The translations under genes and the position numbers were made by a program. The notes under the pieces were generated by a model that searched no databases, was not told the DNA's origin, and worked only from the letters and a program-made list of their open reading frames with translations. A stretch of DNA of 64,000 nucleotides, taken from Snodgrassella gandavensis (GTDB taxonomy: Bacteria > Pseudomonadota > Gammaproteobacteria > Burkholderiales > Neisseriaceae). The DNA is taken from the NCBI RefSeq assembly GCF_914768025.1, contig NZ_CAJZCE010000007.1, positions 1 to 64,000 of the forward strand, in the 5' to 3' direction. Position 1 is the first letter of the stretch, and every line of letters begins with the position of its first letter. Below, one piece after another: positions 1 to 64,000 of this stretch.

Positions 1-137
1 AGAAATATATAAATATATTGTTTATTTATACAATGTTTTGGTATTTTTTATTTATATAATTTTAAATTAGCAATATTATTGTTTATTATATGTAAGGAAG
101 TAACATTTACACCTGAACGCTGTAAAAAGGATACAAA

Positions 138-168
138 ACCGGCCAGATTGAGTATTAATCTGGCCGGT
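138..168 (-). terminator. Terminator of the nitroreductase gene
   Basis: A 12-bp perfect stem (138-149 with 157-168, 7-nt loop) lies about 65 bp past the stop of the minus-strand nitroreductase gene. Read on the minus strand it is followed by TTTTG. Confidence 0.7.
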
Positions 169-234
169 GTTATGAAAAGATTTTAGTCTGTACAGATGCA
201 ATTTCTGCTTGTACGGTTTCTGTACTGGCAGTAG

Positions 235-834
235 TTAATAAAATACTTTAAAGCGTTCTGTGTCATCAATAAAGGTTTTTTCGGGGAAAGGTGCTTCATT
301 GGAACCAAAAGGCATCATGGCGCGCAATTTCCAGTTATCCGGTATCTGCCACTCTTTGGCAGCAGCAGCATCCGGCAGTGGATTGTAGTGTTGCAGGCTA
401 GCGCCGATGCCAGCATTAGCTAGTGCCGACCAGACAGCAAACTGGGCAATGCCACTCCCCTGTTCCGACCAGATGGGAAACTGTTCGGTATAGCTGGGAA
501 ATTGCTGTTGCAGGCTGGCAATGGTTTGCTGGTCTTCATAAAATAATACTGTACCGATGCCGGCAGCAAAGCTGTTGATTTTGGCTTCGGTGGGGGCAAA
601 TTTGTCGGCTGGAACGATGGCGCGTAATTCCTGCATGACAATTTGCCAGAATTTTTGACTTTGCTGGCCAAACAGAATCACTACGCGTGAGCTTTGTGAA
701 TTGAAAGCGGATGGTGACAGCTTAACGGCCTGTTCTATCAAGGCGGTTATTTCTTCCTGTGCCTGAGAAACATTTCTGCCCAGTGTATATTGGGTACGAC
801 GTTTTTCAATGGCTTCTATCAATGCGTTGTTCAT
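235..834 (-). CDS. Nitroreductase family protein
   Basis: A 199-residue FMN-dependent nitroreductase-fold protein, of the short cytosolic subgroup that resembles yeast Frm2/Hbn1 and bacterial YdgI-like enzymes. These reduce nitro compounds or quinones with NAD(P)H. Visible support is the N-terminal helix with the Arg-rich ‘EKRRTQYTLG’ (FMN phosphate contact), the ‘SPSAFNSQSSRVVIL’ segment typical of the family, and a C-terminal ‘MPFG’ turn. It is a single gene with its own terminator; the physiological substrate cannot be read from sequence. The family call is firm, the subgroup is from memory. Confidence 0.85.
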   Translation of the reverse strand: MNNALIEAIEKRRTQYTLGRNVSQAQEEITALIEQAVKLSPSAFNSQSSRVVILFGQQSQKFWQIVMQELRAIVPADKFAPTEAKINSFAAGIGTVLFYEDQQTIASLQQQFPSYTEQFPIWSEQGSGIAQFAVWSALANAGIGASLQHYNPLPDAAAAKEWQIPDNWKLRAMMPFGSNEAPFPEKTFIDDTERFKVFY

Positions 835-1199
835 TTTATTTCCTTTATCATTTTGTAATTAAATTATTAATTTGAATCAAACATACATTGCTATATTAAC
901 GGAAAAATTTCAACTTACCCAGCCATGTCTGCCAATACAACAGATTCCAATTTTTGATATTTAATTAATTTTATTGCTTTGTAAACAATATGTAATAAAC
1001 AAGAATAGCTGAAATTTATCGCTATGGCGGCGGTTTTAGCTGATGGTTACACAGCATTTCCTTATAGGAATTGATTTTTTGACTCGTGCTGAACTGGCAA
1101 AATGTATATAGCAAATAGGCTGTTTTTAGTATATTTTTTATCAAATTTACTGTTGTTTAATTAGGTAAGTTATTCCGGCAAGGATTATGGCTGTCAGTT
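835..1199. other. AT-rich intergenic region
   Basis: About 365 bp between the nitroreductase start and the end of azlD. It should hold the nitroreductase promoter. No convincing ORF or RNA structure was seen. Confidence 0.5.
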
Positions 1200-1502
1200 T
1201 TAGTATGGCAGATAGTGGCGCAAAAAGGCGGTAATGGCGATGCTGAATATTACTGTTGGCAATAGGGAAAAGCGCCATGCCAGTAATATGGTGATGATTA
1301 CCGATAACAGATTGGCCGGATGAGTAGTGGCAAATGCAGGGGCAATGACTGCAATCAGTACACAGCCGGGAATGGATTCAAGTACGCTGGTCAGGCGCGC
1401 CCCCAGTGCGCGCTTGCGCAGTAGCAGATAACCGCTGACTCTAGTTACGTAAGTAACCAGTGCCATGGCCAGAATAGTGAGGATAGCAGGTAAATCAATC
1501 AT
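1200..1502 (-). CDS. azlD: AzlD-type branched-chain amino acid transport subunit
   Basis: A 100-residue membrane protein with three or four hydrophobic segments and the AzlD hallmark ‘TYVTRVSGYLLLRKR’ near residues 17-31. AzlD is the small partner of AzlC; together they export branched-chain amino acids or their analogues (known from Bacillus AzlCD and Corynebacterium BrnFE). Its start overlaps the 3' end of the upstream azlC by 8 bp, so the two are translationally coupled. The substrate is inferred from the family. Confidence 0.85.
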   Translation of the reverse strand: MIDLPAILTILAMALVTYVTRVSGYLLLRKRALGARLTSVLESIPGCVLIAVIAPAFATTHPANLLSVIITILLAWRFSLLPTVIFSIAITAFLRHYLPY

Positions 1503-2202
1503 AAGCAGCTGTTATAAATGCTACAGTCAAACCAGCTAGCATACCTAGCAGAACGTACCATGCACCGGGCAGAAAACAGTAGCTGGCAATAGCGACCAGT
1601 AAGCTAACCAACCATGAAATGGCCATTTTACAACCTTTCCACATACCTTTAAGTAACACCAGAAATACCGCGACAAAGGCCATATCAAAGCCGTAGTGGC
1701 TAACATCGCCAATTATTGGGCCGATAAGCGCACCTATTGTTGTAAATCCTATCCAGACCAGATACAGGCCAAAACTTGTACCAAGATAAAAGTAATAGCT
1801 GAATTTCTGCGCAGGTGAGCTTTTGGCATCGGTGAACGCCAGAGCCCAGCTTTCATCACACATAAAAAACAGCGCAGGCAAAACTTTGCGTTTGGGTAAG
1901 TCTTTTAAATAAGGTGTCAGTGCGGCACTCATTAAAATATGGCGACTGTTTACCAACAGTGTCATTAGGGCTATCAGAAATAGATGTGGCGGTGATGTCC
2001 ATAAGTTGACGGCAACAAATTCGGAACCACCGGCAAAGTTAACTGCGGTAAGCAGTGAAATTTGACCAGTGCTCATGCCCTTCTGGATTGCCTGAGCGCC
2101 TAAAACCAGTGAAAACGGAATAAAGCTCAGCATAACAGGCAAAGCGGTAATCAAGCCCCTTTTAATCTCCTGAGCAGGTGATGGTATAGCGGATGACGAC
2201 AC
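1495..2202 (-). CDS. azlC: AzlC family amino acid exporter subunit
   Basis: A 235-residue polytopic inner-membrane protein. The N-terminal ‘GLITALPVMLSFIPFSLVLG’ helix, the ‘NFAGGSEFVAVNLW’ segment and ‘VNSRHILMSAALTPYL’ are characteristic of AzlC/YgaZ/BrnF. It forms the large subunit of a branched-chain amino acid exporter with the overlapping azlD. No regulator of the Lrp type lies beside it. First gene of a two-gene minus-strand operon. Confidence 0.88.
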   Translation of the reverse strand: MSSSAIPSPAQEIKRGLITALPVMLSFIPFSLVLGAQAIQKGMSTGQISLLTAVNFAGGSEFVAVNLWTSPPHLFLIALMTLLVNSRHILMSAALTPYLKDLPKRKVLPALFFMCDESWALAFTDAKSSPAQKFSYYFYLGTSFGLYLVWIGFTTIGALIGPIIGDVSHYGFDMAFVAVFLVLLKGMWKGCKMAISWLVSLLVAIASYCFLPGAWYVLLGMLAGLTVAFITAAYD

Positions 2203-3060
2203 TACTGGGCGCTTTCTTGAATATGGTTTGGCTAGCGCTATATTATAAATAATATATTTTCATGGCGTAAATAGAATATGATTGCTTATTACACGTATTA
2301 AATATAGCAAAACTGGTTAGAAGCTGTGCGCAGGGTAAGTAATTATTAGCAGCAATATTACAGACGCTTTTATACAGCCTGCCAGCCAGTGTATTCAACA
2401 GATGGCAAATTTTGAGATCTGTACAGTTCCATTGATATGGCTACTACAGGTAAATGTAATGTTTCAGCAGCAGGTTATTTGTGCTACTCTGGCAGATAAA
2501 AATTGCTGAGTGCTGCATGGCAAGATGCTGGGATAGTGGTAATTGCTGCTGGCCATGTCTTTATGCTTTGTTAACATGAGTCATGTTTGGTTATGTGTGC
2601 TGAAGAATAATAAGCTAGACGATGTTTCTTATAAATTTGCGATATGTAATTTATACCTGTCATAATAAATCATACTGATATATTTTGTTTCTTCTCTGCT
2701 ACTGGTCTTAGTAATAGGATTAGTTAGGGATTCTTTAAAATTTATTATATTGAAATTTATAAATTAGGCTAGCTGGCAGAGATTGCCAACACTAATGGTT
2801 TGCGGGATAAATTTCTTCTCTTTGCTGAATTATAGGCACCAATTATGGGGAGCTGAGGAATAAGTAAACTTGTTAAAAGAATAAATTTATTTGCGGGTAT
2901 TGTACTTATTGTCTTATCGGCTATTTAGTCTGTTTTGAAAGTTTAAATGATTTATTTGCAATATATTAAAAATTTCAGGATATATAGCTTATTAAATTGG
3001 CTTATGATTGCGTTTTATAATAACTTGTTTTAAATGGGTTTGAAGTTTCATAATTACTAA
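2203..3060. other. Long AT-rich intergenic region
   Basis: About 860 bp upstream of azlC with no ORF that looks coding on either strand. It must contain the azlCD promoter. The base composition is AT-rich and many stops occur in all frames; it may be decayed sequence. Confidence 0.5.
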
Positions 3061-3109
3061 TTTATCAGTGAATACCCATACTCTTTTATTATGGGTATTC
3101 ACTGATAAA
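3061..3109 (-). terminator. 20-bp perfect hairpin at the end of the CbrC-like gene
   Basis: Arms 3061-3080 and 3090-3109 are perfectly complementary over 20 bp around a 9-nt AT-rich loop. The first arm begins one base after the TAA stop of the minus-strand gene. It most likely terminates transcription and blocks 3' exonucleases, but there is no long U tract on either strand. Confidence 0.65.
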
Positions 3110-3110
3110 A

Positions 3111-3614
3111 TTAATCGGAATCAATATGCAATCTTTTCTTACCACATTTAACACATTCAAATAAATATCCTACTAATGAACCATTTTTAGATAGGGAAGA
3201 TTTTATTAAGTCTTCTGGGTAACATTCTATATCATCTTTGATTTCATCAAAATAAGGTTCAATTTCTTCTGAACCAACATAGTCAATAAAAGCACAAGGT
3301 TCATTACAATGAGCCAGCCACACCTCTTGCTGCCACCCTACATAACCTGGTGTTCTTAATAATATTTCCTCCAGTTTATCATCTGGAAGGTCTTGAATTC
3401 CAAGATAATCATTAAATTGGCCATTGTATTTTTGTGCAGCAGAACCATCAGCAATACACCACGGACAGATATAATCAGGTTTTTCAATACTATAAAAAGA
3501 ACAATCATATTTTAGTTCGCGTAACTTATTACAAACAGAACAAATTCCTTGTTCATGTGCAAAAATGTTGATTTTATAGGCGTTTGGATGATATTTAAAT
3601 TCTGGCAAGCACAT
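3111..3614 (-). CDS. CbrC family (UPF0167) protein
   Basis: A 167-residue cytosolic protein of the CbrC/UPF0167 family. Diagnostic features are ‘LPEFKYHPNA’ at the N-terminus, an early Cys pair ‘CSVC’, the family core ‘ICPWCIADGSAA’ near residues 49-60, and a late ‘CVKCGK’ pair, suggesting zinc binding. In E. coli CbrC is CreB-regulated and linked to colicin E2 tolerance, and homologues often sit beside polymorphic toxins. No toxin gene is next to it here. It is AT-rich compared with flanking core genes, which fits acquisition. The role here is unknown. Confidence 0.85.
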   Translation of the reverse strand: MCLPEFKYHPNAYKINIFAHEQGICSVCNKLRELKYDCSFYSIEKPDYICPWCIADGSAAQKYNGQFNDYLGIQDLPDDKLEEILLRTPGYVGWQQEVWLAHCNEPCAFIDYVGSEEIEPYFDEIKDDIECYPEDLIKSSLSKNGSLVGYLFECVKCGKKRLHIDSD

Positions 3615-3746
3615 AATTATATTTCACCATTTTCTAGTTGGAAACGAATTATCGATTGTTTTGAATGTAGTAAATAAATTGTGAATGACATCCCTTTATA
3701 CTGCCCAACAATACCAGTGGTACTTTTTTATTGCTGATTAATTAAA

Positions 3747-3775
3747 ACAGACCAGCATAATTACTGCTGGTCTGT
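3747..3775 (-). terminator. Terminator of the YiiX-like gene
   Basis: An 11-bp perfect stem (3747-3757 with 3765-3775) just downstream of the YiiX-like gene on the minus strand, followed there by TTTTAATT. A typical intrinsic terminator. Confidence 0.75.
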
Positions 3776-3782
3776 AGGCTGG

Positions 3783-4439
3783 TTATTGATAGTAATGGAC
3801 GATATTGAGTAAATCCGAGCGGGACATATCGCCGGGGTTGTTGCCGGGCTGGCCTTCGGGAATAGGAATGCCCATTTTTTTGAAGTGTTCTACCCAGTAT
3901 TCTGGGAATTTACCGGTATCTTTGGATTTGAAAGTCATGGCACGCAAGGGGAAAACTTCTTGTCCGTGATTGGCTTCTTTGAATATCTGGTAGATTAATT
4001 CGGAGCAATAATACTGGTCGTTGTTGATATCAAAGGCATCATCGTATTTTTTACCCACTTTCTGGCGCGCATGAACCAAAGCAGAAGAAATCAATGGCTG
4101 GTAAGCTGCTTTTAATCTGCCTACCACGGCACGGGGCTGGCACTGTTTTTTCGGATGCAGATATGCGCGCAGGGGAGTAATTTTTACTTTGGGGTGTGTT
4201 GCTTCGATTACATAGTGCTGGCTAGGAGTTTTCTGCCAGACAATGCCCACATGGGTAAAATTATATCCCTCCAGACCACTGGTAGCTGCCTTGATGGCAC
4301 TGCTCATACCGCCATCGCAGTCTTCCAGAAAGATAAGATCGCCATTTTGCACGTGAAAGGGTTTCTGGGCATAGACATTCAGGCTAAGTAACAGGCTGAA
4401 AACAAATGCCAGCAATGACTGGATGTATTTCTGGTTCAT
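3783..4439 (-). CDS. YiiX/YebB-like permuted NlpC/P60 cysteine hydrolase
   Basis: A 218-residue exported protein. Residues 1-24 form a signal peptide ending ‘NVYA’. The mature part has the circularly permuted papain-like layout: ‘GDLIFLEDCDGG’, then the catalytic-His strand ‘NFTHVGIVW’ near residue 62, and the catalytic-Cys helix ‘YYCSELIYQ’ near residue 144. Such enzymes are thought to hydrolyse amide or ester bonds in the cell envelope (peptidoglycan or lipid substrates). Both catalytic residues are present. It is a single gene with its own terminator; the substrate is unknown. Confidence 0.82.
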   Translation of the reverse strand: MNQKYIQSLLAFVFSLLLSLNVYAQKPFHVQNGDLIFLEDCDGGMSSAIKAATSGLEGYNFTHVGIVWQKTPSQHYVIEATHPKVKITPLRAYLHPKKQCQPRAVVGRLKAAYQPLISSALVHARQKVGKKYDDAFDINNDQYYCSELIYQIFKEANHGQEVFPLRAMTFKSKDTGKFPEYWVEHFKKMGIPIPEGQPGNNPGDMSRSDLLNIVHYYQ

Positions 4440-4540
4440 ATCTGAATCTTATGCTTTTGGTAAATAATGGTTAATTATACAGAATATATCATTATTAGCC
4501 AGTGTTAATCCTGCATAGGCAATATGTTCCCTCTTATGCA

Positions 4541-4999
4541 TCAGTCTACGTTTTTACCTCGCTTGCGCTGAAAGATGCGGTAACTGGCAGCAAATGCAGC
4601 AATGGCGGCGCCAATCAGTGCACCACCGATAAACATGGAAACCAGATCAACGGTTTTGCCCACATCCAGACTATCCAAGACCTGTTTGGCATTCAGTTTT
4701 TGGCCGTTAGGGCTGCTCATGCCTGCTATCATATGACGGTTGTTGCACTTGGGCAGTAAGGCTGTCTGGTCGGCCGGCTGTGGATAGGCTTGTCTAACCG
4801 CAGCTTCACACTGCTGAATCTGTGCCGGCGTCACCAGATTAAACCAGCCACCAATATATAAGCCGCCAGCCAGCAGACAGGCGGCAACAATGCCCACCAT
4901 TACGGCAGAACCTCTCTTCTGCTCTGCTAGCGGTGCAGAAGCTTTTCTGTTTTGCTGTTGTTCGGCTTGACGTTTGATTTGACGAGTTTTGTTACTCAT
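4541..4999 (-). CDS. Hypothetical two-helix membrane protein
   Basis: A 152-residue protein that I do not recognise. The first 30 residues are basic and Gln/Lys-rich (‘TRQIKRQAEQQQNRK’). A transmembrane helix follows at about 33-52, then a roughly 70-residue presumably periplasmic region with two Cys (‘QQCEAAVRQ’, ‘LPKCNNRH’), then a Gly/Ala-rich helix at about 118-137 and a basic tail. The Cys pair could form a disulfide. It sits alone between the YiiX-like gene and the RpiR regulator, all on the minus strand. Confidence 0.7.
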   Translation of the reverse strand: MSNKTRQIKRQAEQQQNRKASAPLAEQKRGSAVMVGIVAACLLAGGLYIGGWFNLVTPAQIQQCEAAVRQAYPQPADQTALLPKCNNRHMIAGMSSPNGQKLNAKQVLDSLDVGKTVDLVSMFIGGALIGAAIAAFAASYRIFQRKRGKNVD

Positions 5000-5196
5000 T
5001 TGCGCTCATTTCGTTGCGACAAATTTAGGGAAATATCTGATTACCAAGCATCTAGTTGTATTGGCCAGCAGTTGGGAAAACTAAAATATGGATAACCAGA
5101 CAGTATGATGCTGAATGATACCTGAAGCTGCTTATATTCGGTTAATTGATGTAATGGTTTTGATAAACATCTTGTGGCTGGATTTCGCTGTGGCAA

Positions 5197-6036
5197 TTAG
5201 TTTTGCAGGAATTTCAGCTTAACGCCAGCTTTGGTTTTCGCCAGCATTTCGCTGACGTTCTCCCCCAGATACAAGGCAAGGCCAATGGTAAGCATGTCGA
5301 CTACCATTAGCTGTAACAGGCGTGAAATCATCGGTGTATATTTTTCACTGTCTTCAGGGGTAATAACGCTAATTACGCAATCGCAGGCTTGTGCCACCGG
5401 TGAGCCGGCGCGGGTAAGGCCGATAATTTTGGCGCCGTTGCCTTTGGCTATTTTGATGGCATCAAGTAAATCGCGTGAGGAACCGGAATGAGAAATGACT
5501 ACTAGAACATCCTGAGGTGACAGAACAGCAGCGGCCATTAACTGCACATGGCTATCGGTATAGGCAACGGTAGACAGGCCAAAACGAAACAGTTTGTGCT
5601 GTGCATCCATCGCTACAATGCCGGAATTACCGGCACCATAAAATTCGATGCGGCGAGCTTTGGCCATAAGTTTTACTGCGATATCCAGATTAGCAGCATT
5701 AAGTGACTTACGACTGCCCAGCACGGTGGCAGCGGTGTTGGCGATAACTTTATTCAGCACGTCCTGCATGGAATCAGTGCTATTCAGTTCTTCATGCACA
5801 TAAGGCATGCCGTCATGGCCAATGCTGGCAGACAGATTGAGTTTGAATTCTGAAAGTCCGCTATAGCCCATACTGCGACAAAAACGAATAACAGTAGGCT
5901 GGCTGACACGAGCTTCTTTGGCAATATTGGCGACGGCAGCATGCACAAACCATTTGCTCTGAGCGAGTACACACTCGGCCACGCGGCGTTCTGCCGAGGA
6001 TAGTTCGGGTAATTTCTGGCTGATTTTGGCTAACAT
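5197..6036 (-). CDS. MurR/RpiR family transcriptional regulator (HexR-like)
   Basis: A 279-residue regulator with an N-terminal RpiR helix-turn-helix (about residues 1-75, recognition helix ‘VSQPTVIRFCRSMGYSG’) and a C-terminal SIS sugar-phosphate-binding domain (about 125-255, with ‘VVISHSGSSRDLLDA’). It resembles HexR, which senses KDPG in Neisseria and Pseudomonas, but no Entner-Doudoroff genes are nearby. Its upstream neighbour on the same strand is a nucleoside hydrolase, so it could instead respond to ribose phosphates released from nucleosides. That link is inference. Confidence 0.88.
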   Translation of the reverse strand: MLAKISQKLPELSSAERRVAECVLAQSKWFVHAAVANIAKEARVSQPTVIRFCRSMGYSGLSEFKLNLSASIGHDGMPYVHEELNSTDSMQDVLNKVIANTAATVLGSRKSLNAANLDIAVKLMAKARRIEFYGAGNSGIVAMDAQHKLFRFGLSTVAYTDSHVQLMAAAVLSPQDVLVVISHSGSSRDLLDAIKIAKGNGAKIIGLTRAGSPVAQACDCVISVITPEDSEKYTPMISRLLQLMVVDMLTIGLALYLGENVSEMLAKTKAGVKLKFLQN

Positions 6037-6282
6037 TCTGCTCTCCTGTTTTGTTGGCGCAACAAAACAGGAAGAGAAATATGTCTGTTAACTGCATGCA
6101 TAATAAACCTGCTGACTTCTCTTATATTGCCCGTTTATCCTAATCACGAGTATAAACGAATGCAATATCTTTGGTGCGAATTAGCGGTACCGACATGGCT
6201 ATAAAGCCATAAATAGTTATTGTTGTTCTAGACTTAGGTTTGTTTTTGTATACGTCATTTTCTAAACCAGTTTTCTACCCGC

Positions 6283-7275
6283 CTAGCAGCGATACTGGCC
6301 TAATGCGTTGAATATGATATCAAGCAGACGCTGGTTATCCACACTCTCCATGACATTGACAGGCTGGTGTGTTACTTCAGGCATACCTACGGTAAGTCTT
6401 AAGGCACCTTCTTTCCAGCGGCGGCTGCTGGCACGGGTATAGTCTCGCGCTGTGGATACATCAACAATATAGGGCGAGCTGGTAACGATATTGCTGTCTA
6501 TCAGTTTGGCCACACATAAAACATCATGAATCCAGCAACCGGCAAGATGGCGGGTCTGGATAGAATAATCCATCCATGGGCGTGAAGTGCGCACGATAAA
6601 GTCGGTTAGCGGATTGGCAAAGCTTTGCAGTTTATCCAAATCCTGATGGGTAAGCATAGTCTGGGTAGTGACATCCAAAGGAGCCAGTGTAATGTTGGCA
6701 CCGCTTTCAATCACAATTTTGGCCGCTTCAGGGTCGACTGCAAAGTTGGTATCTTTCAGATAGCCGTCCAACTGAAAGACACCGCCCATGATAACGATTT
6801 CGGCTACCGAACGGGCAAAATCCGGATATAGTTGAATAGTATGGGCAATATTGGTTAACGGGCCGATGGCTACTACGGTGATTTCTCCGGGATTGCCACA
6901 CACCAGTTCGCCAATCGCCTGAGCAGCATGAGGTGCGCTGTGGTCGTTGAGTGCGGGCAATGGCGGCAGACTATCCCATAAGGAGAGCAGCCCCTGTTTG
7001 CGCACATTATTGTCCAGCTGTTCGCGCCATGGGGCGGCCGGTTCAATCAGTGCCTGTGCCGCACCTTTAACTACCGGTATATCTTTATTCAGCTCTTGCA
7101 ATAGCTGGCGGGCTACCCGATAGCCGGTATCACGTGGTGTATTACCGGCCACAATGGTAATAAGTTCAAGTTTGATTGAATCTGCGGCCAATGCCAGCGC
7201 CAGTGCCAGACCATCATCAACATTTGCACCTGCGATGCCATTACCGGGATCACAGTCAATCACGATGCGCTTCAT
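6283..7275 (-). CDS. Nucleoside hydrolase
   Basis: A 330-residue inosine-uridine-preferring nucleoside hydrolase, cleaving ribonucleosides to base and ribose. The N-terminal Asp cluster that binds Ca2+ appears as ‘DCDPGNGIAGANVDDGLAL’, with a longer insert between the Asp pairs than in E. coli Rih proteins. ‘AIGPLTNIA’ and ‘IVIMGGVF’ near residues 137-167 are family motifs, and ‘DTNFAVDPEAAKIV’ carries further metal and ribose ligands. The next upstream gene is an MHS transporter, suggesting a small nucleoside uptake and salvage unit, with the RpiR regulator downstream. Confidence 0.9.
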   Translation of the reverse strand: MKRIVIDCDPGNGIAGANVDDGLALALALAADSIKLELITIVAGNTPRDTGYRVARQLLQELNKDIPVVKGAAQALIEPAAPWREQLDNNVRKQGLLSLWDSLPPLPALNDHSAPHAAQAIGELVCGNPGEITVVAIGPLTNIAHTIQLYPDFARSVAEIVIMGGVFQLDGYLKDTNFAVDPEAAKIVIESGANITLAPLDVTTQTMLTHQDLDKLQSFANPLTDFIVRTSRPWMDYSIQTRHLAGCWIHDVLCVAKLIDSNIVTSSPYIVDVSTARDYTRASSRRWKEGALRLTVGMPEVTHQPVNVMESVDNQRLLDIIFNALGQYRC

Positions 7276-7297
7276 AAGTATTACCTATGTGTCAATG

Positions 7298-7326
7298 GTA
7301 ACGGAGTCAGTGGCTGACTCCGTTAC
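7298..7326 (-). terminator. Hairpin between the MFS and nucleoside hydrolase genes
   Basis: A 12-bp perfect stem (7298-7309 with 7315-7326, 5-nt loop) in the 79-bp gap. There is no U tract, so it may be a weak terminator or an mRNA-processing barrier between the two same-strand genes. Confidence 0.5.
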
Positions 7327-7354
7327 ATATGTTTCAATCAGTTTGTCAAAGCGA

Positions 7355-8746
7355 TTAAATGGCGTCTTCTACCGCATTCAAATCGCGTCCGCGGGTTTCC
7401 GGAGCAAAGAATGTGGTGAAGAAACCAATACTGGCCATGGCTGCAAAGTATATGGCAATCGGCCACCATGTATGATAATGATTAAGTAATTCTGAGGCTA
7501 CTAATGATGCTGTGCCACCCGATATGATTCCACCGAGTTCTTTGGCCAGTGCCATTTTGGAATAGCGGTTACGTACGCCAAACAGTTCCACACCATAGGC
7601 TGCCTGCACACCGAAAATACCCAGTGAAGCCAGACACATACCAATAACAATAATACTGCCTACGATAAAGGGATCACGGGTTTCCAGAAACATATAGGCC
7701 GGAACAGCATACAGCATCAGCAAGAAACAAAACCAGCGGTAAACAATACGGCGACCGTAACGATCAGACAACCAGCCAGCAAAAGGTATCACCAAAAAAC
7801 CCAGTAGAGAGGCAATAAATACCGCTGTAGTGGCAACAGTCTTACTAACGTCCAGAGAGTTGACTACATAGCCGATGACAAAGCCCTGCGCAAGATAAGA
7901 TGGGCCGTTTTCGCCGATGCGCAAGCCCAGCATCACAAAAAAGGCTTTATTTCGCGCCCACAAAGAAGCTATGCTGGTCGAAGTGTCGGCAGGTGATTGA
8001 GTAACAGTTTCAGTTTGTAGTTGTTTTAATTCATTTTGTTCCTGTTCGAAAACAGGTGTCTCACGTACATGCCGGCGGATAAGGGTTGCAGCAATGGCAA
8101 TCACAGCACTGAGAATAAATGGGATACGCCAGCCCCAACTAATCACATCTTCATCATCAAGCATTAATACCAGCAGCCATACCGCAGAAGCAATCAGCGT
8201 ACCACTGTTGGAACCAATGCCGATTATGGAAGCAATTAGACCACGCCGTTTTGGCGGCGCATACTCTCCTAGCATAACCGTAGCGCCTGAAAGCTCGGCA
8301 CCGGCACCAAAACCCTGTACAAAACGTAACATGACTAGAATCAAGGGAGCCCATATGCCAATGGTGGCATAGCTGGGAATAAAGCCAATCAGGGTGGTGG
8401 AAATTCCCATCATGGCAATAGTGGTTACCAGTACGAATTTCCGTCCTTTACGGTCACCCAGCCGACCAAAGAAAATGGCACCAATCGGGCGGGCAAGAAA
8501 GCCAACTGAATAAGTGGCAAAACTAGATAACAAAGCAATTTTAGGGCTTACATTTGGAAAAAATACCTTGCTGAACACTAGACCTGTGGCCAGGCCATAC
8601 AGGGCAAAATCCACATATTCCATGGTGGTTCCAAGCCAGCAGGAAAGTGTTGCCTTAATAAATTCCAGTCGTCCTTCGGGGGTGGCTAAACGTTGTTCAG
8701 CTGCGCTCTGCTTATGGCTGTCAACTGACGATTGTAAGTCACTCAT
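7355..8746 (-). CDS. MFS transporter, metabolite:H+ symporter (MHS) type
   Basis: A 463-residue, 12-helix major facilitator of the MHS/ShiA-ProP group. Signs are ‘WLGTTMEYVDFALYG’ in helix 1, the MFS motif A in loop 2-3 ‘GRLGDRKGRKFVL’, the second copy ‘GWLSDRYGRRIVY’ in loop 8-9, and ‘GFGAGAELSGATVML’ in helix 4. It probably brings in an organic acid or nucleoside-type substrate with protons. The nucleoside hydrolase follows on the same strand after 79 bp, so a nucleoside or base is a reasonable guess. Confidence 0.88.
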   Translation of the reverse strand: MSDLQSSVDSHKQSAAEQRLATPEGRLEFIKATLSCWLGTTMEYVDFALYGLATGLVFSKVFFPNVSPKIALLSSFATYSVGFLARPIGAIFFGRLGDRKGRKFVLVTTIAMMGISTTLIGFIPSYATIGIWAPLILVMLRFVQGFGAGAELSGATVMLGEYAPPKRRGLIASIIGIGSNSGTLIASAVWLLVLMLDDEDVISWGWRIPFILSAVIAIAATLIRRHVRETPVFEQEQNELKQLQTETVTQSPADTSTSIASLWARNKAFFVMLGLRIGENGPSYLAQGFVIGYVVNSLDVSKTVATTAVFIASLLGFLVIPFAGWLSDRYGRRIVYRWFCFLLMLYAVPAYMFLETRDPFIVGSIIVIGMCLASLGIFGVQAAYGVELFGVRNRYSKMALAKELGGIISGGTASLVASELLNHYHTWWPIAIYFAAMASIGFFTTFFAPETRGRDLNAVEDAI

Positions 8747-8797
8747 TCAAATATCCTATGGTTACAAATCAGGGTAATACTACTTAGAAACAAAAGG

Positions 8798-9598
8798 TTA
8801 AAACAAAATTTCCAGCACAAACTTGCTGCCTATATAAGCCAGCATCAGGCTGACAAATGACACAATGACCCACCAAGCCACTTTTTTCCCGCGCCAGGCC
8901 TGAGTATGGTGTCTGAACAAGATAACCAGATAGATCAGCCACGACAGCACGCCAAACACCGTTTTATGGTTAAAGCGTGCCGGTTCACCAAACACAGCCT
9001 CGGAAAATACTGTACCACTGACAGCCGCGAGGGTCAGAAGCACAAATCCCGCCTGTAGGCCCTGAAACATTAATTTTTCAATCGCCAGCAATGGCGGCAG
9101 GAATGATTGCTGCGGTACAGTTTTGCGCCGGTGCAAATAATGGTTGCGCACCAGCATCAGCATGGCCAGCAGTGTGGTGATGCCAAACAGGGCATAAGCC
9201 AGCAATGCCGACAAAACATGTATCATGAATGCACTATTGTGCATCAGGTACGCAGTAGGCTGCCCCGGCAACAGCCAGGCAATCAGCAATACCACGGCTG
9301 AGCAGGGAAACAGCACCAACTGCAATCCCTGAAGCTGATAGCGAAAACTACCCACCCAATACAGCACTACCATTAGCCAGGTAATCAGATTGAGTGCATG
9401 ACCAAACCCTACCAGTAGCACCCGTTGCTGTAACATTGGCTGCCATACCACAAAGGTATGCAGCAGCAATACCAACAGCAACAGTAACTGCTCACCTCGC
9501 AACGGATAGGGCACATCAGTATGGCGTTGCCAAAACCGCCATGCCAGTACAGAAAGTACGGCATAGGCAAGAATAAGCACCAGCAACAATAAGCTCAT
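8798..9598 (-). CDS. CcsA/YpjD-like inner membrane protein
   Basis: A 266-residue protein with about eight transmembrane helices of the cytochrome c assembly (CcsA/HemX/YpjD) family. The region ‘HVLSALLAYALFGITTLLAML’ and the late ‘GEPARFNHKTVFGVLSWLIYL’ match the family, which includes heme-handling proteins; the tryptophan-rich heme motif of true CcsA is not evident. I take the ATG at 9598 (‘MSLLLL’), because a longer reading adds a basic non-family leader. It is divergent from ffh, the usual arrangement of ypjD and ffh in Proteobacteria. Confidence 0.82.
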   Translation of the reverse strand: MSLLLLVLILAYAVLSVLAWRFWQRHTDVPYPLRGEQLLLLLVLLLHTFVVWQPMLQQRVLLVGFGHALNLITWLMVVLYWVGSFRYQLQGLQLVLFPCSAVVLLIAWLLPGQPTAYLMHNSAFMIHVLSALLAYALFGITTLLAMLMLVRNHYLHRRKTVPQQSFLPPLLAIEKLMFQGLQAGFVLLTLAAVSGTVFSEAVFGEPARFNHKTVFGVLSWLIYLVILFRHHTQAWRGKKVAWWVIVSFVSLMLAYIGSKFVLEILF

Positions 9599-9821
9599 GA
9601 TTTTTCCGCAGCAATAGCGCGCCAAATTTTGGCGCGCATAGTGTAAAATAGGCAATTATTTATTATTATGCCTGCTCCAAACTCGGGCAGGCATAGCAAC
9701 AAGATGCCATTTTATAACCAAATCGCTTCTTATCCTACCCATTTATTGCGTCAATTACTGACAATAGACAATTTTCACCCAATATACACAGGCTGCTTAC
9801 ACATAGCTGGAGATGGTTTCG

Positions 9822-11180
9822 ATGCTAGACAATTTATCAGATCGCTTTAGTAAAATTGCGAAAACCCTGCGCGGACAGGCGCGTTTGAGTGAAGACAATA
9901 TTAAGGATGCCCTGCGTGAAGTACGTATGGCACTACTGGAAGCAGACGTTGCCCTGCCAGTTGTAAAAACTTTCATGACTTCTGTAAAAGAACGTGCAGT
10001 TGGGCAGGAAGTCGTTGGCAGCCTTACGCCGGGGCAGGCATTTATCGGAGTAGTGAATGACGCCCTTACCGAGCTGATGGGTACTGAAAACAGCAGCCTG
10101 AATCTGGCTGCGGTACCGCCGGCTGTCATTCTGATGGCGGGTTTGCAAGGGGCGGGTAAAACCACTACTGTAGGCAAACTGGCACGACTGCTGAAAAACG
10201 AACAAAAGAAAAAAGTACTGGTGGTTTCCGCCGACGTGTACCGTCCGGCAGCGATTGAACAGTTAAAATTGCTAGCGCAACAGGTTGAGGTAGATTTTTT
10301 CCCATCTCATGAAGGTGAGCAACCGATTAGCATTGCCCTGAATGCACTGGATCACGCCAAAAAACATTTTTACGATGTATTGATGGTCGATACGGCTGGC
10401 CGACTGGCTATTGACCAGAAAATGATGGACGAAATCCAGCAGATTCATGCGGCGATTAATCCGGTGGAAACACTGTTTGTGGTGGATGCCATGCAGGGGC
10501 AGGATGCAGTGAACACGGCACAGGCCTTTAATGACACCCTGCCCCTAACTGGTGTGGTATTAACCAAAATGGACGGTGATGCCCGTGGCGGTGCCGCCCT
10601 ATCAGTACGCCATGTAACCGGCAAGCCGATTAAATTCATCGGTGTCGGGGAAAAAATCAATGGCTTGGAACCATTTTATCCTGACCGACTGGCCTCACGC
10701 ATTCTTGGCATGGGCGATGTACTCTCGCTGATTGAAGATGTACAAAAAGGCATTGATGAAAAAACCGCGCAGCAAATGGCGAAAAAGCTGCATAAAGGCA
10801 AAGGTTTTGACCTAAATGACTTTAAGGCACAGATTCAGCAAATGCGCAAAATGGGCGGGATTGAATCAATTATGTCCAAACTGCCGGGCGACATGGGACA
10901 AATGGCCAAGCAGGTACCGGAAGGCACAGCAGAAAAAGCCATGAGCCGGGTAGAAGCCATCATCAATTCAATGACAGCCAAAGAACGTGCCAACCCACAG
11001 CTGATTAAAGCCAGCCGCAAACGTCGCATTGCCAATGGTTCTGGCGTTACCGTGCAGGAAGTAAACAAAATGCTCAAACAATTTGAGCAATCACAGAAAA
11101 TGATGAAATCATTTACTAAAGGCGGAATGGGTAAATTGATGCGTCTGGCTAAAGGCATAAAAGGTATCATACCGCAATAA
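9822..11180 (+). CDS. ffh: Signal recognition particle protein Ffh
   Basis: The GTPase subunit of the signal recognition particle, which binds 4.5S RNA and signal sequences and delivers ribosomes to FtsY. The N domain runs to about residue 85 (‘ALLEADVALPVV’), the G domain has the P-loop ‘GLQGAGKTTT’, ‘DTAGR’ and ‘TKMDGDARGG’, and the methionine-rich M domain ends with ‘SRKRRIANGSG’. The start at 9822 has TGGAG nine bases upstream; an in-frame ATG at 9813 overlaps that site. 452 residues, near E. coli length. Confidence 0.97.
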   Translation: MLDNLSDRFSKIAKTLRGQARLSEDNIKDALREVRMALLEADVALPVVKTFMTSVKERAVGQEVVGSLTPGQAFIGVVNDALTELMGTENSSLNLAAVPPAVILMAGLQGAGKTTTVGKLARLLKNEQKKKVLVVSADVYRPAAIEQLKLLAQQVEVDFFPSHEGEQPISIALNALDHAKKHFYDVLMVDTAGRLAIDQKMMDEIQQIHAAINPVETLFVVDAMQGQDAVNTAQAFNDTLPLTGVVLTKMDGDARGGAALSVRHVTGKPIKFIGVGEKINGLEPFYPDRLASRILGMGDVLSLIEDVQKGIDEKTAQQMAKKLHKGKGFDLNDFKAQIQQMRKMGGIESIMSKLPGDMGQMAKQVPEGTAEKAMSRVEAIINSMTAKERANPQLIKASRKRRIANGSGVTVQEVNKMLKQFEQSQKMMKSFTKGGMGKLMRLAKGIKGIIPQ

Positions 11181-11197
11181 TCTAAATCATCAACGCA

Positions 11198-11228
11198 CTG
11201 CCTGAATTCTTGTTCAGGCAGTTTTTTA
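11198..11228 (+). terminator. ffh terminator
   Basis: A 9-bp perfect stem (11198-11206 with 11213-11221, loop TTCTTG) followed by TTTTTT, 17 bp past the ffh stop. Confidence 0.92.
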
Positions 11229-11358
11229 TTTCTGCTATCGTTGCCACCTGAGTAGACGGTTTTAATTCAGCCTGTACAAACTGATATTTTTATTGTAAAT
11301 TATTCAGGACAGTTGATTCTTTCTGTTTAATCACTCTGCCTAAAAAAGGAGTAATATT

Positions 11359-11598
11359 ATGCGTAAATTTAATGATAAAGGCTTTTTTTGAGCCAACCAG
11401 TAAACGTCGTAAAGGTTTCCCGTCCGAAACCAGCGTTAAACGTGGATTGATACGGATTGTTCATGGCGATAAAGTCCTGCATGAAAAGCTGGGTCGCAAT
11501 GATCGCTGTCCATGCGGTTCTGGCCGCAGCTTTCAAAAAATGTTGCCTAAAAACAGGCTGCTTTCGATGGCAGCAACAGACATGACTATTTCCGCTGA
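11359..11598 (+). pseudogene. SEC-C motif small protein, three frameshifts
   Basis: An ATG at 11359 with AAAGGAG seven bases upstream opens ‘[10 protein letters not shown]’ and then hits TGA. Removing one T from the T7 run at 11383-11389 continues as ‘[13 protein letters not shown]’ through ‘[17 protein letters not shown]’, the SEC-C zinc signature. Removing one A from the A6 run at 11535-11540 gives ‘CCLKTG’, the missing Cys pair. Removing one more base near 11566 gives ‘[10 protein letters not shown]’ and a stop at 11596. The reconstructed product is about 78 residues, the size and order of the PBPRA1643-type SEC-C/SWIM family. As it stands it is a pseudogene unless the runs are sequencing errors. 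Confidence 0.8.
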
Positions 11599-11645
11599 TT
11601 CCTGCCACTTGTACTGTTACTGATTTAATCAGCCTTTAATTGCTA

Positions 11646-11690
11646 TCTTCCGGTATGCTGATAACACTGGTAGCATACCGGAAGATTATT
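11646..11690 (+). terminator. Terminator after the SEC-C pseudogene
   Basis: A 14-bp perfect stem (11646-11659 with 11672-11685, 12-nt loop) followed by TTATT. Confidence 0.7.
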
Positions 11691-11979
11691 AATTGCTTTT
11701 GCATAACTGATTGATGGGCAAATAATCAACAGACACAACAATCGGAATATGCTGACACCAATAGCAGCCAGTCACCATACTGATATACACTGCATTTCAC
11801 TTTTTCAGCGATATTATCAACACATAATTACTCATCTGATTTACTTTCACACGCTCACAACGCGTAGTTTGCTGCCATATTATTCAGAATCTAACAAAAG
11901 CGCATCATCTTAAACCATGCATTAATGCATGAGTTATAATTGAAGTCTTATTTTTTTGATTTTCTCCCAATCCATAACC
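11691..11979. other. Leader region of valS
   Basis: About 290 bp without an ORF. It must carry the valS promoter. No T-box-like or attenuator structure was recognised. Confidence 0.4.
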
Positions 11980-14826
11980 ATGTTAAATACCCAATATTCT
12001 CCGAGTGAAATTGAAACCCGTTGGTATCAGCAATGGGAACAGCGCAGCTATTTCACACCATCACTGGATTTAACCAAGCCTTCTTTCGCTATTCAGCTTC
12101 CACCACCCAATGTTACCGGTACACTGCATATGGGGCATGCGTTTAACCAGACCATCATGGATGGACTGACCCGTTATCACCGTATGAAAGGCGAAAACGT
12201 CTGCTGGATTCCCGGCTCTGACCATGCCGGTATAGCAACCCAGATTGTGGTAGAACGCCAGCTAGCAGTAGAAAATATTTCCCGCCATGATTTGGGTCGG
12301 GAAGCGTTTATTGCCAAAATCTGGGATTGGAAAAAATTCTCCGGCAGCACCATTACCGAGCAAATGCGCCGTGTCGGCTGCTCAGTAGACTGGAGCCGTG
12401 AATACTTCACCATGGACGATGTTCGCGCTGAAGTAGTAACCGAAGTATTTGTACGCCTGTTTGAGCAGGGACTGATTTATCGCGGTAAACGGCTGGTAAA
12501 CTGGGATCCGGTATTGGGTACGGCCGTATCTGATCTTGAAGTGGAAAACATCGAGGAAAACGGCCATATGTGGCACATCCGTTATCCACTGGCCGACGAC
12601 CCGAACAATGCCCTGATTGTGGCCACTACCCGCCCAGAAACCCTGCTTGGCGACGTAGCTGTGGCCGTACATCCTGATGATGAACGCTATGCCGGCTTTA
12701 TCGGCAAACAGGTAGTTCTGCCATTATCCGGCCGCACTATTCCAGTGATTGCCGATGAATATGTGGATAAAGACTTTGGTACTGGCTGTGTAAAAATCAC
12801 ACCGGCACATGATTTCAACGACTACGAAGTTGGCAAACGCCACCAAACTGTACTGATTAACGTACTGAGTCTGGATGCCAAAATCCTGCCGCAGGCAGAA
12901 GTGTTCGATTTTCAGGGGCAGGCACAGACAGCTATCGACCTGCCGGCAAAATATGCTGGTCTAGATCGTTTTGCCGCACGTAAACAGATGATAGCCGACC
13001 TTGAAGCGGAAGGTTTGCTGGTTAAGGTAGAAGAACACAAACTGATGACGCCAAAAGGCGACCGTACCGGTAGTGTGATTGAACCGATGCTGACCAATCA
13101 ATGGTTTGTAGCCATGACCCGCAGTGCCAACAATGATGTCGCCCATCCGGAACCAGAATCAGAATTCAAAGGTAAAACCTTAACCGAAAAATGTATCCAT
13201 GCCGTGGAAAGCGGACAGGTACGCTTTATTCCGGAAAACTGGGTAAATACCTATAACCAGTGGATGAACAATATTCAGGACTGGTGTATCTCACGTCAGT
13301 TGTGGTGGGGACACCAGATTCCGGCCTGGTATGACCAGTCAGGCCGCGTATATGTTGCACGCAATGAAACCGAAGCGCGTGCACAGGCCGGTGCAGATGC
13401 GGTATTAACCCGCGATGAAGATGTGCTGGATACATGGTTTTCTTCCGCACTGGTGCCCTTCTCTACTCTTGGCTGGCCGCAAGACACACCCGAATTGCAG
13501 GCGTTCCTGCCATCTCAGGTACTGGTAACCGGCTATGAAATCATTTTCTTCTGGGTAGCACGCATGATTATGATGACTACCCACTTCACTGGTAAAGTAC
13601 CATTTCATGATGTTTATATTCATGGTATGGTGCGTGACCATGAAGGCAAAAAAATGTCTAAATCCGAGGGCAATGTGATTGACCCGGTAGATTTGATTGA
13701 TGGCATTGATCTGGAAAAACTGCTGGTAAAACGCACGACTGGTCTGCGCCGGCCGGAAAAAGCACCGCAGGTAATTAAAGCCACACAAAAACTATTTTCT
13801 GACGGCATTCCAGTATTTGGTGCTGATGCACTACGCTTTACCATGGCCAGTTATGCCAGTCTTGGCCGCAGCATTAATTTTGACTTCAAGCGTGCCGAGG
13901 GCTATCGCAACTTCTGCAACAAACTGTGGAATGCCAGCCGCTTTGTGCTGATGAATATCGAAAACCACGATTGCGGACAAGACGAAAGCCTGCCATTGAG
14001 CTACAGTTTTGTTGATAAATGGCTGCTGACCCGTCTGCAACAGACAATCACAGCAGTGAGTGAAGCACTGGATACCTACCGCTTCGATATGGCCGCACAA
14101 ACGCTGTATGAATTTATCTGGAATGAATATTGCGACTGGTACGTAGAGCTGGCCAAAACCCAGCTCCAGCGTGGTGACGAAGCACAGCAGCGCGCAACTC
14201 GGCGTACACTGGTACGGGTACTGGAAGTAGTATTGCGTCTGCTGCACCCGATTATGCCGTTTATTACCGAAGAGCTGTGGCAAACCATCGCGCCTTTGGC
14301 CAATGCAAAACATACCGAAAGCATCATGCTGTCAGCATGGCCACAGGCAGACAACAGCCTGACTGATACTGAAGCGGTAAACCAGATGCATTATTTGCAG
14401 GAGTTGGTTAATTCCGTACGTAATCTGCGTGGTGAAATGGGGCTGGCTATGAGTGTGAAAGTGCCGCTACTGGTAGAAAGTGCAACGGATTTGGGTACAT
14501 TATTGCCGTATCTGCTGCTTATGGCACGCCTGAGCGAAGCCAGACAGGTAGCACAGTTACCGGAAAGTGACGATGCGCCGGTAGCCGTATGTCAGGGCGC
14601 ACGCCTAATGCTGAAAGTAGAGGTAGATAAAGCTGCTGAAACTGCCCGTCTGCAAAAAGAAGCAGAAAAGCTACAGAAAAATATCGACAAGATTGCCAAT
14701 AAACTAGCCAAACCGGGCTATACGGATAAGGCTCCGGCACATCTGGTAGAAAAAGACCGTAGCGAACTGGCACAATTGCAAGACAGAATGGTCAAAATCA
14801 ACTTGCAGTTGCAAAAATATCGCTGA
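11980..14826 (+). CDS. valS: Valine-tRNA ligase
   Basis: A 948-residue class Ia aminoacyl-tRNA synthetase charging tRNA-Val. The HIGH-type motif is ‘[15 protein letters not shown]’ (residues about 42-56). The editing CP1 domain includes ‘[10 protein letters not shown]’ near 218, and the KMSKS loop is ‘[10 protein letters not shown]’ near 558. A tRNA-binding anticodon domain and a C-terminal coiled coil (‘[14 protein letters not shown]’) complete it. I use the ATG at 11980 because family members begin ‘MLNTQYSP’-like; no clear Shine-Dalgarno site precedes it. Confidence 0.97.
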
Positions 14827-14850
14827 TTAAATTATTCATGTTCTCATAGC

Positions 14851-14929
14851 AGCCACCAGACCAGAAGCATATATGCAGGCCAGATACACTGCCAATATGT
14901 ATATATCTGCTCAGTCTGGTGGCTTTTTC
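14851..14929 (+). terminator. valS terminator, long-armed
   Basis: A perfect 10-bp stem (14851-14860 with 14915-14924) ending in CTTTTTC encloses a 54-nt partly self-complementary segment. It lies 25 bp past the valS stop. Confidence 0.65.
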
Positions 14930-15148
14930 ATAGCAACCAAGAATGTTCCAATAATAAATAACAAATAATTTTTTTCATTACAAAACAATATTTTAAACAA
15001 TAATAATATATGTAATTTGTATTTAATTTACACATAATTATTTAATTTTATAATAATCTTATGTAAAATTCAGAAATAATGTCTTATTTTTTGGCTTATT
15101 ATTCCAAAGACATATGAACTGGATATACTGAAAGATCGGAGCAACAAG
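14930..15148 (+). promoter_or_regulatory. AT-rich promoter/operator region of the MarR gene
   Basis: About 220 bp of very AT-rich DNA upstream of the NadR/FarR-like gene, the expected location for its promoter and autoregulatory operator. Individual boxes could not be assigned with confidence. Confidence 0.4.
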
Positions 15149-15598
15149 ATGGTAAATACATCTAAATACTCATCCCTCAACATCGTCCTGATTCAGACAC
15201 GCGAAGCATTACTTTCCCATTTTCGACCCATGTTAAATGACATTGGTATTACCGACCAGCAATGGCGTATTATCCGTTTATTGGCAGAAAATGGTATTAT
15301 GGATTTTCAGGATCTGGCCAAGCAGGCATGCATTCTGCGCCCAAGCCTGACTGGTATCCTGACGCGACTGGAAAAACTGGGCTATGCGGTACGCCTTAAA
15401 CCCTCCAATGACCAGCGACGGGTATTTCTGAAACTGACACCGGCAGGGGAAAAACTGTATGAAGATTTCTGTGTCGCAGTAGATGCACGTTACAAGGTAT
15501 TGGAACAGCGTTTTACTCAGGAAAAACTGCAACAACTGGGTAAACTGCTGAAAGAATTTACCAATATCGCTGTTGATAAAGAAGAAAAAGAAACCTGA
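15149..15598 (+). CDS. nadR: MarR family regulator, HpaR/NadR (FarR) type
   Basis: A 149-residue winged-helix repressor of the HpaR subgroup. The DNA-binding part spans about 50-100 with the recognition helix ‘LRPSLTGILTRLEKLGY’ and wing ‘SNDQRRVFLKLT’. In Neisseria the same protein, NadR/FarR, represses nadA or farAB and is released by 4-hydroxyphenylacetate, and it is likewise followed by an HpaC-like flavin reductase. That context supports the assignment. Target genes in this organism are not visible here. Confidence 0.85.
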   Translation: MVNTSKYSSLNIVLIQTREALLSHFRPMLNDIGITDQQWRIIRLLAENGIMDFQDLAKQACILRPSLTGILTRLEKLGYAVRLKPSNDQRRVFLKLTPAGEKLYEDFCVAVDARYKVLEQRFTQEKLQQLGKLLKEFTNIAVDKEEKET

Positions 15599-15602
15599 TA
15601 AC

Positions 15603-16133
15603 ATGGATCAATCATCGTCAGCCATGGCTTTGCAATATCGGGAAGCCATGTCCAAAGTGGCGGCAGCAGTACATGTCGTCACCACAGAAGGCCATGCTGG
15701 CCGTTATGGCATCACTCTCACTGCTGTCACCTCGGTAACGGACACTCCACCCACACTATTATTATGTATTAACCGCAATGCCCGCATTCAGCCGATTCTG
15801 CGTGCCAATAGACAACTGTGTGTTAATGTTCTGGCCGCTTCTCAGCAGGACGTAGCCGAACATTTTGCAGGTCTGACATCCATTTCGGCAAGCGAGCGCT
15901 TTTTGCAGAACGAATGGCAAAATCACCAGCATACTACCCAGCCACAGCTAATAGGCGCACTGGCACATTTACACGGCCACATTATCAACAGCCATGATAT
16001 GGGCAGTCACAGCATATTTTATGTAGCTATTGAGCATATCAACGTTAATTCGCAGGAAACTCAAGGATTACTGTATTTTCAGCGGCAATTTGCCCAAACT
16101 GCTGCACCAAAATGTGAAGCAGGCTATATCTGA
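15603..16133 (+). CDS. hpaC: Flavin reductase, HpaC family
   Basis: A 176-residue flavin:NAD(P)H reductase of the HpaC/short-chain flavin reductase family, with the conserved ‘MSKVAAAVHVVTTEGHAGRYGITLTAVTSVT’-type core (residues about 16-46), ‘FAGL’ and ‘HSIFYVAIEHI’. HpaC supplies reduced FAD to 4-hydroxyphenylacetate 3-monooxygenase HpaB, but no hpaB is nearby, so it may serve another partner. It starts 4 bp after the MarR-family regulator gene and is surely co-transcribed. Length matches the family. Confidence 0.87.
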   Translation: MDQSSSAMALQYREAMSKVAAAVHVVTTEGHAGRYGITLTAVTSVTDTPPTLLLCINRNARIQPILRANRQLCVNVLAASQQDVAEHFAGLTSISASERFLQNEWQNHQHTTQPQLIGALAHLHGHIINSHDMGSHSIFYVAIEHINVNSQETQGLLYFQRQFAQTAAPKCEAGYI

Positions 16134-16184
16134 ATCATTTCCCTAGCAGACTGGCTGTTACCACCTGTCGGCACTATTAAACAA

Positions 16185-16214
16185 AACGGACTGTCCATAC
16201 TGGTACAGTCCGTT
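16185..16214. terminator. Hairpin between convergent hpaC and fba
   Basis: A 10-bp perfect stem (16185-16194 with 16205-16214) placed between two converging genes, so it can serve both. Minus-strand reading continues into TTTTG. Confidence 0.75.
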
Positions 16215-16231
16215 GTTACTGGCAGAAATAT

Positions 16232-17296
16232 TTATTTTACAATCTGTACCAGCTCACCCGCTGCATAGCGGTTAGCCATTTTTTCCAGAGAAACCGGTTT
16301 AATCTTGTCTGCATGACCAGCCGCACCAAATGCCACATAGCGGTCGATACACACCTGTTTCATCGCTTTAACAGTTTCAGTAAAATATTTGCGCGGATCG
16401 AATTCTGCCGGGTGTGTAGCCAGAAAACGGCGGATGGCTCCCGTACTGGCCAAACGTAAATCGGTATCAATATTTACTTTGCGCACACCGTACTTAATCC
16501 CTTCCACAATCTCTTCCACCGGCACACCGTAAGTTTCCGGAATATTGCCACCATATTCATTGATAACCTGCAACCACTCCTGCGGTACTGAGCTGGAACC
16601 ATGCATCACCAGATGGGTATTGGGCAGACGTTCGTGAATTTCACGGATGCGGTCGATACGCAATACATCACCAGTAGGCTTGCGGGTAAATTTATAGGCA
16701 CCATGGCTCGTACCAATGGCAATTGCCAGCGCATCCACGCCAGTGTCCTGCACAAAGCGTGCCGCTTCATCCACACTGGTGAGCATCTGCTCATGGCTGA
16801 GTTTACCGGCTGCGCCAACACCATCTTCTTCACCGGCTTCACCGGTTTCCAGATTGCCCAGACAACCGATTTCACCCTCAACCGATACCCCGCAAGCATG
16901 TGCTATGTATACAGTTTTACGGGTAACATCCACATTGTATTCATAAGTAGAAGGTGTTTTGGCATCACTCAGCAGCGAACCGTCCATCATCACTGAAGAA
17001 AAACCCAGCTGGATAGAGCGTTGGCAAACTTCTGGTGAAGCACCGTGATCCTGATGCATTACCACCGGAATATGCGGAAATTCTTCAATAGCAGCCAGAA
17101 TCAGATGACGCAGAAACGGTGCACCAGCATATTTACGCGCACCAGCACTAGCCTGCACAATCACCGGAGCGTTAACTTCATCGGCCGCTTCCATAATCGC
17201 ACGCATCTGTTCAAGATTATTGACATTAAACGCCGGCAGACCATAACTATTTTCTGCAGCATGATCAAGCAATTGGCGCATAGAAACTAAAGCCAT
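16232..17296 (-). CDS. fba: Fructose-bisphosphate aldolase, class II
   Basis: A 354-residue Zn-dependent aldolase splitting fructose 1,6-bisphosphate in glycolysis and forming it in gluconeogenesis. The sequence begins ‘[24 protein letters not shown]’-like as in Neisseria Fba. Zinc and catalytic segments are visible: ‘[10 protein letters not shown]’ (about 78-87), ‘SVMMDGSLL’, ‘VEGEIGCLG’ and ‘[10 protein letters not shown]’. The ATG at 17296 has GGAG seven bases upstream. A single gene. Confidence 0.96.
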
Positions 17297-17424
17297 GAGA
17301 TTCTCCGTGGGTACTTGGTAAGAATGGGTAAAAATTTGGCGCAATTATACCATCAAGCATCATGTTTGTAGGCATGTGCATGCACTATTCAGCAAATCCG
17401 TGCCTGAATAAACAGTCGCGGGAA

Positions 17425-18360
17425 TTACTGAAAAAAAACGATTTGTTCGCGCTGTATAGTTAATGGCAGCCAGTCACCTGCATTCACGGCCTGATGCAGT
17501 GGCAGCCACCAGCGCAATACCCCGTATTGCGGATGCAGCAACTGCACATCATACGATCTGGCCGTTAAACACACCTCAGCTACCTGTACCTGCACCCCGT
17601 TTTGCGGGTCATATTGCAACGCATTTTGCGGAATATAGCAGGCCTCACTGACATTATCACAGCCCAGCAGACGCGCAGCCCAAGCATCTGCCGGCCGTGC
17701 CAGTAACTCAGATTTCTTGCCCTGCTGCACCCAGCGGCCATGCCTGAGCAGGCAAATGCAATCGGCCAGCGCAAACGCTTCCTGCGGACTATGAGTAACC
17801 AGCACCGCCGGACATTTCTGCTGGCGTAGCAAACGCAAGGTTAATTGCTGCAAACTAGTACGCAAAGTCGTATCCAGAGCGGAAAAAGGTTCATCCAGCA
17901 GCAATGCCTGCGGTTGCAAAATCAATGCCCGCGCCAGCGCCACCCGTTGCCGTTCTCCGCCGGATAACACCCCTACCGGCTGAGTAGCGGCCTCTGCCAG
18001 CTCCACTTCTGTTAAAAGCTGCTGTGCCTGCTGCCGAGCGCGTGACTTACTTACCCCATGCATACGCAGGCCAAAAGCCACATTCTGCCAAACATTAAGA
18101 TGCGGCAATAAAGCATAATCCTGAAACATCAGCCCGATACGGCGCTGCTCCGGCGGTAAAAAAGTAATATCTGTATCATTAAGCAATATTTTGCCGCTAT
18201 CCGGCTTCACCAGACCGGCAGCTATATTCAGCAAAGTCGATTTACCACTGCCGCTTTCACCCAGTACCGCCACCAGCTCACCATCGGCCACTTGCAAACT
18301 TAAATCCGCTGCCACCACCTTATCAGCAAACTTTTTATTAATCTGTTGCCAGCTCAGCAT
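17425..18360 (-). CDS. thiQ: Thiamine ABC transporter ATP-binding protein
   Basis: A 311-residue ABC ATPase powering the ThiBPQ importer. Walker A ‘GESGSGKST’ (about 34-42), Q-loop ‘LMFQDYALLP’, signature ‘LSGGERQRVALARAL’ (about 128-142), Walker B ‘ALLLDEPFSALD’ and H-loop ‘VTHSP’ are all intact. A C-terminal TOBE-like extension of about 90 residues is longer than in E. coli ThiQ and recalls Fe3+/spermidine-type ATPases. It overlaps thiP by 7 bp. Assignment rests mainly on thiB in the same operon. Confidence 0.85.
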   Translation of the reverse strand: MLSWQQINKKFADKVVAADLSLQVADGELVAVLGESGSGKSTLLNIAAGLVKPDSGKILLNDTDITFLPPEQRRIGLMFQDYALLPHLNVWQNVAFGLRMHGVSKSRARQQAQQLLTEVELAEAATQPVGVLSGGERQRVALARALILQPQALLLDEPFSALDTTLRTSLQQLTLRLLRQQKCPAVLVTHSPQEAFALADCICLLRHGRWVQQGKKSELLARPADAWAARLLGCDNVSEACYIPQNALQYDPQNGVQVQVAEVCLTARSYDVQLLHPQYGVLRWWLPLHQAVNAGDWLPLTIQREQIVFFQ

Positions 18361-19925
18361 ATGCGTTGCTCCTTTCTGCCCTTACTCCACTCCAGCAAAG
18401 CAAAAATCAGCATTGCCAGCAACATCAGCACTAAAGTCAGCACCATAGCACGGTCATAATTATCACGGCCGGCTGTGCTCAGATAATGATAAATCAGTGT
18501 AGTTAACGTCTGCCATTCAGGCCGCGACAAAAACAGCGTAGCCGCAAACTCCCCCACACAAGTAGCCGCAGCCAGCGCCAGCCCGCGCTGCATGGCCGGC
18601 CGCAACAGCGGTAAAATCACATGTAGCAACACCTGTATGCGACTGGCTCCCAATGTTCGTGCTGCCTGTGTATAACTGCGCGGCAGACTGTCCCACGCAG
18701 CCAGTATATCCTTGGTAATAAACGGATAGGCGAGCAACGCATAAGTACATACCAGCATACTTAATGATGCCGTCCAGCCCGGGTAGCACAACAACAGTCC
18801 AAACGACACACACACCGGCGACACCATAAACGGTAAAAATGTCAGACTGCGCACCCACGCCAGCCGCTGCGCCAGCGCCGCATGAATAAAACCCAGCAGC
18901 AGGGCTAACACCATCGCCATTACAGTAAAGCGCAAAGTATTCAGCAGCGCCTGCCATGTAGTGCTTTCCAGCAATACCAGCCACGAGCTGCCTGCCAGCA
19001 CAGCACGCCAGCCAACTGCCAGCAGTGGCAGCACACAGCAGCCCAGCAACAGCAACAATGCCAGCAATAGCGCCAGTTTCTGCCGGGCAGTCGGTTTTTG
19101 CGCAGGCAGCATCTGCACCATAGCCGTTTGTGCCGTATATTTACTCAGACAGGCATACATAATGCCCGCCAGAAAAGTCGTTGCCAGCGTCCACAGCACC
19201 AGCACACCGGCCTGTGCCATATCCAGTTCATAGGCAATCAACTGATAAATCTGCACTTCCAGCGTAATGTAACGCTCCCCACCCAGCAATAAAGCCAGAC
19301 CAAAACCAGAGAAACAGTATAAAAACACCATGCACATACCACCGGCCAGCCACGGCAGCATCTGCGGTAACTCAACACGAACAAAACGCTGCCACACCCC
19401 TGCACCCAGAGTCTGCGCTGCATACAAACGCGTCGCCGGTACCTGACACAAGCCCTGATAGGCCGCACGCACCATTACCGGCAGATTAAAAAACACATTA
19501 CCATATAACAATAACCACGGCGTTTCTTCCCAGCCACGCCACAACAGCCCCTGTGCCCCGAACAGCGCCAGAATACCCACACCAGCCACCAGCGTCGGCA
19601 TCACAAACGGCAGCATCAGCAAACGCAGCACCCAGCTTCGGCCGGCAAACTGCAAACGGGTAACCACCCATGCCACCGGCACACCCAGCACCAAAGTCAG
19701 CCCACTGCTGATAGCGGCCTGTAAAGTTGTCCAGCCCAATAAACGGCGCAAATATTCATCATGCCAAACCATACGGAAACTGTCCGCATTCGTTTGTTGC
19801 AGCATCGTCCACAACGGTAACAGCACCACAGCCAGTAAAAACGGCAGCGGCAACAGTGACAACAGCCCCAGCAATACTTTTTGCGCCATACCGCCAGCAT
19901 TTACTACAATGCCGTTTACCTTCAT
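18354..19925 (-). CDS. thiP: Thiamine ABC transporter permease, two fused domains
   Basis: A 523-residue inner-membrane permease with about twelve helices, made of two binding-protein-dependent transport domains in tandem. Each has an EAA loop: ‘YAAQTLGAGVWQRFVRVELPQM’-type near 170 and ‘QAARTLGASRIQVLLHVILPLL’-type near 430 (quoted approximately). Such internal duplication is typical of ThiP and FbpB. The start at 19925 is preceded by AGGTG; an alternative ATG lies at 19889. It lies between thiB and thiQ on the same strand. Confidence 0.85.
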   Translation of the reverse strand: MKVNGIVVNAGGMAQKVLLGLLSLLPLPFLLAVVLLPLWTMLQQTNADSFRMVWHDEYLRRLLGWTTLQAAISSGLTLVLGVPVAWVVTRLQFAGRSWVLRLLMLPFVMPTLVAGVGILALFGAQGLLWRGWEETPWLLLYGNVFFNLPVMVRAAYQGLCQVPATRLYAAQTLGAGVWQRFVRVELPQMLPWLAGGMCMVFLYCFSGFGLALLLGGERYITLEVQIYQLIAYELDMAQAGVLVLWTLATTFLAGIMYACLSKYTAQTAMVQMLPAQKPTARQKLALLLALLLLLGCCVLPLLAVGWRAVLAGSSWLVLLESTTWQALLNTLRFTVMAMVLALLLGFIHAALAQRLAWVRSLTFLPFMVSPVCVSFGLLLCYPGWTASLSMLVCTYALLAYPFITKDILAAWDSLPRSYTQAARTLGASRIQVLLHVILPLLRPAMQRGLALAAATCVGEFAATLFLSRPEWQTLTTLIYHYLSTAGRDNYDRAMVLTLVLMLLAMLIFALLEWSKGRKEQRIC

Positions 19926-19968
19926 ATGCACCTGATCATTACCTTTAAATTCACCGTTTGCACAATCA

Positions 19969-19992
19969 AACAGGGCACCACCATGCCCTGTT
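19969..19992 (-). terminator. Intercistronic hairpin thiB-thiP
   Basis: A 9-bp perfect stem around a 6-nt loop in the 126-bp gap between the binding-protein and permease genes. With no strong U tract, it probably acts as a partial terminator or mRNA-stabilising element that keeps thiB expression higher than thiPQ, as in many importer operons. Confidence 0.6.
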
Positions 19993-20051
19993 GTTATTCC
20001 CTGATTCAGCGATAGCAAACAGCCCTATTCCAGAGCAGTGCCATCATCTGC

Positions 20052-21059
20052 CTAGTGCTGCACCACCTTCACCCACTGTTTCACCCAGCCCTGCTGTTTT
20101 GCGGCCATATCAGCCATACTTGGTTGGGCAACAGAAGTAGGAATACTCATATGAGCATATACAGGTGGCAGCTTCACCCCTTTCACAGCCGGATAAACCC
20201 ACATTGACGTAGGGATAGCACTTTGCACCTGATTGCTTTGCAGATATTGCACCAGCTTCGCCGCCAGTGCCGGCTGGCTGGCATTATTCAGCACCGCAGC
20301 GCCTTCAATCTGGCGGAATACCGCACCCTTAAAGCGCAAATCTCCAGTTGGTGGCGTCTGGTATTTGCCTTTACCATAATACACCTCGGCTACCGGACTG
20401 GAAGCATAGCTCACCACCATCGGCCTGCTGCCGCCGTTGAGCGTGAAATCAGTGTAATAAGCCTCACTCCAGCCCTTGGCCACTTTCACCCCGTTCTGGC
20501 GCATTTTTGCCCACCACTGCCACGTTCCCTGTTCACCGAGGCCACCAATATTGGCCAGTAGAAACCCCAGCCCCACCGTTGAAGTGGCCGGGCTAGGCAC
20601 TACCAGCAAATCCTTATAAGCCGGGCTGGCCAGCTCCTCCAGCGAGCGCGGTAAAGGTTTCTTGTGTTTCTGGAACCAGGCCTTATCATAATTAATAGCA
20701 ATATAGCCATAATCCACTGCCAGCACCTGCGGCAAGTCCACGTTTACCGCGCGGCTGGCCGGCTGGCTGGCAGCAAACAGCTTAAACTGCTGTGCCTTGC
20801 TGATATTACTGTTATCCAGACCATACACCGCATCGGCAATCGGTTTGGCACGCGTTAAAATCAGCTTATTGAGCATCTCATTGCCACTGCCAACCTTAAT
20901 CAGAGTTAACTTAACCTGATTATCCTGCTCAAACTGCGCCAGAACATTTTTCGGCAAAGCAAAAGAATCATGCACCGCCAAACGTACTTCAGGCTGCGCC
21001 TGTGCCCATACGGCCATCAGCATGCATAATGTCCCGATTAACCACTTACCTGCCTTCAT
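20052..21059 (-). CDS. thiB: Thiamine-binding periplasmic protein
   Basis: A 335-residue secreted solute-binding protein. A signal peptide occupies about residues 1-21 (ending ‘WAQAQ’). The mature protein follows the ThiB/TbpA pattern: ‘LAVHDSFALP’, ‘DAVYGLDNSNI’, ‘VDYGYIAINYDK’, ‘VPSPATSTVGLGFLL’, ‘VAKGWSEAYY’, ‘MVVSYASSPVAEVYY’ and ‘SAIPTSMWVYP’. It binds thiamine or its phosphates and hands them to ThiPQ. The ATG at 21059 has AGGAGG six bases upstream. No TPP riboswitch was recognised in the leader. Confidence 0.9.
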   Translation of the reverse strand: MKAGKWLIGTLCMLMAVWAQAQPEVRLAVHDSFALPKNVLAQFEQDNQVKLTLIKVGSGNEMLNKLILTRAKPIADAVYGLDNSNISKAQQFKLFAASQPASRAVNVDLPQVLAVDYGYIAINYDKAWFQKHKKPLPRSLEELASPAYKDLLVVPSPATSTVGLGFLLANIGGLGEQGTWQWWAKMRQNGVKVAKGWSEAYYTDFTLNGGSRPMVVSYASSPVAEVYYGKGKYQTPPTGDLRFKGAVFRQIEGAAVLNNASQPALAAKLVQYLQSNQVQSAIPTSMWVYPAVKGVKLPPVYAHMSIPTSVAQPSMADMAAKQQGWVKQWVKVVQH

Positions 21060-21152
21060 CCCAGCCTCCTGCACTTAAATTATCCATATCCTGTGTACAA
21101 TCATACCTGTTTTACGCCTACATAGTACAAACCTGACGCCAACTTACAAATC

Positions 21153-21797
21153 ATGACAACCCATTACTGGCTATTCGACCTTGACAACACACTGCATCAG
21201 GCAGATGCAGGCATCTTCAGCATTATCAATCAGCACATGACTGCCTATCTGGCTACTAACCTGCACATAGATAGCACAGCGGCCTCACAACTGCGCCAGC
21301 AATACTGGCAGGACTACGGCGCTACACTGGCAGGGCTCAGATTGCACCATCCCGAAATAGACCTGCACGACTTTCTGCTTGCCTGTCATCCACTGCCACA
21401 GATTCTGCCCCTATTGCAGCCCATGCCACAGCTACAGAACACCTTGGCACACCTGCCCGGACACAAAATAGTTTTTTCCAACGGCCCCAGCCATTACGTA
21501 CAGGCACTGATAAGCGCCATGCAAATCCAGCCACACTTCCATGCCTTGCTGGGCACAGACAACATTGAACTGCACTACAAACCCCACCCTCAAGCCTACC
21601 ATAACCTGTGCCGGCAACTGCATATCCAGCCACAGCAATGTATTATGGTAGACGACAGTCTGGCCAACCTGAAAACCGCACATACACTGGGTATGCGTAC
21701 CGTATGGTATGGAAAGCACAGCCATCCCACTCCTGAAACCGATGCCACAGCCCCAGACATGTCCAGCCTGCTGCGCATCGCCTCAGACCTACTGTGA
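21153..21797 (+). CDS. Pyrimidine 5'-nucleotidase-like HAD hydrolase
   Basis: A 214-residue HAD phosphatase of the Sdt1/pyrimidine 5'-nucleotidase group. Motif I is ‘FDLDNTLHQ’ (about 8-16), motif II ‘IVFSNGPSHYV’ (about 107-117), motif III Lys in ‘HYKPHPQAY’, motif IV ‘IMVDDSLANLKTA’. Yeast Sdt1 dephosphorylates UMP, CMP and NMN, while bacterial homologues are poorly characterised. It diverges from thiB with a 93-bp gap, so promoters of both lie there. Confidence 0.85.
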   Translation: MTTHYWLFDLDNTLHQADAGIFSIINQHMTAYLATNLHIDSTAASQLRQQYWQDYGATLAGLRLHHPEIDLHDFLLACHPLPQILPLLQPMPQLQNTLAHLPGHKIVFSNGPSHYVQALISAMQIQPHFHALLGTDNIELHYKPHPQAYHNLCRQLHIQPQQCIMVDDSLANLKTAHTLGMRTVWYGKHSHPTPETDATAPDMSSLLRIASDLL

Positions 21798-21868
21798 AAT
21801 GCTATACGCCAGCACACAAATTCTCTACAATAACAGACTATAAATCACCAACCACAAAGGACAACGCC

Positions 21869-22138
21869 ATGCGTGCGGGAATCTGTTTATTATGCGGTTT
21901 ACTGGCTCTCAGTGGCTGTACATGGGAAACCTATCAAGACGCTACCGGCCAAACCAGACTGCGCCAGAAATACGAGCCGGGTACACGAGTGGTATATCAG
22001 GATGGTACCTACTCGCACAACATGCGTTACAACAACATGCGTCCCGAACCTCATGTCATGAAACCCAGCGTAGGTGATGCCAACGAAAAACTGCCGGCAC
22101 ATACCCACTGGTCAAACACAGACAGCAGTGCCGAATAA
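21869..22138 (+). CDS. Small putative lipoprotein
   Basis: An 89-residue protein whose N-terminus ‘MRAGICLLCGLLALSGC’ is a lipoprotein signal with the lipobox LSGC, so Cys17 would be acylated. The remaining 72 residues are polar and Asn/Tyr/Met-rich with no recognised domain. A downstream in-phase terminator supports a real gene. Function unknown. Confidence 0.75.
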   Translation: MRAGICLLCGLLALSGCTWETYQDATGQTRLRQKYEPGTRVVYQDGTYSHNMRYNNMRPEPHVMKPSVGDANEKLPAHTHWSNTDSSAE

Positions 22139-22158
22139 TCCACATACACCCATACACA

Positions 22159-22197
22159 GGGCTGCCAGAATCAGACATGAATTCCGGCAGCCCGTTT
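22159..22197 (+). terminator. Terminator between the lipoprotein gene and glmU
   Basis: An 8-bp stem (22159-22166 with 22186-22193), extended by a further GAAT/ATTC pairing across one mismatch, followed by GTTTAT. Confidence 0.65.
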
Positions 22198-22220
22198 ATA
22201 CATCTGATACATACTGATTT

Positions 22221-23591
22221 ATGCCTACTACATCCCTTAATATCGTTATCCTCGCTGCCGGCAAAGGCACCCGCATGTACTCCTGCCAGCCCAAAGTGCT
22301 GCATGAAATCGGTGGCATCAGCATGCTGGAGCGCGTTATCCACACTGCCCAGAGCCTCCACCCCGACAACATCAGCGTCGTCATCGGCCATGGCAAAGAA
22401 CTGGTGCGGCAACGCATTCAGGCAGATGTGCACTGGGTTGAGCAAAACCAGCAGCTAGGCACTGGCCATGCGGTAAAAATGGCACTGCCTCATCTGGGCA
22501 GCAGCGGGCGTACCCTGATTCTGTATGGCGACGTACCCCTGATTGACCAGCAAACCTTACAAGACTTACTCAGCACCGCCGGTGAAGATATAGGCCTGCT
22601 GACCGATGTGCTCGACAACCCCACCGGCTATGGCCGCATCATTCGTGAACAGGGTAACGTCGTAGCCATTGTCGAAGAAAAAGATGCCAGCACCGCCGAA
22701 AAAGCCATCCACGAAACCAACACCGGCATCTTCGTACTGCCCAACCACAAACTGGCACAATGGCTTAATGCCCTGCAAAACCATAACGCCCAGCAGGAAT
22801 ACTACCTCACCGATGTGATTGCACTGGCACAGCAGGACAACATCCCCGTACATCCGCTACAGGTGCGCGCTTCATGGCTGGCAGCAGGTGTAAACAACAA
22901 ACTGCAACTGGCACAACTGGAACGCATCCTGCAACAGCAGCAGGCCACCGCCCTGCTTCAGGCCGGCGTTACCCTGCGCGACCCGACACGTTTTGATTTA
23001 CGTGGCCAGCTCACCCACGGGCAGGACATAGTTATCGATGTCAACGTCGTGCTCGAAGGCAAGATAGAACTGGGCGACAACGTTACCATCGGTGCCAACT
23101 GCGTGCTTAAAAACGCCATCATCGGCGCCGGTACCACCATTCACCCCAACTCCCATCTGGATAACTGCACCATTGGCAGCAACGCCCAGATTGGCCCATT
23201 TGCTCGTCTGCGCCCAAAGGCACAGATTGGCGATGCCGTGCACATCGGCAACTTTGTCGAAATTAAAAACAGCAACATCGGCTATGGCAGCAAAGCCAAC
23301 CACCTTACCTATCTGGGCGATGCCACCATTGGCGAACACAGCAACATCGGTGCCGGCACCATCACCTGCAACTACGATGGCGTCAACAAATACCGCACCA
23401 TCATCGGCAATCAGGTACGCATCGGTTCCGGTAACATGCTGGTTGCGCCCATCACCATCGGTGACCGTGCCACCACTGGCGCCGGCAGCACCCTGAGCAG
23501 AAACTGTCCGGCCGACAAACTGACACTGGCACGCAGCCGCCAGACCACCCTACCAGAATGGCAACGCCCAGAAAAACCGGTCAAAGAATAA
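22221..23591 (+). CDS. glmU: Bifunctional GlmU (GlcN-1-P acetyltransferase / GlcNAc-1-P uridyltransferase)
   Basis: A 456-residue enzyme making UDP-GlcNAc for peptidoglycan and LOS. The N-terminal uridyltransferase has ‘VILAAGKGTRMYS’ (about 9-21), ‘LYGDVPLI’ and ‘TNTGIFVLP’. The C-terminal left-handed beta-helix acetyltransferase (from about 250) shows hexapeptide repeats and the conserved ‘NFVEIKNSNIG’, ‘LTYLGDATIG’ and ‘GTITCNYDGVNKY’. With glmS about 6.4 kb downstream it covers most of UDP-GlcNAc synthesis; glmM is not in the window. Confidence 0.97.
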   Translation: MPTTSLNIVILAAGKGTRMYSCQPKVLHEIGGISMLERVIHTAQSLHPDNISVVIGHGKELVRQRIQADVHWVEQNQQLGTGHAVKMALPHLGSSGRTLILYGDVPLIDQQTLQDLLSTAGEDIGLLTDVLDNPTGYGRIIREQGNVVAIVEEKDASTAEKAIHETNTGIFVLPNHKLAQWLNALQNHNAQQEYYLTDVIALAQQDNIPVHPLQVRASWLAAGVNNKLQLAQLERILQQQQATALLQAGVTLRDPTRFDLRGQLTHGQDIVIDVNVVLEGKIELGDNVTIGANCVLKNAIIGAGTTIHPNSHLDNCTIGSNAQIGPFARLRPKAQIGDAVHIGNFVEIKNSNIGYGSKANHLTYLGDATIGEHSNIGAGTITCNYDGVNKYRTIIGNQVRIGSGNMLVAPITIGDRATTGAGSTLSRNCPADKLTLARSRQTTLPEWQRPEKPVKE

Positions 23592-23612
23592 ACCAGCCCT
23601 TACCCGCGCCAT

Positions 23613-23645
23613 CAACCCGTTATGCCGCAGCCGCATAACGGGTTG
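23613..23645 (+). terminator. Hairpin downstream of glmU
   Basis: A 13-bp perfect stem (23613-23625 with 23633-23645, 7-nt loop), 21 bp past the glmU stop. No U tract follows on the plus strand. Confidence 0.6.
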
Positions 23646-23850
23646 AAAACCGTCTGCCGCACCCACTTTTATCCAGCATTCACCGTCAACAGGCACACAC
23701 AGCCACTCAATCAGCCTGCCCGAAACTTACATAATCAGCACAAAATTAAACATAACCATATTATAACCTACAGAATAATCACGCCCATTACCAAAACCTT
23801 GACATAAATTCCTCACAGCGCAGCTTCCCTTAGCCATCCATGCATGCAAA

Positions 23851-23880
23851 TTAACAAGCAAAAGTAATATCATGCATAAT
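23851..23880 (+). promoter_or_regulatory. Possible feoABC promoter
   Basis: TTAACA (23851-23856) and CATAAT (23875-23880) with 18-bp spacing precede feoA by about 57 bp. The AT-rich stretch over and after the -10 element (ATAATAAAAATGATT) loosely resembles a Fur site, which would fit iron repression. This is a pattern judgement only. Confidence 0.4.
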
Positions 23881-23937
23881 AAAAATGATTCCCACTAAAA
23901 ACAACAACACAATACCTATTTCCTAAGGTTTAGCGCA

Positions 23938-24180
23938 GTGTCAACACTTACCCTCGATCAACTACCGTTTGGGCAACCGGCAGTCATCACCCGCTTATTG
24001 CCTGAATCCCTACCATTTCGTCGCCGCCTGTTAGCCATGGGCATCACCCCCGGCAGCCACGTTACCGTTATCCGCACCGCCCCCATGGGCGACCCATTGG
24101 AAATCAAAACCCGTGGTTTCTACCTATGTCTGCGGCGTAGCGAAGCAAAAGCCATTAGCGTAGTTGAGGTAACACAATGA
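23938..24180 (+). CDS. feoA: Ferrous iron transport protein A
   Basis: An 80-residue SH3-like cytosolic protein with the FeoA pattern ‘RRRLLAMGITPGSHVTVIRTAPMGDPLEI’-type core (about 28-56, approximate). The start codon is GTG. It is thought to modulate FeoB at the inner membrane. Its stop overlaps the feoB start by 4 bp, so the two are translationally coupled. Confidence 0.93.
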   Translation: MSTLTLDQLPFGQPAVITRLLPESLPFRRRLLAMGITPGSHVTVIRTAPMGDPLEIKTRGFYLCLRRSEAKAISVVEVTQ

Positions 24181-26501
24181 AAATTGCATTAATTGGTAAT
24201 CCCAACAGCGGCAAAAGCACCCTCTTTAACACCCTTACCGGCTCCCGCCAGCAAGTAGGTAACTGGCCGGGCGTCACCGTCGAGCGCAAAACCGGCAGCA
24301 TCCAGATAAACCAGCAACCAATTGAAATCGTCGACCTGCCCGGCACCTATGTCATCGAAAACCTCGACCTAGCCGCCTCACAGGACGAAATGATAGCGCG
24401 CGAATTCGTCCTCAACGAACCCGACACCCTGATTATCAACATCATCGACGCCACCAACCTGCAACGCAGCCTCTACCTCACCTTTCAGCTTCTCGACCTG
24501 AAACGGCCTATGCTAGTGGTACTCAACATGATGGACGCCCTGCACAACATAGGCGAAAACATCAACATCAGCACCCTTACCCAACAGCTCGGCTGTCCGG
24601 TTATCGCCATTTCTGCCGCCAAAAAAACCGGCCTACCCAAACTGCAACAGGCCATAACCACTGCCATTACCCATCCCATACCGGCCAACCCGCAATTCGA
24701 CACCCTTGGCAGCAAACACAGCAGCATCATTCGCAACCATCTGGCACAACTGCCCGCAGACAGCGCCGTTCACCAGCTCAATCAGTGGGCACTGATCGAA
24801 CTGCTACTCAAACAAAATCCCATTCCCCTCAGCGAAGCAGAAAACCACACCTTGCAACAGTGCCGCGATGCCCTGTCCGACTGGTGCAACCACGAAATCG
24901 ACATCGCACTGGCCAGCGCCCGCTACGACGCCATCGACCAGCTAAGCCGTAGCGTTATCGAAAAACCACGCGAAGCCAACCTATCACTGTCAGACAAAAT
25001 CGACCGCATCACCCTTGGTCGCTACAGCGGCATCCCATTTTTCCTGCTTGTCATGTACCTCATGTTCATGGTAGCAGTGAAATTTGGCTCCGTATTCATC
25101 GACTTTTTTGACATCCTTTTCGGTACCATATTTGTCGATGGCTTTTCCGCCCTGCTTACCAAAATCAGTGCACCAGAGTGGCTGATTGCCATCCTCGCCA
25201 ATGGCATCGGTAGCGGCATACAGACCGTCGCCACCTTTATTCCCGTTATCGCCGCCATGTTTCTGTGCCTGTCATTTCTCGAAGATTCCGGCTATCTGGC
25301 GCGTGCCGCCATGGTAGTCGACAGAGGCATGCGCGCCATCGGCTTACCGGGCAAAGCTTTCGTCCCCATGCTGGTAGGCTTCGGCTGTGGTGTACCTGCC
25401 ATCATGGGCACACGCACCCTCGACAGCACCCGCGACCGCCTCATGTCAATCAGCATGATTCCCTTCATGTCCTGTGGTGCCAGACTACCGGTATATACCC
25501 TATTTGCCGTCATCTTCTTCCCCCACAACGCCTCTACCGTCGTATTTATCCTTTATCTGCTCGGCATTGGCATGGCCATCCTCACCGGCCTCATCCTCAA
25601 ACACACCCTGCTGCCGGGTGCCATAACCCCATTCATCATGGAAATGCCCGCCTACCGCCTGCCTACCCTGCGCGGCATGCTCTACCTCACATGGTCACGC
25701 CTCAAAGGCTTTATCTTCCGCGCCGGACAGGCCATCGTCCTCATGGTAACCATCCTCAGCCTGCTCAACTCCCTCGGCAGTGATGGCTCTTTCGGCCATA
25801 ACGACAGCAGCCAGTCTGTCCTGTCTGTAGCCAGCCAGAAAATCACCCCAGCATTTGCCCCCATGGGCATCAGCGAACACAACTGGCCGGCTACCGTAGG
25901 CATATTTACCGGCATCTTTGCCAAAGAAGCCGTCATTGCCACCCTCAACTCCCTGTACTCCATGAAAGCAGAAGAAGATGGCGGCGAAGAACACTTCAAC
26001 CTGCAAGCCGGCGTCATCAAAGCCCTGCAAACCATTCCCGCCAACATCAAAGAACTGGCCAGCTCCTTCCTCGACCCCATTGGCTTCAGCGCACTAAACC
26101 AGAGCGCCGACAGCGTACAGCAGGATATGGACATCAGCGCCAGAACCATTACCAAACTAGAAGCCTCCTTTGGCAGCAGTACCGCAGCCATGGCCTACCT
26201 CATATTCATCCTGCTGTACACCCCATGCGCCGCCGCCCTTGGCACCATCTACCGCGAAGCAGGCGCGCGCTGGATGCTGTTTGTCGCCGGCTGGACATTT
26301 CTCACCGGCTGGAGCTGCGCCACCATCTATTATCAGTATCACCAGCTCAGCCACAGCAGCAGCGCCCCCTACTGGATTGGCGGCGTAGCCAGCCTCTTCA
26401 GCATCATCGTCTGCGCCATGAAACTCATCGGCAGCCGGTGGCAGACCAGCCAGCTAACCAAAAAAACCAGCCCGCGCAGCACAAACAACGGCTGCCACTA
26501 A
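24177..26501 (+). CDS. feoB: Ferrous iron transporter FeoB
   Basis: A 774-residue inner-membrane Fe2+ transporter. The N-terminal G domain has G1 ‘GNPNSGKST’ (residues 8-16), G3 ‘DLPGTY’, and G4 ‘NMMD’ near 117-120. The transmembrane core contains two Gate motifs, ‘GFGCGVPAIMGTRTL’ near 408 and the later ‘YTPCAAALGTIYREAG’ near 682, with the conserved cysteines. Full length and intact. The partner feoC lies 2.8 kb further on, beyond inserted DNA. Confidence 0.96.
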   Translation: MKIALIGNPNSGKSTLFNTLTGSRQQVGNWPGVTVERKTGSIQINQQPIEIVDLPGTYVIENLDLAASQDEMIAREFVLNEPDTLIINIIDATNLQRSLYLTFQLLDLKRPMLVVLNMMDALHNIGENINISTLTQQLGCPVIAISAAKKTGLPKLQQAITTAITHPIPANPQFDTLGSKHSSIIRNHLAQLPADSAVHQLNQWALIELLLKQNPIPLSEAENHTLQQCRDALSDWCNHEIDIALASARYDAIDQLSRSVIEKPREANLSLSDKIDRITLGRYSGIPFFLLVMYLMFMVAVKFGSVFIDFFDILFGTIFVDGFSALLTKISAPEWLIAILANGIGSGIQTVATFIPVIAAMFLCLSFLEDSGYLARAAMVVDRGMRAIGLPGKAFVPMLVGFGCGVPAIMGTRTLDSTRDRLMSISMIPFMSCGARLPVYTLFAVIFFPHNASTVVFILYLLGIGMAILTGLILKHTLLPGAITPFIMEMPAYRLPTLRGMLYLTWSRLKGFIFRAGQAIVLMVTILSLLNSLGSDGSFGHNDSSQSVLSVASQKITPAFAPMGISEHNWPATVGIFTGIFAKEAVIATLNSLYSMKAEEDGGEEHFNLQAGVIKALQTIPANIKELASSFLDPIGFSALNQSADSVQQDMDISARTITKLEASFGSSTAAMAYLIFILLYTPCAAALGTIYREAGARWMLFVAGWTFLTGWSCATIYYQYHQLSHSSSAPYWIGGVASLFSIIVCAMKLIGSRWQTSQLTKKTSPRSTNNGCH

Positions 26502-26527
26502 ATAGCAAACTATTTTTACCAACTATC

Positions 26528-26691
26528 AGACAGATTGACACTCAACAGCAGGCCGATGACTATAGCCAGTGGCTAACTAAAAAGTTGAGGCTGCACTGAA
26601 AAGCAAAACATGGCATACACATAATGAAGTAATTACCATTGCTTCGCGTTGCCGAACCGAGTTACTAACTGAACTGAAAAATGCAAGTTAG
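26528..26691 (+). pseudogene. PaaA2/stability-determinant type antitoxin remnant
   Basis: Frame 1 reads ‘QADDYSQWLTKK’. After a one-base shift near 26583 it continues ‘EAALKSKTWHTHNEVI’ and, with a small indel, ‘TELLTELKNAS’ to a TAG at 26689. This matches the short acidic antitoxins of PaaA2-ParE2-like pairs (Tyr-x2-Trp…Lys-Val-x-Ala-Ala…His-x-Glu-Val). It overlaps the toxin start by 11 bp, as in active TA operons. No intact reading frame remains. Family call by pattern. Confidence 0.65.
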
Positions 26692-26893
26692 GTGGACAGA
26701 TAAGGCATTAGCTGACTTAGACATCATTATGCGCTAATCTTCCAGAACAACCCAACAGCGGCATTTGATATTGAAGATTTGATTTTGAACGGTGTTCAAA
26801 ATTAATCACTATTTCCATACTTAGGCCGTACTGGACTGGTCTTTTAGTACTCGCGAATTGGTTATCCACCCAAATTACATGGTAATCAATTGA
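26681..26893 (+). pseudogene. ParE/RelE-type toxin remnant
   Basis: The ATG at 26681 opens ‘MQVRWTDKALADLDII’, a ParE start. The frame then breaks, and in other frames the family's later blocks appear in order: ‘IFQNNPTAAFDIEDLI’, ‘FPYLGRTGLVF’ and ‘STRELVIHPNYMVIN’ to the stop at 26891. At least two frameshifts and a stop separate them, so the toxin is dead. With the overlapping antitoxin remnant it forms a decayed type II toxin-antitoxin module immediately after feoB. Confidence 0.75.
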
Positions 26894-26976
26894 ATTGATG
26901 AACCATTAATACAAATCATTTCTGTAGTTCATACAAGGCGACAATATCCAAATATTTAACCTGTACTAAGAAATAT

Positions 26977-27004
26977 AAAAGAGCCCCACTTGGGGCTCTT
27001 TTTA
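26977..27004. terminator. Bidirectional terminator
   Basis: An 11-bp stem (26977-26987 with 26992-27002) with ACTT loop and T runs on both strands. It can end the decayed cassette copy read from the right and the TA remnant read from the left. Confidence 0.85.
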
Positions 27005-27072
27005 CAGCTTTAATCTCACAAAGACTTTGCAGCTTGTTCCCGCTCATATCGTGCCATATCATCATCAAATTA

Positions 27073-27342
27073 TTATTTTTCCTGATTAATTCTTTCAACA
27101 ACAGCGAAATAATCAGTTCCTTGCAAGTAAGATGGTGCTAATTCGGGACACAAGTTATATACAAGCATATTTATATTGATCATATTGCCTAAAGCTGTAC
27201 CACATGCGTGAACAGTTAGATCAAGGTAAAAATCATATTAATGCCGAAGAACAAGGGTAAATTGATCAAGAGTCTTACCTAATTCACTAGCTCTCTGATT
27301 AATCCCAACTAATTGATCATCAAAAAAACTAGGTTTGTCCAT
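27073..27342 (-). pseudogene. Decayed copy of the 101-residue cassette partner (B')
   Basis: Read on the minus strand from ATG 27342, it aligns with the intact gene at 28025: ‘FTLVLRH’ then an in-frame TAA at 27238-27240, then ‘DLTVHACGTALGNM’, ‘LVYNLCPELAPSYLQGTDY’ against ‘LVYSLNPELRPSYLQTTDF’. It ends with a TAA at 27073. It lies 5 bp after the stop of the decayed copy of the Cys-rich gene, the same order and spacing as the intact pair. Confidence 0.85.
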
Positions 27343-27347
27343 ATTTA

Positions 27348-27473
27348 TTACCAATGATAATTAGCCGCCCCGCCAAGTAAGTCAAAAATACCACCACTAT
27401 CAGCACCCAAGCAATACATATAAGCCGCATAACACCGATGGTAATCTATGTTTGGCTGAACAGAGTTTTTAAT
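27348..27473 (-). pseudogene. Truncated copy of the twin C-x6-C protein gene (A')
   Basis: Minus-strand reading ‘QPNIDYHRCYAAYMYC’ to ‘GIFDLLGGAANYHW’ and stop corresponds to the C-terminal third of the intact protein at 27707 (‘IPNIAYHQCYAAFRYC’ to ‘GGAANHHW’). The signal peptide and first Cys pair are missing; similarity stops near 27470, beside a repeat motif at 27481-27500. Confidence 0.85.
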
Positions 27474-27706
27474 ACTCATGCTGGTTTTAGTTGTCCTGAA
27501 ATAACGGTAGAGAACAGGTTGAGCGTGCGGCAGGTTACTAACCAAGAGAGAACTAAAAAGTTGAGATTGTGCAGAGCCATGATAGAGATTATGACGAACC
27601 GAGCATGTGACAAAATTGAAACAAAATAAATTTTAACGTATTGACTTATAATTTAATTTAATTTATTATAAATTTACTTATTTACCAGCAAATGGGAGGA
27701 ATTTTG
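27474..27706. other. AT-rich junction between the inverted cassette copies
   Basis: About 230 bp between the divergent decayed and intact cassette copies. It should hold the promoter of the intact pair. It contains a 20-nt motif at 27481-27500 seen again at 36422-36441, and a 15-nt string at 27551-27565 seen also at 26575-26589. Confidence 0.5.
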
Positions 27707-28018
27707 ATGTTAAAGCGTTTAATTTCTTTATCAATACTGGCAGTTTTAAGTATATCCGCAGTAACGGCTACCGCTGCTGATCAAAAGCATTCTAGTGTAA
27801 CTAGTATATTGAGTAGTAAGAAAGAAAGCCAAAATAGAGAATCACTTATGCGGCTGACACCAGGAGAATTAAGACATTGTATGAATGAATATAACAGGTG
27901 TCAGAGTGGCCTTATACCTAATATAGCCTATCATCAATGCTATGCAGCATTTAGGTATTGCCAAGGCCAAAATGGAATTTTTGACTTACCAGGAGGTGCC
28001 GCGAATCATCATTGGTAA
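27707..28018 (+). CDS. Secreted small protein with twin C-x6-C motifs (A)
   Basis: A 103-residue protein of unknown family. Residues 1-24 are a clear signal peptide (‘MLKRLISLSILAVLSISAVTA’-type). The mature part has a Ser/Lys-rich linker and then four cysteines at 58, 65, 78 and 85 in the pattern C-x6-C-x12-C-x6-C, suggesting a disulfide-stapled helical hairpin, ending ‘GGAANHHW’. GGGAGGA lies six bases before the ATG. It is co-transcribed with the 101-residue gene 6 bp downstream, and both have a decayed inverted copy nearby. A toxin-immunity or envelope role is possible but unproven. Confidence 0.85.
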   Translation: MLKRLISLSILAVLSISAVTATAADQKHSSVTSILSSKKESQNRESLMRLTPGELRHCMNEYNRCQSGLIPNIAYHQCYAAFRYCQGQNGIFDLPGGAANHHW

Positions 28019-28024
28019 TGGATT

Positions 28025-28330
28025 ATGAATAAACAAGAAACACAGTTAATCGAGATTGAAAAAAAAGCTGATGAGCTTATGCAGGCAATAAATGCTTTTG
28101 CATTTGCTCTTCGCCATGAACATCATTTTTTCCCAGATATAACTGTTAGACTATGTGCTGAGGCCATACACGATATTTCTAATATATCTGCTCTTGTTTA
28201 TAGCTTAAATCCTGAATTGAGACCATCATATCTACAAACAACTGATTTCTCTAATGCACTTGAGGAGGTTAAAGAACAATTAACTTGGTGCTTTCCTCCT
28301 TGTACAAAAAAGCATGTAGAACAAGAATGA
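28025..28330 (+). CDS. Small cytosolic cassette partner (B)
   Basis: A 101-residue protein without signal peptide or membrane segment, predicted mostly helical. ‘EKKADELMQAINAFAFALRHEHH’-type N-terminal helix (approximate), ‘LCAEAIHDISNISALVYSL’, and a Cys-containing tail ‘WCFPPCTKKH’. I recognise no family. It is invariably paired with the twin-Cys protein in both copies here. A size and location compatible with an immunity or regulatory protein, but this is only inference. Confidence 0.8.
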   Translation: MNKQETQLIEIEKKADELMQAINAFAFALRHEHHFFPDITVRLCAEAIHDISNISALVYSLNPELRPSYLQTTDFSNALEEVKEQLTWCFPPCTKKHVEQE

Positions 28331-28334
28331 TGAT

Positions 28335-28396
28335 GAGCTAGTAGAGCTAAGAAAAAGCCCAGTTTGGATTTTTTCGTTGTTTAGCTGTACTAGCTC
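28335..28396. terminator. Long imperfect hairpin after the cassette
   Basis: Arms 28335-28350 and 28381-28396 pair at 15 of 16 positions. The 30-nt loop pairs internally (GAAAAA with TTTTTC). It lies 4 bp past the partner gene and ahead of the mob remnants, so it could end transcription from both sides. Confidence 0.6.
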
Positions 28397-28419
28397 AAAC
28401 TTAATCTGACAGAAACCAC

Positions 28420-28539
28420 CTACTCATCGGCATTACCTCGCAATAGCTTAGCGCCCTCCCTGCAGCGGTCACGCCCCAGCAAATAATTAACGGATCCAGC
28501 TCCGCCACCTTTCCCTCGATTAAAAAACTGAACAATCAT
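28420..28539 (-). pseudogene. mobA: Relaxase (MobA/MbeA) N-terminal fragment
   Basis: Minus-strand reading from ATG 28539: ‘MIVQFFNRGKGGGAGSVNYL’ followed by ‘LGRDRCREGAKLLRGNADE’ and TAG. This is the hallmark N-terminus of plasmid mobilisation relaxases (‘RGKGGG…VDYLLG.DR.REGA.LLRGDPDE’). Only 39 codons remain and the catalytic Tyr/His region is gone. It follows the mobC remnant with 2 bp between stop and start, the normal mobCA order. Confidence 0.85.
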
Positions 28540-28541
28540 AA

Positions 28542-28802
28542 TCAGCTTTCAAGATAGCCACGAACGGCATTTAATACCCGTTCTGTGGCTGCCAGATGGG
28601 TAATGATAGTAAGGACATCTAACTGGTTCACAGCACCAACCTTAACAACTCCATTAATGTTTCGGGCTATCTGGTTTAGATTGTTCCCGACACCCGCCAC
28701 CGCTCTAACCAATTCTGAGCGTATTTTTCTAGCTTGCAAATCATCAAATTATTCTCTTATTAACTTAATAATCAGCTGCTTATCTCTTTTTTGTTTTGTC
28801 AT
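28542..28802 (-). pseudogene. mobC: Mobilisation protein MobC, interrupted
   Basis: From ATG 28802 on the minus strand: ‘MTKQKRDKQLIIKLIRE’, an in-frame TAA, then ‘FDDLQARKIRSELVRAVAGV’ and ‘GNNLNQIARNINGVV’ to the stop at 28542. Both the ribbon-helix-helix-like start (RDKQLII.L) and the GNNLNQIAR signature of MobC relaxosome accessory proteins are present. Apart from the nonsense codon the gene is complete, indicating fairly recent decay. Confidence 0.85.
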
Positions 28803-29324
28803 AATGCCGTTCCGGCTACAAAAGGCTTTTATTGTGATCTAGGTGGTATCTCAACAGTGGCCAGCCTGAAGTAACCTCTTTTTTGCTGCACAAAGTTACC
28901 AACAATTTAAATGTAACCAGAAGTTTAAGAGGGTTGAGAGGCCTCCCCTCACAAGGCACCAAGCGATAGCTTTATCTAGCCTTGCCTTATTTATACGTAA
29001 ATATCATATTAAAGCTTAATTTTAAATATCAAGCTCAACTTGCCTCTCTTGTAAATGCTCTTGACACGCTTTTTTGAATAGCTTTTTTGTGCAAACTACT
29101 ACCCAACTTGTCCATTGTCAGCCAAATGTTAGCAACCTGGTTTATATCAATAGAGTAGCCATTAGCAATAAGTTACTTACACTCTGTAATGTGTTTGCAA
29201 TAGTATGGATATTTTTACCCAAACAAATAGTGATATTTCCCATATCATCACTATCTGTTTGCATTCAATAGTCCAACCAACAGAAACCACCCACCAACTC
29301 ACACCCACAGAGGATTACCAGAAC
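28803..29324. other. Region between mobC remnant and feoC
   Basis: About 520 bp with no convincing gene. In mobilisable plasmids oriT lies directly upstream of mobC, so a relic oriT could be in the first 200 bp, but no nic site was identified. A near-palindrome at 29221-29260 is listed separately. Confidence 0.4.
29221..29260. repeat. Near-palindrome upstream of feoC
   Basis: AAACAAATAGTGATAT (29221-29236) pairs with ATATCATCACTATCTGTTT (29242-29260) apart from a one- to two-base bulge and one mismatch. It could be an operator, a plasmid relic or a hairpin in the feoC leader. Confidence 0.5.
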
Positions 29325-29606
29325 ATGCTTATCACCGCAATTCGCGATTACCTCCTCACCATCGGACAAGCCAGCCTACAGGATTTAGCGCGCCATTTTC
29401 AGGTACAGGAAAGCGCCATGGAGCAAATGCTCGCCTTCTGGCTCAGAAAAGGCACCATCCGCCAGCTTACCCCCAGCCAGCCCGCCTGTAGCCAGAACAA
29501 ATGCAGCGACTGCTTCGCCTGCCCCGACGGCGTAAAAAAAATCTATCAGGCCACCACCAGCCCGCGCACAACCATCCCCATCAACCCGATTAATCGCAGT
29601 GCCTGA
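29325..29606 (+). CDS. feoC: FeoC-like Fe-S winged-helix protein
   Basis: A 93-residue FeoC-type protein. The N-terminal winged helix (‘LLTIGQASLQDLARHFQVQE’-type, about 10-29) is followed by ‘MLAFWLRKGTIRQL’ and a Cys cluster ‘CSQNKCSDCFACPDG’ (C-x4-C-x2-C-x2-C) expected to bind an iron-sulfur cluster. FeoC is thought to tune FeoB activity or stability. AGAGG lies 11 bases before the ATG. It is separated from feoB by 2.8 kb of mobile-element debris, so co-transcription with feoAB is doubtful. Confidence 0.87.
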   Translation: MLITAIRDYLLTIGQASLQDLARHFQVQESAMEQMLAFWLRKGTIRQLTPSQPACSQNKCSDCFACPDGVKKIYQATTSPRTTIPINPINRSA

Positions 29607-30007
29607 ACATCCCATATTTAAGTCAAAACACATTAGCAAAGTGACAGCATAAATCAATACCAACAACATACAGCCAGAGCAAATACCGGCCAGCACCAGC
29701 AGTACAAAAAACAATATATTTGATAAATAAAAATAATTTACCCCAAACACCCACCACCACAAACCATCAGTACAGCCAAACACACCCCTCGGCACCAGCC
29801 GCCACAAACAAACATTACTGTGCAAACCCGCCATTTCCATTACAATCATCTTCTCAAACAAAATGGAAACAGCATCAACAGGCACCGCGATGCGCATCAG
29901 ACAGGCTACCACCGCTGCATCTATCCATCACCAGCAACAGTATAGCCCCGTCTGACCATAACCCCGCATCCGCACCACCCAACCTGCCTGTAGCAAAAGG
30001 ATAAACC
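29607..30007. other. Intergenic region upstream of glmS
   Basis: About 400 bp, C/A-rich on the plus strand, with only shadow-like open frames. Presumably the glmS promoter region. No ribozyme-like structure was recognised. Confidence 0.5.
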
Positions 30008-31849
30008 ATGTGTGGTATAGTCGGCGCCATTCGCGCTCAGGATAACGTAGTAGAATTTCTTACCAGCGGTCTTGAACGGCTGGAATATCGCGGTTATGAC
30101 TCCTCAGGCATCGCCGTATGGACACCAGCCGGCATCGAGCGCGTGCGCCGCGTCGGCCGCGTCAAACTCATGGAAGAAGCCGCACAGGCCGCCGGCCTCA
30201 AAGGCTGCCTTGGCATCGGCCATACCCGCTGGGCTACCCACGGCGGCGTTACCGAGCCCAACGCCCACCCGCATATCTCCAACGACTTGATTGCCATCGT
30301 CCACAACGGCATCATCGAAAACTTCGAAACCGAACGCAGCCGCCTCCAAGCACTGGGCTATGAATTTACCTCACAAACCGATACCGAAATCATCGCCCAC
30401 AGCATTCATTACGAATACACCCACACCAGCAGCGGCAACCTGTTTCAGGCCGTACAGACCGCATGCCAACGCTTTCAGGGTGCCTACGCCATCGGCGTTA
30501 TCGCCACAGACAACCCCGACCAACTCATCGCTGCACGCATGGGCTGCCCCCTGTTGGTAGCACTGGGTGAAAACGAAAGCTTTATCGCCTCCGACGTCTC
30601 CGCCGTTATCGCCTATACCCGCCGTGTCGTCTTCCTCGAAGATGGCGACATCGTCCAGCTATCCACACAAGGCATCGACACCCTGCGCGACAAACACAAC
30701 CAGCCGGCACAGCGCGAAATCAAAATGTCCGAGCTGTCACTAGCCTCCCTCGAACTGGGGCTATACAGCCACTTCATGCAGAAAGAAATCCACGAACAGC
30801 CCAAAGCCATCACCGACACCGCCGAAGTATTTCTCGTCGGCGGCTTTGAGCCAGAAAACTTTGGCGCCAGCGCCGCCAGCATCTTCGAGCGCATCCGCAG
30901 CATCAAAATCCTTGCCTGCGGCACCTCCTACTATGCCGCCCTTACCGCGCGCTACTGGCTCGAAGCCATCGCCCAGATACCCACCGATGTCGAAATTGCC
31001 AGCGAATACCGCTACCGCAAAGTCATCACCGACCCCGAGCAACTGGTCATCACCATCTCCCAGTCCGGCGAAACCCTCGACACCATGGAAGCACTCAAAT
31101 ATGCCAAATCACTCGGCATACAGCACAGCCTATCCATCTGCAACGTCATGGAATCCGCCCTGCCGCGCGAAAGCGAGCTGGTACTGTATACCCGTGCCGG
31201 TGCCGAAATCGGCGTAGCCTCTACCAAAGCCTTTACCACCCAGCTAGTAGCCCTGTTTGGCTTGGCGGTTACACTGGGCAAAATGCGCGGGCTGGTTACC
31301 TCCGCAGAAGAAGAACAATACACCAGCGAACTGCGCCTGCTGCCCGGCAGCGTACAGCACGTACTCAACCTCGAACCGCAAATCGCCAGTTGGGCAAACC
31401 AGTTTGCCGCCAAAAACAACGCTCTCTTCCTAGGCCGTGGCATCCACTACCCCATCGCCCTTGAAGGCGCACTGAAACTCAAAGAAATCACCTACATCCA
31501 CGCCGAAGCCTACCCCGCCGGCGAACTCAAGCATGGCCCACTGGCACTGGTAGACCAGAACATGCCCGTCGTCGTCATTGCGCCCAACGACAGCCTGCTG
31601 GAAAAAGTCAAAGCCAACATGCAGGAAGTAGCAGCACGCGGCGGCGAACTCTTCGTCTTCACCGACCTTGACAGCGAATTCACTGCCGGCGCAGGCGTCC
31701 ACATCATCCGCACCCCGCGCCATATGGGCGTACTCTCCCCAATCGTCCACACCATACCAGTACAGCTACTGGCCTACCACACCGCACTGGCACGCGGCAC
31801 CGATGTGGATAAACCGCGTAATCTGGCGAAATCGGTGACGGTGGAGTAG
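30008..31849 (+). CDS. glmS: Glutamine-fructose-6-phosphate aminotransferase (isomerizing)
   Basis: A 613-residue enzyme forming glucosamine-6-phosphate. The mature N-terminus ‘MCGIVGAI’ supplies the catalytic Cys, ‘[11 protein letters not shown]’ and ‘GHTRWATHG’ belong to the glutaminase domain. Two SIS domains (from about 290 and 460) include ‘[13 protein letters not shown]’ and ‘[17 protein letters not shown]’. It ends ‘NLAKSVTVE’, the segment whose DNA is the TnsD recognition site for Tn7. AAGGA precedes the ATG by six bases. Confidence 0.97.
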
Positions 31850-31888
31850 GTATTACTTTCTCATCGCAATTTATTGAAATATAAAAAA

Positions 31889-31925
31889 TCCAGTGATGCC
31901 TTTAAAAACATCACTGGACTTTTAA
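31889..31925. terminator. Terminator downstream of glmS
   Basis: A 10-bp perfect stem (31889-31898 with 31909-31918) followed by CTTTTAAAA on the plus strand and TTTTTTAT on the minus strand. It serves converging glmS and the large accessory gene. Confidence 0.85.
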
Positions 31926-31992
31926 AATTAACTTAACAAATATTTAAAGTTTAAATTAAGATATATTTAATCCAGATTTAAAATATACTAAA

Positions 31993-34900
31993 TTAATCTT
32001 GATTTAAAATATGAGTTTTAATCCAACTATCTAATTTTTCGATACAGACAAATTTAGTTGGTACATCATCAGGTGGGGCAACCATCCAAAAATGTAAATC
32101 CTTACTAATATATAATTCTATATTAATCTCTGGTTTTTCAGAAACAGGCCATCCAAGCAACTCAAGCATACGCTGTCTATTTTTCTGAACAAATGCGCGC
32201 CGTTTGGCGATTTTCTTCATATGTGCATCTTTTTTACTTCCAAATATTTCATCGCGTAAGCGGCGACTATCTTTTATAACAAAAGCTGGTTTATTATATT
32301 TACATTCAGCATATACTAAAACATTTATCTCTGGCCAATACACCAGTCCATCAAAATCGCCCACATCATCGAATCTCTCAGCTTTAAACCTGTCGTAAAA
32401 ATCCAAACCACCTACAACATATTGCGTATATCTCTTAAATATTTCAATAGTGTGTTTTTCCAGTTTCTTTTCTAGCTCAACTTTAATCCCATTTACATAT
32501 CGTTTAATATTAGGCCAGTTGAAATCTGCTGGCAAAAAGCCATTGTGTAAACTATTTATCCATATATTAGCGGTCTTAAAAGCTAATTCAGCACCCCAAT
32601 AAAATTTATTATTAATATAAATTAATGGCCGGAGAGAGTGCCGGTAAAGCCGCTTATTATGCTCCCAATATGGAACCTCTCCTTCATCCTGATTTTTACC
32701 ACTTAAACGAAGAATTTCTTTCTCTGATAAAGTTAAAAATTCTAAAATTGCGCGAGCCTCTTTTGATGAAGTCAATTTAATGTTTTTTGTAAAAACAGAT
32801 AATAAATCATCCAGACTAGCACTGTAAGAAAGAGATAGATTTTTAGATAACCCAAACTGAAAAGGCTGTGCCAAGATAGTTAAAGCACATAACAATTGTT
32901 CAAAATCAAAATTTAAATCTTTTTCGCATATTTGATTAAAGTTTTTATCTTCAACTAAATTATAACCTATCTCTAAACCACTTGTGTCATCATCTTCATT
33001 TACTCCCAAACCTAGACGATTTTCAGCATATTGTTGTTGAAATTGTGAAATATTATTTTCTAAATTACCTGAATAAAAAATCTTGGGAATATAATTTTCA
33101 TTAATGATTAAGCCACCAACAGCTATCTCATGATGTAAAACATCACTTGCTGAATTGAAAGTAAAATAGCATTCTACAAAACAATATAATTTTCTCAGTA
33201 TATCATCGTTAACTATTTCATGACCTTTAATAGGTAAGCTAACTACTTTTTCAAGTAAATATATGAAATACTTTCCTTTATCCAAAAATTCTTCTTTGGC
33301 TTCTTCAATTCTTTCAACTCGATTATAGTCTACATCTTGATTTAAGCTCTTTTTAATCATTGAAACATAGGTTCTCTCAGTAGCTAAAGATGCATTGATT
33401 TCTTCAATGCATCGTTTAATCATTTGCTCTTTATCTAATTTATGCAAACAAGATTCAATATAATTTCTTAAATACAGACAAGCTTGTTTTATTCTAAGTT
33501 TAGCGTCATCTAGTTCATATTGGCCAGGTTGTAAACCAATATCATGAAAAGCTTTAGCTATACTGTTTATTATATTCTTACGATCATTAGGAGTAACCAA
33601 TAGAGATTTTTCAGATAGAGGTGTATCAGTTATAGAATAATCTTTGGATATTTGAAATCTAGGTTTTTTTGGAGCTTGACCAAAAATAAGGTTAATAGAT
33701 TGCTCAGATAATATCTGCTTTTTATGTGCATAACACATTTTTAATACTTCCAATAAACATTTTATTTCAAATGAATTATCTTTAGCATTCAAAAGACTAT
33801 AAGCTACAACTTGAGGATTTACAGTCAAAATATAATAATTACTTTCTCTTACATCTACATTTGAGATTACTTTATCATCTATATTTATTACTTTTTTATC
33901 TGATTGTGAATCAAACAAGTGTTCTTTATCAATCCGACACTCAAAAACTATATGCTTTTCCTGCATTAAAGATATGCCAATTAGAATATCTTTATGTTGG
34001 TCAAAACTATCAATTAACAAATGAGCAAATAAATTTAGTTTATCTAAATTTTCGAAATTCAATTTCTCGTCTGAATAAAATATTGCCTGTACTGTACAAG
34101 CCCCTATACATGTAGAAAAAAAATATGATTTTTTACCTATAGAACCTAATTGTTTTACCGAATCAGATTTTGTTTTAGTAATTAGCCATGACTGGTCGTT
34201 ATCGGGAAATCTTTCTGGCGCTTCATGCCAAAATTGAGCTAACTTTTTAAAGCGCCATTGATTTCCCCAATGTGGATAAATAAACACTATCTTTTTTTTA
34301 GATGAATAACCACTGAATAAAGTCCCCTTGGAATCACAATAGCTAGCATACCAGTCTACTTGAGATGCCATTGGATTGAAAAGCAAAGTTTGCGGATACG
34401 ATTCATTACACACCTCTTGCATATAATATTTAAACTGTTCAATTTCATCTATATTTTCCATTAAATCGTAGATTGAAATAAAATCAGCTAATGGTAAAAA
34501 TTGTGCCGGTTCTTGAGGTATATCCACAGAATATCTACCTAATTTTTTTTGTTCCAAAACCAGTGTAATACGAATATCATCCACACAATATTTTGATTTA
34601 CCGATTTCCTTTAAGTTTATTATTTGGTTATTTGGTAATCTAAAAAATATTTCTGCTTCTTTTTGCAACTTTATATAAATTTTGTTTGTTGCATTTACAG
34701 CAGCTTGATAAAAATTATGTTTACAATAACAGATTAAATGCAATAGTTTCTCTCCCCCGATAACACAACTAATTCTTAAATCTGAAATAATTTCTTTATC
34801 AATTTGTATAAAAATTGGTTCTCTACACCCATAAACATCTGCGAAACGTTTGTCTAAAAACTCAGCAATTTTTATATGGGGTAAATAAGAACTGTTATTT

Positions 34901-35763
34901 ATGTTTTTATTTGCCCAGTAATCAATTATTTTACCCGGTAATTGGCGTACTGATATCGGGATTAACAGTTCATCTGTTGACAAAAATATATAAGGTACAA
35001 TAAAACCTTCAAGAAAATTATTAACAAATTTTTTTTGAGTTAAATCTTTATAGGAAGTGCCAAATGATGTTATTAACTTGTCACTGTTTTCATTGACCCA
35101 TTTATTTATTTCCTGTCTTGTTTGTACCAGTGCTTTAGTACATGAATACCAGAAATTTTTCGGCGGCACTTCAACATATCCTTTTTCTGGTTGGGAGACA
35201 TCCACATCAGCAAAACCATCAAAGGAATTAATCATATAGCTTTGAATGGCAATGGCAAGATTCATATCTGCCAATGCCTCAGGGTTATCTGCAAAACTGA
35301 TACGAAATGATTCAATAAAATCCGGCACACGGTCAAGATTACTTCCATAGAAAATAGGCACAAATTCCGAACCAAGATGTACCTTAATTTGCCCCCAATC
35401 AGCTTGAAGAGAGTAGTCTTCTAAAGATGGAAATTCAGGCCATATTTTATAAAGCTCAGTAAGGAAAAAGCTAAATTCTTTGTAGTCTGAAATAGATTTT
35501 GCCTCTACTTCATCTTCGGATAGTTCCAGTAATATCGACCAAGCCAATGCATGTTTGGCGGGACTCGCAACATTCATTGGCCATAGTTCTGATACACTAA
35601 TCGCCAATGCTATATCTAAAAGTTTATATTGTCTGAATAATAATTTTATTTTATTAATACTTGATACGAATTGAATATCTTCTTTTTGTTGAATCATTGT
35701 TTTAAATATATTTTTTTCTTGATTTTCTCTACGTTTCCTTTTTAATCGAGCTTTCTTTCCCAT
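31993..35763 (-). CDS. Large protein of unknown family with C-terminal PD-(D/E)xK-like nuclease domain
   Basis: A 1256-residue, AT-rich gene beside glmS. The N-terminus is very basic (‘MGKKARLKRKRRENQEKN’). The middle about 1000 residues match nothing I recognise and are rich in Lys, Asn, Ile. Near the C-terminus, ‘GDFDGLVYW’ (Asp about 1138) followed by ‘VLVYAECKYNKP’ (Glu about 1153, Lys about 1155) gives the Asp…Glu-x-Lys arrangement of PD-(D/E)xK nucleases, with a helix ‘KKIAKRRAFVQKNRQRMLELLG’-like after it. AAGGA seven bases before 35763 sets the start. No helicase or methylase partner is adjacent. A nuclease-based defence function is my inference. Confidence 0.8.
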   Translation of the reverse strand: MGKKARLKRKRRENQEKNIFKTMIQQKEDIQFVSSINKIKLLFRQYKLLDIALAISVSELWPMNVASPAKHALAWSILLELSEDEVEAKSISDYKEFSFFLTELYKIWPEFPSLEDYSLQADWGQIKVHLGSEFVPIFYGSNLDRVPDFIESFRISFADNPEALADMNLAIAIQSYMINSFDGFADVDVSQPEKGYVEVPPKNFWYSCTKALVQTRQEINKWVNENSDKLITSFGTSYKDLTQKKFVNNFLEGFIVPYIFLSTDELLIPISVRQLPGKIIDYWANKNINNSSYLPHIKIAEFLDKRFADVYGCREPIFIQIDKEIISDLRISCVIGGEKLLHLICYCKHNFYQAAVNATNKIYIKLQKEAEIFFRLPNNQIINLKEIGKSKYCVDDIRITLVLEQKKLGRYSVDIPQEPAQFLPLADFISIYDLMENIDEIEQFKYYMQEVCNESYPQTLLFNPMASQVDWYASYCDSKGTLFSGYSSKKKIVFIYPHWGNQWRFKKLAQFWHEAPERFPDNDQSWLITKTKSDSVKQLGSIGKKSYFFSTCIGACTVQAIFYSDEKLNFENLDKLNLFAHLLIDSFDQHKDILIGISLMQEKHIVFECRIDKEHLFDSQSDKKVINIDDKVISNVDVRESNYYILTVNPQVVAYSLLNAKDNSFEIKCLLEVLKMCYAHKKQILSEQSINLIFGQAPKKPRFQISKDYSITDTPLSEKSLLVTPNDRKNIINSIAKAFHDIGLQPGQYELDDAKLRIKQACLYLRNYIESCLHKLDKEQMIKRCIEEINASLATERTYVSMIKKSLNQDVDYNRVERIEEAKEEFLDKGKYFIYLLEKVVSLPIKGHEIVNDDILRKLYCFVECYFTFNSASDVLHHEIAVGGLIINENYIPKIFYSGNLENNISQFQQQYAENRLGLGVNEDDDTSGLEIGYNLVEDKNFNQICEKDLNFDFEQLLCALTILAQPFQFGLSKNLSLSYSASLDDLLSVFTKNIKLTSSKEARAILEFLTLSEKEILRLSGKNQDEGEVPYWEHNKRLYRHSLRPLIYINNKFYWGAELAFKTANIWINSLHNGFLPADFNWPNIKRYVNGIKVELEKKLEKHTIEIFKRYTQYVVGGLDFYDRFKAERFDDVGDFDGLVYWPEINVLVYAECKYNKPAFVIKDSRRLRDEIFGSKKDAHMKKIAKRRAFVQKNRQRMLELLGWPVSEKPEINIELYISKDLHFWMVAPPDDVPTKFVCIEKLDSWIKTHILNQD

Positions 35764-35928
35764 ATCTTCTTCCTTCAATACATATTGACAAATTTCAAGC
35801 GCTACACAAAACTAAATTTATCATTATTCTACATAAATTAATTTTAGATAAGTCATTTATATACTATTTATAAATAAATAAATTTTTCTTAAGAATTTCA
35901 ATCAGTCTTATATATAATAAATACATAA

Positions 35929-35962
35929 AAACCCGCCATGACCAAACGTCATTGACGGGTTT
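35929..35962. terminator. Hairpin upstream of the large accessory gene
   Basis: AAACCCG (35929-35935) pairs with CGGGTTT (35956-35962) and an inner ATGAC/GTCAT adds pairs around a 5-nt loop. The minus-strand reading ends in TTTTTATG. It probably terminates transcription entering from the right. Confidence 0.6.
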
Positions 35963-36601
35963 GCAGCCGTACAAATTTTCAACCGACCTGTCTAATCGCT
36001 ATGCGTCGCTAATAGATACTTTTGGTACTGGTGGCAAGGCTTTCTATAAGGGTGAAGGAAACGGCGCTGAATTTGTGCATTCTTGGTTATCTACAAGCGG
36101 TACGCTAGCCGTAACAGGCTGGCACTGTAGCAACAGCTTATCTAGGCTGGGGTTATCCTACTTGCAGCAATTGTATTGCTTGCCTTTTCAGGCAAAGAAA
36201 CGTCCTAACAGAGTGATACCGCTTTGCGATGGCTTCGACATCTTATTTGGTACCATGCCAAGCCTGCTACTCCTTACTTATCCAGCCACGGCCTGAATCT
36301 GTACACTTGATGTAAAAGGCAGCGACAATAGCCACTGCATTATGTTTCTTCTTATACACAGATTTGCCGTCATTACCAATACAAAATAATGCTCACCAGA
36401 CGTTACCTTTCTGAATTAAAACTGGTTTTAGTTAACCTGAACTGCTGTTTTGGTAATTTACACCATAAAATTTAGATTATAATTTTGTATTGGAAAAATA
36501 AGCTTTAGTTTATGCACAGAATTTTTATGCTTATGTTAAGCAAGTCTGTGCAATATATATCATCAAACCATAAGTTTTATTTCAAATAAAGGCGATGCTG
36601 A
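35963..36601. other. Unexplained intergenic region, GC-richer at its left part
   Basis: About 640 bp without a credible gene. A 330-bp open frame on the plus strand begins inside the hairpin at a TTG and has no ribosome-binding site. On the minus strand about 36289-36405 reads protein-like ‘NDGKSVYKKKHNAVAIVAAF’ but lacks a start. It may be mobile-element debris; the motif at 36422-36441 is shared with 27481-27500. Confidence 0.4.
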
Positions 36602-38107
36602 ATGCAGTATGTTGAGACTAGCCAGAATGACAAATATCAGATTGCGATGTTGGCTTTTCTGGTCGCATTTTTTACTTATATTTGTGTTTACGGTTTTGAG
36701 CTTACGCACTTCGGTTTGTCGATAGATGAGGAATTTAATAACAATATTTCCCATACTATTGCTATTGGCCGATGGGGGCATGCTTTATTAAAAGCCAGTA
36801 TCTATCCTGAACCTTTTATTCCTTTTTATACTGAGATGCTGACCTTTATTTTATTGTCAGCTTCATGTGCGCTAATTGTTTATACCTTTTCCCTGAGTCT
36901 GAAACAAGCGCTTTTCTTTACGGTTTTATATGCTTCCTCCGCGCAGTTTGCTTATCAGCTCCAATTTCTCAATCAGTGTGATACGGTGGCCACAGCCATA
37001 CTGTTGTCGTCTATGGCTGTATATTTAATCGTTAGAAAGAATTCCTTTCTGCATACAGTCCTTATTCCGGCTTTGCTGTTAGGTTATGCTGTAGCCATTT
37101 ATCAGTCGATAATCTTTTTTTCTTATTCTTTATTGCTTGCCTATTTGTTGCTAGATATAGTCAGAGACACAGAAGATAGCAGGCATTTAAAACTGATATT
37201 CAGGTTAATAATAGCTTCAATTATCGGGCTAATCCTGTATTTTGTGCTGGGAGAATTAATCCTGAGTTATGACCATCTGCACTCAGAATCTTATTTAAGC
37301 GATATTGTTACCTGGTTTGATAAATCGTCCAAGCTGGCATTTAAAAAGATTAGCCGCTGTATCGAACATTATTTCACTCTTAAAGCTCCTTACGGGATGA
37401 ATACGTTTGTACTGGCTGTTATATTTCTGATCCTGCCACTGTTTTATCCGCTAAAAAGAAAAACAAGATATGGTTTGTATGCATTTTTAAATATCATTAC
37501 TTTGTTTTCCATGAATATAGTGGTTGGCAAGGATTTACCAGCCAGAACGATGACCAGCTTTGCTATATTTTTGGCCTCTGCTGGACTAATTGGTTTTATT
37601 GTTATCAGAAAAAATAAATATTTATGGGCGGTGGCGGCTTTTTCATTCCTGTACGGCATGGCCACGGTGAGTAATCTTTTTTATGCTGACTATATTGCCT
37701 ACAAAAAAGATTACCGGCTGGCTTCAGCCATTGCCAACGATATAGCTAAAAAATTAAATGTATCTTTGCAATCGCCGGTAAAAGTCTATTTCTTTGGCGC
37801 GCTGGATATTAAACGGGTAAACCGACCCAAAAATTCGGATATGTTCGGTGCTTCGTTTTTTAACTGGGATCATGGCAATTCCGGAAGAATTTCTGCATTT
37901 ATGAATAAGGCAGAAATAGCTAATATTGTTCCCGCATCCTATGATGAGATTAAATCGGCTTTAAATACGGTATATGCAGCGCCTGTCTGGCCGCAGAAAG
38001 GCAGTATTTTGCAGATAAAAGATGTGGTGGTGGTAAAACTGGGGCAGAATGTAGGTTACTGCCCGAATTGTGTTAAAGAAAATACCAAGCCTAAACAGTG
38101 TTTATAA
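36602..38107 (+). CDS. GtrII-type glucosyltransferase domain membrane protein
   Basis: A 501-residue polytopic protein with about ten hydrophobic helices. The region ‘LSIDEEFNNN’ and ‘AIGRWGHALLK’ near residues 41-65 and ‘QCDTVATAILLSSMAVYL’ match the Glucos_trans_II family, whose phage-borne members (GtrII) glucosylate O-antigen using a lipid-linked donor. The two acidic residues in the first periplasmic loop would be catalytic. Gene sits alone next to accessory DNA, consistent with surface-glycan variation. AAAGG lies nine bases upstream of the ATG. Confidence 0.8.
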   Translation: MQYVETSQNDKYQIAMLAFLVAFFTYICVYGFELTHFGLSIDEEFNNNISHTIAIGRWGHALLKASIYPEPFIPFYTEMLTFILLSASCALIVYTFSLSLKQALFFTVLYASSAQFAYQLQFLNQCDTVATAILLSSMAVYLIVRKNSFLHTVLIPALLLGYAVAIYQSIIFFSYSLLLAYLLLDIVRDTEDSRHLKLIFRLIIASIIGLILYFVLGELILSYDHLHSESYLSDIVTWFDKSSKLAFKKISRCIEHYFTLKAPYGMNTFVLAVIFLILPLFYPLKRKTRYGLYAFLNIITLFSMNIVVGKDLPARTMTSFAIFLASAGLIGFIVIRKNKYLWAVAAFSFLYGMATVSNLFYADYIAYKKDYRLASAIANDIAKKLNVSLQSPVKVYFFGALDIKRVNRPKNSDMFGASFFNWDHGNSGRISAFMNKAEIANIVPASYDEIKSALNTVYAAPVWPQKGSILQIKDVVVVKLGQNVGYCPNCVKENTKPKQCL

Positions 38108-38154
38108 GATTATCGACCTGTTGTTTATTATCCTGAGTATTTTGCTGTTACTGC

Positions 38155-39237
38155 CTAATACGGTGGTAGCAGCCGTCTGAACCCATGCAACATAATGATA
38201 CAGAAAAACAGCAGATTTCTGCCCAGTATGGGGAGGTAGCTGGGTTGGCGCAGGGTAATGGTTTGTTCGGGGTGGTGTTTTTTGGCGGCCAGCGCGCTGG
38301 ACAGTTTGCGCAGGTAGTCGATACTCATCGGCCACTCTTTCACTCCCGCTAGCCACTGTGCTGGAATGCCTGCCTCGCCCAACTGAATACCGGCAAGCGC
38401 ACCGGCGATGGCGGCGGTGGTGTCAGTATCGCCGCCGGCGTGTACCAGTGCGCTGATAGTTTGTTCATAGTTGCCATAGTAGCGCAGCCATGCGTAGATA
38501 ACGGCAGGCACGGTGTTGTTGATATAGCCGGTAATGCCTTTTTTCTCTAGTTGCAAGGCTAGCAGGTAGTCGCTGAGTTCTGCCTGTTGTTGTAGCTTTT
38601 GCTGTGCCAGTTGTAACTGATTGGTCAGTTGCTGGCCGTTTAAGCTGGGCATGATGTCGGCAAAGAAGCTGTCAATCGGGGCTTGCGGCTGTTGTTCTCT
38701 GGCCTGTCTGGCGGCCATGGCGATAACCCATGCGCCCTCTTCTGCCCGTGGGTCAGTATGGGTGATGATGGTGGCTGCGCGGACTATTTCGCGCATGGTG
38801 GCTGGATTATCGGCAAAAAACCAGCCGATCACAGGGGCACGCATGGCTGCGCCATTACCGGCGGAGCGAATACCGCTTTTGGCCGGACTGATGCCCAGAC
38901 ATAATTTGCTACAGGCTTTAAGGGTAGCCATACCCAAACCGGCTGGTAAGGTAAGAAACCAGCGCCGTAATCGGCTTGCCAGTTGGCGGCTGAAATCATC
39001 GGCATTCTGGTAACCGCTTAGCAGGCTCTGCGCCACCATGACTGCGTGCTCGGTGTCATCACTGCACAAGCCTGCCCTGCCCCATGGTGTAACTATCAGG
39101 CTATGCTGAATCTGGTTACCAAACAAACGAGAGGCTCGTTTGGGTGCCAGTCCTTCCCGTGCCAGCCCTATGGCATCGCCTACGGCGGTGCCAAGTAACA
39201 GGCCGGTAATCTGTTGTGCTGATTGTGTTTCTTGCAT
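38155..39237 (-). CDS. ADP-ribosylglycohydrolase family protein (DraG-like)
   Basis: A 360-residue protein of the DraG/ARH family, removing ADP-ribose from modified targets or acting on related compounds. Metal-binding motifs are visible: ‘GTAVGDAIGLAREG’ (about 16-29), ‘CSDDTEHAVMVAQSLL’ (about 58-73), ‘GSAGNGAAMRAPVIG’-like near 120 and ‘HAGGDTDTTAAIAGALAG’ near 270, giving the Asp/Thr ligands of two Mg ions. The last 40 residues, after the catalytic core, are unusual and hydrophobic. No ADP-ribosyltransferase partner is seen nearby. Confidence 0.88.
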   Translation of the reverse strand: MQETQSAQQITGLLLGTAVGDAIGLAREGLAPKRASRLFGNQIQHSLIVTPWGRAGLCSDDTEHAVMVAQSLLSGYQNADDFSRQLASRLRRWFLTLPAGLGMATLKACSKLCLGISPAKSGIRSAGNGAAMRAPVIGWFFADNPATMREIVRAATIITHTDPRAEEGAWVIAMAARQAREQQPQAPIDSFFADIMPSLNGQQLTNQLQLAQQKLQQQAELSDYLLALQLEKKGITGYINNTVPAVIYAWLRYYGNYEQTISALVHAGGDTDTTAAIAGALAGIQLGEAGIPAQWLAGVKEWPMSIDYLRKLSSALAAKKHHPEQTITLRQPSYLPILGRNLLFFCIIMLHGFRRLLPPY

Positions 39238-39703
39238 GGATAATCCAGACGATCATATCAACAATATACGCTCACCCCAATGTCGGCGCGAAACGGTAGA
39301 TAGATATACTATCACTGTATGTTAAAAAAATACCTGTTTTTATTAATGTAGTTTAGCTGTTTTGGCAGGATTGAGTACAAGTTTGTTTAGCTGGCAGATA
39401 TCAGCTTAAACCTATCTGCCGTAAGAATTACTGAAACCACTATGCACAGTGAATCCGGTACTTTTGTGTATGCGGGCAAATCTTTCATCTACATGCTTAT
39501 AACCTTAGAATAGATTTAGCCCAATGATTGCTTTCGTACAGGCAGATTTCTGGCGTTTTTTATGTTCGTTGGTGTGCATTAATAAATTGGATATTGTTGA
39601 ATGGCACGGCCATAAAACCGTTATCATAAAATAATTATTATTTAATTTTTACAGCTTTTCATTGATATCTGCGCCATAAAATCATTGGCGCTGAGCCGTT
39701 TTG
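39238..39703. other. Intergenic region before the chuX remnant
   Basis: About 465 bp without a gene. An AT-rich stretch near 39615-39640 (GTTATCATAAAATAATTATTATT) loosely resembles a Fur box and would suit a heme-utilisation operon. Low confidence. Confidence 0.35.
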
Positions 39704-40183
39704 ATGCAGCCTGTTCTGGCTTGCTGTTTCAGGATAGATGACTAGTAAGATACACTGGAGCGGATGGCCATGCTGTATCAGGTTATGATGTCTGAACTCA
39801 TTCAGGCAATAGCAGATGCAGTTATCATTGATGGCAGCCAGTTTAATGCGGTGTGGCAGGAAGGACAGACTTGGAACGAAATTACTTTTCTGCGGCATAC
39901 GGTGAATATTATTGTGGAATTTTCCTGTGCGTTGCCAGCAGGAAAAAAGGGTGCCGGTTATTTTAATTTGCAACATAATCAGGTTTCAGCGCGCATATCC
40001 GCACGCAAAACTGTATATATTGCTTTTGTTGAGCGCAGTTTTATGCTTATGGCGACGGCCACACTTATTTTTCTAAACCCGCAAGGTGAGACGATGTTCA
40101 AGATTTTTGTTGGCCGTGATAAAAAGCGTCCGCTATAAGCAGAGCAGTTAAGTAGTCTGGCACAACGCTTTGATGCTGTCTGA
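39704..40183 (+). pseudogene. chuX: Heme-utilisation protein ChuX/HutX, three in-frame stops
   Basis: One frame from ATG 39704 to TGA 40181 carries the whole ChuX/HutX pattern: ‘DTLERMAMLYQV’, ‘DGSQFNAVWQ’, ‘RHTVNIIVEFSCALPAG’, ‘GYFNLQH’, ‘FVERSFMLMATATLIFLN’, ‘MFKIFVGRD’. It is broken by adjacent TAG and TAA at 39743-39748 and by a TAA at 40136-40138, after which ‘AEQLSSLAQRFDAV’ still matches the C-terminus. An internal ATG could give a 124-residue truncated product. ChuX/HutX binds and traffics heme in the cytosol. chuY follows. Confidence 0.8.
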
Positions 40184-40193
40184 GGAAAAGCTG

Positions 40194-40838
40194 ATGAAAA
40201 CTTTATTGTTGTTTGGGGTAAGCCCGAAAATGGGTACGGGCTATCAGGTATTGCAATTGGCGTTGCAGCAGCCATTGCAGTGGCGCTGTGTTGCGCTGGT
40301 ACGGGACGCGGATTTTGCCCGACAGTTAAGCCAGCAGGGGGTAGCAACGGTGGTTGGCGATGCCACTGATGAATCCAGTGTCAAGAAAGTCTGCGAGCTG
40401 GCCGGTAACCATACGGTGATTGTATCGACATTAGGCGGCTCGGCAGGTGCGCACTATCTGGCACAGCGGCTGATTATTGATACGGCCGAACACTGTGGTA
40501 TCAAGCAGATGCTGCTGGTTACTTCTCTGGGCTGCGGTGATTCATGGGCTACGATGTCTGAACGGGCAAAACAAGCTTTCGGACATTCAGTACGGGAAAA
40601 GTCTCTGGCAGAAGTTTGGCTGCAAACCAGTACGCTAAATTATGAAATTCTGCGCCCCGGTGGTTTGGTTAATGGTGCAGTTACCGGTACAGGAAAATGC
40701 GTTTATCAGCAGGAAATACATGGTTATATTCACCGTGCGGAGCTGGCAAATGTGATTATGCAAAGAATCAGCACTGCTGCACTGGATAACTGTGTTTATA
40801 CAGTGGTTGACCCGGGTTTGCTCCCTGCGGATAAATAA
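40194..40838 (+). CDS. chuY: NAD(P)-binding reductase, ChuY-like
   Basis: A 214-residue Rossmann-fold protein of the NAD(P)-binding/NmrA-like SDR group. The N-terminal ‘LLLFGVSPKMGTGYQVLQLAL’-type nucleotide loop, ‘VVGDATDESSV’, ‘VIVSTLGGSAG’ and ‘YEILRPGGLVNG’ are typical. E. coli ChuY, encoded right after chuX, reduces anaerobilin produced by ChuW; the same gene order here supports the name. The start at 40194 has GAGGAAAAG just upstream. The neighbouring chuX is decayed and chuW is absent from the window. Confidence 0.8.
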   Translation: MKTLLLFGVSPKMGTGYQVLQLALQQPLQWRCVALVRDADFARQLSQQGVATVVGDATDESSVKKVCELAGNHTVIVSTLGGSAGAHYLAQRLIIDTAEHCGIKQMLLVTSLGCGDSWATMSERAKQAFGHSVREKSLAEVWLQTSTLNYEILRPGGLVNGAVTGTGKCVYQQEIHGYIHRAELANVIMQRISTAALDNCVYTVVDPGLLPADK

Positions 40839-40854
40839 ACCATAACCGGCCAGA

Positions 40855-40880
40855 TTGTGGATAACTGTACTTATCCACAA
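40855..40880. promoter_or_regulatory. Inverted pair of consensus DnaA boxes
   Basis: TTGTGGATAA and TTATCCACAA, separated by 6 bp, are two perfect-consensus DnaA boxes (TTATCCACA) in opposite orientation, also a 10-bp perfect hairpin. They lie between converging chuY and yjdM, where a terminator would also be expected. Confidence 0.6.
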
Positions 40881-40892
40881 CCAGAAAAAACT

Positions 40893-40934
40893 GGCCAGCC
40901 CATCTGCAAGTGTGACTGAGCAGACAGACTGGCC
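40893..40934 (-). terminator. yjdM terminator
   Basis: GGCCAG (40893-40898) pairs with CTGGCC (40929-40934), with a further ATCTGC/GCAGA pairing inside, 21 bp past the yjdM stop. The minus-strand reading continues into a T run (TTTTTTCTGG). Confidence 0.65.
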
Positions 40935-40955
40935 ATTATTTCTCTAACCTGTTAC

Positions 40956-41291
40956 TCAGGCTTTTTTCACAAAACATGCTTTAAGCATGATTTTCATGCC
41001 ATCTACTTTGCAATCAATTTCGTGGTCACCTTCAACCAGACGGATACCTTTGGCTTTAGCGCCTTTTTTAAGCACGGTGCTGCTGCCTTTGAGTTTGAGG
41101 TCTTTAATCAGGATAACATCATCACCATTGGCCAGCGGATTGCCGTTACTGTCTTTAACATCCAGTTCCTGTGTGCTGGTAGTACTGGCAGCATCCCATT
41201 CATGTCCACATTCAAGGCAGACAGTAAAGGTGCCATCAAAGTAATTCTGTTCGCTGGCGCATTGTGGGCAGATTGGGGTTGATTCAGACAT
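40956..41291 (-). CDS. yjdM: Zinc-ribbon protein YjdM (PhnA)
   Basis: A 111-residue cytosolic protein of the YjdM/PhnA family. An N-terminal zinc ribbon ‘CPQCASEQNYFDGTFTVCLECG’-type (Cys 9, 12, 26, 29) is followed by the PhnA domain with ‘DSNGNPLANGDDVILIKDLKLKG’ and ‘LKKGAKAKGIRL’. Despite the old name it is not part of phosphonate breakdown in this context, and its function is unknown. Intact and single. Confidence 0.92.
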   Translation of the reverse strand: MSESTPICPQCASEQNYFDGTFTVCLECGHEWDAASTTSTQELDVKDSNGNPLANGDDVILIKDLKLKGSSTVLKKGAKAKGIRLVEGDHEIDCKVDGMKIMLKACFVKKA

Positions 41292-41677
41292 GGTTAAACC
41301 TCTGCAATGGTAAAAGCGGCGATTGTACCTAATTCTGTAACAACCACCATATTTTTATGTACTTCTTACGCTCTTTTGCAGCATCTGCGCTGCCGATACA
41401 GAAATTATGCCTGATTCTGGTATTGTTGCGCTGTTTTTTCTGAGCGTATGGACATTAGCTCGTGTTCATTAGATTTATTTGCTACAAACTGATAATCCTG
41501 TGCTGCAAATTCGGGCAGCATTCGGTAACGCCAGCTTAGTGAACACTTGGCGGTATTGATGGCAACAGGCTGTTTATCGTTGCTATGGCATTAGAGCAAG
41601 AGGGGAAATTTTTCTGAGGATAAGATACAAATAACAGGATGGCTATTTGACCACCCTGTTATATTATTGTGCGCTGC
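41292..41677. other. Intergenic region
   Basis: About 385 bp upstream of yjdM and downstream of the aldehyde dehydrogenase. No gene or clear structure seen; contains the yjdM promoter. Confidence 0.45.
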
Positions 41678-43069
41678 TTAGAATTCAGCGTCGATGTCGG
41701 CAATGCTTACCAGTTTCGCATTAACAAATTCTTTTAAGCCCAAATCCAGCAATTCACGTCCGAAGCCGGAACGTTTTACGCCACCAAAGGGCAAATCGGC
41801 TTTCACCATGGTGGGGTGATTGATAAATACCATGCCGGTATCAATCTGCTGTGCCAGTTGTGCACCACGCTCTTCGTCTGCGGTAAAGATGGAACCGCCA
41901 AGGCCATAAGGGGTATCGTTGGCAATTTCAATGGCGTGGGCAGCATCTTTGGCACGATACACGGAAGAAACTGGGCCAAAGAATTCCCAGTGTCGTGCTG
42001 GATTATCCTGCTGAATATTAGTCAGGATAACCGGCCGGAAAAAACAACCTTGCGAAGGCATATCCAGCGCAATTTCTTCGGCATGCGCACCCAGTTTAAC
42101 TGCCTCGTCCAGCTGCTGTTGCAGGCCTGTAACGGCAGAGCGGGAAGACAGTGGTGCTAATGTCGTGGCAGCATCCATCGGGTCACCCATGCGCAATTGC
42201 TGGATACCCTCACGATACAGTTTCAGGAAGCGGTCGTATACGCCATCTTCCACGATAATACGCTTGGCGCTCACGCATACCTGTCCGGCATTCCAGTGAC
42301 GGCCGAACACTGCCCATTTAGCGGCTTTTTCGATATCGGCATCATTGAGTACGATAAAGGCATCGGCGCCACCCAGTTCCAGCGTGCATTTTTTCAATGC
42401 CGCACCTGCCTGTGCAGCCACAATCGCACCAGCACCTTCTGAACCGGTTAAGGCCACGCCGCGTACGCGCGGGTCGGCAATGATTTTGGCCAATTGGGCA
42501 TGGGTTGGAAAGAGGTTCTGAAAGGCACCATCCATCAATCCGGCCTGTGAGAGCATGGCAGCCATTTTAGCGGCACACTGGGGAACATTAGAAGCATGTT
42601 TTAGCACGACAACATTACCGGCAGCCAGTTGTGGCGCGACAATACGGGCTATTTGGTAATACGGGAAGTTCCACGGTTCAACCGCCAAGATAATGCCCTG
42701 CGGGGCAAATTCGATGCGGGCACGATTGCCTTTATTGGAAGTTACCGGCAAAACTTCCGGCTGAAGCTGACGCTCGGCATTAACTGCATAATATTCGAAA
42801 ATCTGTGCAGACAGCTCGGTTTCTGCCTTGGCTTCACTAAACAGTTTACCCATTTCCAGTGTCAGCAGGCGGGCATATTCGTCAATATTGGCACGCAGAA
42901 TGTCGGCAGCAGTTTGCAGGATACATGCACGCTGGGCAAATGTGGTGGTTTTCCACTGTTGAAAGGCAGCATCAGCACGATTTAATGCTGCTTCCAGTTC
43001 AACATCGGTAGTATCAGGAAATGCCATTACTTGTTGCTCGGTATAGGGATTGGTACTAGCGTATGCCAT
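41678..43069 (-). CDS. Succinate-semialdehyde dehydrogenase (Sad/GabD type)
   Basis: A 463-residue aldehyde dehydrogenase oxidising succinate semialdehyde or a similar short aldehyde with NAD(P). The catalytic Cys lies in ‘NAGQVCVSAKR’ (about residue 265) and the base Glu in ‘CTLELGGADAF’ (about 231). Substrate-typical ‘EPWNFPYYQ’ and ‘ALTGSEGAG’ are present, and the C-terminus ‘PFGGVKRSGFGRE’ matches the short SSADH group (YneI/Sad). The start at 43069 has AAAGG seven bases upstream. No gabT or transporter adjoins it. Confidence 0.88.
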   Translation of the reverse strand: MAYASTNPYTEQQVMAFPDTTDVELEAALNRADAAFQQWKTTTFAQRACILQTAADILRANIDEYARLLTLEMGKLFSEAKAETELSAQIFEYYAVNAERQLQPEVLPVTSNKGNRARIEFAPQGIILAVEPWNFPYYQIARIVAPQLAAGNVVVLKHASNVPQCAAKMAAMLSQAGLMDGAFQNLFPTHAQLAKIIADPRVRGVALTGSEGAGAIVAAQAGAALKKCTLELGGADAFIVLNDADIEKAAKWAVFGRHWNAGQVCVSAKRIIVEDGVYDRFLKLYREGIQQLRMGDPMDAATTLAPLSSRSAVTGLQQQLDEAVKLGAHAEEIALDMPSQGCFFRPVILTNIQQDNPARHWEFFGPVSSVYRAKDAAHAIEIANDTPYGLGGSIFTADEERGAQLAQQIDTGMVFINHPTMVKADLPFGGVKRSGFGRELLDLGLKEFVNAKLVSIADIDAEF

Positions 43070-43539
43070 ATAATTACCTTTCATGAGTAAGGGTTACACC
43101 ACGGATACTGCCCTGTCGGCTGACTATTTACGGGCAGATTCTGAGAAAATCTATTGTGTATTACTATCCGGAAATGGTTGTGTGCCTGATGTGTCTGCTA
43201 CCGCTGCTGCTAATTATCTGTAAGTCGATAAAGGCAGACGGCAATATTATTTATCATCCCTGAATACTAATATTTAGGGATGATTTTATATTTAATTCAG
43301 TTTAACAATTATTTACTGTGTTATCAAGTATCCCATAAACCAATGAAATATGACTGTCAGACTGAGCATTTTTAATGCATCAAGTAAGCTGTCTTCAGGC
43401 AGGTGACGCGTTGGAATATTCATGGTTTCCTACTGGGCAATAATGGATATTTTTGTTTCCGGAAACGCTCTTGCCGTAGCAGCACTTACCGGCTTAAGCT
43501 GTTTTGACACTTAATCAACCATACATAAGGGATATACAA
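43070..43539. other. Intergenic region with a hairpin
   Basis: About 470 bp between divergent genes with no credible ORF. A 9-bp stem (43253-43261 with 43276-43284) followed by TTTATATTT looks like a lone terminator, perhaps left over from a lost gene. Confidence 0.5.
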
Positions 43540-44091
43540 ATGAGTAAACTGGCAATTGTGTTTTTTTCCGGTTACGGCCATACCCGTAAAATTGCTGAAG
43601 CAGCGGCAGCAGATACACATGCGGCACTGGTGGAAATTAATGCTAATGGTGATCTGGATGATGATCAGTGGCAACAGCTACATACTGCCAAAGGGATTAT
43701 TTTTGCAGCTCCTACTTATATGGGCAATGTACCATGGCAATTCAAGAAATTTGCCGATGCCACTTCAGCATTGTGGGCAAAGCGCGCTTGGCAAGATAAA
43801 GTATTTGGCGGATTTACCAATAGTGCCAGTTTTAACGGCGATAAACAGGTAACCCTAATCTGGATGCAAACTCTGGCGGCACAGCATGGGGGTATCTGGG
43901 TAAGTCTGGGGCTGTTACCGGCAAATACCAAAAATGCACAACGTAATGATGTCAACACCCTAGGTGGTTCTGTTGGTGCTCTGGTACAGACACCAGCCGA
44001 TGCCAGTGTAGATGAAATTCCGCGCGGTGATATTGAAACAGTTAAAATTTATGTGGCACGAATAAATGAAATTATTAACAAGTTAGGCTGA
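43540..44091 (+). CDS. WrbA-like flavodoxin / NAD(P)H:quinone oxidoreductase
   Basis: A 183-residue flavodoxin-fold protein. The FMN phosphate loop is ‘FFSGYGHTRKIAEA’ (about 7-20), with ‘FAAPTYMGNVPWQFKKFADAT’-type loop near 70 and ‘GGFTNSASFNGDKQVTL’ near 98. Such proteins reduce quinones with NAD(P)H, protecting from redox cycling. It is shorter than E. coli WrbA (198). The ATG at 43540 has AAGGGA nine bases upstream. Confidence 0.87.
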   Translation: MSKLAIVFFSGYGHTRKIAEAAAADTHAALVEINANGDLDDDQWQQLHTAKGIIFAAPTYMGNVPWQFKKFADATSALWAKRAWQDKVFGGFTNSASFNGDKQVTLIWMQTLAAQHGGIWVSLGLLPANTKNAQRNDVNTLGGSVGALVQTPADASVDEIPRGDIETVKIYVARINEIINKLG

Positions 44092-44118
44092 AGGTATTCA
44101 AACCAATCCCGCATATCA

Positions 44119-44171
44119 GCCCGGTATGCAATCGCTTTATCCCTGAAAGATAAAGCAATGACATACCGGGC
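44119..44171. terminator. Hairpin between convergent genes
   Basis: A 10-bp outer stem (44119-44128 with 44162-44171) and an 8-bp inner stem GCTTTATC/GATAAAGC form a long hairpin between the flavoprotein gene and terC. No U tract is present. Confidence 0.6.
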
Positions 44172-44197
44172 AGTCTGGATAAGTGTAGTCTACCACT

Positions 44198-45178
44198 TCA
44201 ATGAGTATCCGGCTGCTGTCTGTTTTTCCACCATGAAGCAAGTATGGCAATCAGTAAGGCACTAAACACTACTGCCAGTGAAGCAAAAGAAGGAATATGC
44301 CACCACTTGGCAACCAACATTTTGCCGCCGATAAAGGTTAATACCACCGCCAGCCCATATTTGAGATAGATAAATTTTTCTACCACATTGGCCAGCAAAA
44401 AGTACATCGCACGCAAACCCAGTACCGCAAGAATATTGGATGTAAAAACAATAAATGGATCTGTGGTTACTGCAAATACAGCCGGAATGCTGTCAACAGC
44501 AAACACTACATCGCTTAATTCGATTACCACCAAAGTAAGCAGCAAGGGAGTAGCCATGCGCTGGCCGTTTTCAACGGTAAAAAATTTCTCCCGATTCAAC
44601 TGCTCACTTACGCGCATATGCCGGTTTAACCAGTGCACCAGTGGATTATCAGCTAAGCCTTTATCCTCAGCCTTTTCCGGCAGCATCAGCTTAATACCGC
44701 TATAAAGCAGGAATACGCCAAACAGATACAGTACCCACTCAAAGCGGCTAACCAGCACCGCACCTAAAGCCACCATAATGGCGCGCAGAACAATCGCTCC
44801 CAGCACCCCAAAAAGTAAAACTCGGTGCTGATATTCAGCCGGTATTTTGAAATAACTGAATATCAATACAAATACAAAAATATTGTCGACTGATAGCGAT
44901 TTTTCCAGCACATAGCCTGTGAGAAAATCCATCACGGAATCCGCAGCCACGTCCGAACCAAGCGCAGGATTATGTACCAGTTCGAAATACAGCCAGGCAG
45001 CAAATCCCAGAGAAACAGTAATCCATACACTTGTCCACAGCAGGGCTTCTTTTGTACTGACGCGATGTACACCTTCTTTTTTCAGCGTGAACATATCAAT
45101 CGCAATCATAACAATCACAATGGCGATAAATACGCCGTAAAATAAAGGGGTACCTACTGAATTCAGTTGTGGTTGCAT
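44198..45178 (-). CDS. TerC/Alx family membrane protein
   Basis: A 326-residue inner-membrane protein with about nine helices. Family motifs include ‘GYVLEKSLSVDNIFVFVLIFSYF’-type (about 89-111), ‘ELSDVVFAVDSIPAVFAVT’-like near 220 with conserved Asp residues, and ‘FTSNILAVLGLRAMYFLL’. Alx/TerC proteins are linked to manganese export or metal loading of secreted enzymes. In E. coli alx a manganese riboswitch precedes the gene; I could not recognise a yybP-ykoY motif in the leader here. Confidence 0.9.
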   Translation of the reverse strand: MQPQLNSVGTPLFYGVFIAIVIVMIAIDMFTLKKEGVHRVSTKEALLWTSVWITVSLGFAAWLYFELVHNPALGSDVAADSVMDFLTGYVLEKSLSVDNIFVFVLIFSYFKIPAEYQHRVLLFGVLGAIVLRAIMVALGAVLVSRFEWVLYLFGVFLLYSGIKLMLPEKAEDKGLADNPLVHWLNRHMRVSEQLNREKFFTVENGQRMATPLLLTLVVIELSDVVFAVDSIPAVFAVTTDPFIVFTSNILAVLGLRAMYFLLANVVEKFIYLKYGLAVVLTFIGGKMLVAKWWHIPSFASLAVVFSALLIAILASWWKNRQQPDTH

Positions 45179-45490
45179 GCACTTTTCCTGCTAAATATTT
45201 TTATCATACAAAATCCGGTGACAAGACCAATTACCAGATGCAACAGTCCTGTGAATGGCTCTTTACAGGCCAATAATCGAACAATAACATAGATAATCCC
45301 CCTACTGTCATTAGTTGTGCCGATACAAACAGTCTGGTTATGATATGGATACCGGCAATGTGCCTTGATTCCGTTGCTGCCAGCACAAACACAATTTGTA
45401 TTCTATACACATATTGTATTATTGTATCCATGTTGTTGATGGCAACTTTCGTATCTAGCTAAGGTGAAAAATAAAAAAGGAGAAATGCGG
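45179..45490. other. Divergent promoter region of terC and the urea channel gene
   Basis: About 310 bp. The minus-strand leader contains TAGGGGGATTATC and several small stems, but they do not fit the yybP-ykoY consensus as I know it. No gene assigned. Confidence 0.4.
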
Positions 45491-46453
45491 ATGAAAATGC
45501 AATCTGCACGCCAGCACTGGCATGAGTTAACCAATACCAACCGGCTTTGCCAGTTTATTGATGTAATTCTGCGCAGCTACGGGCAGGTTATGTTGCAGAA
45601 TAATCCTCTTTCCGGGCTGATTTTTCTGGTAGGCGTGATACTTGGTGGATATAGTGCGGGCAAGCCGCAGATTGGGCTGGCCTGTTTGCTGGCCGTTATC
45701 TCTGCCAATGTGGTGGCGTATCTGTATCAGCTTAACCACAAAGCATGGCAGCAGGGAATTTATGGTTTTAATGCCTGTCTGATTGGTATTGCCTTACCTA
45801 CTTTCTGCGAAAATTCACTATATTTATGGTGCAGTATCGTGCTGGCCACCATATTATCGGTATTTATTACACAGGCATTCAATACGATATTACAGCAATG
45901 GTGTTTACCCTGTCTGACTACGCCATTTGTACTGACTACCTGGCTGTTTTTACTGGCTACACCATCTTTATCTGCGCTCACACTCCAGCCGCCCGCCACA
46001 TCTGGGGCACAGTTTTCGAGCTATAGTCTGCTGCACCTTGTTCCAGATAGTATTCTTGGCATTGCTGAGGTATTTTTATTTAACAGTACGTTGGCAGGGA
46101 TAATTTTTTTAGCAGGACTAGCAGTCAATTCACTCAAAATAGCTATTTACGCGCTGGCCGGTTCTGTACTTGCAATTGGTATTGCGTTGTTGTACGGCGG
46201 TCAGATAACTATCATTTCTCTGGGACTCTACTCTTTTAATGCTATTCTGACAGCTATTACACTGGCTACTTTCAGCAGTAATCAGGATGTTAAAACCAGT
46301 TTTTATATTGTGTTCGGAATTATACTAACCGTATTTACTCAGGCAGCCTTAACCACGCTGCTCAAACCATTTGCCATACCAGTACTGACTATGCCATTTA
46401 TACTGGTAAGCTGGTTATGGTTATCGTTTAATCAGACTCTAAACCAACGTTAA
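45491..46453 (+). CDS. Urea transporter (UT family)
   Basis: A 320-residue channel-type urea transporter with ten helices and internal two-fold symmetry: ‘QVMLQNNPLSGLIFLVG’ and ‘YGFNACLIGIALPTF’ in the first half are echoed by ‘EVFLFNSTLAGIIFLAG’ and ‘YSFNAILTAITLATF’ in the second. The urea filter motifs appear as ‘CLTTPFVLTTW’ and ‘VLTMPFILVSW’. It lets urea or ammonia pass the inner membrane. AAGGAG lies eight bases before ATG 45491. No urease gene is in the window. Confidence 0.9.
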   Translation: MKMQSARQHWHELTNTNRLCQFIDVILRSYGQVMLQNNPLSGLIFLVGVILGGYSAGKPQIGLACLLAVISANVVAYLYQLNHKAWQQGIYGFNACLIGIALPTFCENSLYLWCSIVLATILSVFITQAFNTILQQWCLPCLTTPFVLTTWLFLLATPSLSALTLQPPATSGAQFSSYSLLHLVPDSILGIAEVFLFNSTLAGIIFLAGLAVNSLKIAIYALAGSVLAIGIALLYGGQITIISLGLYSFNAILTAITLATFSSNQDVKTSFYIVFGIILTVFTQAALTTLLKPFAIPVLTMPFILVSWLWLSFNQTLNQR

Positions 46454-46566
46454 TTGCTAGCGATATGATGATGCATTAATCACACAGAAAAATATTTTTG
46501 CGGATTAATAGATACACAAACAAATATAACTCATTATCACAGATTACAAATATGAGATTACTCAAT

Positions 46567-46596
46567 AAAAAAGACTACCCTCAGGGCAGTCTTTTT
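46567..46596. terminator. rpmE terminator
   Basis: AAAAAGACT-a-CCCT pairs with AGGG-c-AGTCTTTTT in the gap between the convergent urea channel and rpmE genes, with T runs on both strands. Confidence 0.85.
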
Positions 46597-46621
46597 AGGT
46601 GCAAGATGTTGCAAACCATGC

Positions 46622-46837
46622 TTAACGTTTGAACATATTGCCGTATTTTTGGTTGAATTTGTCCACACGACCGGTAGAGTCAACAATTTTCTGTTTACCG
46701 GTATAGAACGGATGACATGCAGAGCACACTTCAATATTGAAAGTATCTTTTTCCATTGCGGATTTGGTTACAAAAGTATTGCCGCAAGAGCAGGTCACGG
46801 TTACGTCGTGGTAGTTTGGTTGAATGCTGTTATTCAT
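46622..46837 (-). CDS. rpmE: 50S ribosomal protein L31
   Basis: A 71-residue L31 of the zinc-binding type: ‘CSCGN’ (Cys 16, 18) and ‘[10 protein letters not shown]’ (Cys 38, 41), followed by the usual ‘[13 protein letters not shown]’ end. Such C+ forms are replaced by a zinc-free paralogue during zinc starvation in some bacteria; no paralogue is seen here. Confidence 0.96.
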
Positions 46838-47103
46838 AGTATCGTCCTCGGTTGGCGGGTACAGGGGTTGTGCCTGTACCTCTTGAAACGGATGTTTGTA
46901 ATCGGATAATTATACTCGCATGAGTAAGATTTTCAAGTGAATCAGCACATAGCAACGACAACATCAAGCCGGCTGACAAACACAAAACAGCAAAAGCTGT
47001 CCGACTGATTACATCCTACTTTTTCAGTGTAACACTGCTGTCAAGACCTATACGTCTGATTAAAGCAGCTGGTTTGAGACCGGCCGTCTTTATACAGAAA
47101 AAC

Positions 47104-48513
47104 TCAGGCACGGCGCCAGCTAGTACCACTGGCACCATCTTCCAGCACAATGCCGGCCGCAGTAAGCTCATCGCGAATCCGGTCTGATTCTGCCCAGTTG
47201 CGCTGTGCACGTGCCTGTTGCCGTGCGGCAATCAGTGCTTCAATCGCTGCATTATCCAAACCCTGCGCTTTTTCACCTACCTCACCCTGCAAAAAAGTCT
47301 CAGGTTCACGTTGCAGTAAACCCAGCAAACCAGCCAACCCTTTCAGGCAACCAGCCAGTTCAGCGTCATGAGTTTTGTTGATTTCATTAGCCAGTTCAAA
47401 CAGAACAGCTACTGCTTCCACTGTAGCAAAATCATCGTTCATGGCTGCATAGAAGCGACGCGTATAGTCATTTAATTGCGCATGCACAGTTATGTCTGCT
47501 GCTGGGGTATTTTTCAGGGCAGTATACAGACGGGTTAACGCACCTTTGGCATCATCCAAGTGAGCATCAGAATAATTTAACGGGCTGCGGTAATGCGCGC
47601 GCAGAATGAAAAAACGCACGACCTCCGCATCGTATTTTTGCAACACTTCGCGGATAGTGAAGAAGTTTCCAAGAGATTTGGACATTTTTTCATTATCCAC
47701 ACGAATAAAACCATTATGTAACCAATATTTAACATGACTGGCAAAGTGATTCTGCTCATCACAACAACCCTGTTTTTCAGCGCCACAACTCTGGGCAATT
47801 TCATTTTCATGGTGCGGAAACTGCAAATCGGCACCACCGCCATGTATATCAAAGTTTTTGCCCAAGAGAGTCCTACTCATGGCAGAGCATTCGATATGCC
47901 ATCCCGGACGACCACGTCCCCATGGGCTGTCCCACGCAGGTTCATGCGGCTTGGCGGCTTTCCACAACACAAAATCCAACGGGTCACGCTTGTGCCCATC
48001 AACATCAACCCGCTCTCCGGCACGCAGATCATCTAGGCTTTTTCCACTCAACTGGCCATAGGGAGGATATTCACGCACTGCATAAAAAACATCTCCGTTA
48101 TCAGCTACATATGCCTTGCCATTTGCAATGATGTCCTCAATCATGGCTATCATTTGCGTTATATACTGGGTGGCGCGTGGTTCATGCTCTGGCGCAAGTA
48201 CGCCCAACGCTGCCGCATCTTCATGCATGGCCTGAATATAGAAATCTGTAAGTTCGGTAATGCTGATACCACGCTCATTAGCACGGGCAATAATTTTATC
48301 GTCTATATCCGTGATATTGCGTACATAATCTAGCTGATAACCCAGTTCACGCAGCCAGCGTGCTACCACATCAAATACAATCATTACCCGTGCATGACCA
48401 AGGTGACAATAATCATAAACCGTCATACCACACACATACATGCGCACCTGTTGTGGATTAATCGGTGTAAATTCCTGTTTGGTTCTGGTTAAGGTGTTAT
48501 ACAAGCTTAGCAT
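47104..48513 (-). CDS. cysS: Cysteine-tRNA ligase
   Basis: A 469-residue class Ia synthetase. The N-terminal ‘[16 protein letters not shown]’ (Cys 28 as zinc ligand and HLGH as HIGH motif), zinc ligands ‘HIECSAMS’ and ‘[11 protein letters not shown]’, and ‘[10 protein letters not shown]’ near 268 are intact. The C-terminal DALR anticodon domain ends ‘[22 protein letters not shown]’-like. I use the ATG at 48513 (‘[10 protein letters not shown]’), as in family members, rather than the codon 12 bp upstream. Confidence 0.96.
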
Positions 48514-48828
48514 GTCTGTTTCCAAATTGACTAAATGGTAGCACTGTACCCGGGTAATTTATTTGTATGAGGTTAAACTGGCTGTTTTCAAGAGCCAGAG
48601 AGCCTAAAAGCACGATTACAGTAGTCTGAATTGTAATATAGCGCAGTATAAGTTGTCGTCTAAAGCAGTTTTAAACCAAAATAAATACCTTTTGCATACA
48701 GATAGCACTGCTTATTCTGTTAATGTGTATAACCGTCTAAGCTGGGGGTCTCACTTGCTTTTCTGCTACAGATGACATAAAACATTAATCGTGAAAACCA
48801 AAACAAGCTTTAAAGAGAAGGAGTAAGT

Positions 48829-49524
48829 ATGACTATCATGAAATCACTGTCTGCACTGGCAGCCGCCACCACTCTGGCCTTAACTGGCTGCGTTACCGAT
48901 CCAACTACTGGCCAGTCTCATGCCAGCAAAACTGCCGTATATGGTTTAAGCGGTGCTGCCGTGTGCGGCATTGTAGGCGCGATTACGCATAACAGCCGCG
49001 GTGCACGCAACGCAGCGCTGGGTTGTGGTGCTGTTGGTGCTGGTATTGGTGCCTATATGGATTATCAGGAAAAACTGTTACGCCAGAAATTGGCCAATAC
49101 CAATGTTGATGTTCAGCGTGATGGTGATCAGATTAAACTGATTATGCCTGAAAACATAACTTTTGCTACCAATAGCTCAGAATTAAGCGGCTCCGCTACT
49201 TCTTCCCTGTCATCTGTAGCCGAAGTATTGGCTAAATATGTGGACACCACTATTACCATCGCTGGTTATACAGACAGCACAGGCAATGACAGCATCAACG
49301 TTCCTCTGTCACAACGCCGCGCTCAGGCAGTTTCCAGTTTCCTAACTTCCCGTGGTGTGGCTTATAACCGTATCAGTGCGACCGGTTATGGTTCGGCCAG
49401 TCCGATTGCCAGCAATGCCACAGTTGAAGGTCGTGCGAAAAACCGGCGCGTGGAAATCCGGGTAAATCCGGCACCGCAGGCTCAGACCACAACTACACAG
49501 CAAACTACAACCTACGTGCAGTAA
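48829..49524 (+). CDS. OmpA-family lipoprotein (YiaD-like)
   Basis: A 231-residue outer-membrane lipoprotein. The signal ends in the lipobox ‘LALTGC’, with acylated Cys 21. Residues about 40-80 form a glycine-rich hydrophobic zipper (‘GLSGAAVCGIVGAI’, ‘ALGCGAVGAGIGAYM’), as in YiaD/Pal-like proteins. The C-terminal OmpA domain (about 105-220) includes ‘ITIAGYTDSTGNDSIN’, ‘LSQRRAQAVSSFL’ and ‘NRRVEIRV’, which bind peptidoglycan. GGAG lies about six bases before the ATG. It tethers outer membrane to wall. Confidence 0.9.
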   Translation: MTIMKSLSALAAATTLALTGCVTDPTTGQSHASKTAVYGLSGAAVCGIVGAITHNSRGARNAALGCGAVGAGIGAYMDYQEKLLRQKLANTNVDVQRDGDQIKLIMPENITFATNSSELSGSATSSLSSVAEVLAKYVDTTITIAGYTDSTGNDSINVPLSQRRAQAVSSFLTSRGVAYNRISATGYGSASPIASNATVEGRAKNRRVEIRVNPAPQAQTTTTQQTTTYVQ

Positions 49525-49670
49525 TTGCTGAATCAGGCCTGACTGATTGCAGTGCAATTTAATCAATCAGGCCTATACACCAACAAACCAAATTTTTTTA
49601 TAGCATATTTATTTATATTTACAACCATGGTAAAATAAATTACATTTATTAACTATTAAATTAATTAAAT

Positions 49671-49946
49671 ATGTCAAACCAAACTAACTCTAATATTAGT
49701 ACCTCTTCTGGTAACATTAGCACAGTCATGTCTGTAGGCGACTGGTTAATCACATTTCTTATTTTCTGCATCCCCTTTGTTAATCTAATTATGATGCTAG
49801 TATGGGCTTTTGGTGGCAATAGCAATCCTAATCGCGCCAACTTCTGCAAAGCCTATTTAATACTAATGGTAATTGGAATAATATTAGGGTTTGCACTCAT
49901 GGCAGTATTTGGAAGTATTCTGGCCAGCTCTATACCTACTAATTAA
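49671..49946 (+). CDS. Small two-helix membrane protein
   Basis: A 91-residue protein of a small family seen in Neisseriaceae. A polar Ser/Asn-rich start is followed by helix 1 (about 22-46, ‘DWLITFLIFCIPFVNLIMML’), a loop ‘GGNSNPNRANFCKA’, and helix 2 (about 64-86). Function unknown. A decayed tandem paralogue with a similar terminator lies about 570 bp downstream. Confidence 0.8.
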   Translation: MSNQTNSNISTSSGNISTVMSVGDWLITFLIFCIPFVNLIMMLVWAFGGNSNPNRANFCKAYLILMVIGIILGFALMAVFGSILASSIPTN

Positions 49947-50051
49947 TTCATATTCTTGATAGCAGTAATGAGGAATTCCGATTTCTTATATATGATTTAG
50001 CCTATCTGCTATATTGAATCGATTATAAGACATCAAAAATATCAGGTATAT

Positions 50052-50082
50052 AAAAAAGCACTTCTAACTGCAGTGCTTTTTT
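50052..50082 (+). terminator. Terminator after the small membrane protein
   Basis: AAAAAAGCACT (50052-50062) pairs with AGTGCTTTTTT (50072-50082) and ends in a T6 run. Confidence 0.85.
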
Positions 50083-50103
50083 GATTTTAAATCTTCTGAA
50101 TCA

Positions 50104-50352
50104 TTAGTCACGCAATACCATTAATTTAATTATTGATTTAGTATAGCACTCGGCAACATTTACATTCAGTACCCAATTATTTTTAAAATGGCTATTACCT
50201 TGAATCCCGATAAAGCCTAATAAAGTTACCAATAAAGCCTGATTAGGCAGAGTTTTCTCCTCATAAGCTGGCCGAATTTCAAAATTTACCAGCCATCTTA
50301 ATGGATGCAGTATAAAAATCTGAATCAGCCCAGTACAATCAAATGGCCACAT
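50104..50352 (-). CDS. Uncertain small protein, possibly a degraded TM2-type gene
   Basis: An 82-residue minus-strand frame between the two paralogues. ‘LVNFEIRPAYEEKTLPNQALLVTLLGFIGIQ’-like start (approximate) looks like a genuine protein and the Gly-Phe-Ile-Gly-Ile segment recalls TM2 domains, but the following residues are polar and do not form the expected second helix, and no good ribosome-binding site is seen. Probably truncated or decayed. Confidence 0.4.
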   Translation of the reverse strand: MWPFDCTGLIQIFILHPLRWLVNFEIRPAYEEKTLPNQALLVTLLGFIGIQGNSHFKNNWVLNVNVAECYTKSIIKLMVLRD

Positions 50353-50512
50353 ATCATCTAAACCATTCCCATTTCAGTTAGCGCAGAAACCGACATCATT
50401 ACTTATCAAAGCATCTTAGATTAAACCGTCCGTTGTTATTAATTATCATATAAACAACTGTATTTATATTATTATTTCATAGTCATTCAATGCCACAATC
50501 AAAATTAATAGC

Positions 50513-50757
50513 ATGGCTACAAATTCATACCAATACGATGGAGATTCTTCAGCAGAAAAAGCTCCGGTTATGCCCACAGTCGACTGGATAACCAGCCTGA
50601 TTACCTGAACATTCCTACAGTCAATCTGCTTATAACGTTAATATGACAATTTAGCGAAAATGGTAATCCTAACCGATTCAATTATTGTAAATCTTAAATC
50701 GTAATCTTTGCTGTTTGCATGGCACTAGGTATGTTCTATGTCATCACCTACGGGTAA
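50513..50757 (+). pseudogene. Decayed paralogue of the small membrane protein
   Basis: Reading from ATG 50513: ‘APVMPTVDWITSLIT’ then TGA; after a frame change ‘IPTVNLLITLI’, stop, ‘ENGNPNRFNYCKS’, stop, ‘IVIFAVCMALGMFYVIT’. These align in order with ‘STVMSVGDWLITFLI’, ‘IPFVNLIMML’, ‘GNSNPNRANFCKA’ and helix 2 of the intact gene at 49671. At least one frameshift and three stops make it a pseudogene. Confidence 0.85.
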
Positions 50758-50832
50758 CAAACCATAATGCTATCAAAATATGAATACTGGTATGAACCAA
50801 TAATCTGCAAAGCACTAATCAGATTAATCCAC

Positions 50833-50863
50833 AAAAAAAGCACTTCAAAATGAAGTGCTTTTT
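50833..50863. terminator. Terminator shared by the paralogue remnant and yidC
   Basis: AAAAAAAGCACTTC (50833-50846) pairs with GAAGTGCTTTTT (50852-50863), closely resembling the terminator at 50052. It also ends the minus-strand yidC operon. Confidence 0.88.
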
Positions 50864-50876
50864 ACTATCGGCTAAT

Positions 50877-52529
50877 TTATACATCCAGTGAACGATGCAG
50901 CTTCGCCTGCCGTTCAATGCGTTTGTTGACAAACCATTGCTGTGCCAGAGTCAGAATATTATTCGTCAACCAGTACAGTACCAGACCAGCCGGGAAGAAG
51001 AAGAACATCACTGAAAACGCTACCGGCATGATTTTCATCATTTTTGCCTGAACCGGGTCTGTTGGCGGCGGATTCATGAATGTTTGCAGATACATGGTTA
51101 GCGCCATCAGCACAGGCAGGATGAAATAAGGGTCTCGACGTCCCAGATCGGTAATCCAGCCAATCCATGGTGCACCGCGCAATTCTACCGAAGCAAACAG
51201 CGCCCAATACAAACCAATAAACACCGGAATCTGCAACAACATTGGCAAACAACCGCCAACCGGATTGATTTTTTCCTTTTTGTACAGCGACATCATTTCC
51301 TGCTGCATACGCATGCGATCGTTACCATACTGGTCTTTTAATGCCTGTAGGCGTGGCGCCACAGCACGCATTTTGGCCATCGATTTATACGATGCATGGG
51401 TAAGCGGAAACAGAATCGCTTTTACAGTGAGCGTCAGTAAAATAATCGCCCAGCCCCAGTTCTGTACCAAACCATGCCACCAGTTCAGCAGCCAGAATAA
51501 AGGCGAAGAGAACAACGATACTTTACCGTAGTCTTTAATCATCTGTAGATGATCAGCAACTTTGGTAATCACTGAATAAATCTGCGGACCAGCATATAGA
51601 GAAATACCAAAACTGCCGGTAGCATTGGCACCAATATCTTTTAACGGCACGCGCACACCAGCCGAGTACAGGCCATCACTGCGTTTGCGAATATCAATCC
51701 GACAGTCACTGCTGCCACAAACACTGCTACCCTCTTTGGGTTGCAGAATCCATGTGGTCATAAAGTAATGCTGGGTCATACCGATCCAGCCAGTGTTAGT
51801 CTTACGCTGATAATCTGCCTGATCGCGGCCGGAAGCGTAATCACTGTCCAAATCCTTAAAAGCCACTTTTTCAAATTTGCCATTCGGGGTATACAACACC
51901 GGGCCAGTATAGGTATGGTCAAAATAACCGCTACCTTCCGGTTCCTTGTCATCACGCAACACCCGATAGGCCACATCCATTTGCAGTGGCTGGGCATTGT
52001 GATTGACAATTTCATAACGCAGCCCAATCAGATAGCTGCCTTTGGTGAAGGTGTAGATTTTACTAACCTGCACGCCATTTTGTTCCGCAGCAGTCAAACG
52101 CACATCCAGTTTGTCACCATTAAGCGTGTACTGTTTTTGTGCTGCAGTAAATGTCAGATTTTTAAACTGGTAATCACCCTGACGGTTCAATAACACCGAC
52201 TGGGCTATATACTGATGGCCATTAGCACCATTATCCAGCAACACAAAAGGCTTGCTGGCATCACTGGTAGCTTTGTATTTATTGAGTGTGAGCTGGCGTA
52301 AATCACCGCTTTTTTCATCAATAATCGCTTTAACGGTATCGGTGGTAACCGTTACCGGATCCGTTTTACTCAATGCACCTTCAGCAGTCACTTCGGTGGA
52401 AGTAGCATTGCTGGTGGATGATGTTTGTTGTGTTGCAGGCTGATTTTCGGGTTGTGGGTATAACTTTTCCCAACCCAGCAAAATTGCCATGGTCAGCACA
52501 AAAAATATCAGTAATCGTTTGAAATCCAT
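50877..52529 (-). CDS. yidC: Membrane protein insertase YidC
   Basis: A 550-residue inner-membrane insertase and chaperone. TM1 is at the N-terminus (‘LLIFFVLTMAILLGW’), followed by a large periplasmic beta-sandwich (about 55-330) and a C-terminal five-helix core starting at ‘PLFWLLNWWHGLVQNWGWAI’. The hydrophilic-groove Arg lies in ‘AILFPLTHASYKSMAKMR’, and ‘GCLPMLLQIPVFIGLYWALF’ is the signature hairpin. Last gene of rpmH-rnpA-yidD-yidC. Confidence 0.97.
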   Translation of the reverse strand: MDFKRLLIFFVLTMAILLGWEKLYPQPENQPATQQTSSTSNATSTEVTAEGALSKTDPVTVTTDTVKAIIDEKSGDLRQLTLNKYKATSDASKPFVLLDNGANGHQYIAQSVLLNRQGDYQFKNLTFTAAQKQYTLNGDKLDVRLTAAEQNGVQVSKIYTFTKGSYLIGLRYEIVNHNAQPLQMDVAYRVLRDDKEPEGSGYFDHTYTGPVLYTPNGKFEKVAFKDLDSDYASGRDQADYQRKTNTGWIGMTQHYFMTTWILQPKEGSSVCGSSDCRIDIRKRSDGLYSAGVRVPLKDIGANATGSFGISLYAGPQIYSVITKVADHLQMIKDYGKVSLFSSPLFWLLNWWHGLVQNWGWAIILLTLTVKAILFPLTHASYKSMAKMRAVAPRLQALKDQYGNDRMRMQQEMMSLYKKEKINPVGGCLPMLLQIPVFIGLYWALFASVELRGAPWIGWITDLGRRDPYFILPVLMALTMYLQTFMNPPPTDPVQAKMMKIMPVAFSVMFFFFPAGLVLYWLTNNILTLAQQWFVNKRIERQAKLHRSLDV

Positions 52530-52550
52530 AGTGTATTCCGTGTGTGTTCG

Positions 52551-52760
52551 CTAAGGAAGTGGGTCATGACCGCAACCACCCCATGGATGACAGCGGCAAA
52601 TGCGCTTTATCGCCAGCCAGCTACCCCTAAATACCCCGTATTTTTGCAGCGCCAGTACTGCATATTGCGAACAGGTCGGGCTATATCGGCAACGTGGTGG
52701 CAGCAGCGGGCTAATGGCATACTGGTAAAACCGAATCAGACCCAGCAATAAATATTTCAT
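52551..52760 (-). CDS. yidD: Membrane protein insertion efficiency factor YidD
   Basis: A 69-residue amphipathic protein helping YidC-dependent insertion. ‘[20 protein letters not shown]’ holds the conserved three-Cys region, and ‘[17 protein letters not shown]’ is the typical end. Its start overlaps the rnpA stop by 4 bp. Confidence 0.95.
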
Positions 52761-53116
52761 TGCGACGTTGTTTTACACCCGTCAGTTGCCACAAGCAACT
52801 GCTGTAAAGTTCTGACAACGCCAGCATAGTCCTTGTGCTGGAAAGGCTGGCGTATACGAATGATTATATCTACCGGCGGCAATTCATGCCGGTGTAGGCG
52901 AAACCATTCCCGCAACACCCGTTTCATGTAATTGCGCCGGTTGGCACGTCTGGCCACTTTTTTGGCAACTATCAGCCCCAGACGCGGGAAACCCAAAGCA
53001 TTGCGTGCCTGAAATACCTGAATCCAGGCACGGCTTTTTTGGCAACGTAACGCAAAAACGGATGAAAAATCATCCGTTTTTAATAGGCGATATTTTTTGC
53101 CAAAATGATAATCCAT
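52757..53116 (-). CDS. rnpA: Ribonuclease P protein component
   Basis: A 119-residue basic protein that binds RNase P RNA for tRNA 5' maturation. The family signature ‘[19 protein letters not shown]’ is at about 61-79, after ‘[11 protein letters not shown]’. It lies 8 bp after rpmH and overlaps yidD. Confidence 0.95.
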
Positions 53117-53124
53117 TCTTGTTC

Positions 53125-53259
53125 TTACACAGCCAAACGTTTACGACCCTTGGCACGACGGGCAGCCAGTACAGCACGTCCGCCACGGGTTTTGCTGCGA
53201 ACCAGAAAGCCATGAGTGCGTTTGCGACGGGTAACGGATGGTTGATAAGTACGTTTCAT
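53125..53259 (-). CDS. rpmH: 50S ribosomal protein L34
   Basis: A 44-residue L34, beginning ‘[19 protein letters not shown]’ and ending ‘[13 protein letters not shown]’. First gene of the rpmH-rnpA-yidD-yidC operon. GGGAATAAATT precedes the ATG. Confidence 0.97.
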
Positions 53260-53295
53260 AATTTATTCCCGAATTAACTTTAAATAAAACGTGGC

Positions 53296-53324
53296 ATTAC
53301 ACAACAAGAACAGCACTTTGTCAA
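53296..53324 (-). promoter_or_regulatory. rpmH promoter
   Basis: On the minus strand TTGACA (53319-53324), 17 bp, TGTAAT (53296-53301), about 37 bp upstream of rpmH. A near-consensus sigma-70 promoter. Confidence 0.85.
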
Positions 53325-53381
53325 TCAATATAATCTATAGCAAAGCTTTATAGCAACTGCTTTAACATAAAGTGCAAATCA

Positions 53382-53410
53382 TGGTCAGAAGTGTGTTTAT
53401 TGCGTATAAT
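53382..53410 (+). promoter_or_regulatory. dnaA promoter
   Basis: TGGTCA (53382-53387), 17 bp, TATAAT (53405-53410), 72 bp upstream of dnaA. No consensus DnaA box was found in this rpmH-dnaA gap. Confidence 0.7.
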
Positions 53411-53481
53411 TAGCATAATAGGCATTTTTTACTTCCAGCCTTTAGCCAGTTCCGATTGACAGACAAATTTAAGCTTCACGC

Positions 53482-55110
53482 ATGACCCTGACAGAATTTT
53501 GGCCACAGTGCCTATTGCAATTAAAACAGAGCCTGCCCTCCCAGCAATACCAGATGTGGATTGCTCCGTTAACTGTAGGCGAGGAAAATGGCAATTGGGT
53601 AATTTTTGCGCGTAATACCTTCACATTTAATCATATCCGCGAACGTTTCTGGCCATCTGTCGAAAGCGCCAGACAGGCCATTCTGCCCGATGGCAATACA
53701 CCATTAATTCTGAAAATCGGTCAGGGACAATCCTTGCAGGCGGCCACACAAGCAGTGCCGCTAAGCATCGTAGCCAGCCCTACCCCTGCTGCGGTCACGG
53801 CACCGGCTACAGCGGTGACAGAGAATCCGCCAGCAGCTAAACCAGAAACAGACGTAGCAACTCCTGAGGTAGCACCCAAAACACGGACAACACCAAAACG
53901 AACTGAATCTGCTCAGGACATTATCGCCAAACGACTGCGGCACAGCCAGTCTAAAAGCGATAGTAGCCCTGCTGACAATGGCGAAAGCAGCAATATCAAA
54001 GCGGCCAAAGCAGAAAAGCCCGAAGCGGCTGCACCAGCAACCGCATCTGATTCAGCACATGAAAACAATAAAAAATCCCGCTATACCGAAACCAATCTGA
54101 ATCCCGAGCACACTTTCGCCGCTCTGGTACAGGGTAAAGGTAACCGTCTGGCTCATGCTGCCGCCCTGTCTATTGCAGAAAATCCCGGCAACAGCATGTA
54201 TAACCCGTTTTTCGTCTATGGCAGTACCGGTCTGGGTAAAACCCATCTGGTACAGGCCATTGGCAACCAGCTTTTTGCTACTGATGCCAAAGTAAAAATA
54301 CGTTATATTCATGCTGATGAATTTATCCGCGGCATTATGAATGCATTCCATGCCAAATCCTTTGATGCCATGCGCCAGCAATATCAGCAGGTAGACTTAC
54401 TTATCATGGATGATGTGCAGTTTATTGCCGGCAAAGACCGTACCATGGAAGAGTTTTTTTACGTCTATAACCATTTAATTGACGAAAAAAAACAGGTTAT
54501 CCTTACCTGTGATACCCTGCCTACCCATATTGATGGCATGGATGACCGCCTGAAATCACGTTTTTCCTGGGGGCTGAGTCTGGAGCTCGAACCGCCAGAA
54601 CTGGAAATGCGTGTCGCTATTTTGCAGAAAAAAGCTGAGTTGGCACAAGTCAAACTAGAAGACGAAGCCGCATTTTTTATTGCCAAGCATATCCGCAGCA
54701 ATGTGCGCGAGCTGGAAGGGGCATTCAAGCGCGTAGTCGCTCAAAGCCGTTTTGCCAGCCGTCCGATTGACGTGGGCTTGGCTACAGAAGCATTACAGGA
54801 TATTCTGGCAGTCAATCACAAACCCATGACACTGGAACACATCCAGAACACTGTAGCCAAGTTTTATGGCATCACCATTAGTGACATGGTGGGCAAAAAA
54901 CGTACCCGCACTCTGGCTCGTCCGCGCCAGATGGCTATGACATTAGCAAAAGAACTTACTCCACTTAGTTTACCCGCTATTGGTAGCGGATTTGGTGGCC
55001 GCGACCACACAACGGTCATGCATGCGGTAAAAAGCATCTCCAAACTCCGGAAAGATGATGCCGAAACAACCAAAGCGTATGAAACCTTAATGATGATTTT
55101 GCGAGATTAA
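53482..55110 (+). CDS. dnaA: Chromosomal replication initiator DnaA
   Basis: A 542-residue initiator. Domain I is at residues 1-85, and a long Ala/Pro/Thr/Lys-rich linker (about 90-205) is longer than in E. coli DnaA (467). The AAA+ domain begins with ‘NPFFVYGSTGLGKTHL’ (Walker A, about 239-254) and has ‘LLIMDDVQFIAGK’ as Walker B. Domain IV ends with the DnaA signature ‘GFGGRDHTTVMHAV’ that reads DnaA boxes. Followed 15 bp later by dnaN. Confidence 0.97.
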   Translation: MTLTEFWPQCLLQLKQSLPSQQYQMWIAPLTVGEENGNWVIFARNTFTFNHIRERFWPSVESARQAILPDGNTPLILKIGQGQSLQAATQAVPLSIVASPTPAAVTAPATAVTENPPAAKPETDVATPEVAPKTRTTPKRTESAQDIIAKRLRHSQSKSDSSPADNGESSNIKAAKAEKPEAAAPATASDSAHENNKKSRYTETNLNPEHTFAALVQGKGNRLAHAAALSIAENPGNSMYNPFFVYGSTGLGKTHLVQAIGNQLFATDAKVKIRYIHADEFIRGIMNAFHAKSFDAMRQQYQQVDLLIMDDVQFIAGKDRTMEEFFYVYNHLIDEKKQVILTCDTLPTHIDGMDDRLKSRFSWGLSLELEPPELEMRVAILQKKAELAQVKLEDEAAFFIAKHIRSNVRELEGAFKRVVAQSRFASRPIDVGLATEALQDILAVNHKPMTLEHIQNTVAKFYGITISDMVGKKRTRTLARPRQMAMTLAKELTPLSLPAIGSGFGGRDHTTVMHAVKSISKLRKDDAETTKAYETLMMILRD

Positions 55111-55125
55111 ACCAAGGAACAGAAT

Positions 55126-56229
55126 ATGCTGATTTTACAAGCAGAACGCGACAGTTTGCTCAAACCGCTGCAAGCCGTAACCGGTATTGTCGAACGTCGT
55201 CACACCTTACCGATACTGTCTAATGTATTGCTGGAAAACCATCAGGGGCAAATCAAAATTCTGGCCACCGATCTGGAAATTCAGATTGATACCGTAGGGC
55301 CAAAAAGTGAAGCAGAAGATTTTCGCATCACCACCAATGCCAAAAAACTGCAAGACATCCTGCGCGCCCTGCCTGCTGGTGCCATGGTGTCACTAGACTG
55401 GAACAACAACCGTCTGGTGCTGAAAGCCGGTAAAAGCCGTTTTAATCTGCAAACCCTGCCAGCAGAAGACTTCCCGCTGATGAGCGTTGGCGAAAATGTC
55501 GATGCCACCTTTACCCTGCCACAGGAAATGTTCCGCGAAATGCTGTCACAGGTACAGTACAGCATGGCTATTCAGGATATCCGTTATTACCTCAATGGCC
55601 TGCTGATGCAAACCGAAGGTAATCAGCTACGTCTGGTGGCTACCGACGGGCACCGTCTGGCCTATGCTGCCTGCAATATTGAAGCAGATTTGCCCAAAGC
55701 CGAAGTGATTCTGCCCCGCAAAACCGTACTGGAGCTGTTTAAACTGCTCACCTTCCCCGAACAGCCGATAACCATTGAACTCCTGAATAATCAGGTGCGT
55801 TTCCGCTGCAATGACACCATTATCGTTTCCAAAGTGGTAGATGGTAAATTCCCCGACTACAACCGTGTTATTCCACTGGATAATGATAAAATCTTTCTGG
55901 CCAATCGTACCGAGCTGCTGGGCGCACTGGAACGGGCAGCCATTCTGGCCAACGAAAAATTCCGCGGAGCCCGCCTGCAAATCCAGCCCGGCCTGCTCAG
56001 TGTTACCTGTAACAACAATGAACAGGAAGAAGCACGCGAAGAACTGGAAATTGCCTATCAGGGCGATACACTGGAAGTGGGATTTAACATCAACTATCTG
56101 ATGGATGTATTGCGCAATGTACATGCGGAAGACTTGCAGCTAGCTTTTGGCGATGCAAACCGCTCCACCCTGTTTACCATCCCCAACAATCCCAATTTCA
56201 AATATATTGTCATGCCAATGCGTATTTAA
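55126..56229 (+). CDS. dnaN: DNA polymerase III beta sliding clamp
   Basis: A 367-residue clamp formed of three similar domains, starting ‘MLILQAERDSLLKPLQ’ and ending ‘FKYIVMPMRI’, the canonical C-terminal M-P-M-R. ‘RHTLPILSNVLLE’ near 26 is typical. Cotranscribed with dnaA. Confidence 0.97.
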   Translation: MLILQAERDSLLKPLQAVTGIVERRHTLPILSNVLLENHQGQIKILATDLEIQIDTVGPKSEAEDFRITTNAKKLQDILRALPAGAMVSLDWNNNRLVLKAGKSRFNLQTLPAEDFPLMSVGENVDATFTLPQEMFREMLSQVQYSMAIQDIRYYLNGLLMQTEGNQLRLVATDGHRLAYAACNIEADLPKAEVILPRKTVLELFKLLTFPEQPITIELLNNQVRFRCNDTIIVSKVVDGKFPDYNRVIPLDNDKIFLANRTELLGALERAAILANEKFRGARLQIQPGLLSVTCNNNEQEEAREELEIAYQGDTLEVGFNINYLMDVLRNVHAEDLQLAFGDANRSTLFTIPNNPNFKYIVMPMRI

Positions 56230-56254
56230 GCGTTATTCATACAATCACTTAGCT

Positions 56255-56309
56255 ACGGCCGTAAACCAGCCTGCTGTTTTCATAACAGCCCAGACTGGTG
56301 TACGGCCGT
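56255..56309 (+). terminator. dnaN terminator
   Basis: ACGGCCGTA (56255-56263) and TACGGCCGT (56301-56309) form the base of a 55-nt hairpin with further pairing (ACCAG/CTGGT and CTGTT/AACAG) inside, followed by TTATTATTT. Confidence 0.8.
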
Positions 56310-56382
56310 TTATTATTTACATTCAGTATTATTACCCATAAAGAAAAATCAGCCAAAACATCACGTTAAATATAACAACTGG

Positions 56383-56411
56383 CTGAAAAAAAGCTGGTTT
56401 TCTGTTATAAT
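56383..56411 (+). promoter_or_regulatory. gyrB promoter
   Basis: CTGAAA (56383-56388), 17 bp, TATAAT (56406-56411), 133 bp upstream of gyrB. The perfect -10 makes it convincing. Confidence 0.75.
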
Positions 56412-56535
56412 ATTCTTTTGGTCAATTGCCCTGAAACAGGCCTGTGAATACTGGCAAACCGGAAGTATGTTTATCATCATATCACGGCTACAGGCACACT
56501 TTTTAACGGCATGACCGCTGCCCCAGATTTAGTAA

Positions 56536-58935
<2,400 letters not shown>

Positions 58936-58952
58936 ATATCCTGATCACACCC

Positions 58953-58979
58953 AAAAGGATGGCATAGCCATCCTTTTTT
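58953..58979 (+). terminator. gyrB terminator
   Basis: AAAAGGATGGC pairs with GCCATCCTTTT (11 bp, loop ATA) followed by T's, 17 bp past the gyrB stop. Confidence 0.92.
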
Positions 58980-59115
58980 GTTCATTATGGGAGCTCGCTA
59001 TAATCAATGTATAGATTTATCCATTGAGACAATAAATAAAATTACATCTTATGGTGATTTTATTGTTAAATTCTGGCCAAGATTTGTGCGGATACTAACA
59101 TGAAAAAAAATTAAT

Positions 59116-59391
59116 ATGGTTATATACCCTATAATTTATATGATAGGACTTTTAATATTATTGTGTACTTCTAATAATCAATATGAATGGATGCAGGAAA
59201 TGGATAGTACGATAGTTCAATTGCCAGAAGATAGCTCTGCAAATACGGCGATTGGAATGACTATTTTAACTTTAATATTAATTATTATGCAGATAGTTCG
59301 TTTCAAATTCGCCAGAAGCCATCTTGAAAAAAGCACTGTAATTATATTGGCATTGATTGCAATCATTGTATGGGCGCTTAAATTTAGTTAA
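59116..59391 (+). CDS. Small hypothetical membrane protein
   Basis: A 91-residue frame with three hydrophobic stretches (about 4-17, 46-62 and 70-88) and a polar acidic loop ‘EWMQEMDSTIVQLPEDSS’. I recognise no family. It is AT-rich and lacks a good ribosome-binding site at the chosen ATG, so the start is uncertain. It stands alone after gyrB. Confidence 0.55.
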   Translation: MVIYPIIYMIGLLILLCTSNNQYEWMQEMDSTIVQLPEDSSANTAIGMTILTLILIIMQIVRFKFARSHLEKSTVIILALIAIIVWALKFS

Positions 59392-60188
59392 TAATTAATT
59401 TTATTCCATGTAAATTTTCCATACTGAATCTTACTTTAAGATAAATATAGATAGTTCTGCTTAACGACTTTTTCAACAAACAGCTTGCTCCACCGGCACA
59501 GAATAATCGACTGCACAGCTATTACTACTCAAAAAAAATAACGCCAATTCTTATAACAAAATACTCATACCTATTTTGATAAAGCAATTATAAAAAAGTT
59601 ATCGGCACTTATTAAGTAAAGTGCTATCCAACAATCCATTTTATGCATAACAATTATCAAAATCTATGGCGCTTGAAATCATTAAATATAATAAATAAGT
59701 ATCATCGTAAAATATTAGGCATTGGCATTACAAGCAGATGCCCCGTAGGTAGAATAACTTTGTTATCAGGACAAGCTGGCTGACTATGCTGTAGCTACCA
59801 GTAAACAGACAGGTGAATAATGAAGCAGAATTGACTGGAAGAACATTTACTAACTAAACAAAATCACATGGTATAAGCACAGACTATATTCAATCGCACA
59901 GCATATCCAAACGGGTATATTGCATAATTGTCTGTATCCAACAAAACTACTGAATTGATATCTTTTTCATAATCAGGTACCGGCAAGAAAAATAAGCCAA
60001 GCATGGCTGACGATTGATAACACCGTCCACCCATCAAGCAGCAAACAATATCAAGCCGATCGAATATCAAACATTGACACAGACAACGTAATTTTCTACG
60101 TGCGTTTTATACTGAGGACGGAATATTGACCATTTCATTACGATTGCATGCAAGCAGACTAAACAAGCCTGAATTAATCAGTTTTTCT
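59392..60188. other. Long gene-free region before the restriction locus
   Basis: About 800 bp, AT-rich, with no convincing gene. A 68-codon minus-strand frame at 59864-60070 (‘LLDTDNYAIYPFGYAV’) looks mildly protein-like and could be a relic, but cannot be assigned. Confidence 0.5.
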
Positions 60189-60226
60189 CAGGAAGAGGAA
60201 ACCTTAATTCCCATTTCCTCTTCCTG
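60189..60226 (-). terminator. Hairpin at the end of hsdR
   Basis: A 13-bp perfect stem (60189-60201 with 60214-60226, 12-nt loop) 11 bp past the hsdR stop. No U tract on the minus strand, so efficiency is unclear. Confidence 0.6.
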
Positions 60227-60237
60227 ATAGTTAACAA

Positions 60238-63200
60238 TTAAATTTCACCACCTATGCCCTTAAACTTCTCAACCAAGTCAGCAATCTTTTTGAACACCTT
60301 TTGTTTTTTGGGTAAATATTGCGGATTAAGCGGGCTCATTTTGGGCAAGACTTCGTTCAGCTCCGTGCCGTTGTCAGTAGCATATTCACGCTTTAATGAG
60401 GATGCAATATAACGTTTAGCAGCAGCTTCATTTAAATTTTCATCACCAATTAATGCCTTAACCTCGGCTTGTTGCTGCTGTTGGGCATACTGATAAAAGG
60501 CATCAATCATACCGGCTTTATCAGCAATAGCATTTAAATCGGTATGTTGAATAAATTCAATAACCAATTCCTCCTTGGCACGATAGCCTAAACTGGCGCG
60601 GATTAAGCGCTGTGCATCTTCAACAATGACTTGTTTATTCTTATCTTGCTTGTTCTGCTCAAAAATTAATTCCAGAATATAATCCAAATTGATTTCTTGC
60701 GATTTTAATAAATCCACTTCAAAAACCACATCATCCCAATCAATGGTTAGCTGCTCCTGTTTTTCAGCGGCTTGTTGTCTATACAGCCAGTCACGAATAT
60801 CATGGTAAGTTGAACGGTAATTCTGGATCGCTCTTTCTGTTGGCATCTTAATCTTTTGCATCCGTTCAAAAGCTTCATCTGAAACATAATACTGCGCTTT
60901 AAACTGTTCAACCGCCTGTTTATCTGTTGTATCCAGCTGTTGCAATGCCTTTAAAGCGATATGTTCATCATAATTCTGTAATGCATTATCGGCACGTAAA
61001 TACTGGCCAAATAATTTAACAAACGCTTTTTTATCTTTTTCAGTAGTAATCTGATCCAGATGGGGAAAACGTTGCTGTAGCTCAGCCACAAGAGCTAAAT
61101 ATCCGCTATGGATTTCACCGGAAACCTCATCGGTGTAACCCTGCATATGTTCCTCATAACTTTTTTCTAATACCACATTCTGAGTGTTTTTTTGACCAAA
61201 TAGTTTGATGGCGTCAATGGTGGCTGGTTCTAAATCACGAAATGCCACAATATTACCGCAGACTTTGGTGTCATCATAGATGCGATTGGTGCGTGAAAAA
61301 GCTTGGATTAAGCCATGAAAACGTAAGTTTTTATCGACAAATAGCGTATTGAGGGTTGGCGCATCAAAGCCGGTTAGAAACATACCCACGACGATTAATA
61401 AATCAATTTCCTGCTTTTTAACGCGCAAAGATAAATCACGGTAATAATTCTGAAATTGCCCGCTGCTGACATCATAGTTAGATTTAAACATTTGATTGTA
61501 ATCATCAATCGCAGAGGCTAAAAACTCTTTGGCACTTTGATTCAACGCATTGGTTTCAAAGCTTTCATCAGCAATAGCACCAGCGGGGTCTTGTTGCTCA
61601 TTAGCCGCAAAGGAAAAGATAGTAGCAATTTTCAATGGTTTACTGGATGTTTCTTGCAGCTTTTTTAACGACTCATAATACAGCTTTGCCGCGTCCACAC
61701 TGCTCACGGCAAACATAGCATTAAAGCCTTTGCCGTTGCCATTTGAACGATGCGTTTTTTGTTTAAAACATTTTAGGATATATTGGCTGATTTGTTCAAT
61801 CCGTTTGGGATGCAGTAATGCTTGCTTATTTTCGGCGGCACTAAGTTTGTCCAGATTTTGCTCACATTCAATCGCTTTAAAATGCGGGCGTACATCATTG
61901 TAGTCGACTTTAAATTTAAGTACTTTTTTATCGCGAATAGCGTCGGTAATCAAATAGCTATGCAACTCACGCCCGAACACCGTAGCGGTGGTTTGTTCGC
62001 CAAACGCATTAGCGTCCAGAATTGGCGTGCCGGTGAAACCGAATTGATAGTATTTTTTAAACTTTTTCTTAATATTTTTTTGTGCTTCACCAAATTGTGA
62101 GCGATGTGCTTCATCAAAAATAAACACGACCTGTTTATTATAGATTGCTAAATCATCCTTAGCTTTTATCAGATTATTGAGTTTTTGAATGGTGGTGACA
62201 ATAATTTTATTATCCTGTTTTTCAATATTGCGCTCCAGTCCGGCAGTACTATCGGAACCATTGACACTGTCTTTTGAGAATTTCTGATATTCTTTCATGG
62301 TTTGATAATCCAGATCCTTACGATCCACCACAAAAAACACTTTATCAATAAATTCCAGATCGGTGGCCAGACGCGCTGCTTTAAAGCTGGTGAGGGTTTT
62401 TCCTGATCCGGTGGTGTGCCAGATAAAGCCCCCACTATGTGGGCTACTCCAGTTTTTGGCCTGATAAGCACTGATAATCTGCCATAAAATCCGCTCGGTT
62501 GCGGCAATCTGGTAAGGGCGCATAATCAATAAAGTATCATTGATATCCAGAACGGAGTAAGTGATTAAAACACTTAACAGCACACGACTGGCAAAAAAGG
62601 TGGCGGTAAAATCTTTTAAGTCGTTAATCGGTTCGTTTTCAACATTCGCCCAGTTTATGGTGAAATCAAAACTGGTTTTATCCCGCTTGGTGGTATTGGC
62701 AAAATACCGGGTATCGGTACCGTTTGAAATCACAAATAACTGTAGATATTTAAACAGGGAATTGTCATGATTAAAACTCTCTTTACTGTAGCGATGAACC
62801 TGGCCAAACGCCTTACGAATGGCAAGGCCACGTTTTTTAAGCTCCACCTGCACCAAAGGCAGACCATTAACTAAGATGGTAACATCGTAGCGATTAGCAT
62901 AACTACCAGTTTGCTGAAACTGGCGAATCACCTGTAATTTATTGTTGCTGAGGTTTTTTTTATCGAGCAGATAAATATTCTGAATATGCCCATCATCAAA
63001 CACAAAATCGTAGATATGATTATGGTGAATTTTACGACTTTTATCGACCATCGATTCATTCGGTTTATCCAGATACTCTAATACAAATCGCTGCCATTCC
63101 TCATCGCTAAACTGCATATTATTGAGCGTTTGCAACTGCACCCGAATATTGGCCAACAATTTCTGCTGATTATTCAGCTCAGGCAGATATTCATAACCTT

Positions 63201-63339
63201 GACGGCATAAATCCCGAATCAATTCGTTTTCTAATTCATTTTCCGTTTGATATCCAGCCGCCGGCTCTTCAAGCTTGGTGTAGTTATCTAAAATAATATA
63301 GTGATCGGTTTCGGCAATCGGGGTTGTGTAATTGACCAT
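60238..63339 (-). CDS. hsdR: Type I restriction enzyme R subunit (EcoR124I-like, type IC)
   Basis: A 1033-residue translocase/nuclease subunit, nearly colinear with EcoR124I HsdR. The N-terminal nuclease domain has ‘[21 protein letters not shown]’-type Asp…Glu-x-Lys (about 149-168). The motor has Walker A ‘[19 protein letters not shown]’ (about 307), ‘[16 protein letters not shown]’, DEAH box ‘[12 protein letters not shown]’, motif III ‘FGFTGTPI’ and motif VI ‘[11 protein letters not shown]’. The C-terminal helical part ends ‘KFKGIGGEI’. It cuts foreign DNA together with HsdM and HsdS, which must lie beyond the right edge. Confidence 0.96.
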
Positions 63340-63351
63340 CGTCCACTCCTG

Positions 63352-64000
63352 CTAGTTAAAATTGTAATTTTCGAGTAAATGATTCAGTAAAAAGGCAACA
63401 ATTTGTTTTTCAGGCTCAGAAGGCTCGGGCACCATTTCATTGGATAAGGTTGAATGACTGGTAAAATTGATTATGCGGGTTAAGTATACGTCTCTATCAT
63501 CAGGCAGCAAGTCTGACCAATGCCGATAGCCTAAAAAACAGGCGGTTTTTTCATACAGGTTACGTAATAGGGTAAAATGATATTTTTCAATTTTATTTTC
63601 TTTAATCGCTTCTTGCAGCAACTGTTTTAAATACAGATGATAGGAAAAGCTGTGATTTGAATCGCCTTGTTTGTTTTCTAGTTCAAAATAGCCATCTGCT
63701 AATCGTCTTAGAATATAACCGTTTGGCAACTTCAATTCATTATAAAGTACATTATAAAACAGTGAATTATGGGTAGTGATAATAAATTTAATATCAGATT
63801 CATTGGATTTGATTAATTGTGCAATATCCGCCGCCAACTGAATCAGATGATTCTCATCTAATGAGCTTACCGGATCATCAATAAAAATATAGCGTAATTG
63901 GTCAAACTCATTAGTAGAACGCTCGCTTTTTTCCGCAATATTGCGCTCGGCAATCACCAAACTAATCAAGGTGAAAAAAATACTCCAAATTAAATTATTT
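63352..64000 (-). CDS. prrC: AAA ATPase, PrrC-type anticodon nuclease candidate (partial, runs off right edge)
   Basis: Only the C-terminal 216 codons are in the window and no start is present. ‘YIFIDDPVSSLDENH’ is a Walker B/D-loop of the AAA_13 ATPases, and ‘KFIITTHNSLFYNVL’ is the H-loop. The C-terminal domain has ‘LLRNLYEKTACFLGYRHW’ and ‘INFTSHSTLSNE’. Arg, the Glu four residues later and the His 32 after that match the Arg320-Glu324-His356 triad of E. coli PrrC, which cuts tRNA-Lys when phage inhibits its type IC partner EcoprrI. The gene lies 12 bp before hsdR, where prrC sits in E. coli. Confidence 0.75.
   Translation of the reverse strand, partial: NNLIWSIFFTLISLVIAERNIAEKSERSTNEFDQLRYIFIDDPVSSLDENHLIQLAADIAQLIKSNESDIKFIITTHNSLFYNVLYNELKLPNGYILRRLADGYFELENKQGDSNHSFSYHLYLKQLLQEAIKENKIEKYHFTLLRNLYEKTACFLGYRHWSDLLPDDRDVYLTRIINFTSHSTLSNEMVPEPSEPEKQIVAFLLNHLLENYNFN

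Follow-up and report, generated by a model that had tools for sequence, protein, structure and literature searches.

A candidate single-protein anti-phage nuclease, distantly related to Upx, in an exchangeable slot beside glmS of Snodgrassella gandavensis

Upx is a named anti-phage protein, represented by a PADLOC model (PDLC02221), by an NCBIfam model (NF042954, 'anti-phage protein Upx') and by a PDB structure (9wuf, 1272 aa) that carries the molecule name 'Restriction endonuclease'. Our literature searches returned nothing on PDB 9WUF, nothing on six protein accessions and no work devoted to the mechanism of Upx. Here we compare with Upx a long gene from a 64,000-nucleotide stretch of the genome of Snodgrassella gandavensis, a bacterium of the bee-gut type (the stretch is called the window):
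31993..35763, minus strand: Upx-like gene, 1256 aa, ATG start (reading frame and alignment with relatives)
31923-31884, minus strand: terminator-like hairpin (18 pairs) lying between glmS and the gene (hairpin scan)

The coordinates and length given in the first-pass annotation were exact: counted from the ATG, the frame holds 1256 codons plus a stop, and the gene is indeed AT-rich (30.7% GC vs 45.5% in the rest of the window). A TTG lies in frame five codons upstream; we prefer the ATG because the conserved tail opens at M/V-G-K/R-K among the five sequences aligned first, of which two were read from chosen GTG or similar starts. The terminators said to flank the gene were recovered on the glmS side, as the 18-pair hairpin, but the scan of the region yielded 3 hairpins vs 2.9 expected from shuffles, so that their number does not exceed chance. 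On the opposite flank an inverted repeat at ~35930-35962 was spotted by eye in the sequence and is absent from the scan output. An Rfam scan of 27000-37000 gave no match.

Searched by itself, the window protein matched no PADLOC model, Upx included, at E up to 1, nothing in Pfam at E up to 1 and nothing in PHROGs at E up to 0.1; its sole NCBIfam match, a porin (E 0.034), was judged spurious. No family other than nucleases was matched with confidence, the best values besides the porin being 0.062 for Pfam and 0.0067 for PHROGs. Profiles of the family, on the other hand, found 9wuf_A at E 1e-5 with five sequences, 2.3e-7 with six and 1.2e-10 with nine, and the 481-residue segment of 9wuf that was aligned matches the PADLOC Upx model at E 2.2e-288. 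When the family was aligned to four Upx proteins, hhalign gave 99.2% and 99.5% (identity 11-12%); with five Upx proteins it gave 99.4% (E 2e-21, 755 columns), while all 19 controls (one reversed and five column-shuffled Upx alignments, MkoA and 12 unrelated proteins) stayed below 1%. An HMM of the five Upx proteins recovered 8/8 family members with E values (set to 178,000 sequences) no worse than 2.6e-6, the figure for the window protein, and left 14 unrelated and 28 reversed proteins unmatched even with E allowed up to 10. One of the five, G1204, had been found with the family profile and called Upx by reading, and it helps this HMM; the four-protein hhalign runs were made without it. Conversely, the family HMM performed well on only two of the five Upx proteins (2e-10 and 1.7e-9), the others giving 0.095, 0.32 and, for one, no listed value. 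Among the relatives scanned, the PADLOC Upx model reached L006 (2.2e-4), L046 (1.8e-3), L042 (5e-3), L015 (6.9e-3) and the E. coli member (0.046) and gave nothing for L001 at E up to 1; it also gave nothing over 14 Snodgrassella genomes, in a search where the control genomes were likewise without a match. The NCBIfam Upx model matched 5/9 members at E up to 1 (best 4.4e-6), the window protein not among them.

Since PADLOC, Pfam and NCBIfam leave the window protein unassigned, it is not a member of Upx by existing models; we treat its family as a sister clade, distantly homologous to Upx, that no model yet covers. The earlier labels 'orphan' and 'new' hold only in part, given this distant homology to a named anti-phage protein with a solved structure. 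The stretch of about 1000 residues called unassignable is so for the single protein against Pfam, NCBIfam and PADLOC, but residues ~430-1220 can be assigned to Upx through family profiles. Both groups consist of single long proteins of about 1230-1280 aa, homologous over ~755 columns (eight full-length family relatives span 1237-1314 aa, the longest having an uncertain start). They differ in a basic tail, MGKKSREKRERR, found in five family members and missing from three full-length Upx proteins (Bosea, Deinococcus and G1204), and in the N-terminal third of the window protein, residues 1-428 lying outside the five-protein hhalign match; Upx models, moreover, do not recognise the window protein on its own.

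The protein can be divided as follows:
34474..35763, minus strand: residues 1-430, N-terminal part (97% identity with the S. communis allele)
35728-35763, minus strand: basic tail, residues 1-12 (alignment of relatives)
32539..34473, minus strand: residues 431-1075, the exchanged central cassette (48-49% identity with the S. communis allele)
31996..32538, minus strand: residues 1076-1256, C-terminal part that includes the nuclease core (allele comparison)
32299..32361, minus strand: PD-(D/E)xK core, from GDFD (1135-1138) to ECK (1153-1155) (alignments; gapless against GDID...ECK of 9wuf)

The catalytic motif had been placed exactly, at Asp 1138, Glu 1153 and Lys 1155. These residues are identical in 9/9 family proteins compared, the window's included, which argues that the motif is not due to chance. 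Across eight family and five Upx proteins, G1135, D1138, E1153, C1154 and K1155 occur in 13/13 and D1136 in 12/13, and the GD-x-D...ECK core has the same spacing as in 9wuf. The alignments thus support a putative PD-(D/E)xK nuclease at the C-terminus, which would adopt a restriction-endonuclease fold. A Walker A (P-loop) pattern was absent from 6/6 homologues checked, no Pfam NTPase matched in the family at E up to 1, and [DNS]PP[YFW], the only methylase motif looked for, is absent from the window protein. The basic N-terminus that had been pointed out, MGKKARLKRKRR, has M1, G2, K4, R6, K8, R9, R11 and R12 invariant in 5/5 sequences, an invariance lost once L015 is added.

When the window protein is compared with its S. 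communis allele, both ends are near identical and the central 645 residues differ throughout. The dS values of 0.03, 0.98 and 0.08 for the N-terminal, central and C-terminal parts imply that a cassette was exchanged, in one past event. We also considered a generally hypervariable central region and rejected it, since in other family pairs the central part does not vary more than the N-terminal one; for the same reason, any role of the cassette in specificity is argued from this one allele pair. To seek a comparable exchange within Upx, a Salmonella upx fragment was compared by DNA with E. coli genomes, where it had no match.

The gene occupies a site with variable content:
30008..31849, plus strand: glmS (identified by reading), the core gene that anchors the hotspot
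31850..35925, no strand: exchangeable slot 3' of glmS (comparison with other strains' sites)
36602..38107, plus strand: gene for a 501-aa membrane protein, the other flank of the slot (by reading)

S. communis aside, the DNA common to 11/11 other strains' sites stops at the glmS stop codon, and sharing with G1022 resumes at 35926. In G1019, G1024 and G1030 the membrane protein gene (split in two ORFs in G1030) follows glmS directly with nothing between. Among 13 Snodgrassella glmS sites read, the window gene stands in two, Mokosh, a virus-defence system, in two (MkoA/MkoB by PADLOC in G1022, by reading in G1023), a TnsABC/TniQ element in one and a PAAR/Rhs-like gene (by reading) in two. Mokosh thus shares the slot with the window gene, but comprises two genes with helicase, kinase and NERD domains and has no hhalign relation to the window family. 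In total, 2/14 Snodgrassella genomes carry the window gene; a match in G1025 (15.8 bits, E 9.4e-4) was dropped, as reading its contig revealed no such gene. The defence locus reported at the right end of the window is there as well: 60238-63339 matches HsdR, and 63352-63969 holds a fragment that matches PrrC over its C-terminal half.

The relatives are sparse and accessory rather than core, with few carriers in each draw of genomes. In E. coli they comprise WP_219396509 (L064), WP_000532863 (L065) and WP_000532864 (L066). The L064 copy shares 38% identity with the window protein across 1232 positions and has the same catalytic residues. In E. coli, however, a NACHT gene and then a 482-aa gene lie downstream in an ssrA/intA island, whereas the Snodgrassella gene stands alone; a 565-aa gene also follows in L064 and L066. 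On Lactococcus plasmid pFI430, WP_014735040 (892 aa, gene beside IS981) is homologous in the central and nuclease parts (hhalign 98.5%) but lacks the N-terminal part and has Glu-Ile-Lys in place of Glu-Cys-Lys. Beside homologues, where the first-pass annotation advised looking for defence genes, PADLOC matched a NACHT protein of G443 and E. coli in part to Avs1b and LmuA, and found PDC-M01 (Septu-like), LmuA/LmuB and ThsB in G1034, but in G026 and G972 the family gene sits amid genes that read as core. The window protein matched no phage or plasmid record; searches with relatives added the one Lactococcus plasmid copy, the E. coli member matched no phage record, and scans of viral contigs found no relative.

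Given the Upx homology, the invariant PD-(D/E)xK core, the lack of a P-loop motif in the six homologues checked, the accessory spread, the exchangeable slot and the one cassette exchange, the gene probably encodes a single-protein anti-phage nuclease of the sister clade. The earlier view of a candidate defence gene with a predicted C-terminal PD-(D/E)xK core in a hotspot is supported. We infer a DNA nuclease that consists of one chain, senses phage and works without ATP. Its N-terminal and central parts would recognise a feature of the invader and so license the C-terminal domain to cut DNA, which would stop replication or kill the infected cell. Because a partner methylase that could mark self is lacking, our first guess for that feature is something in phage DNA. 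Unlike in classical restriction-modification, no cognate methyltransferase adjoins, the neighbours reading as glmS and a membrane protein; unlike Avs/STAND proteins, the six homologues checked have no P-loop NTPase motif.

Avs proteins sense phage proteins, and the window protein might do the same as an abortive-infection nuclease that degrades DNA indiscriminately rather than recognising phage DNA. We regard this as a credible reading, though with chances below even: the N-terminal and central parts are large and sensor-sized, the cassette is exchangeable, and a NACHT gene with a partial Avs1b match adjoins in E. coli and G443, but Walker A is absent in 6/6 homologues, unlike in Avs. That same NACHT gene could instead mark the protein as one subunit of a system with NACHT and 482-aa partners, incomplete where it stands alone. 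The order is common to E. coli and G443 (identities 68.5, 70.8 and 61.4%); in E. coli 4 nt separate the Upx-like and NACHT genes, NACHT and the 482-aa gene overlap by 4 nt, and at least 80% of the stretch is present in 10/11 genomes with any match. However, tblastn at E up to 1e-4 found no NACHT or 482-aa homologue in the window, L001, L006, L007, L015, L045 or L046, full-length copies standing without these partners keep their catalytic residues, and 482-aa homologues occur on 16 plasmid records (9 at 52-60% identity), where the family appears on the one Lactococcus plasmid only. An obligate partnership of this kind is thus improbable.

We find it just as hard to credit a non-defence nuclease that is cargo or remnant of a Tn7-like element. 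Such elements do use the glmS site, as the TnsABC/TniQ set in G1027 indicates, but no transposition gene was recognised beside the window gene, few genomes in each draw carry a relative, and the homology to Upx and the unrelated sites elsewhere (the E. coli ssrA/intA island, the Lactococcus plasmid, core-type genes in G026 and G972) point away from it.

Returning to a single-protein nuclease that recognises a feature of the invader, swapping the central cassette would alter what is recognised. A bolder version, which we put forward tentatively and hold to be rather doubtful, is a one-protein restriction-like immune enzyme, retargeted by swapping its central 645-residue recognition cassette while the N-terminal scaffold on one side and the nuclease on the other stay fixed; it would be the one-chain counterpart of specificity-domain exchange in type I restriction and would found a new clade beside Upx. 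The central segment offers a concrete, swappable candidate for the recognition part, and the E. coli copies provide family members suitable for tests in laboratory strains. More broadly, the family shows Upx to be one part of a wider, patchy superfamily, largely missed by current family models, that extends from Snodgrassella and further genomes of its order and class to E. coli and Lactococcus.

The open reading frame called by the first-pass annotation, 31993-35763 on the minus strand, was borne out: it starts with ATG, runs for 1256 codons plus a stop, occurs once in its own genome and has a GC content of 30.7% versus 45.5% in the rest of the window. It is convergent with glmS (30008-31849), with a terminator-like hairpin in between. 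The catalytic residues D1138, E1153 and K1155 lie exactly where they had been placed, and together with G1135 and C1154 they are identical in all 13 proteins compared (eight from the family, that is, the window protein and its direct relatives, and five Upx proteins); D1136 is kept in 12.

Profiles of the family matched 9wuf_A well, from a 1272-aa PDB structure described as 'Restriction endonuclease', with E values of 1e-5, 2.3e-7 and 1.2e-10 as the number of sequences grew. This was the only solved protein that they matched well, and it was not recovered with the window protein as a lone query. The aligned 9wuf stretch matches the PADLOC model of the anti-phage protein Upx (E 2.2e-288), and two Salmonella plasmid records match it at 100% identity. 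For direct comparison we used Upx proteins from Bosea, Deinococcus and Sinorhizobium (all PADLOC Upx), Salmonella (partial) and genome G1204, the last assigned by reading. In hhalign the family scored 99.2% and 99.5% against the four proteins other than that of G1204, and 99.4% against all five (E 2e-21, 755 columns). Of 20 further comparisons, 19 served as controls and all stayed below 1%: Upx alignments with reversed (one) or shuffled columns (five), MkoA and 12 unrelated proteins. The twentieth, the Lactococcus relative, gave 98.5%. An Upx HMM, which is favoured by its inclusion of the G1204 protein, itself found by a family-profile search, recovered 8/8 family members at E 2.6e-6 or better and the Lactococcus relative at 2.4e-4, and matched none of 14 unrelated and none of 28 reversed proteins. 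In the reverse search the family HMM found the protein of G1204 at 2e-10 and that of Salmonella at 1.7e-9, those of Sinorhizobium and Deinococcus at only 0.095 and 0.32, and that of Bosea not at all at E up to 10. The G1204 gene (L054:6782-10573) reads as a lone Upx gene near thrC, and on the Deinococcus plasmid (L050:1533-5378) an Avs2-like protein lies directly upstream of Upx.

The NCBIfam Upx model, at E up to 1, matches five of nine family members (best 4.4e-6). The window protein itself has no match to PADLOC or NCBIfam models and is not Upx by existing models; for this reason we call it Upx-like, a putative sister clade of Upx. Gao et al. 2020 reportedly showed that Upx protects. PMC10855318, which tabulates mechanisms that are 'experimentally validated or predicted', places Upx under nuclease activity, citing Gao et al. 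2020. According to PMC12629846, Upx sits almost exclusively in a single hotspot, in the PAGI-1 islands of Pseudomonas.

The family is rare and patchy in distribution. Matches were found in 3/14 genomes of the genus draw, 3/300 of the order, 3/369 of the class and 3/398 of the phylum (overlapping draws, each including the window's own genome); one genus match was discarded as noise, leaving 2/14 Snodgrassella genomes. Further matches came from the family of G224 (3/150 genomes), the order of G972 (2/247, one of them reading as Upx) and the order of G026 (1/31). The distinct genomes with a family member are G000 (the window's own), G1026, G224, G026, G443, G972, G1034 and G1082. The source genome is Snodgrassella-type, and the gene's nearest named relative, 72% identical, is that of S. 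communis LMG 28360 (stretch L001, the same contig as the G1026 match). A 195-base match occurs in 10 of 5426 complete E. coli genomes, where the copy is full length, and Lactococcus plasmid pFI430 bears a shorter one. In trees of all three protein parts the closest grouping of the E. coli copy is with G443 and G224, genomes of the window's own order, which fits horizontal transfer.

The end of glmS, which is the Tn7 attachment site, could be located in 13 of 14 Snodgrassella genomes, and we read the DNA beyond it; in G1020 and G1021 the contig stops within 4 kb of this end.

Content of the slot beyond glmS in Snodgrassella genomes
G000, G1026: window gene
G1022: Mokosh MkoA and MkoB (PADLOC E 0 and 2.4e-76)
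G1023: MkoA and MkoB of Mokosh, by reading
G1027: Tn7-like TnsA, TnsB, TnsC and TniQ directly 3' of glmS (L041:659-6632)
G1020: PAAR/Rhs-like gene, by eye
G1021: downstream DNA the same as in G1020 up to the contig end
G1025, G1031: transporter genes, by eye
G1019, G1024, G1030, G1029: nothing inserted, the usual next genes follow

That the Tn7 attachment site is in use here is evident from the TnsABC set of G1027. DNA common to the window and the other sites ends at the glmS stop codon in 11/11 cases (S. communis aside). Sharing with G1022 restarts at 35926, and therefore one defence gene, putative in the window, occupies the place of another. By eye, phage-like genes follow TnsABC and TniQ in L041. 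The ~670 bp between the slot and a membrane-protein gene (35926-36600) hold a weak ORF only and gave no Rfam match; G1022 has the same DNA at 85-86% identity, and G1021 and G1026 have part of it.

As a raw count over nine loci with useful flanks (the window, L001, L006, L007, L008, L015, L045, L046 and L064), PADLOC supports defence neighbours in three, G443, E. coli and G1034. In G443 and E. coli the neighbour is a NACHT protein that matches Avs1b and LmuA in part; G1034 (L046:42-7908) holds a dense island with a Septu-like PDC-M01A/B pair, LmuA/LmuB and a ThsB-like TIR protein. The glmS hotspot is common to the window and S. communis loci. G224 has a SEC-C protein and, in two frames, a homologue of an E. 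coli 565-aa protein. No defence neighbours were seen by reading in G026, G972 or Lactococcus; among these neighbours, PurL and MutS served as hhalign controls. HsdR and a PrrC-like piece lie 25 kb from the window gene: 60238-63969 (minus strand), near the window end, encodes a protein of HsdR type (PADLOC REase_I) along with one of 205 aa whose match is to the C-terminal half of PrrC, and may be a PrrC/type I restriction locus.

The E. coli ssrA/intA island (L064:13645-25100) contains the family member, the NACHT protein, here matching Avs1b and nuclease models in part, and 482-aa and 565-aa proteins that PADLOC does not match at E up to 0.1; it offers candidates for further defence genes. At least 80% of the three-gene stretch is carried by 10 of 11 matching E. 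coli genomes. The order family gene, NACHT gene, 482-aa gene is kept in G443 (identities 68.5, 70.8 and 61.4%). Homologues of the 482-aa protein, the only query used for these plasmids at this step, occur on 16 plasmid records, nine at 52-60% identity, and in most rows, though not all, the annotation under the match reads 'ATP-binding protein'. With family members as queries, the same plasmid set gave the Lactococcus plasmid as sole match. In our reading the NACHT pair often accompanies the family gene but is not an obligate partner.

The predicted nuclease fold rests on the conserved residues and on homology to 9wuf, used here by sequence, not coordinates. A Walker A motif was found in 0/6 homologues checked, the [DNS]PP[YFW] methylase motif was not found in the window protein, and no methylase was recognised by reading beside its gene. 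In the simplest reading a single polypeptide would act, its N-terminal and central parts recognising a feature of the invader and its C-terminal PD-(D/E)xK domain then cutting DNA. As trigger, DNA may be slightly ahead of protein, because self DNA must be spared without a modification partner and there is no NTPase switch.

Comparison of the window allele with that of S. communis gives a dS of 0.028 over residues 1-430, 0.98 (dN 0.40) over 431-1075 and 0.080 over 1076-1256, compared with 0.114 in neighbouring glmS. The change is abrupt at both ends of this central cassette, near codons 431 and 1077, and inside it a short stretch (around residues 503-522) is again nearly identical in DNA. Other family pairs have middles no more variable than their N-terminal parts, and the middles of both Snodgrassella alleles still cluster together in the tree. 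Judged from these alleles, the middle was exchanged with a diverged allele, in this one case; such a cassette exchange may alter specificity.
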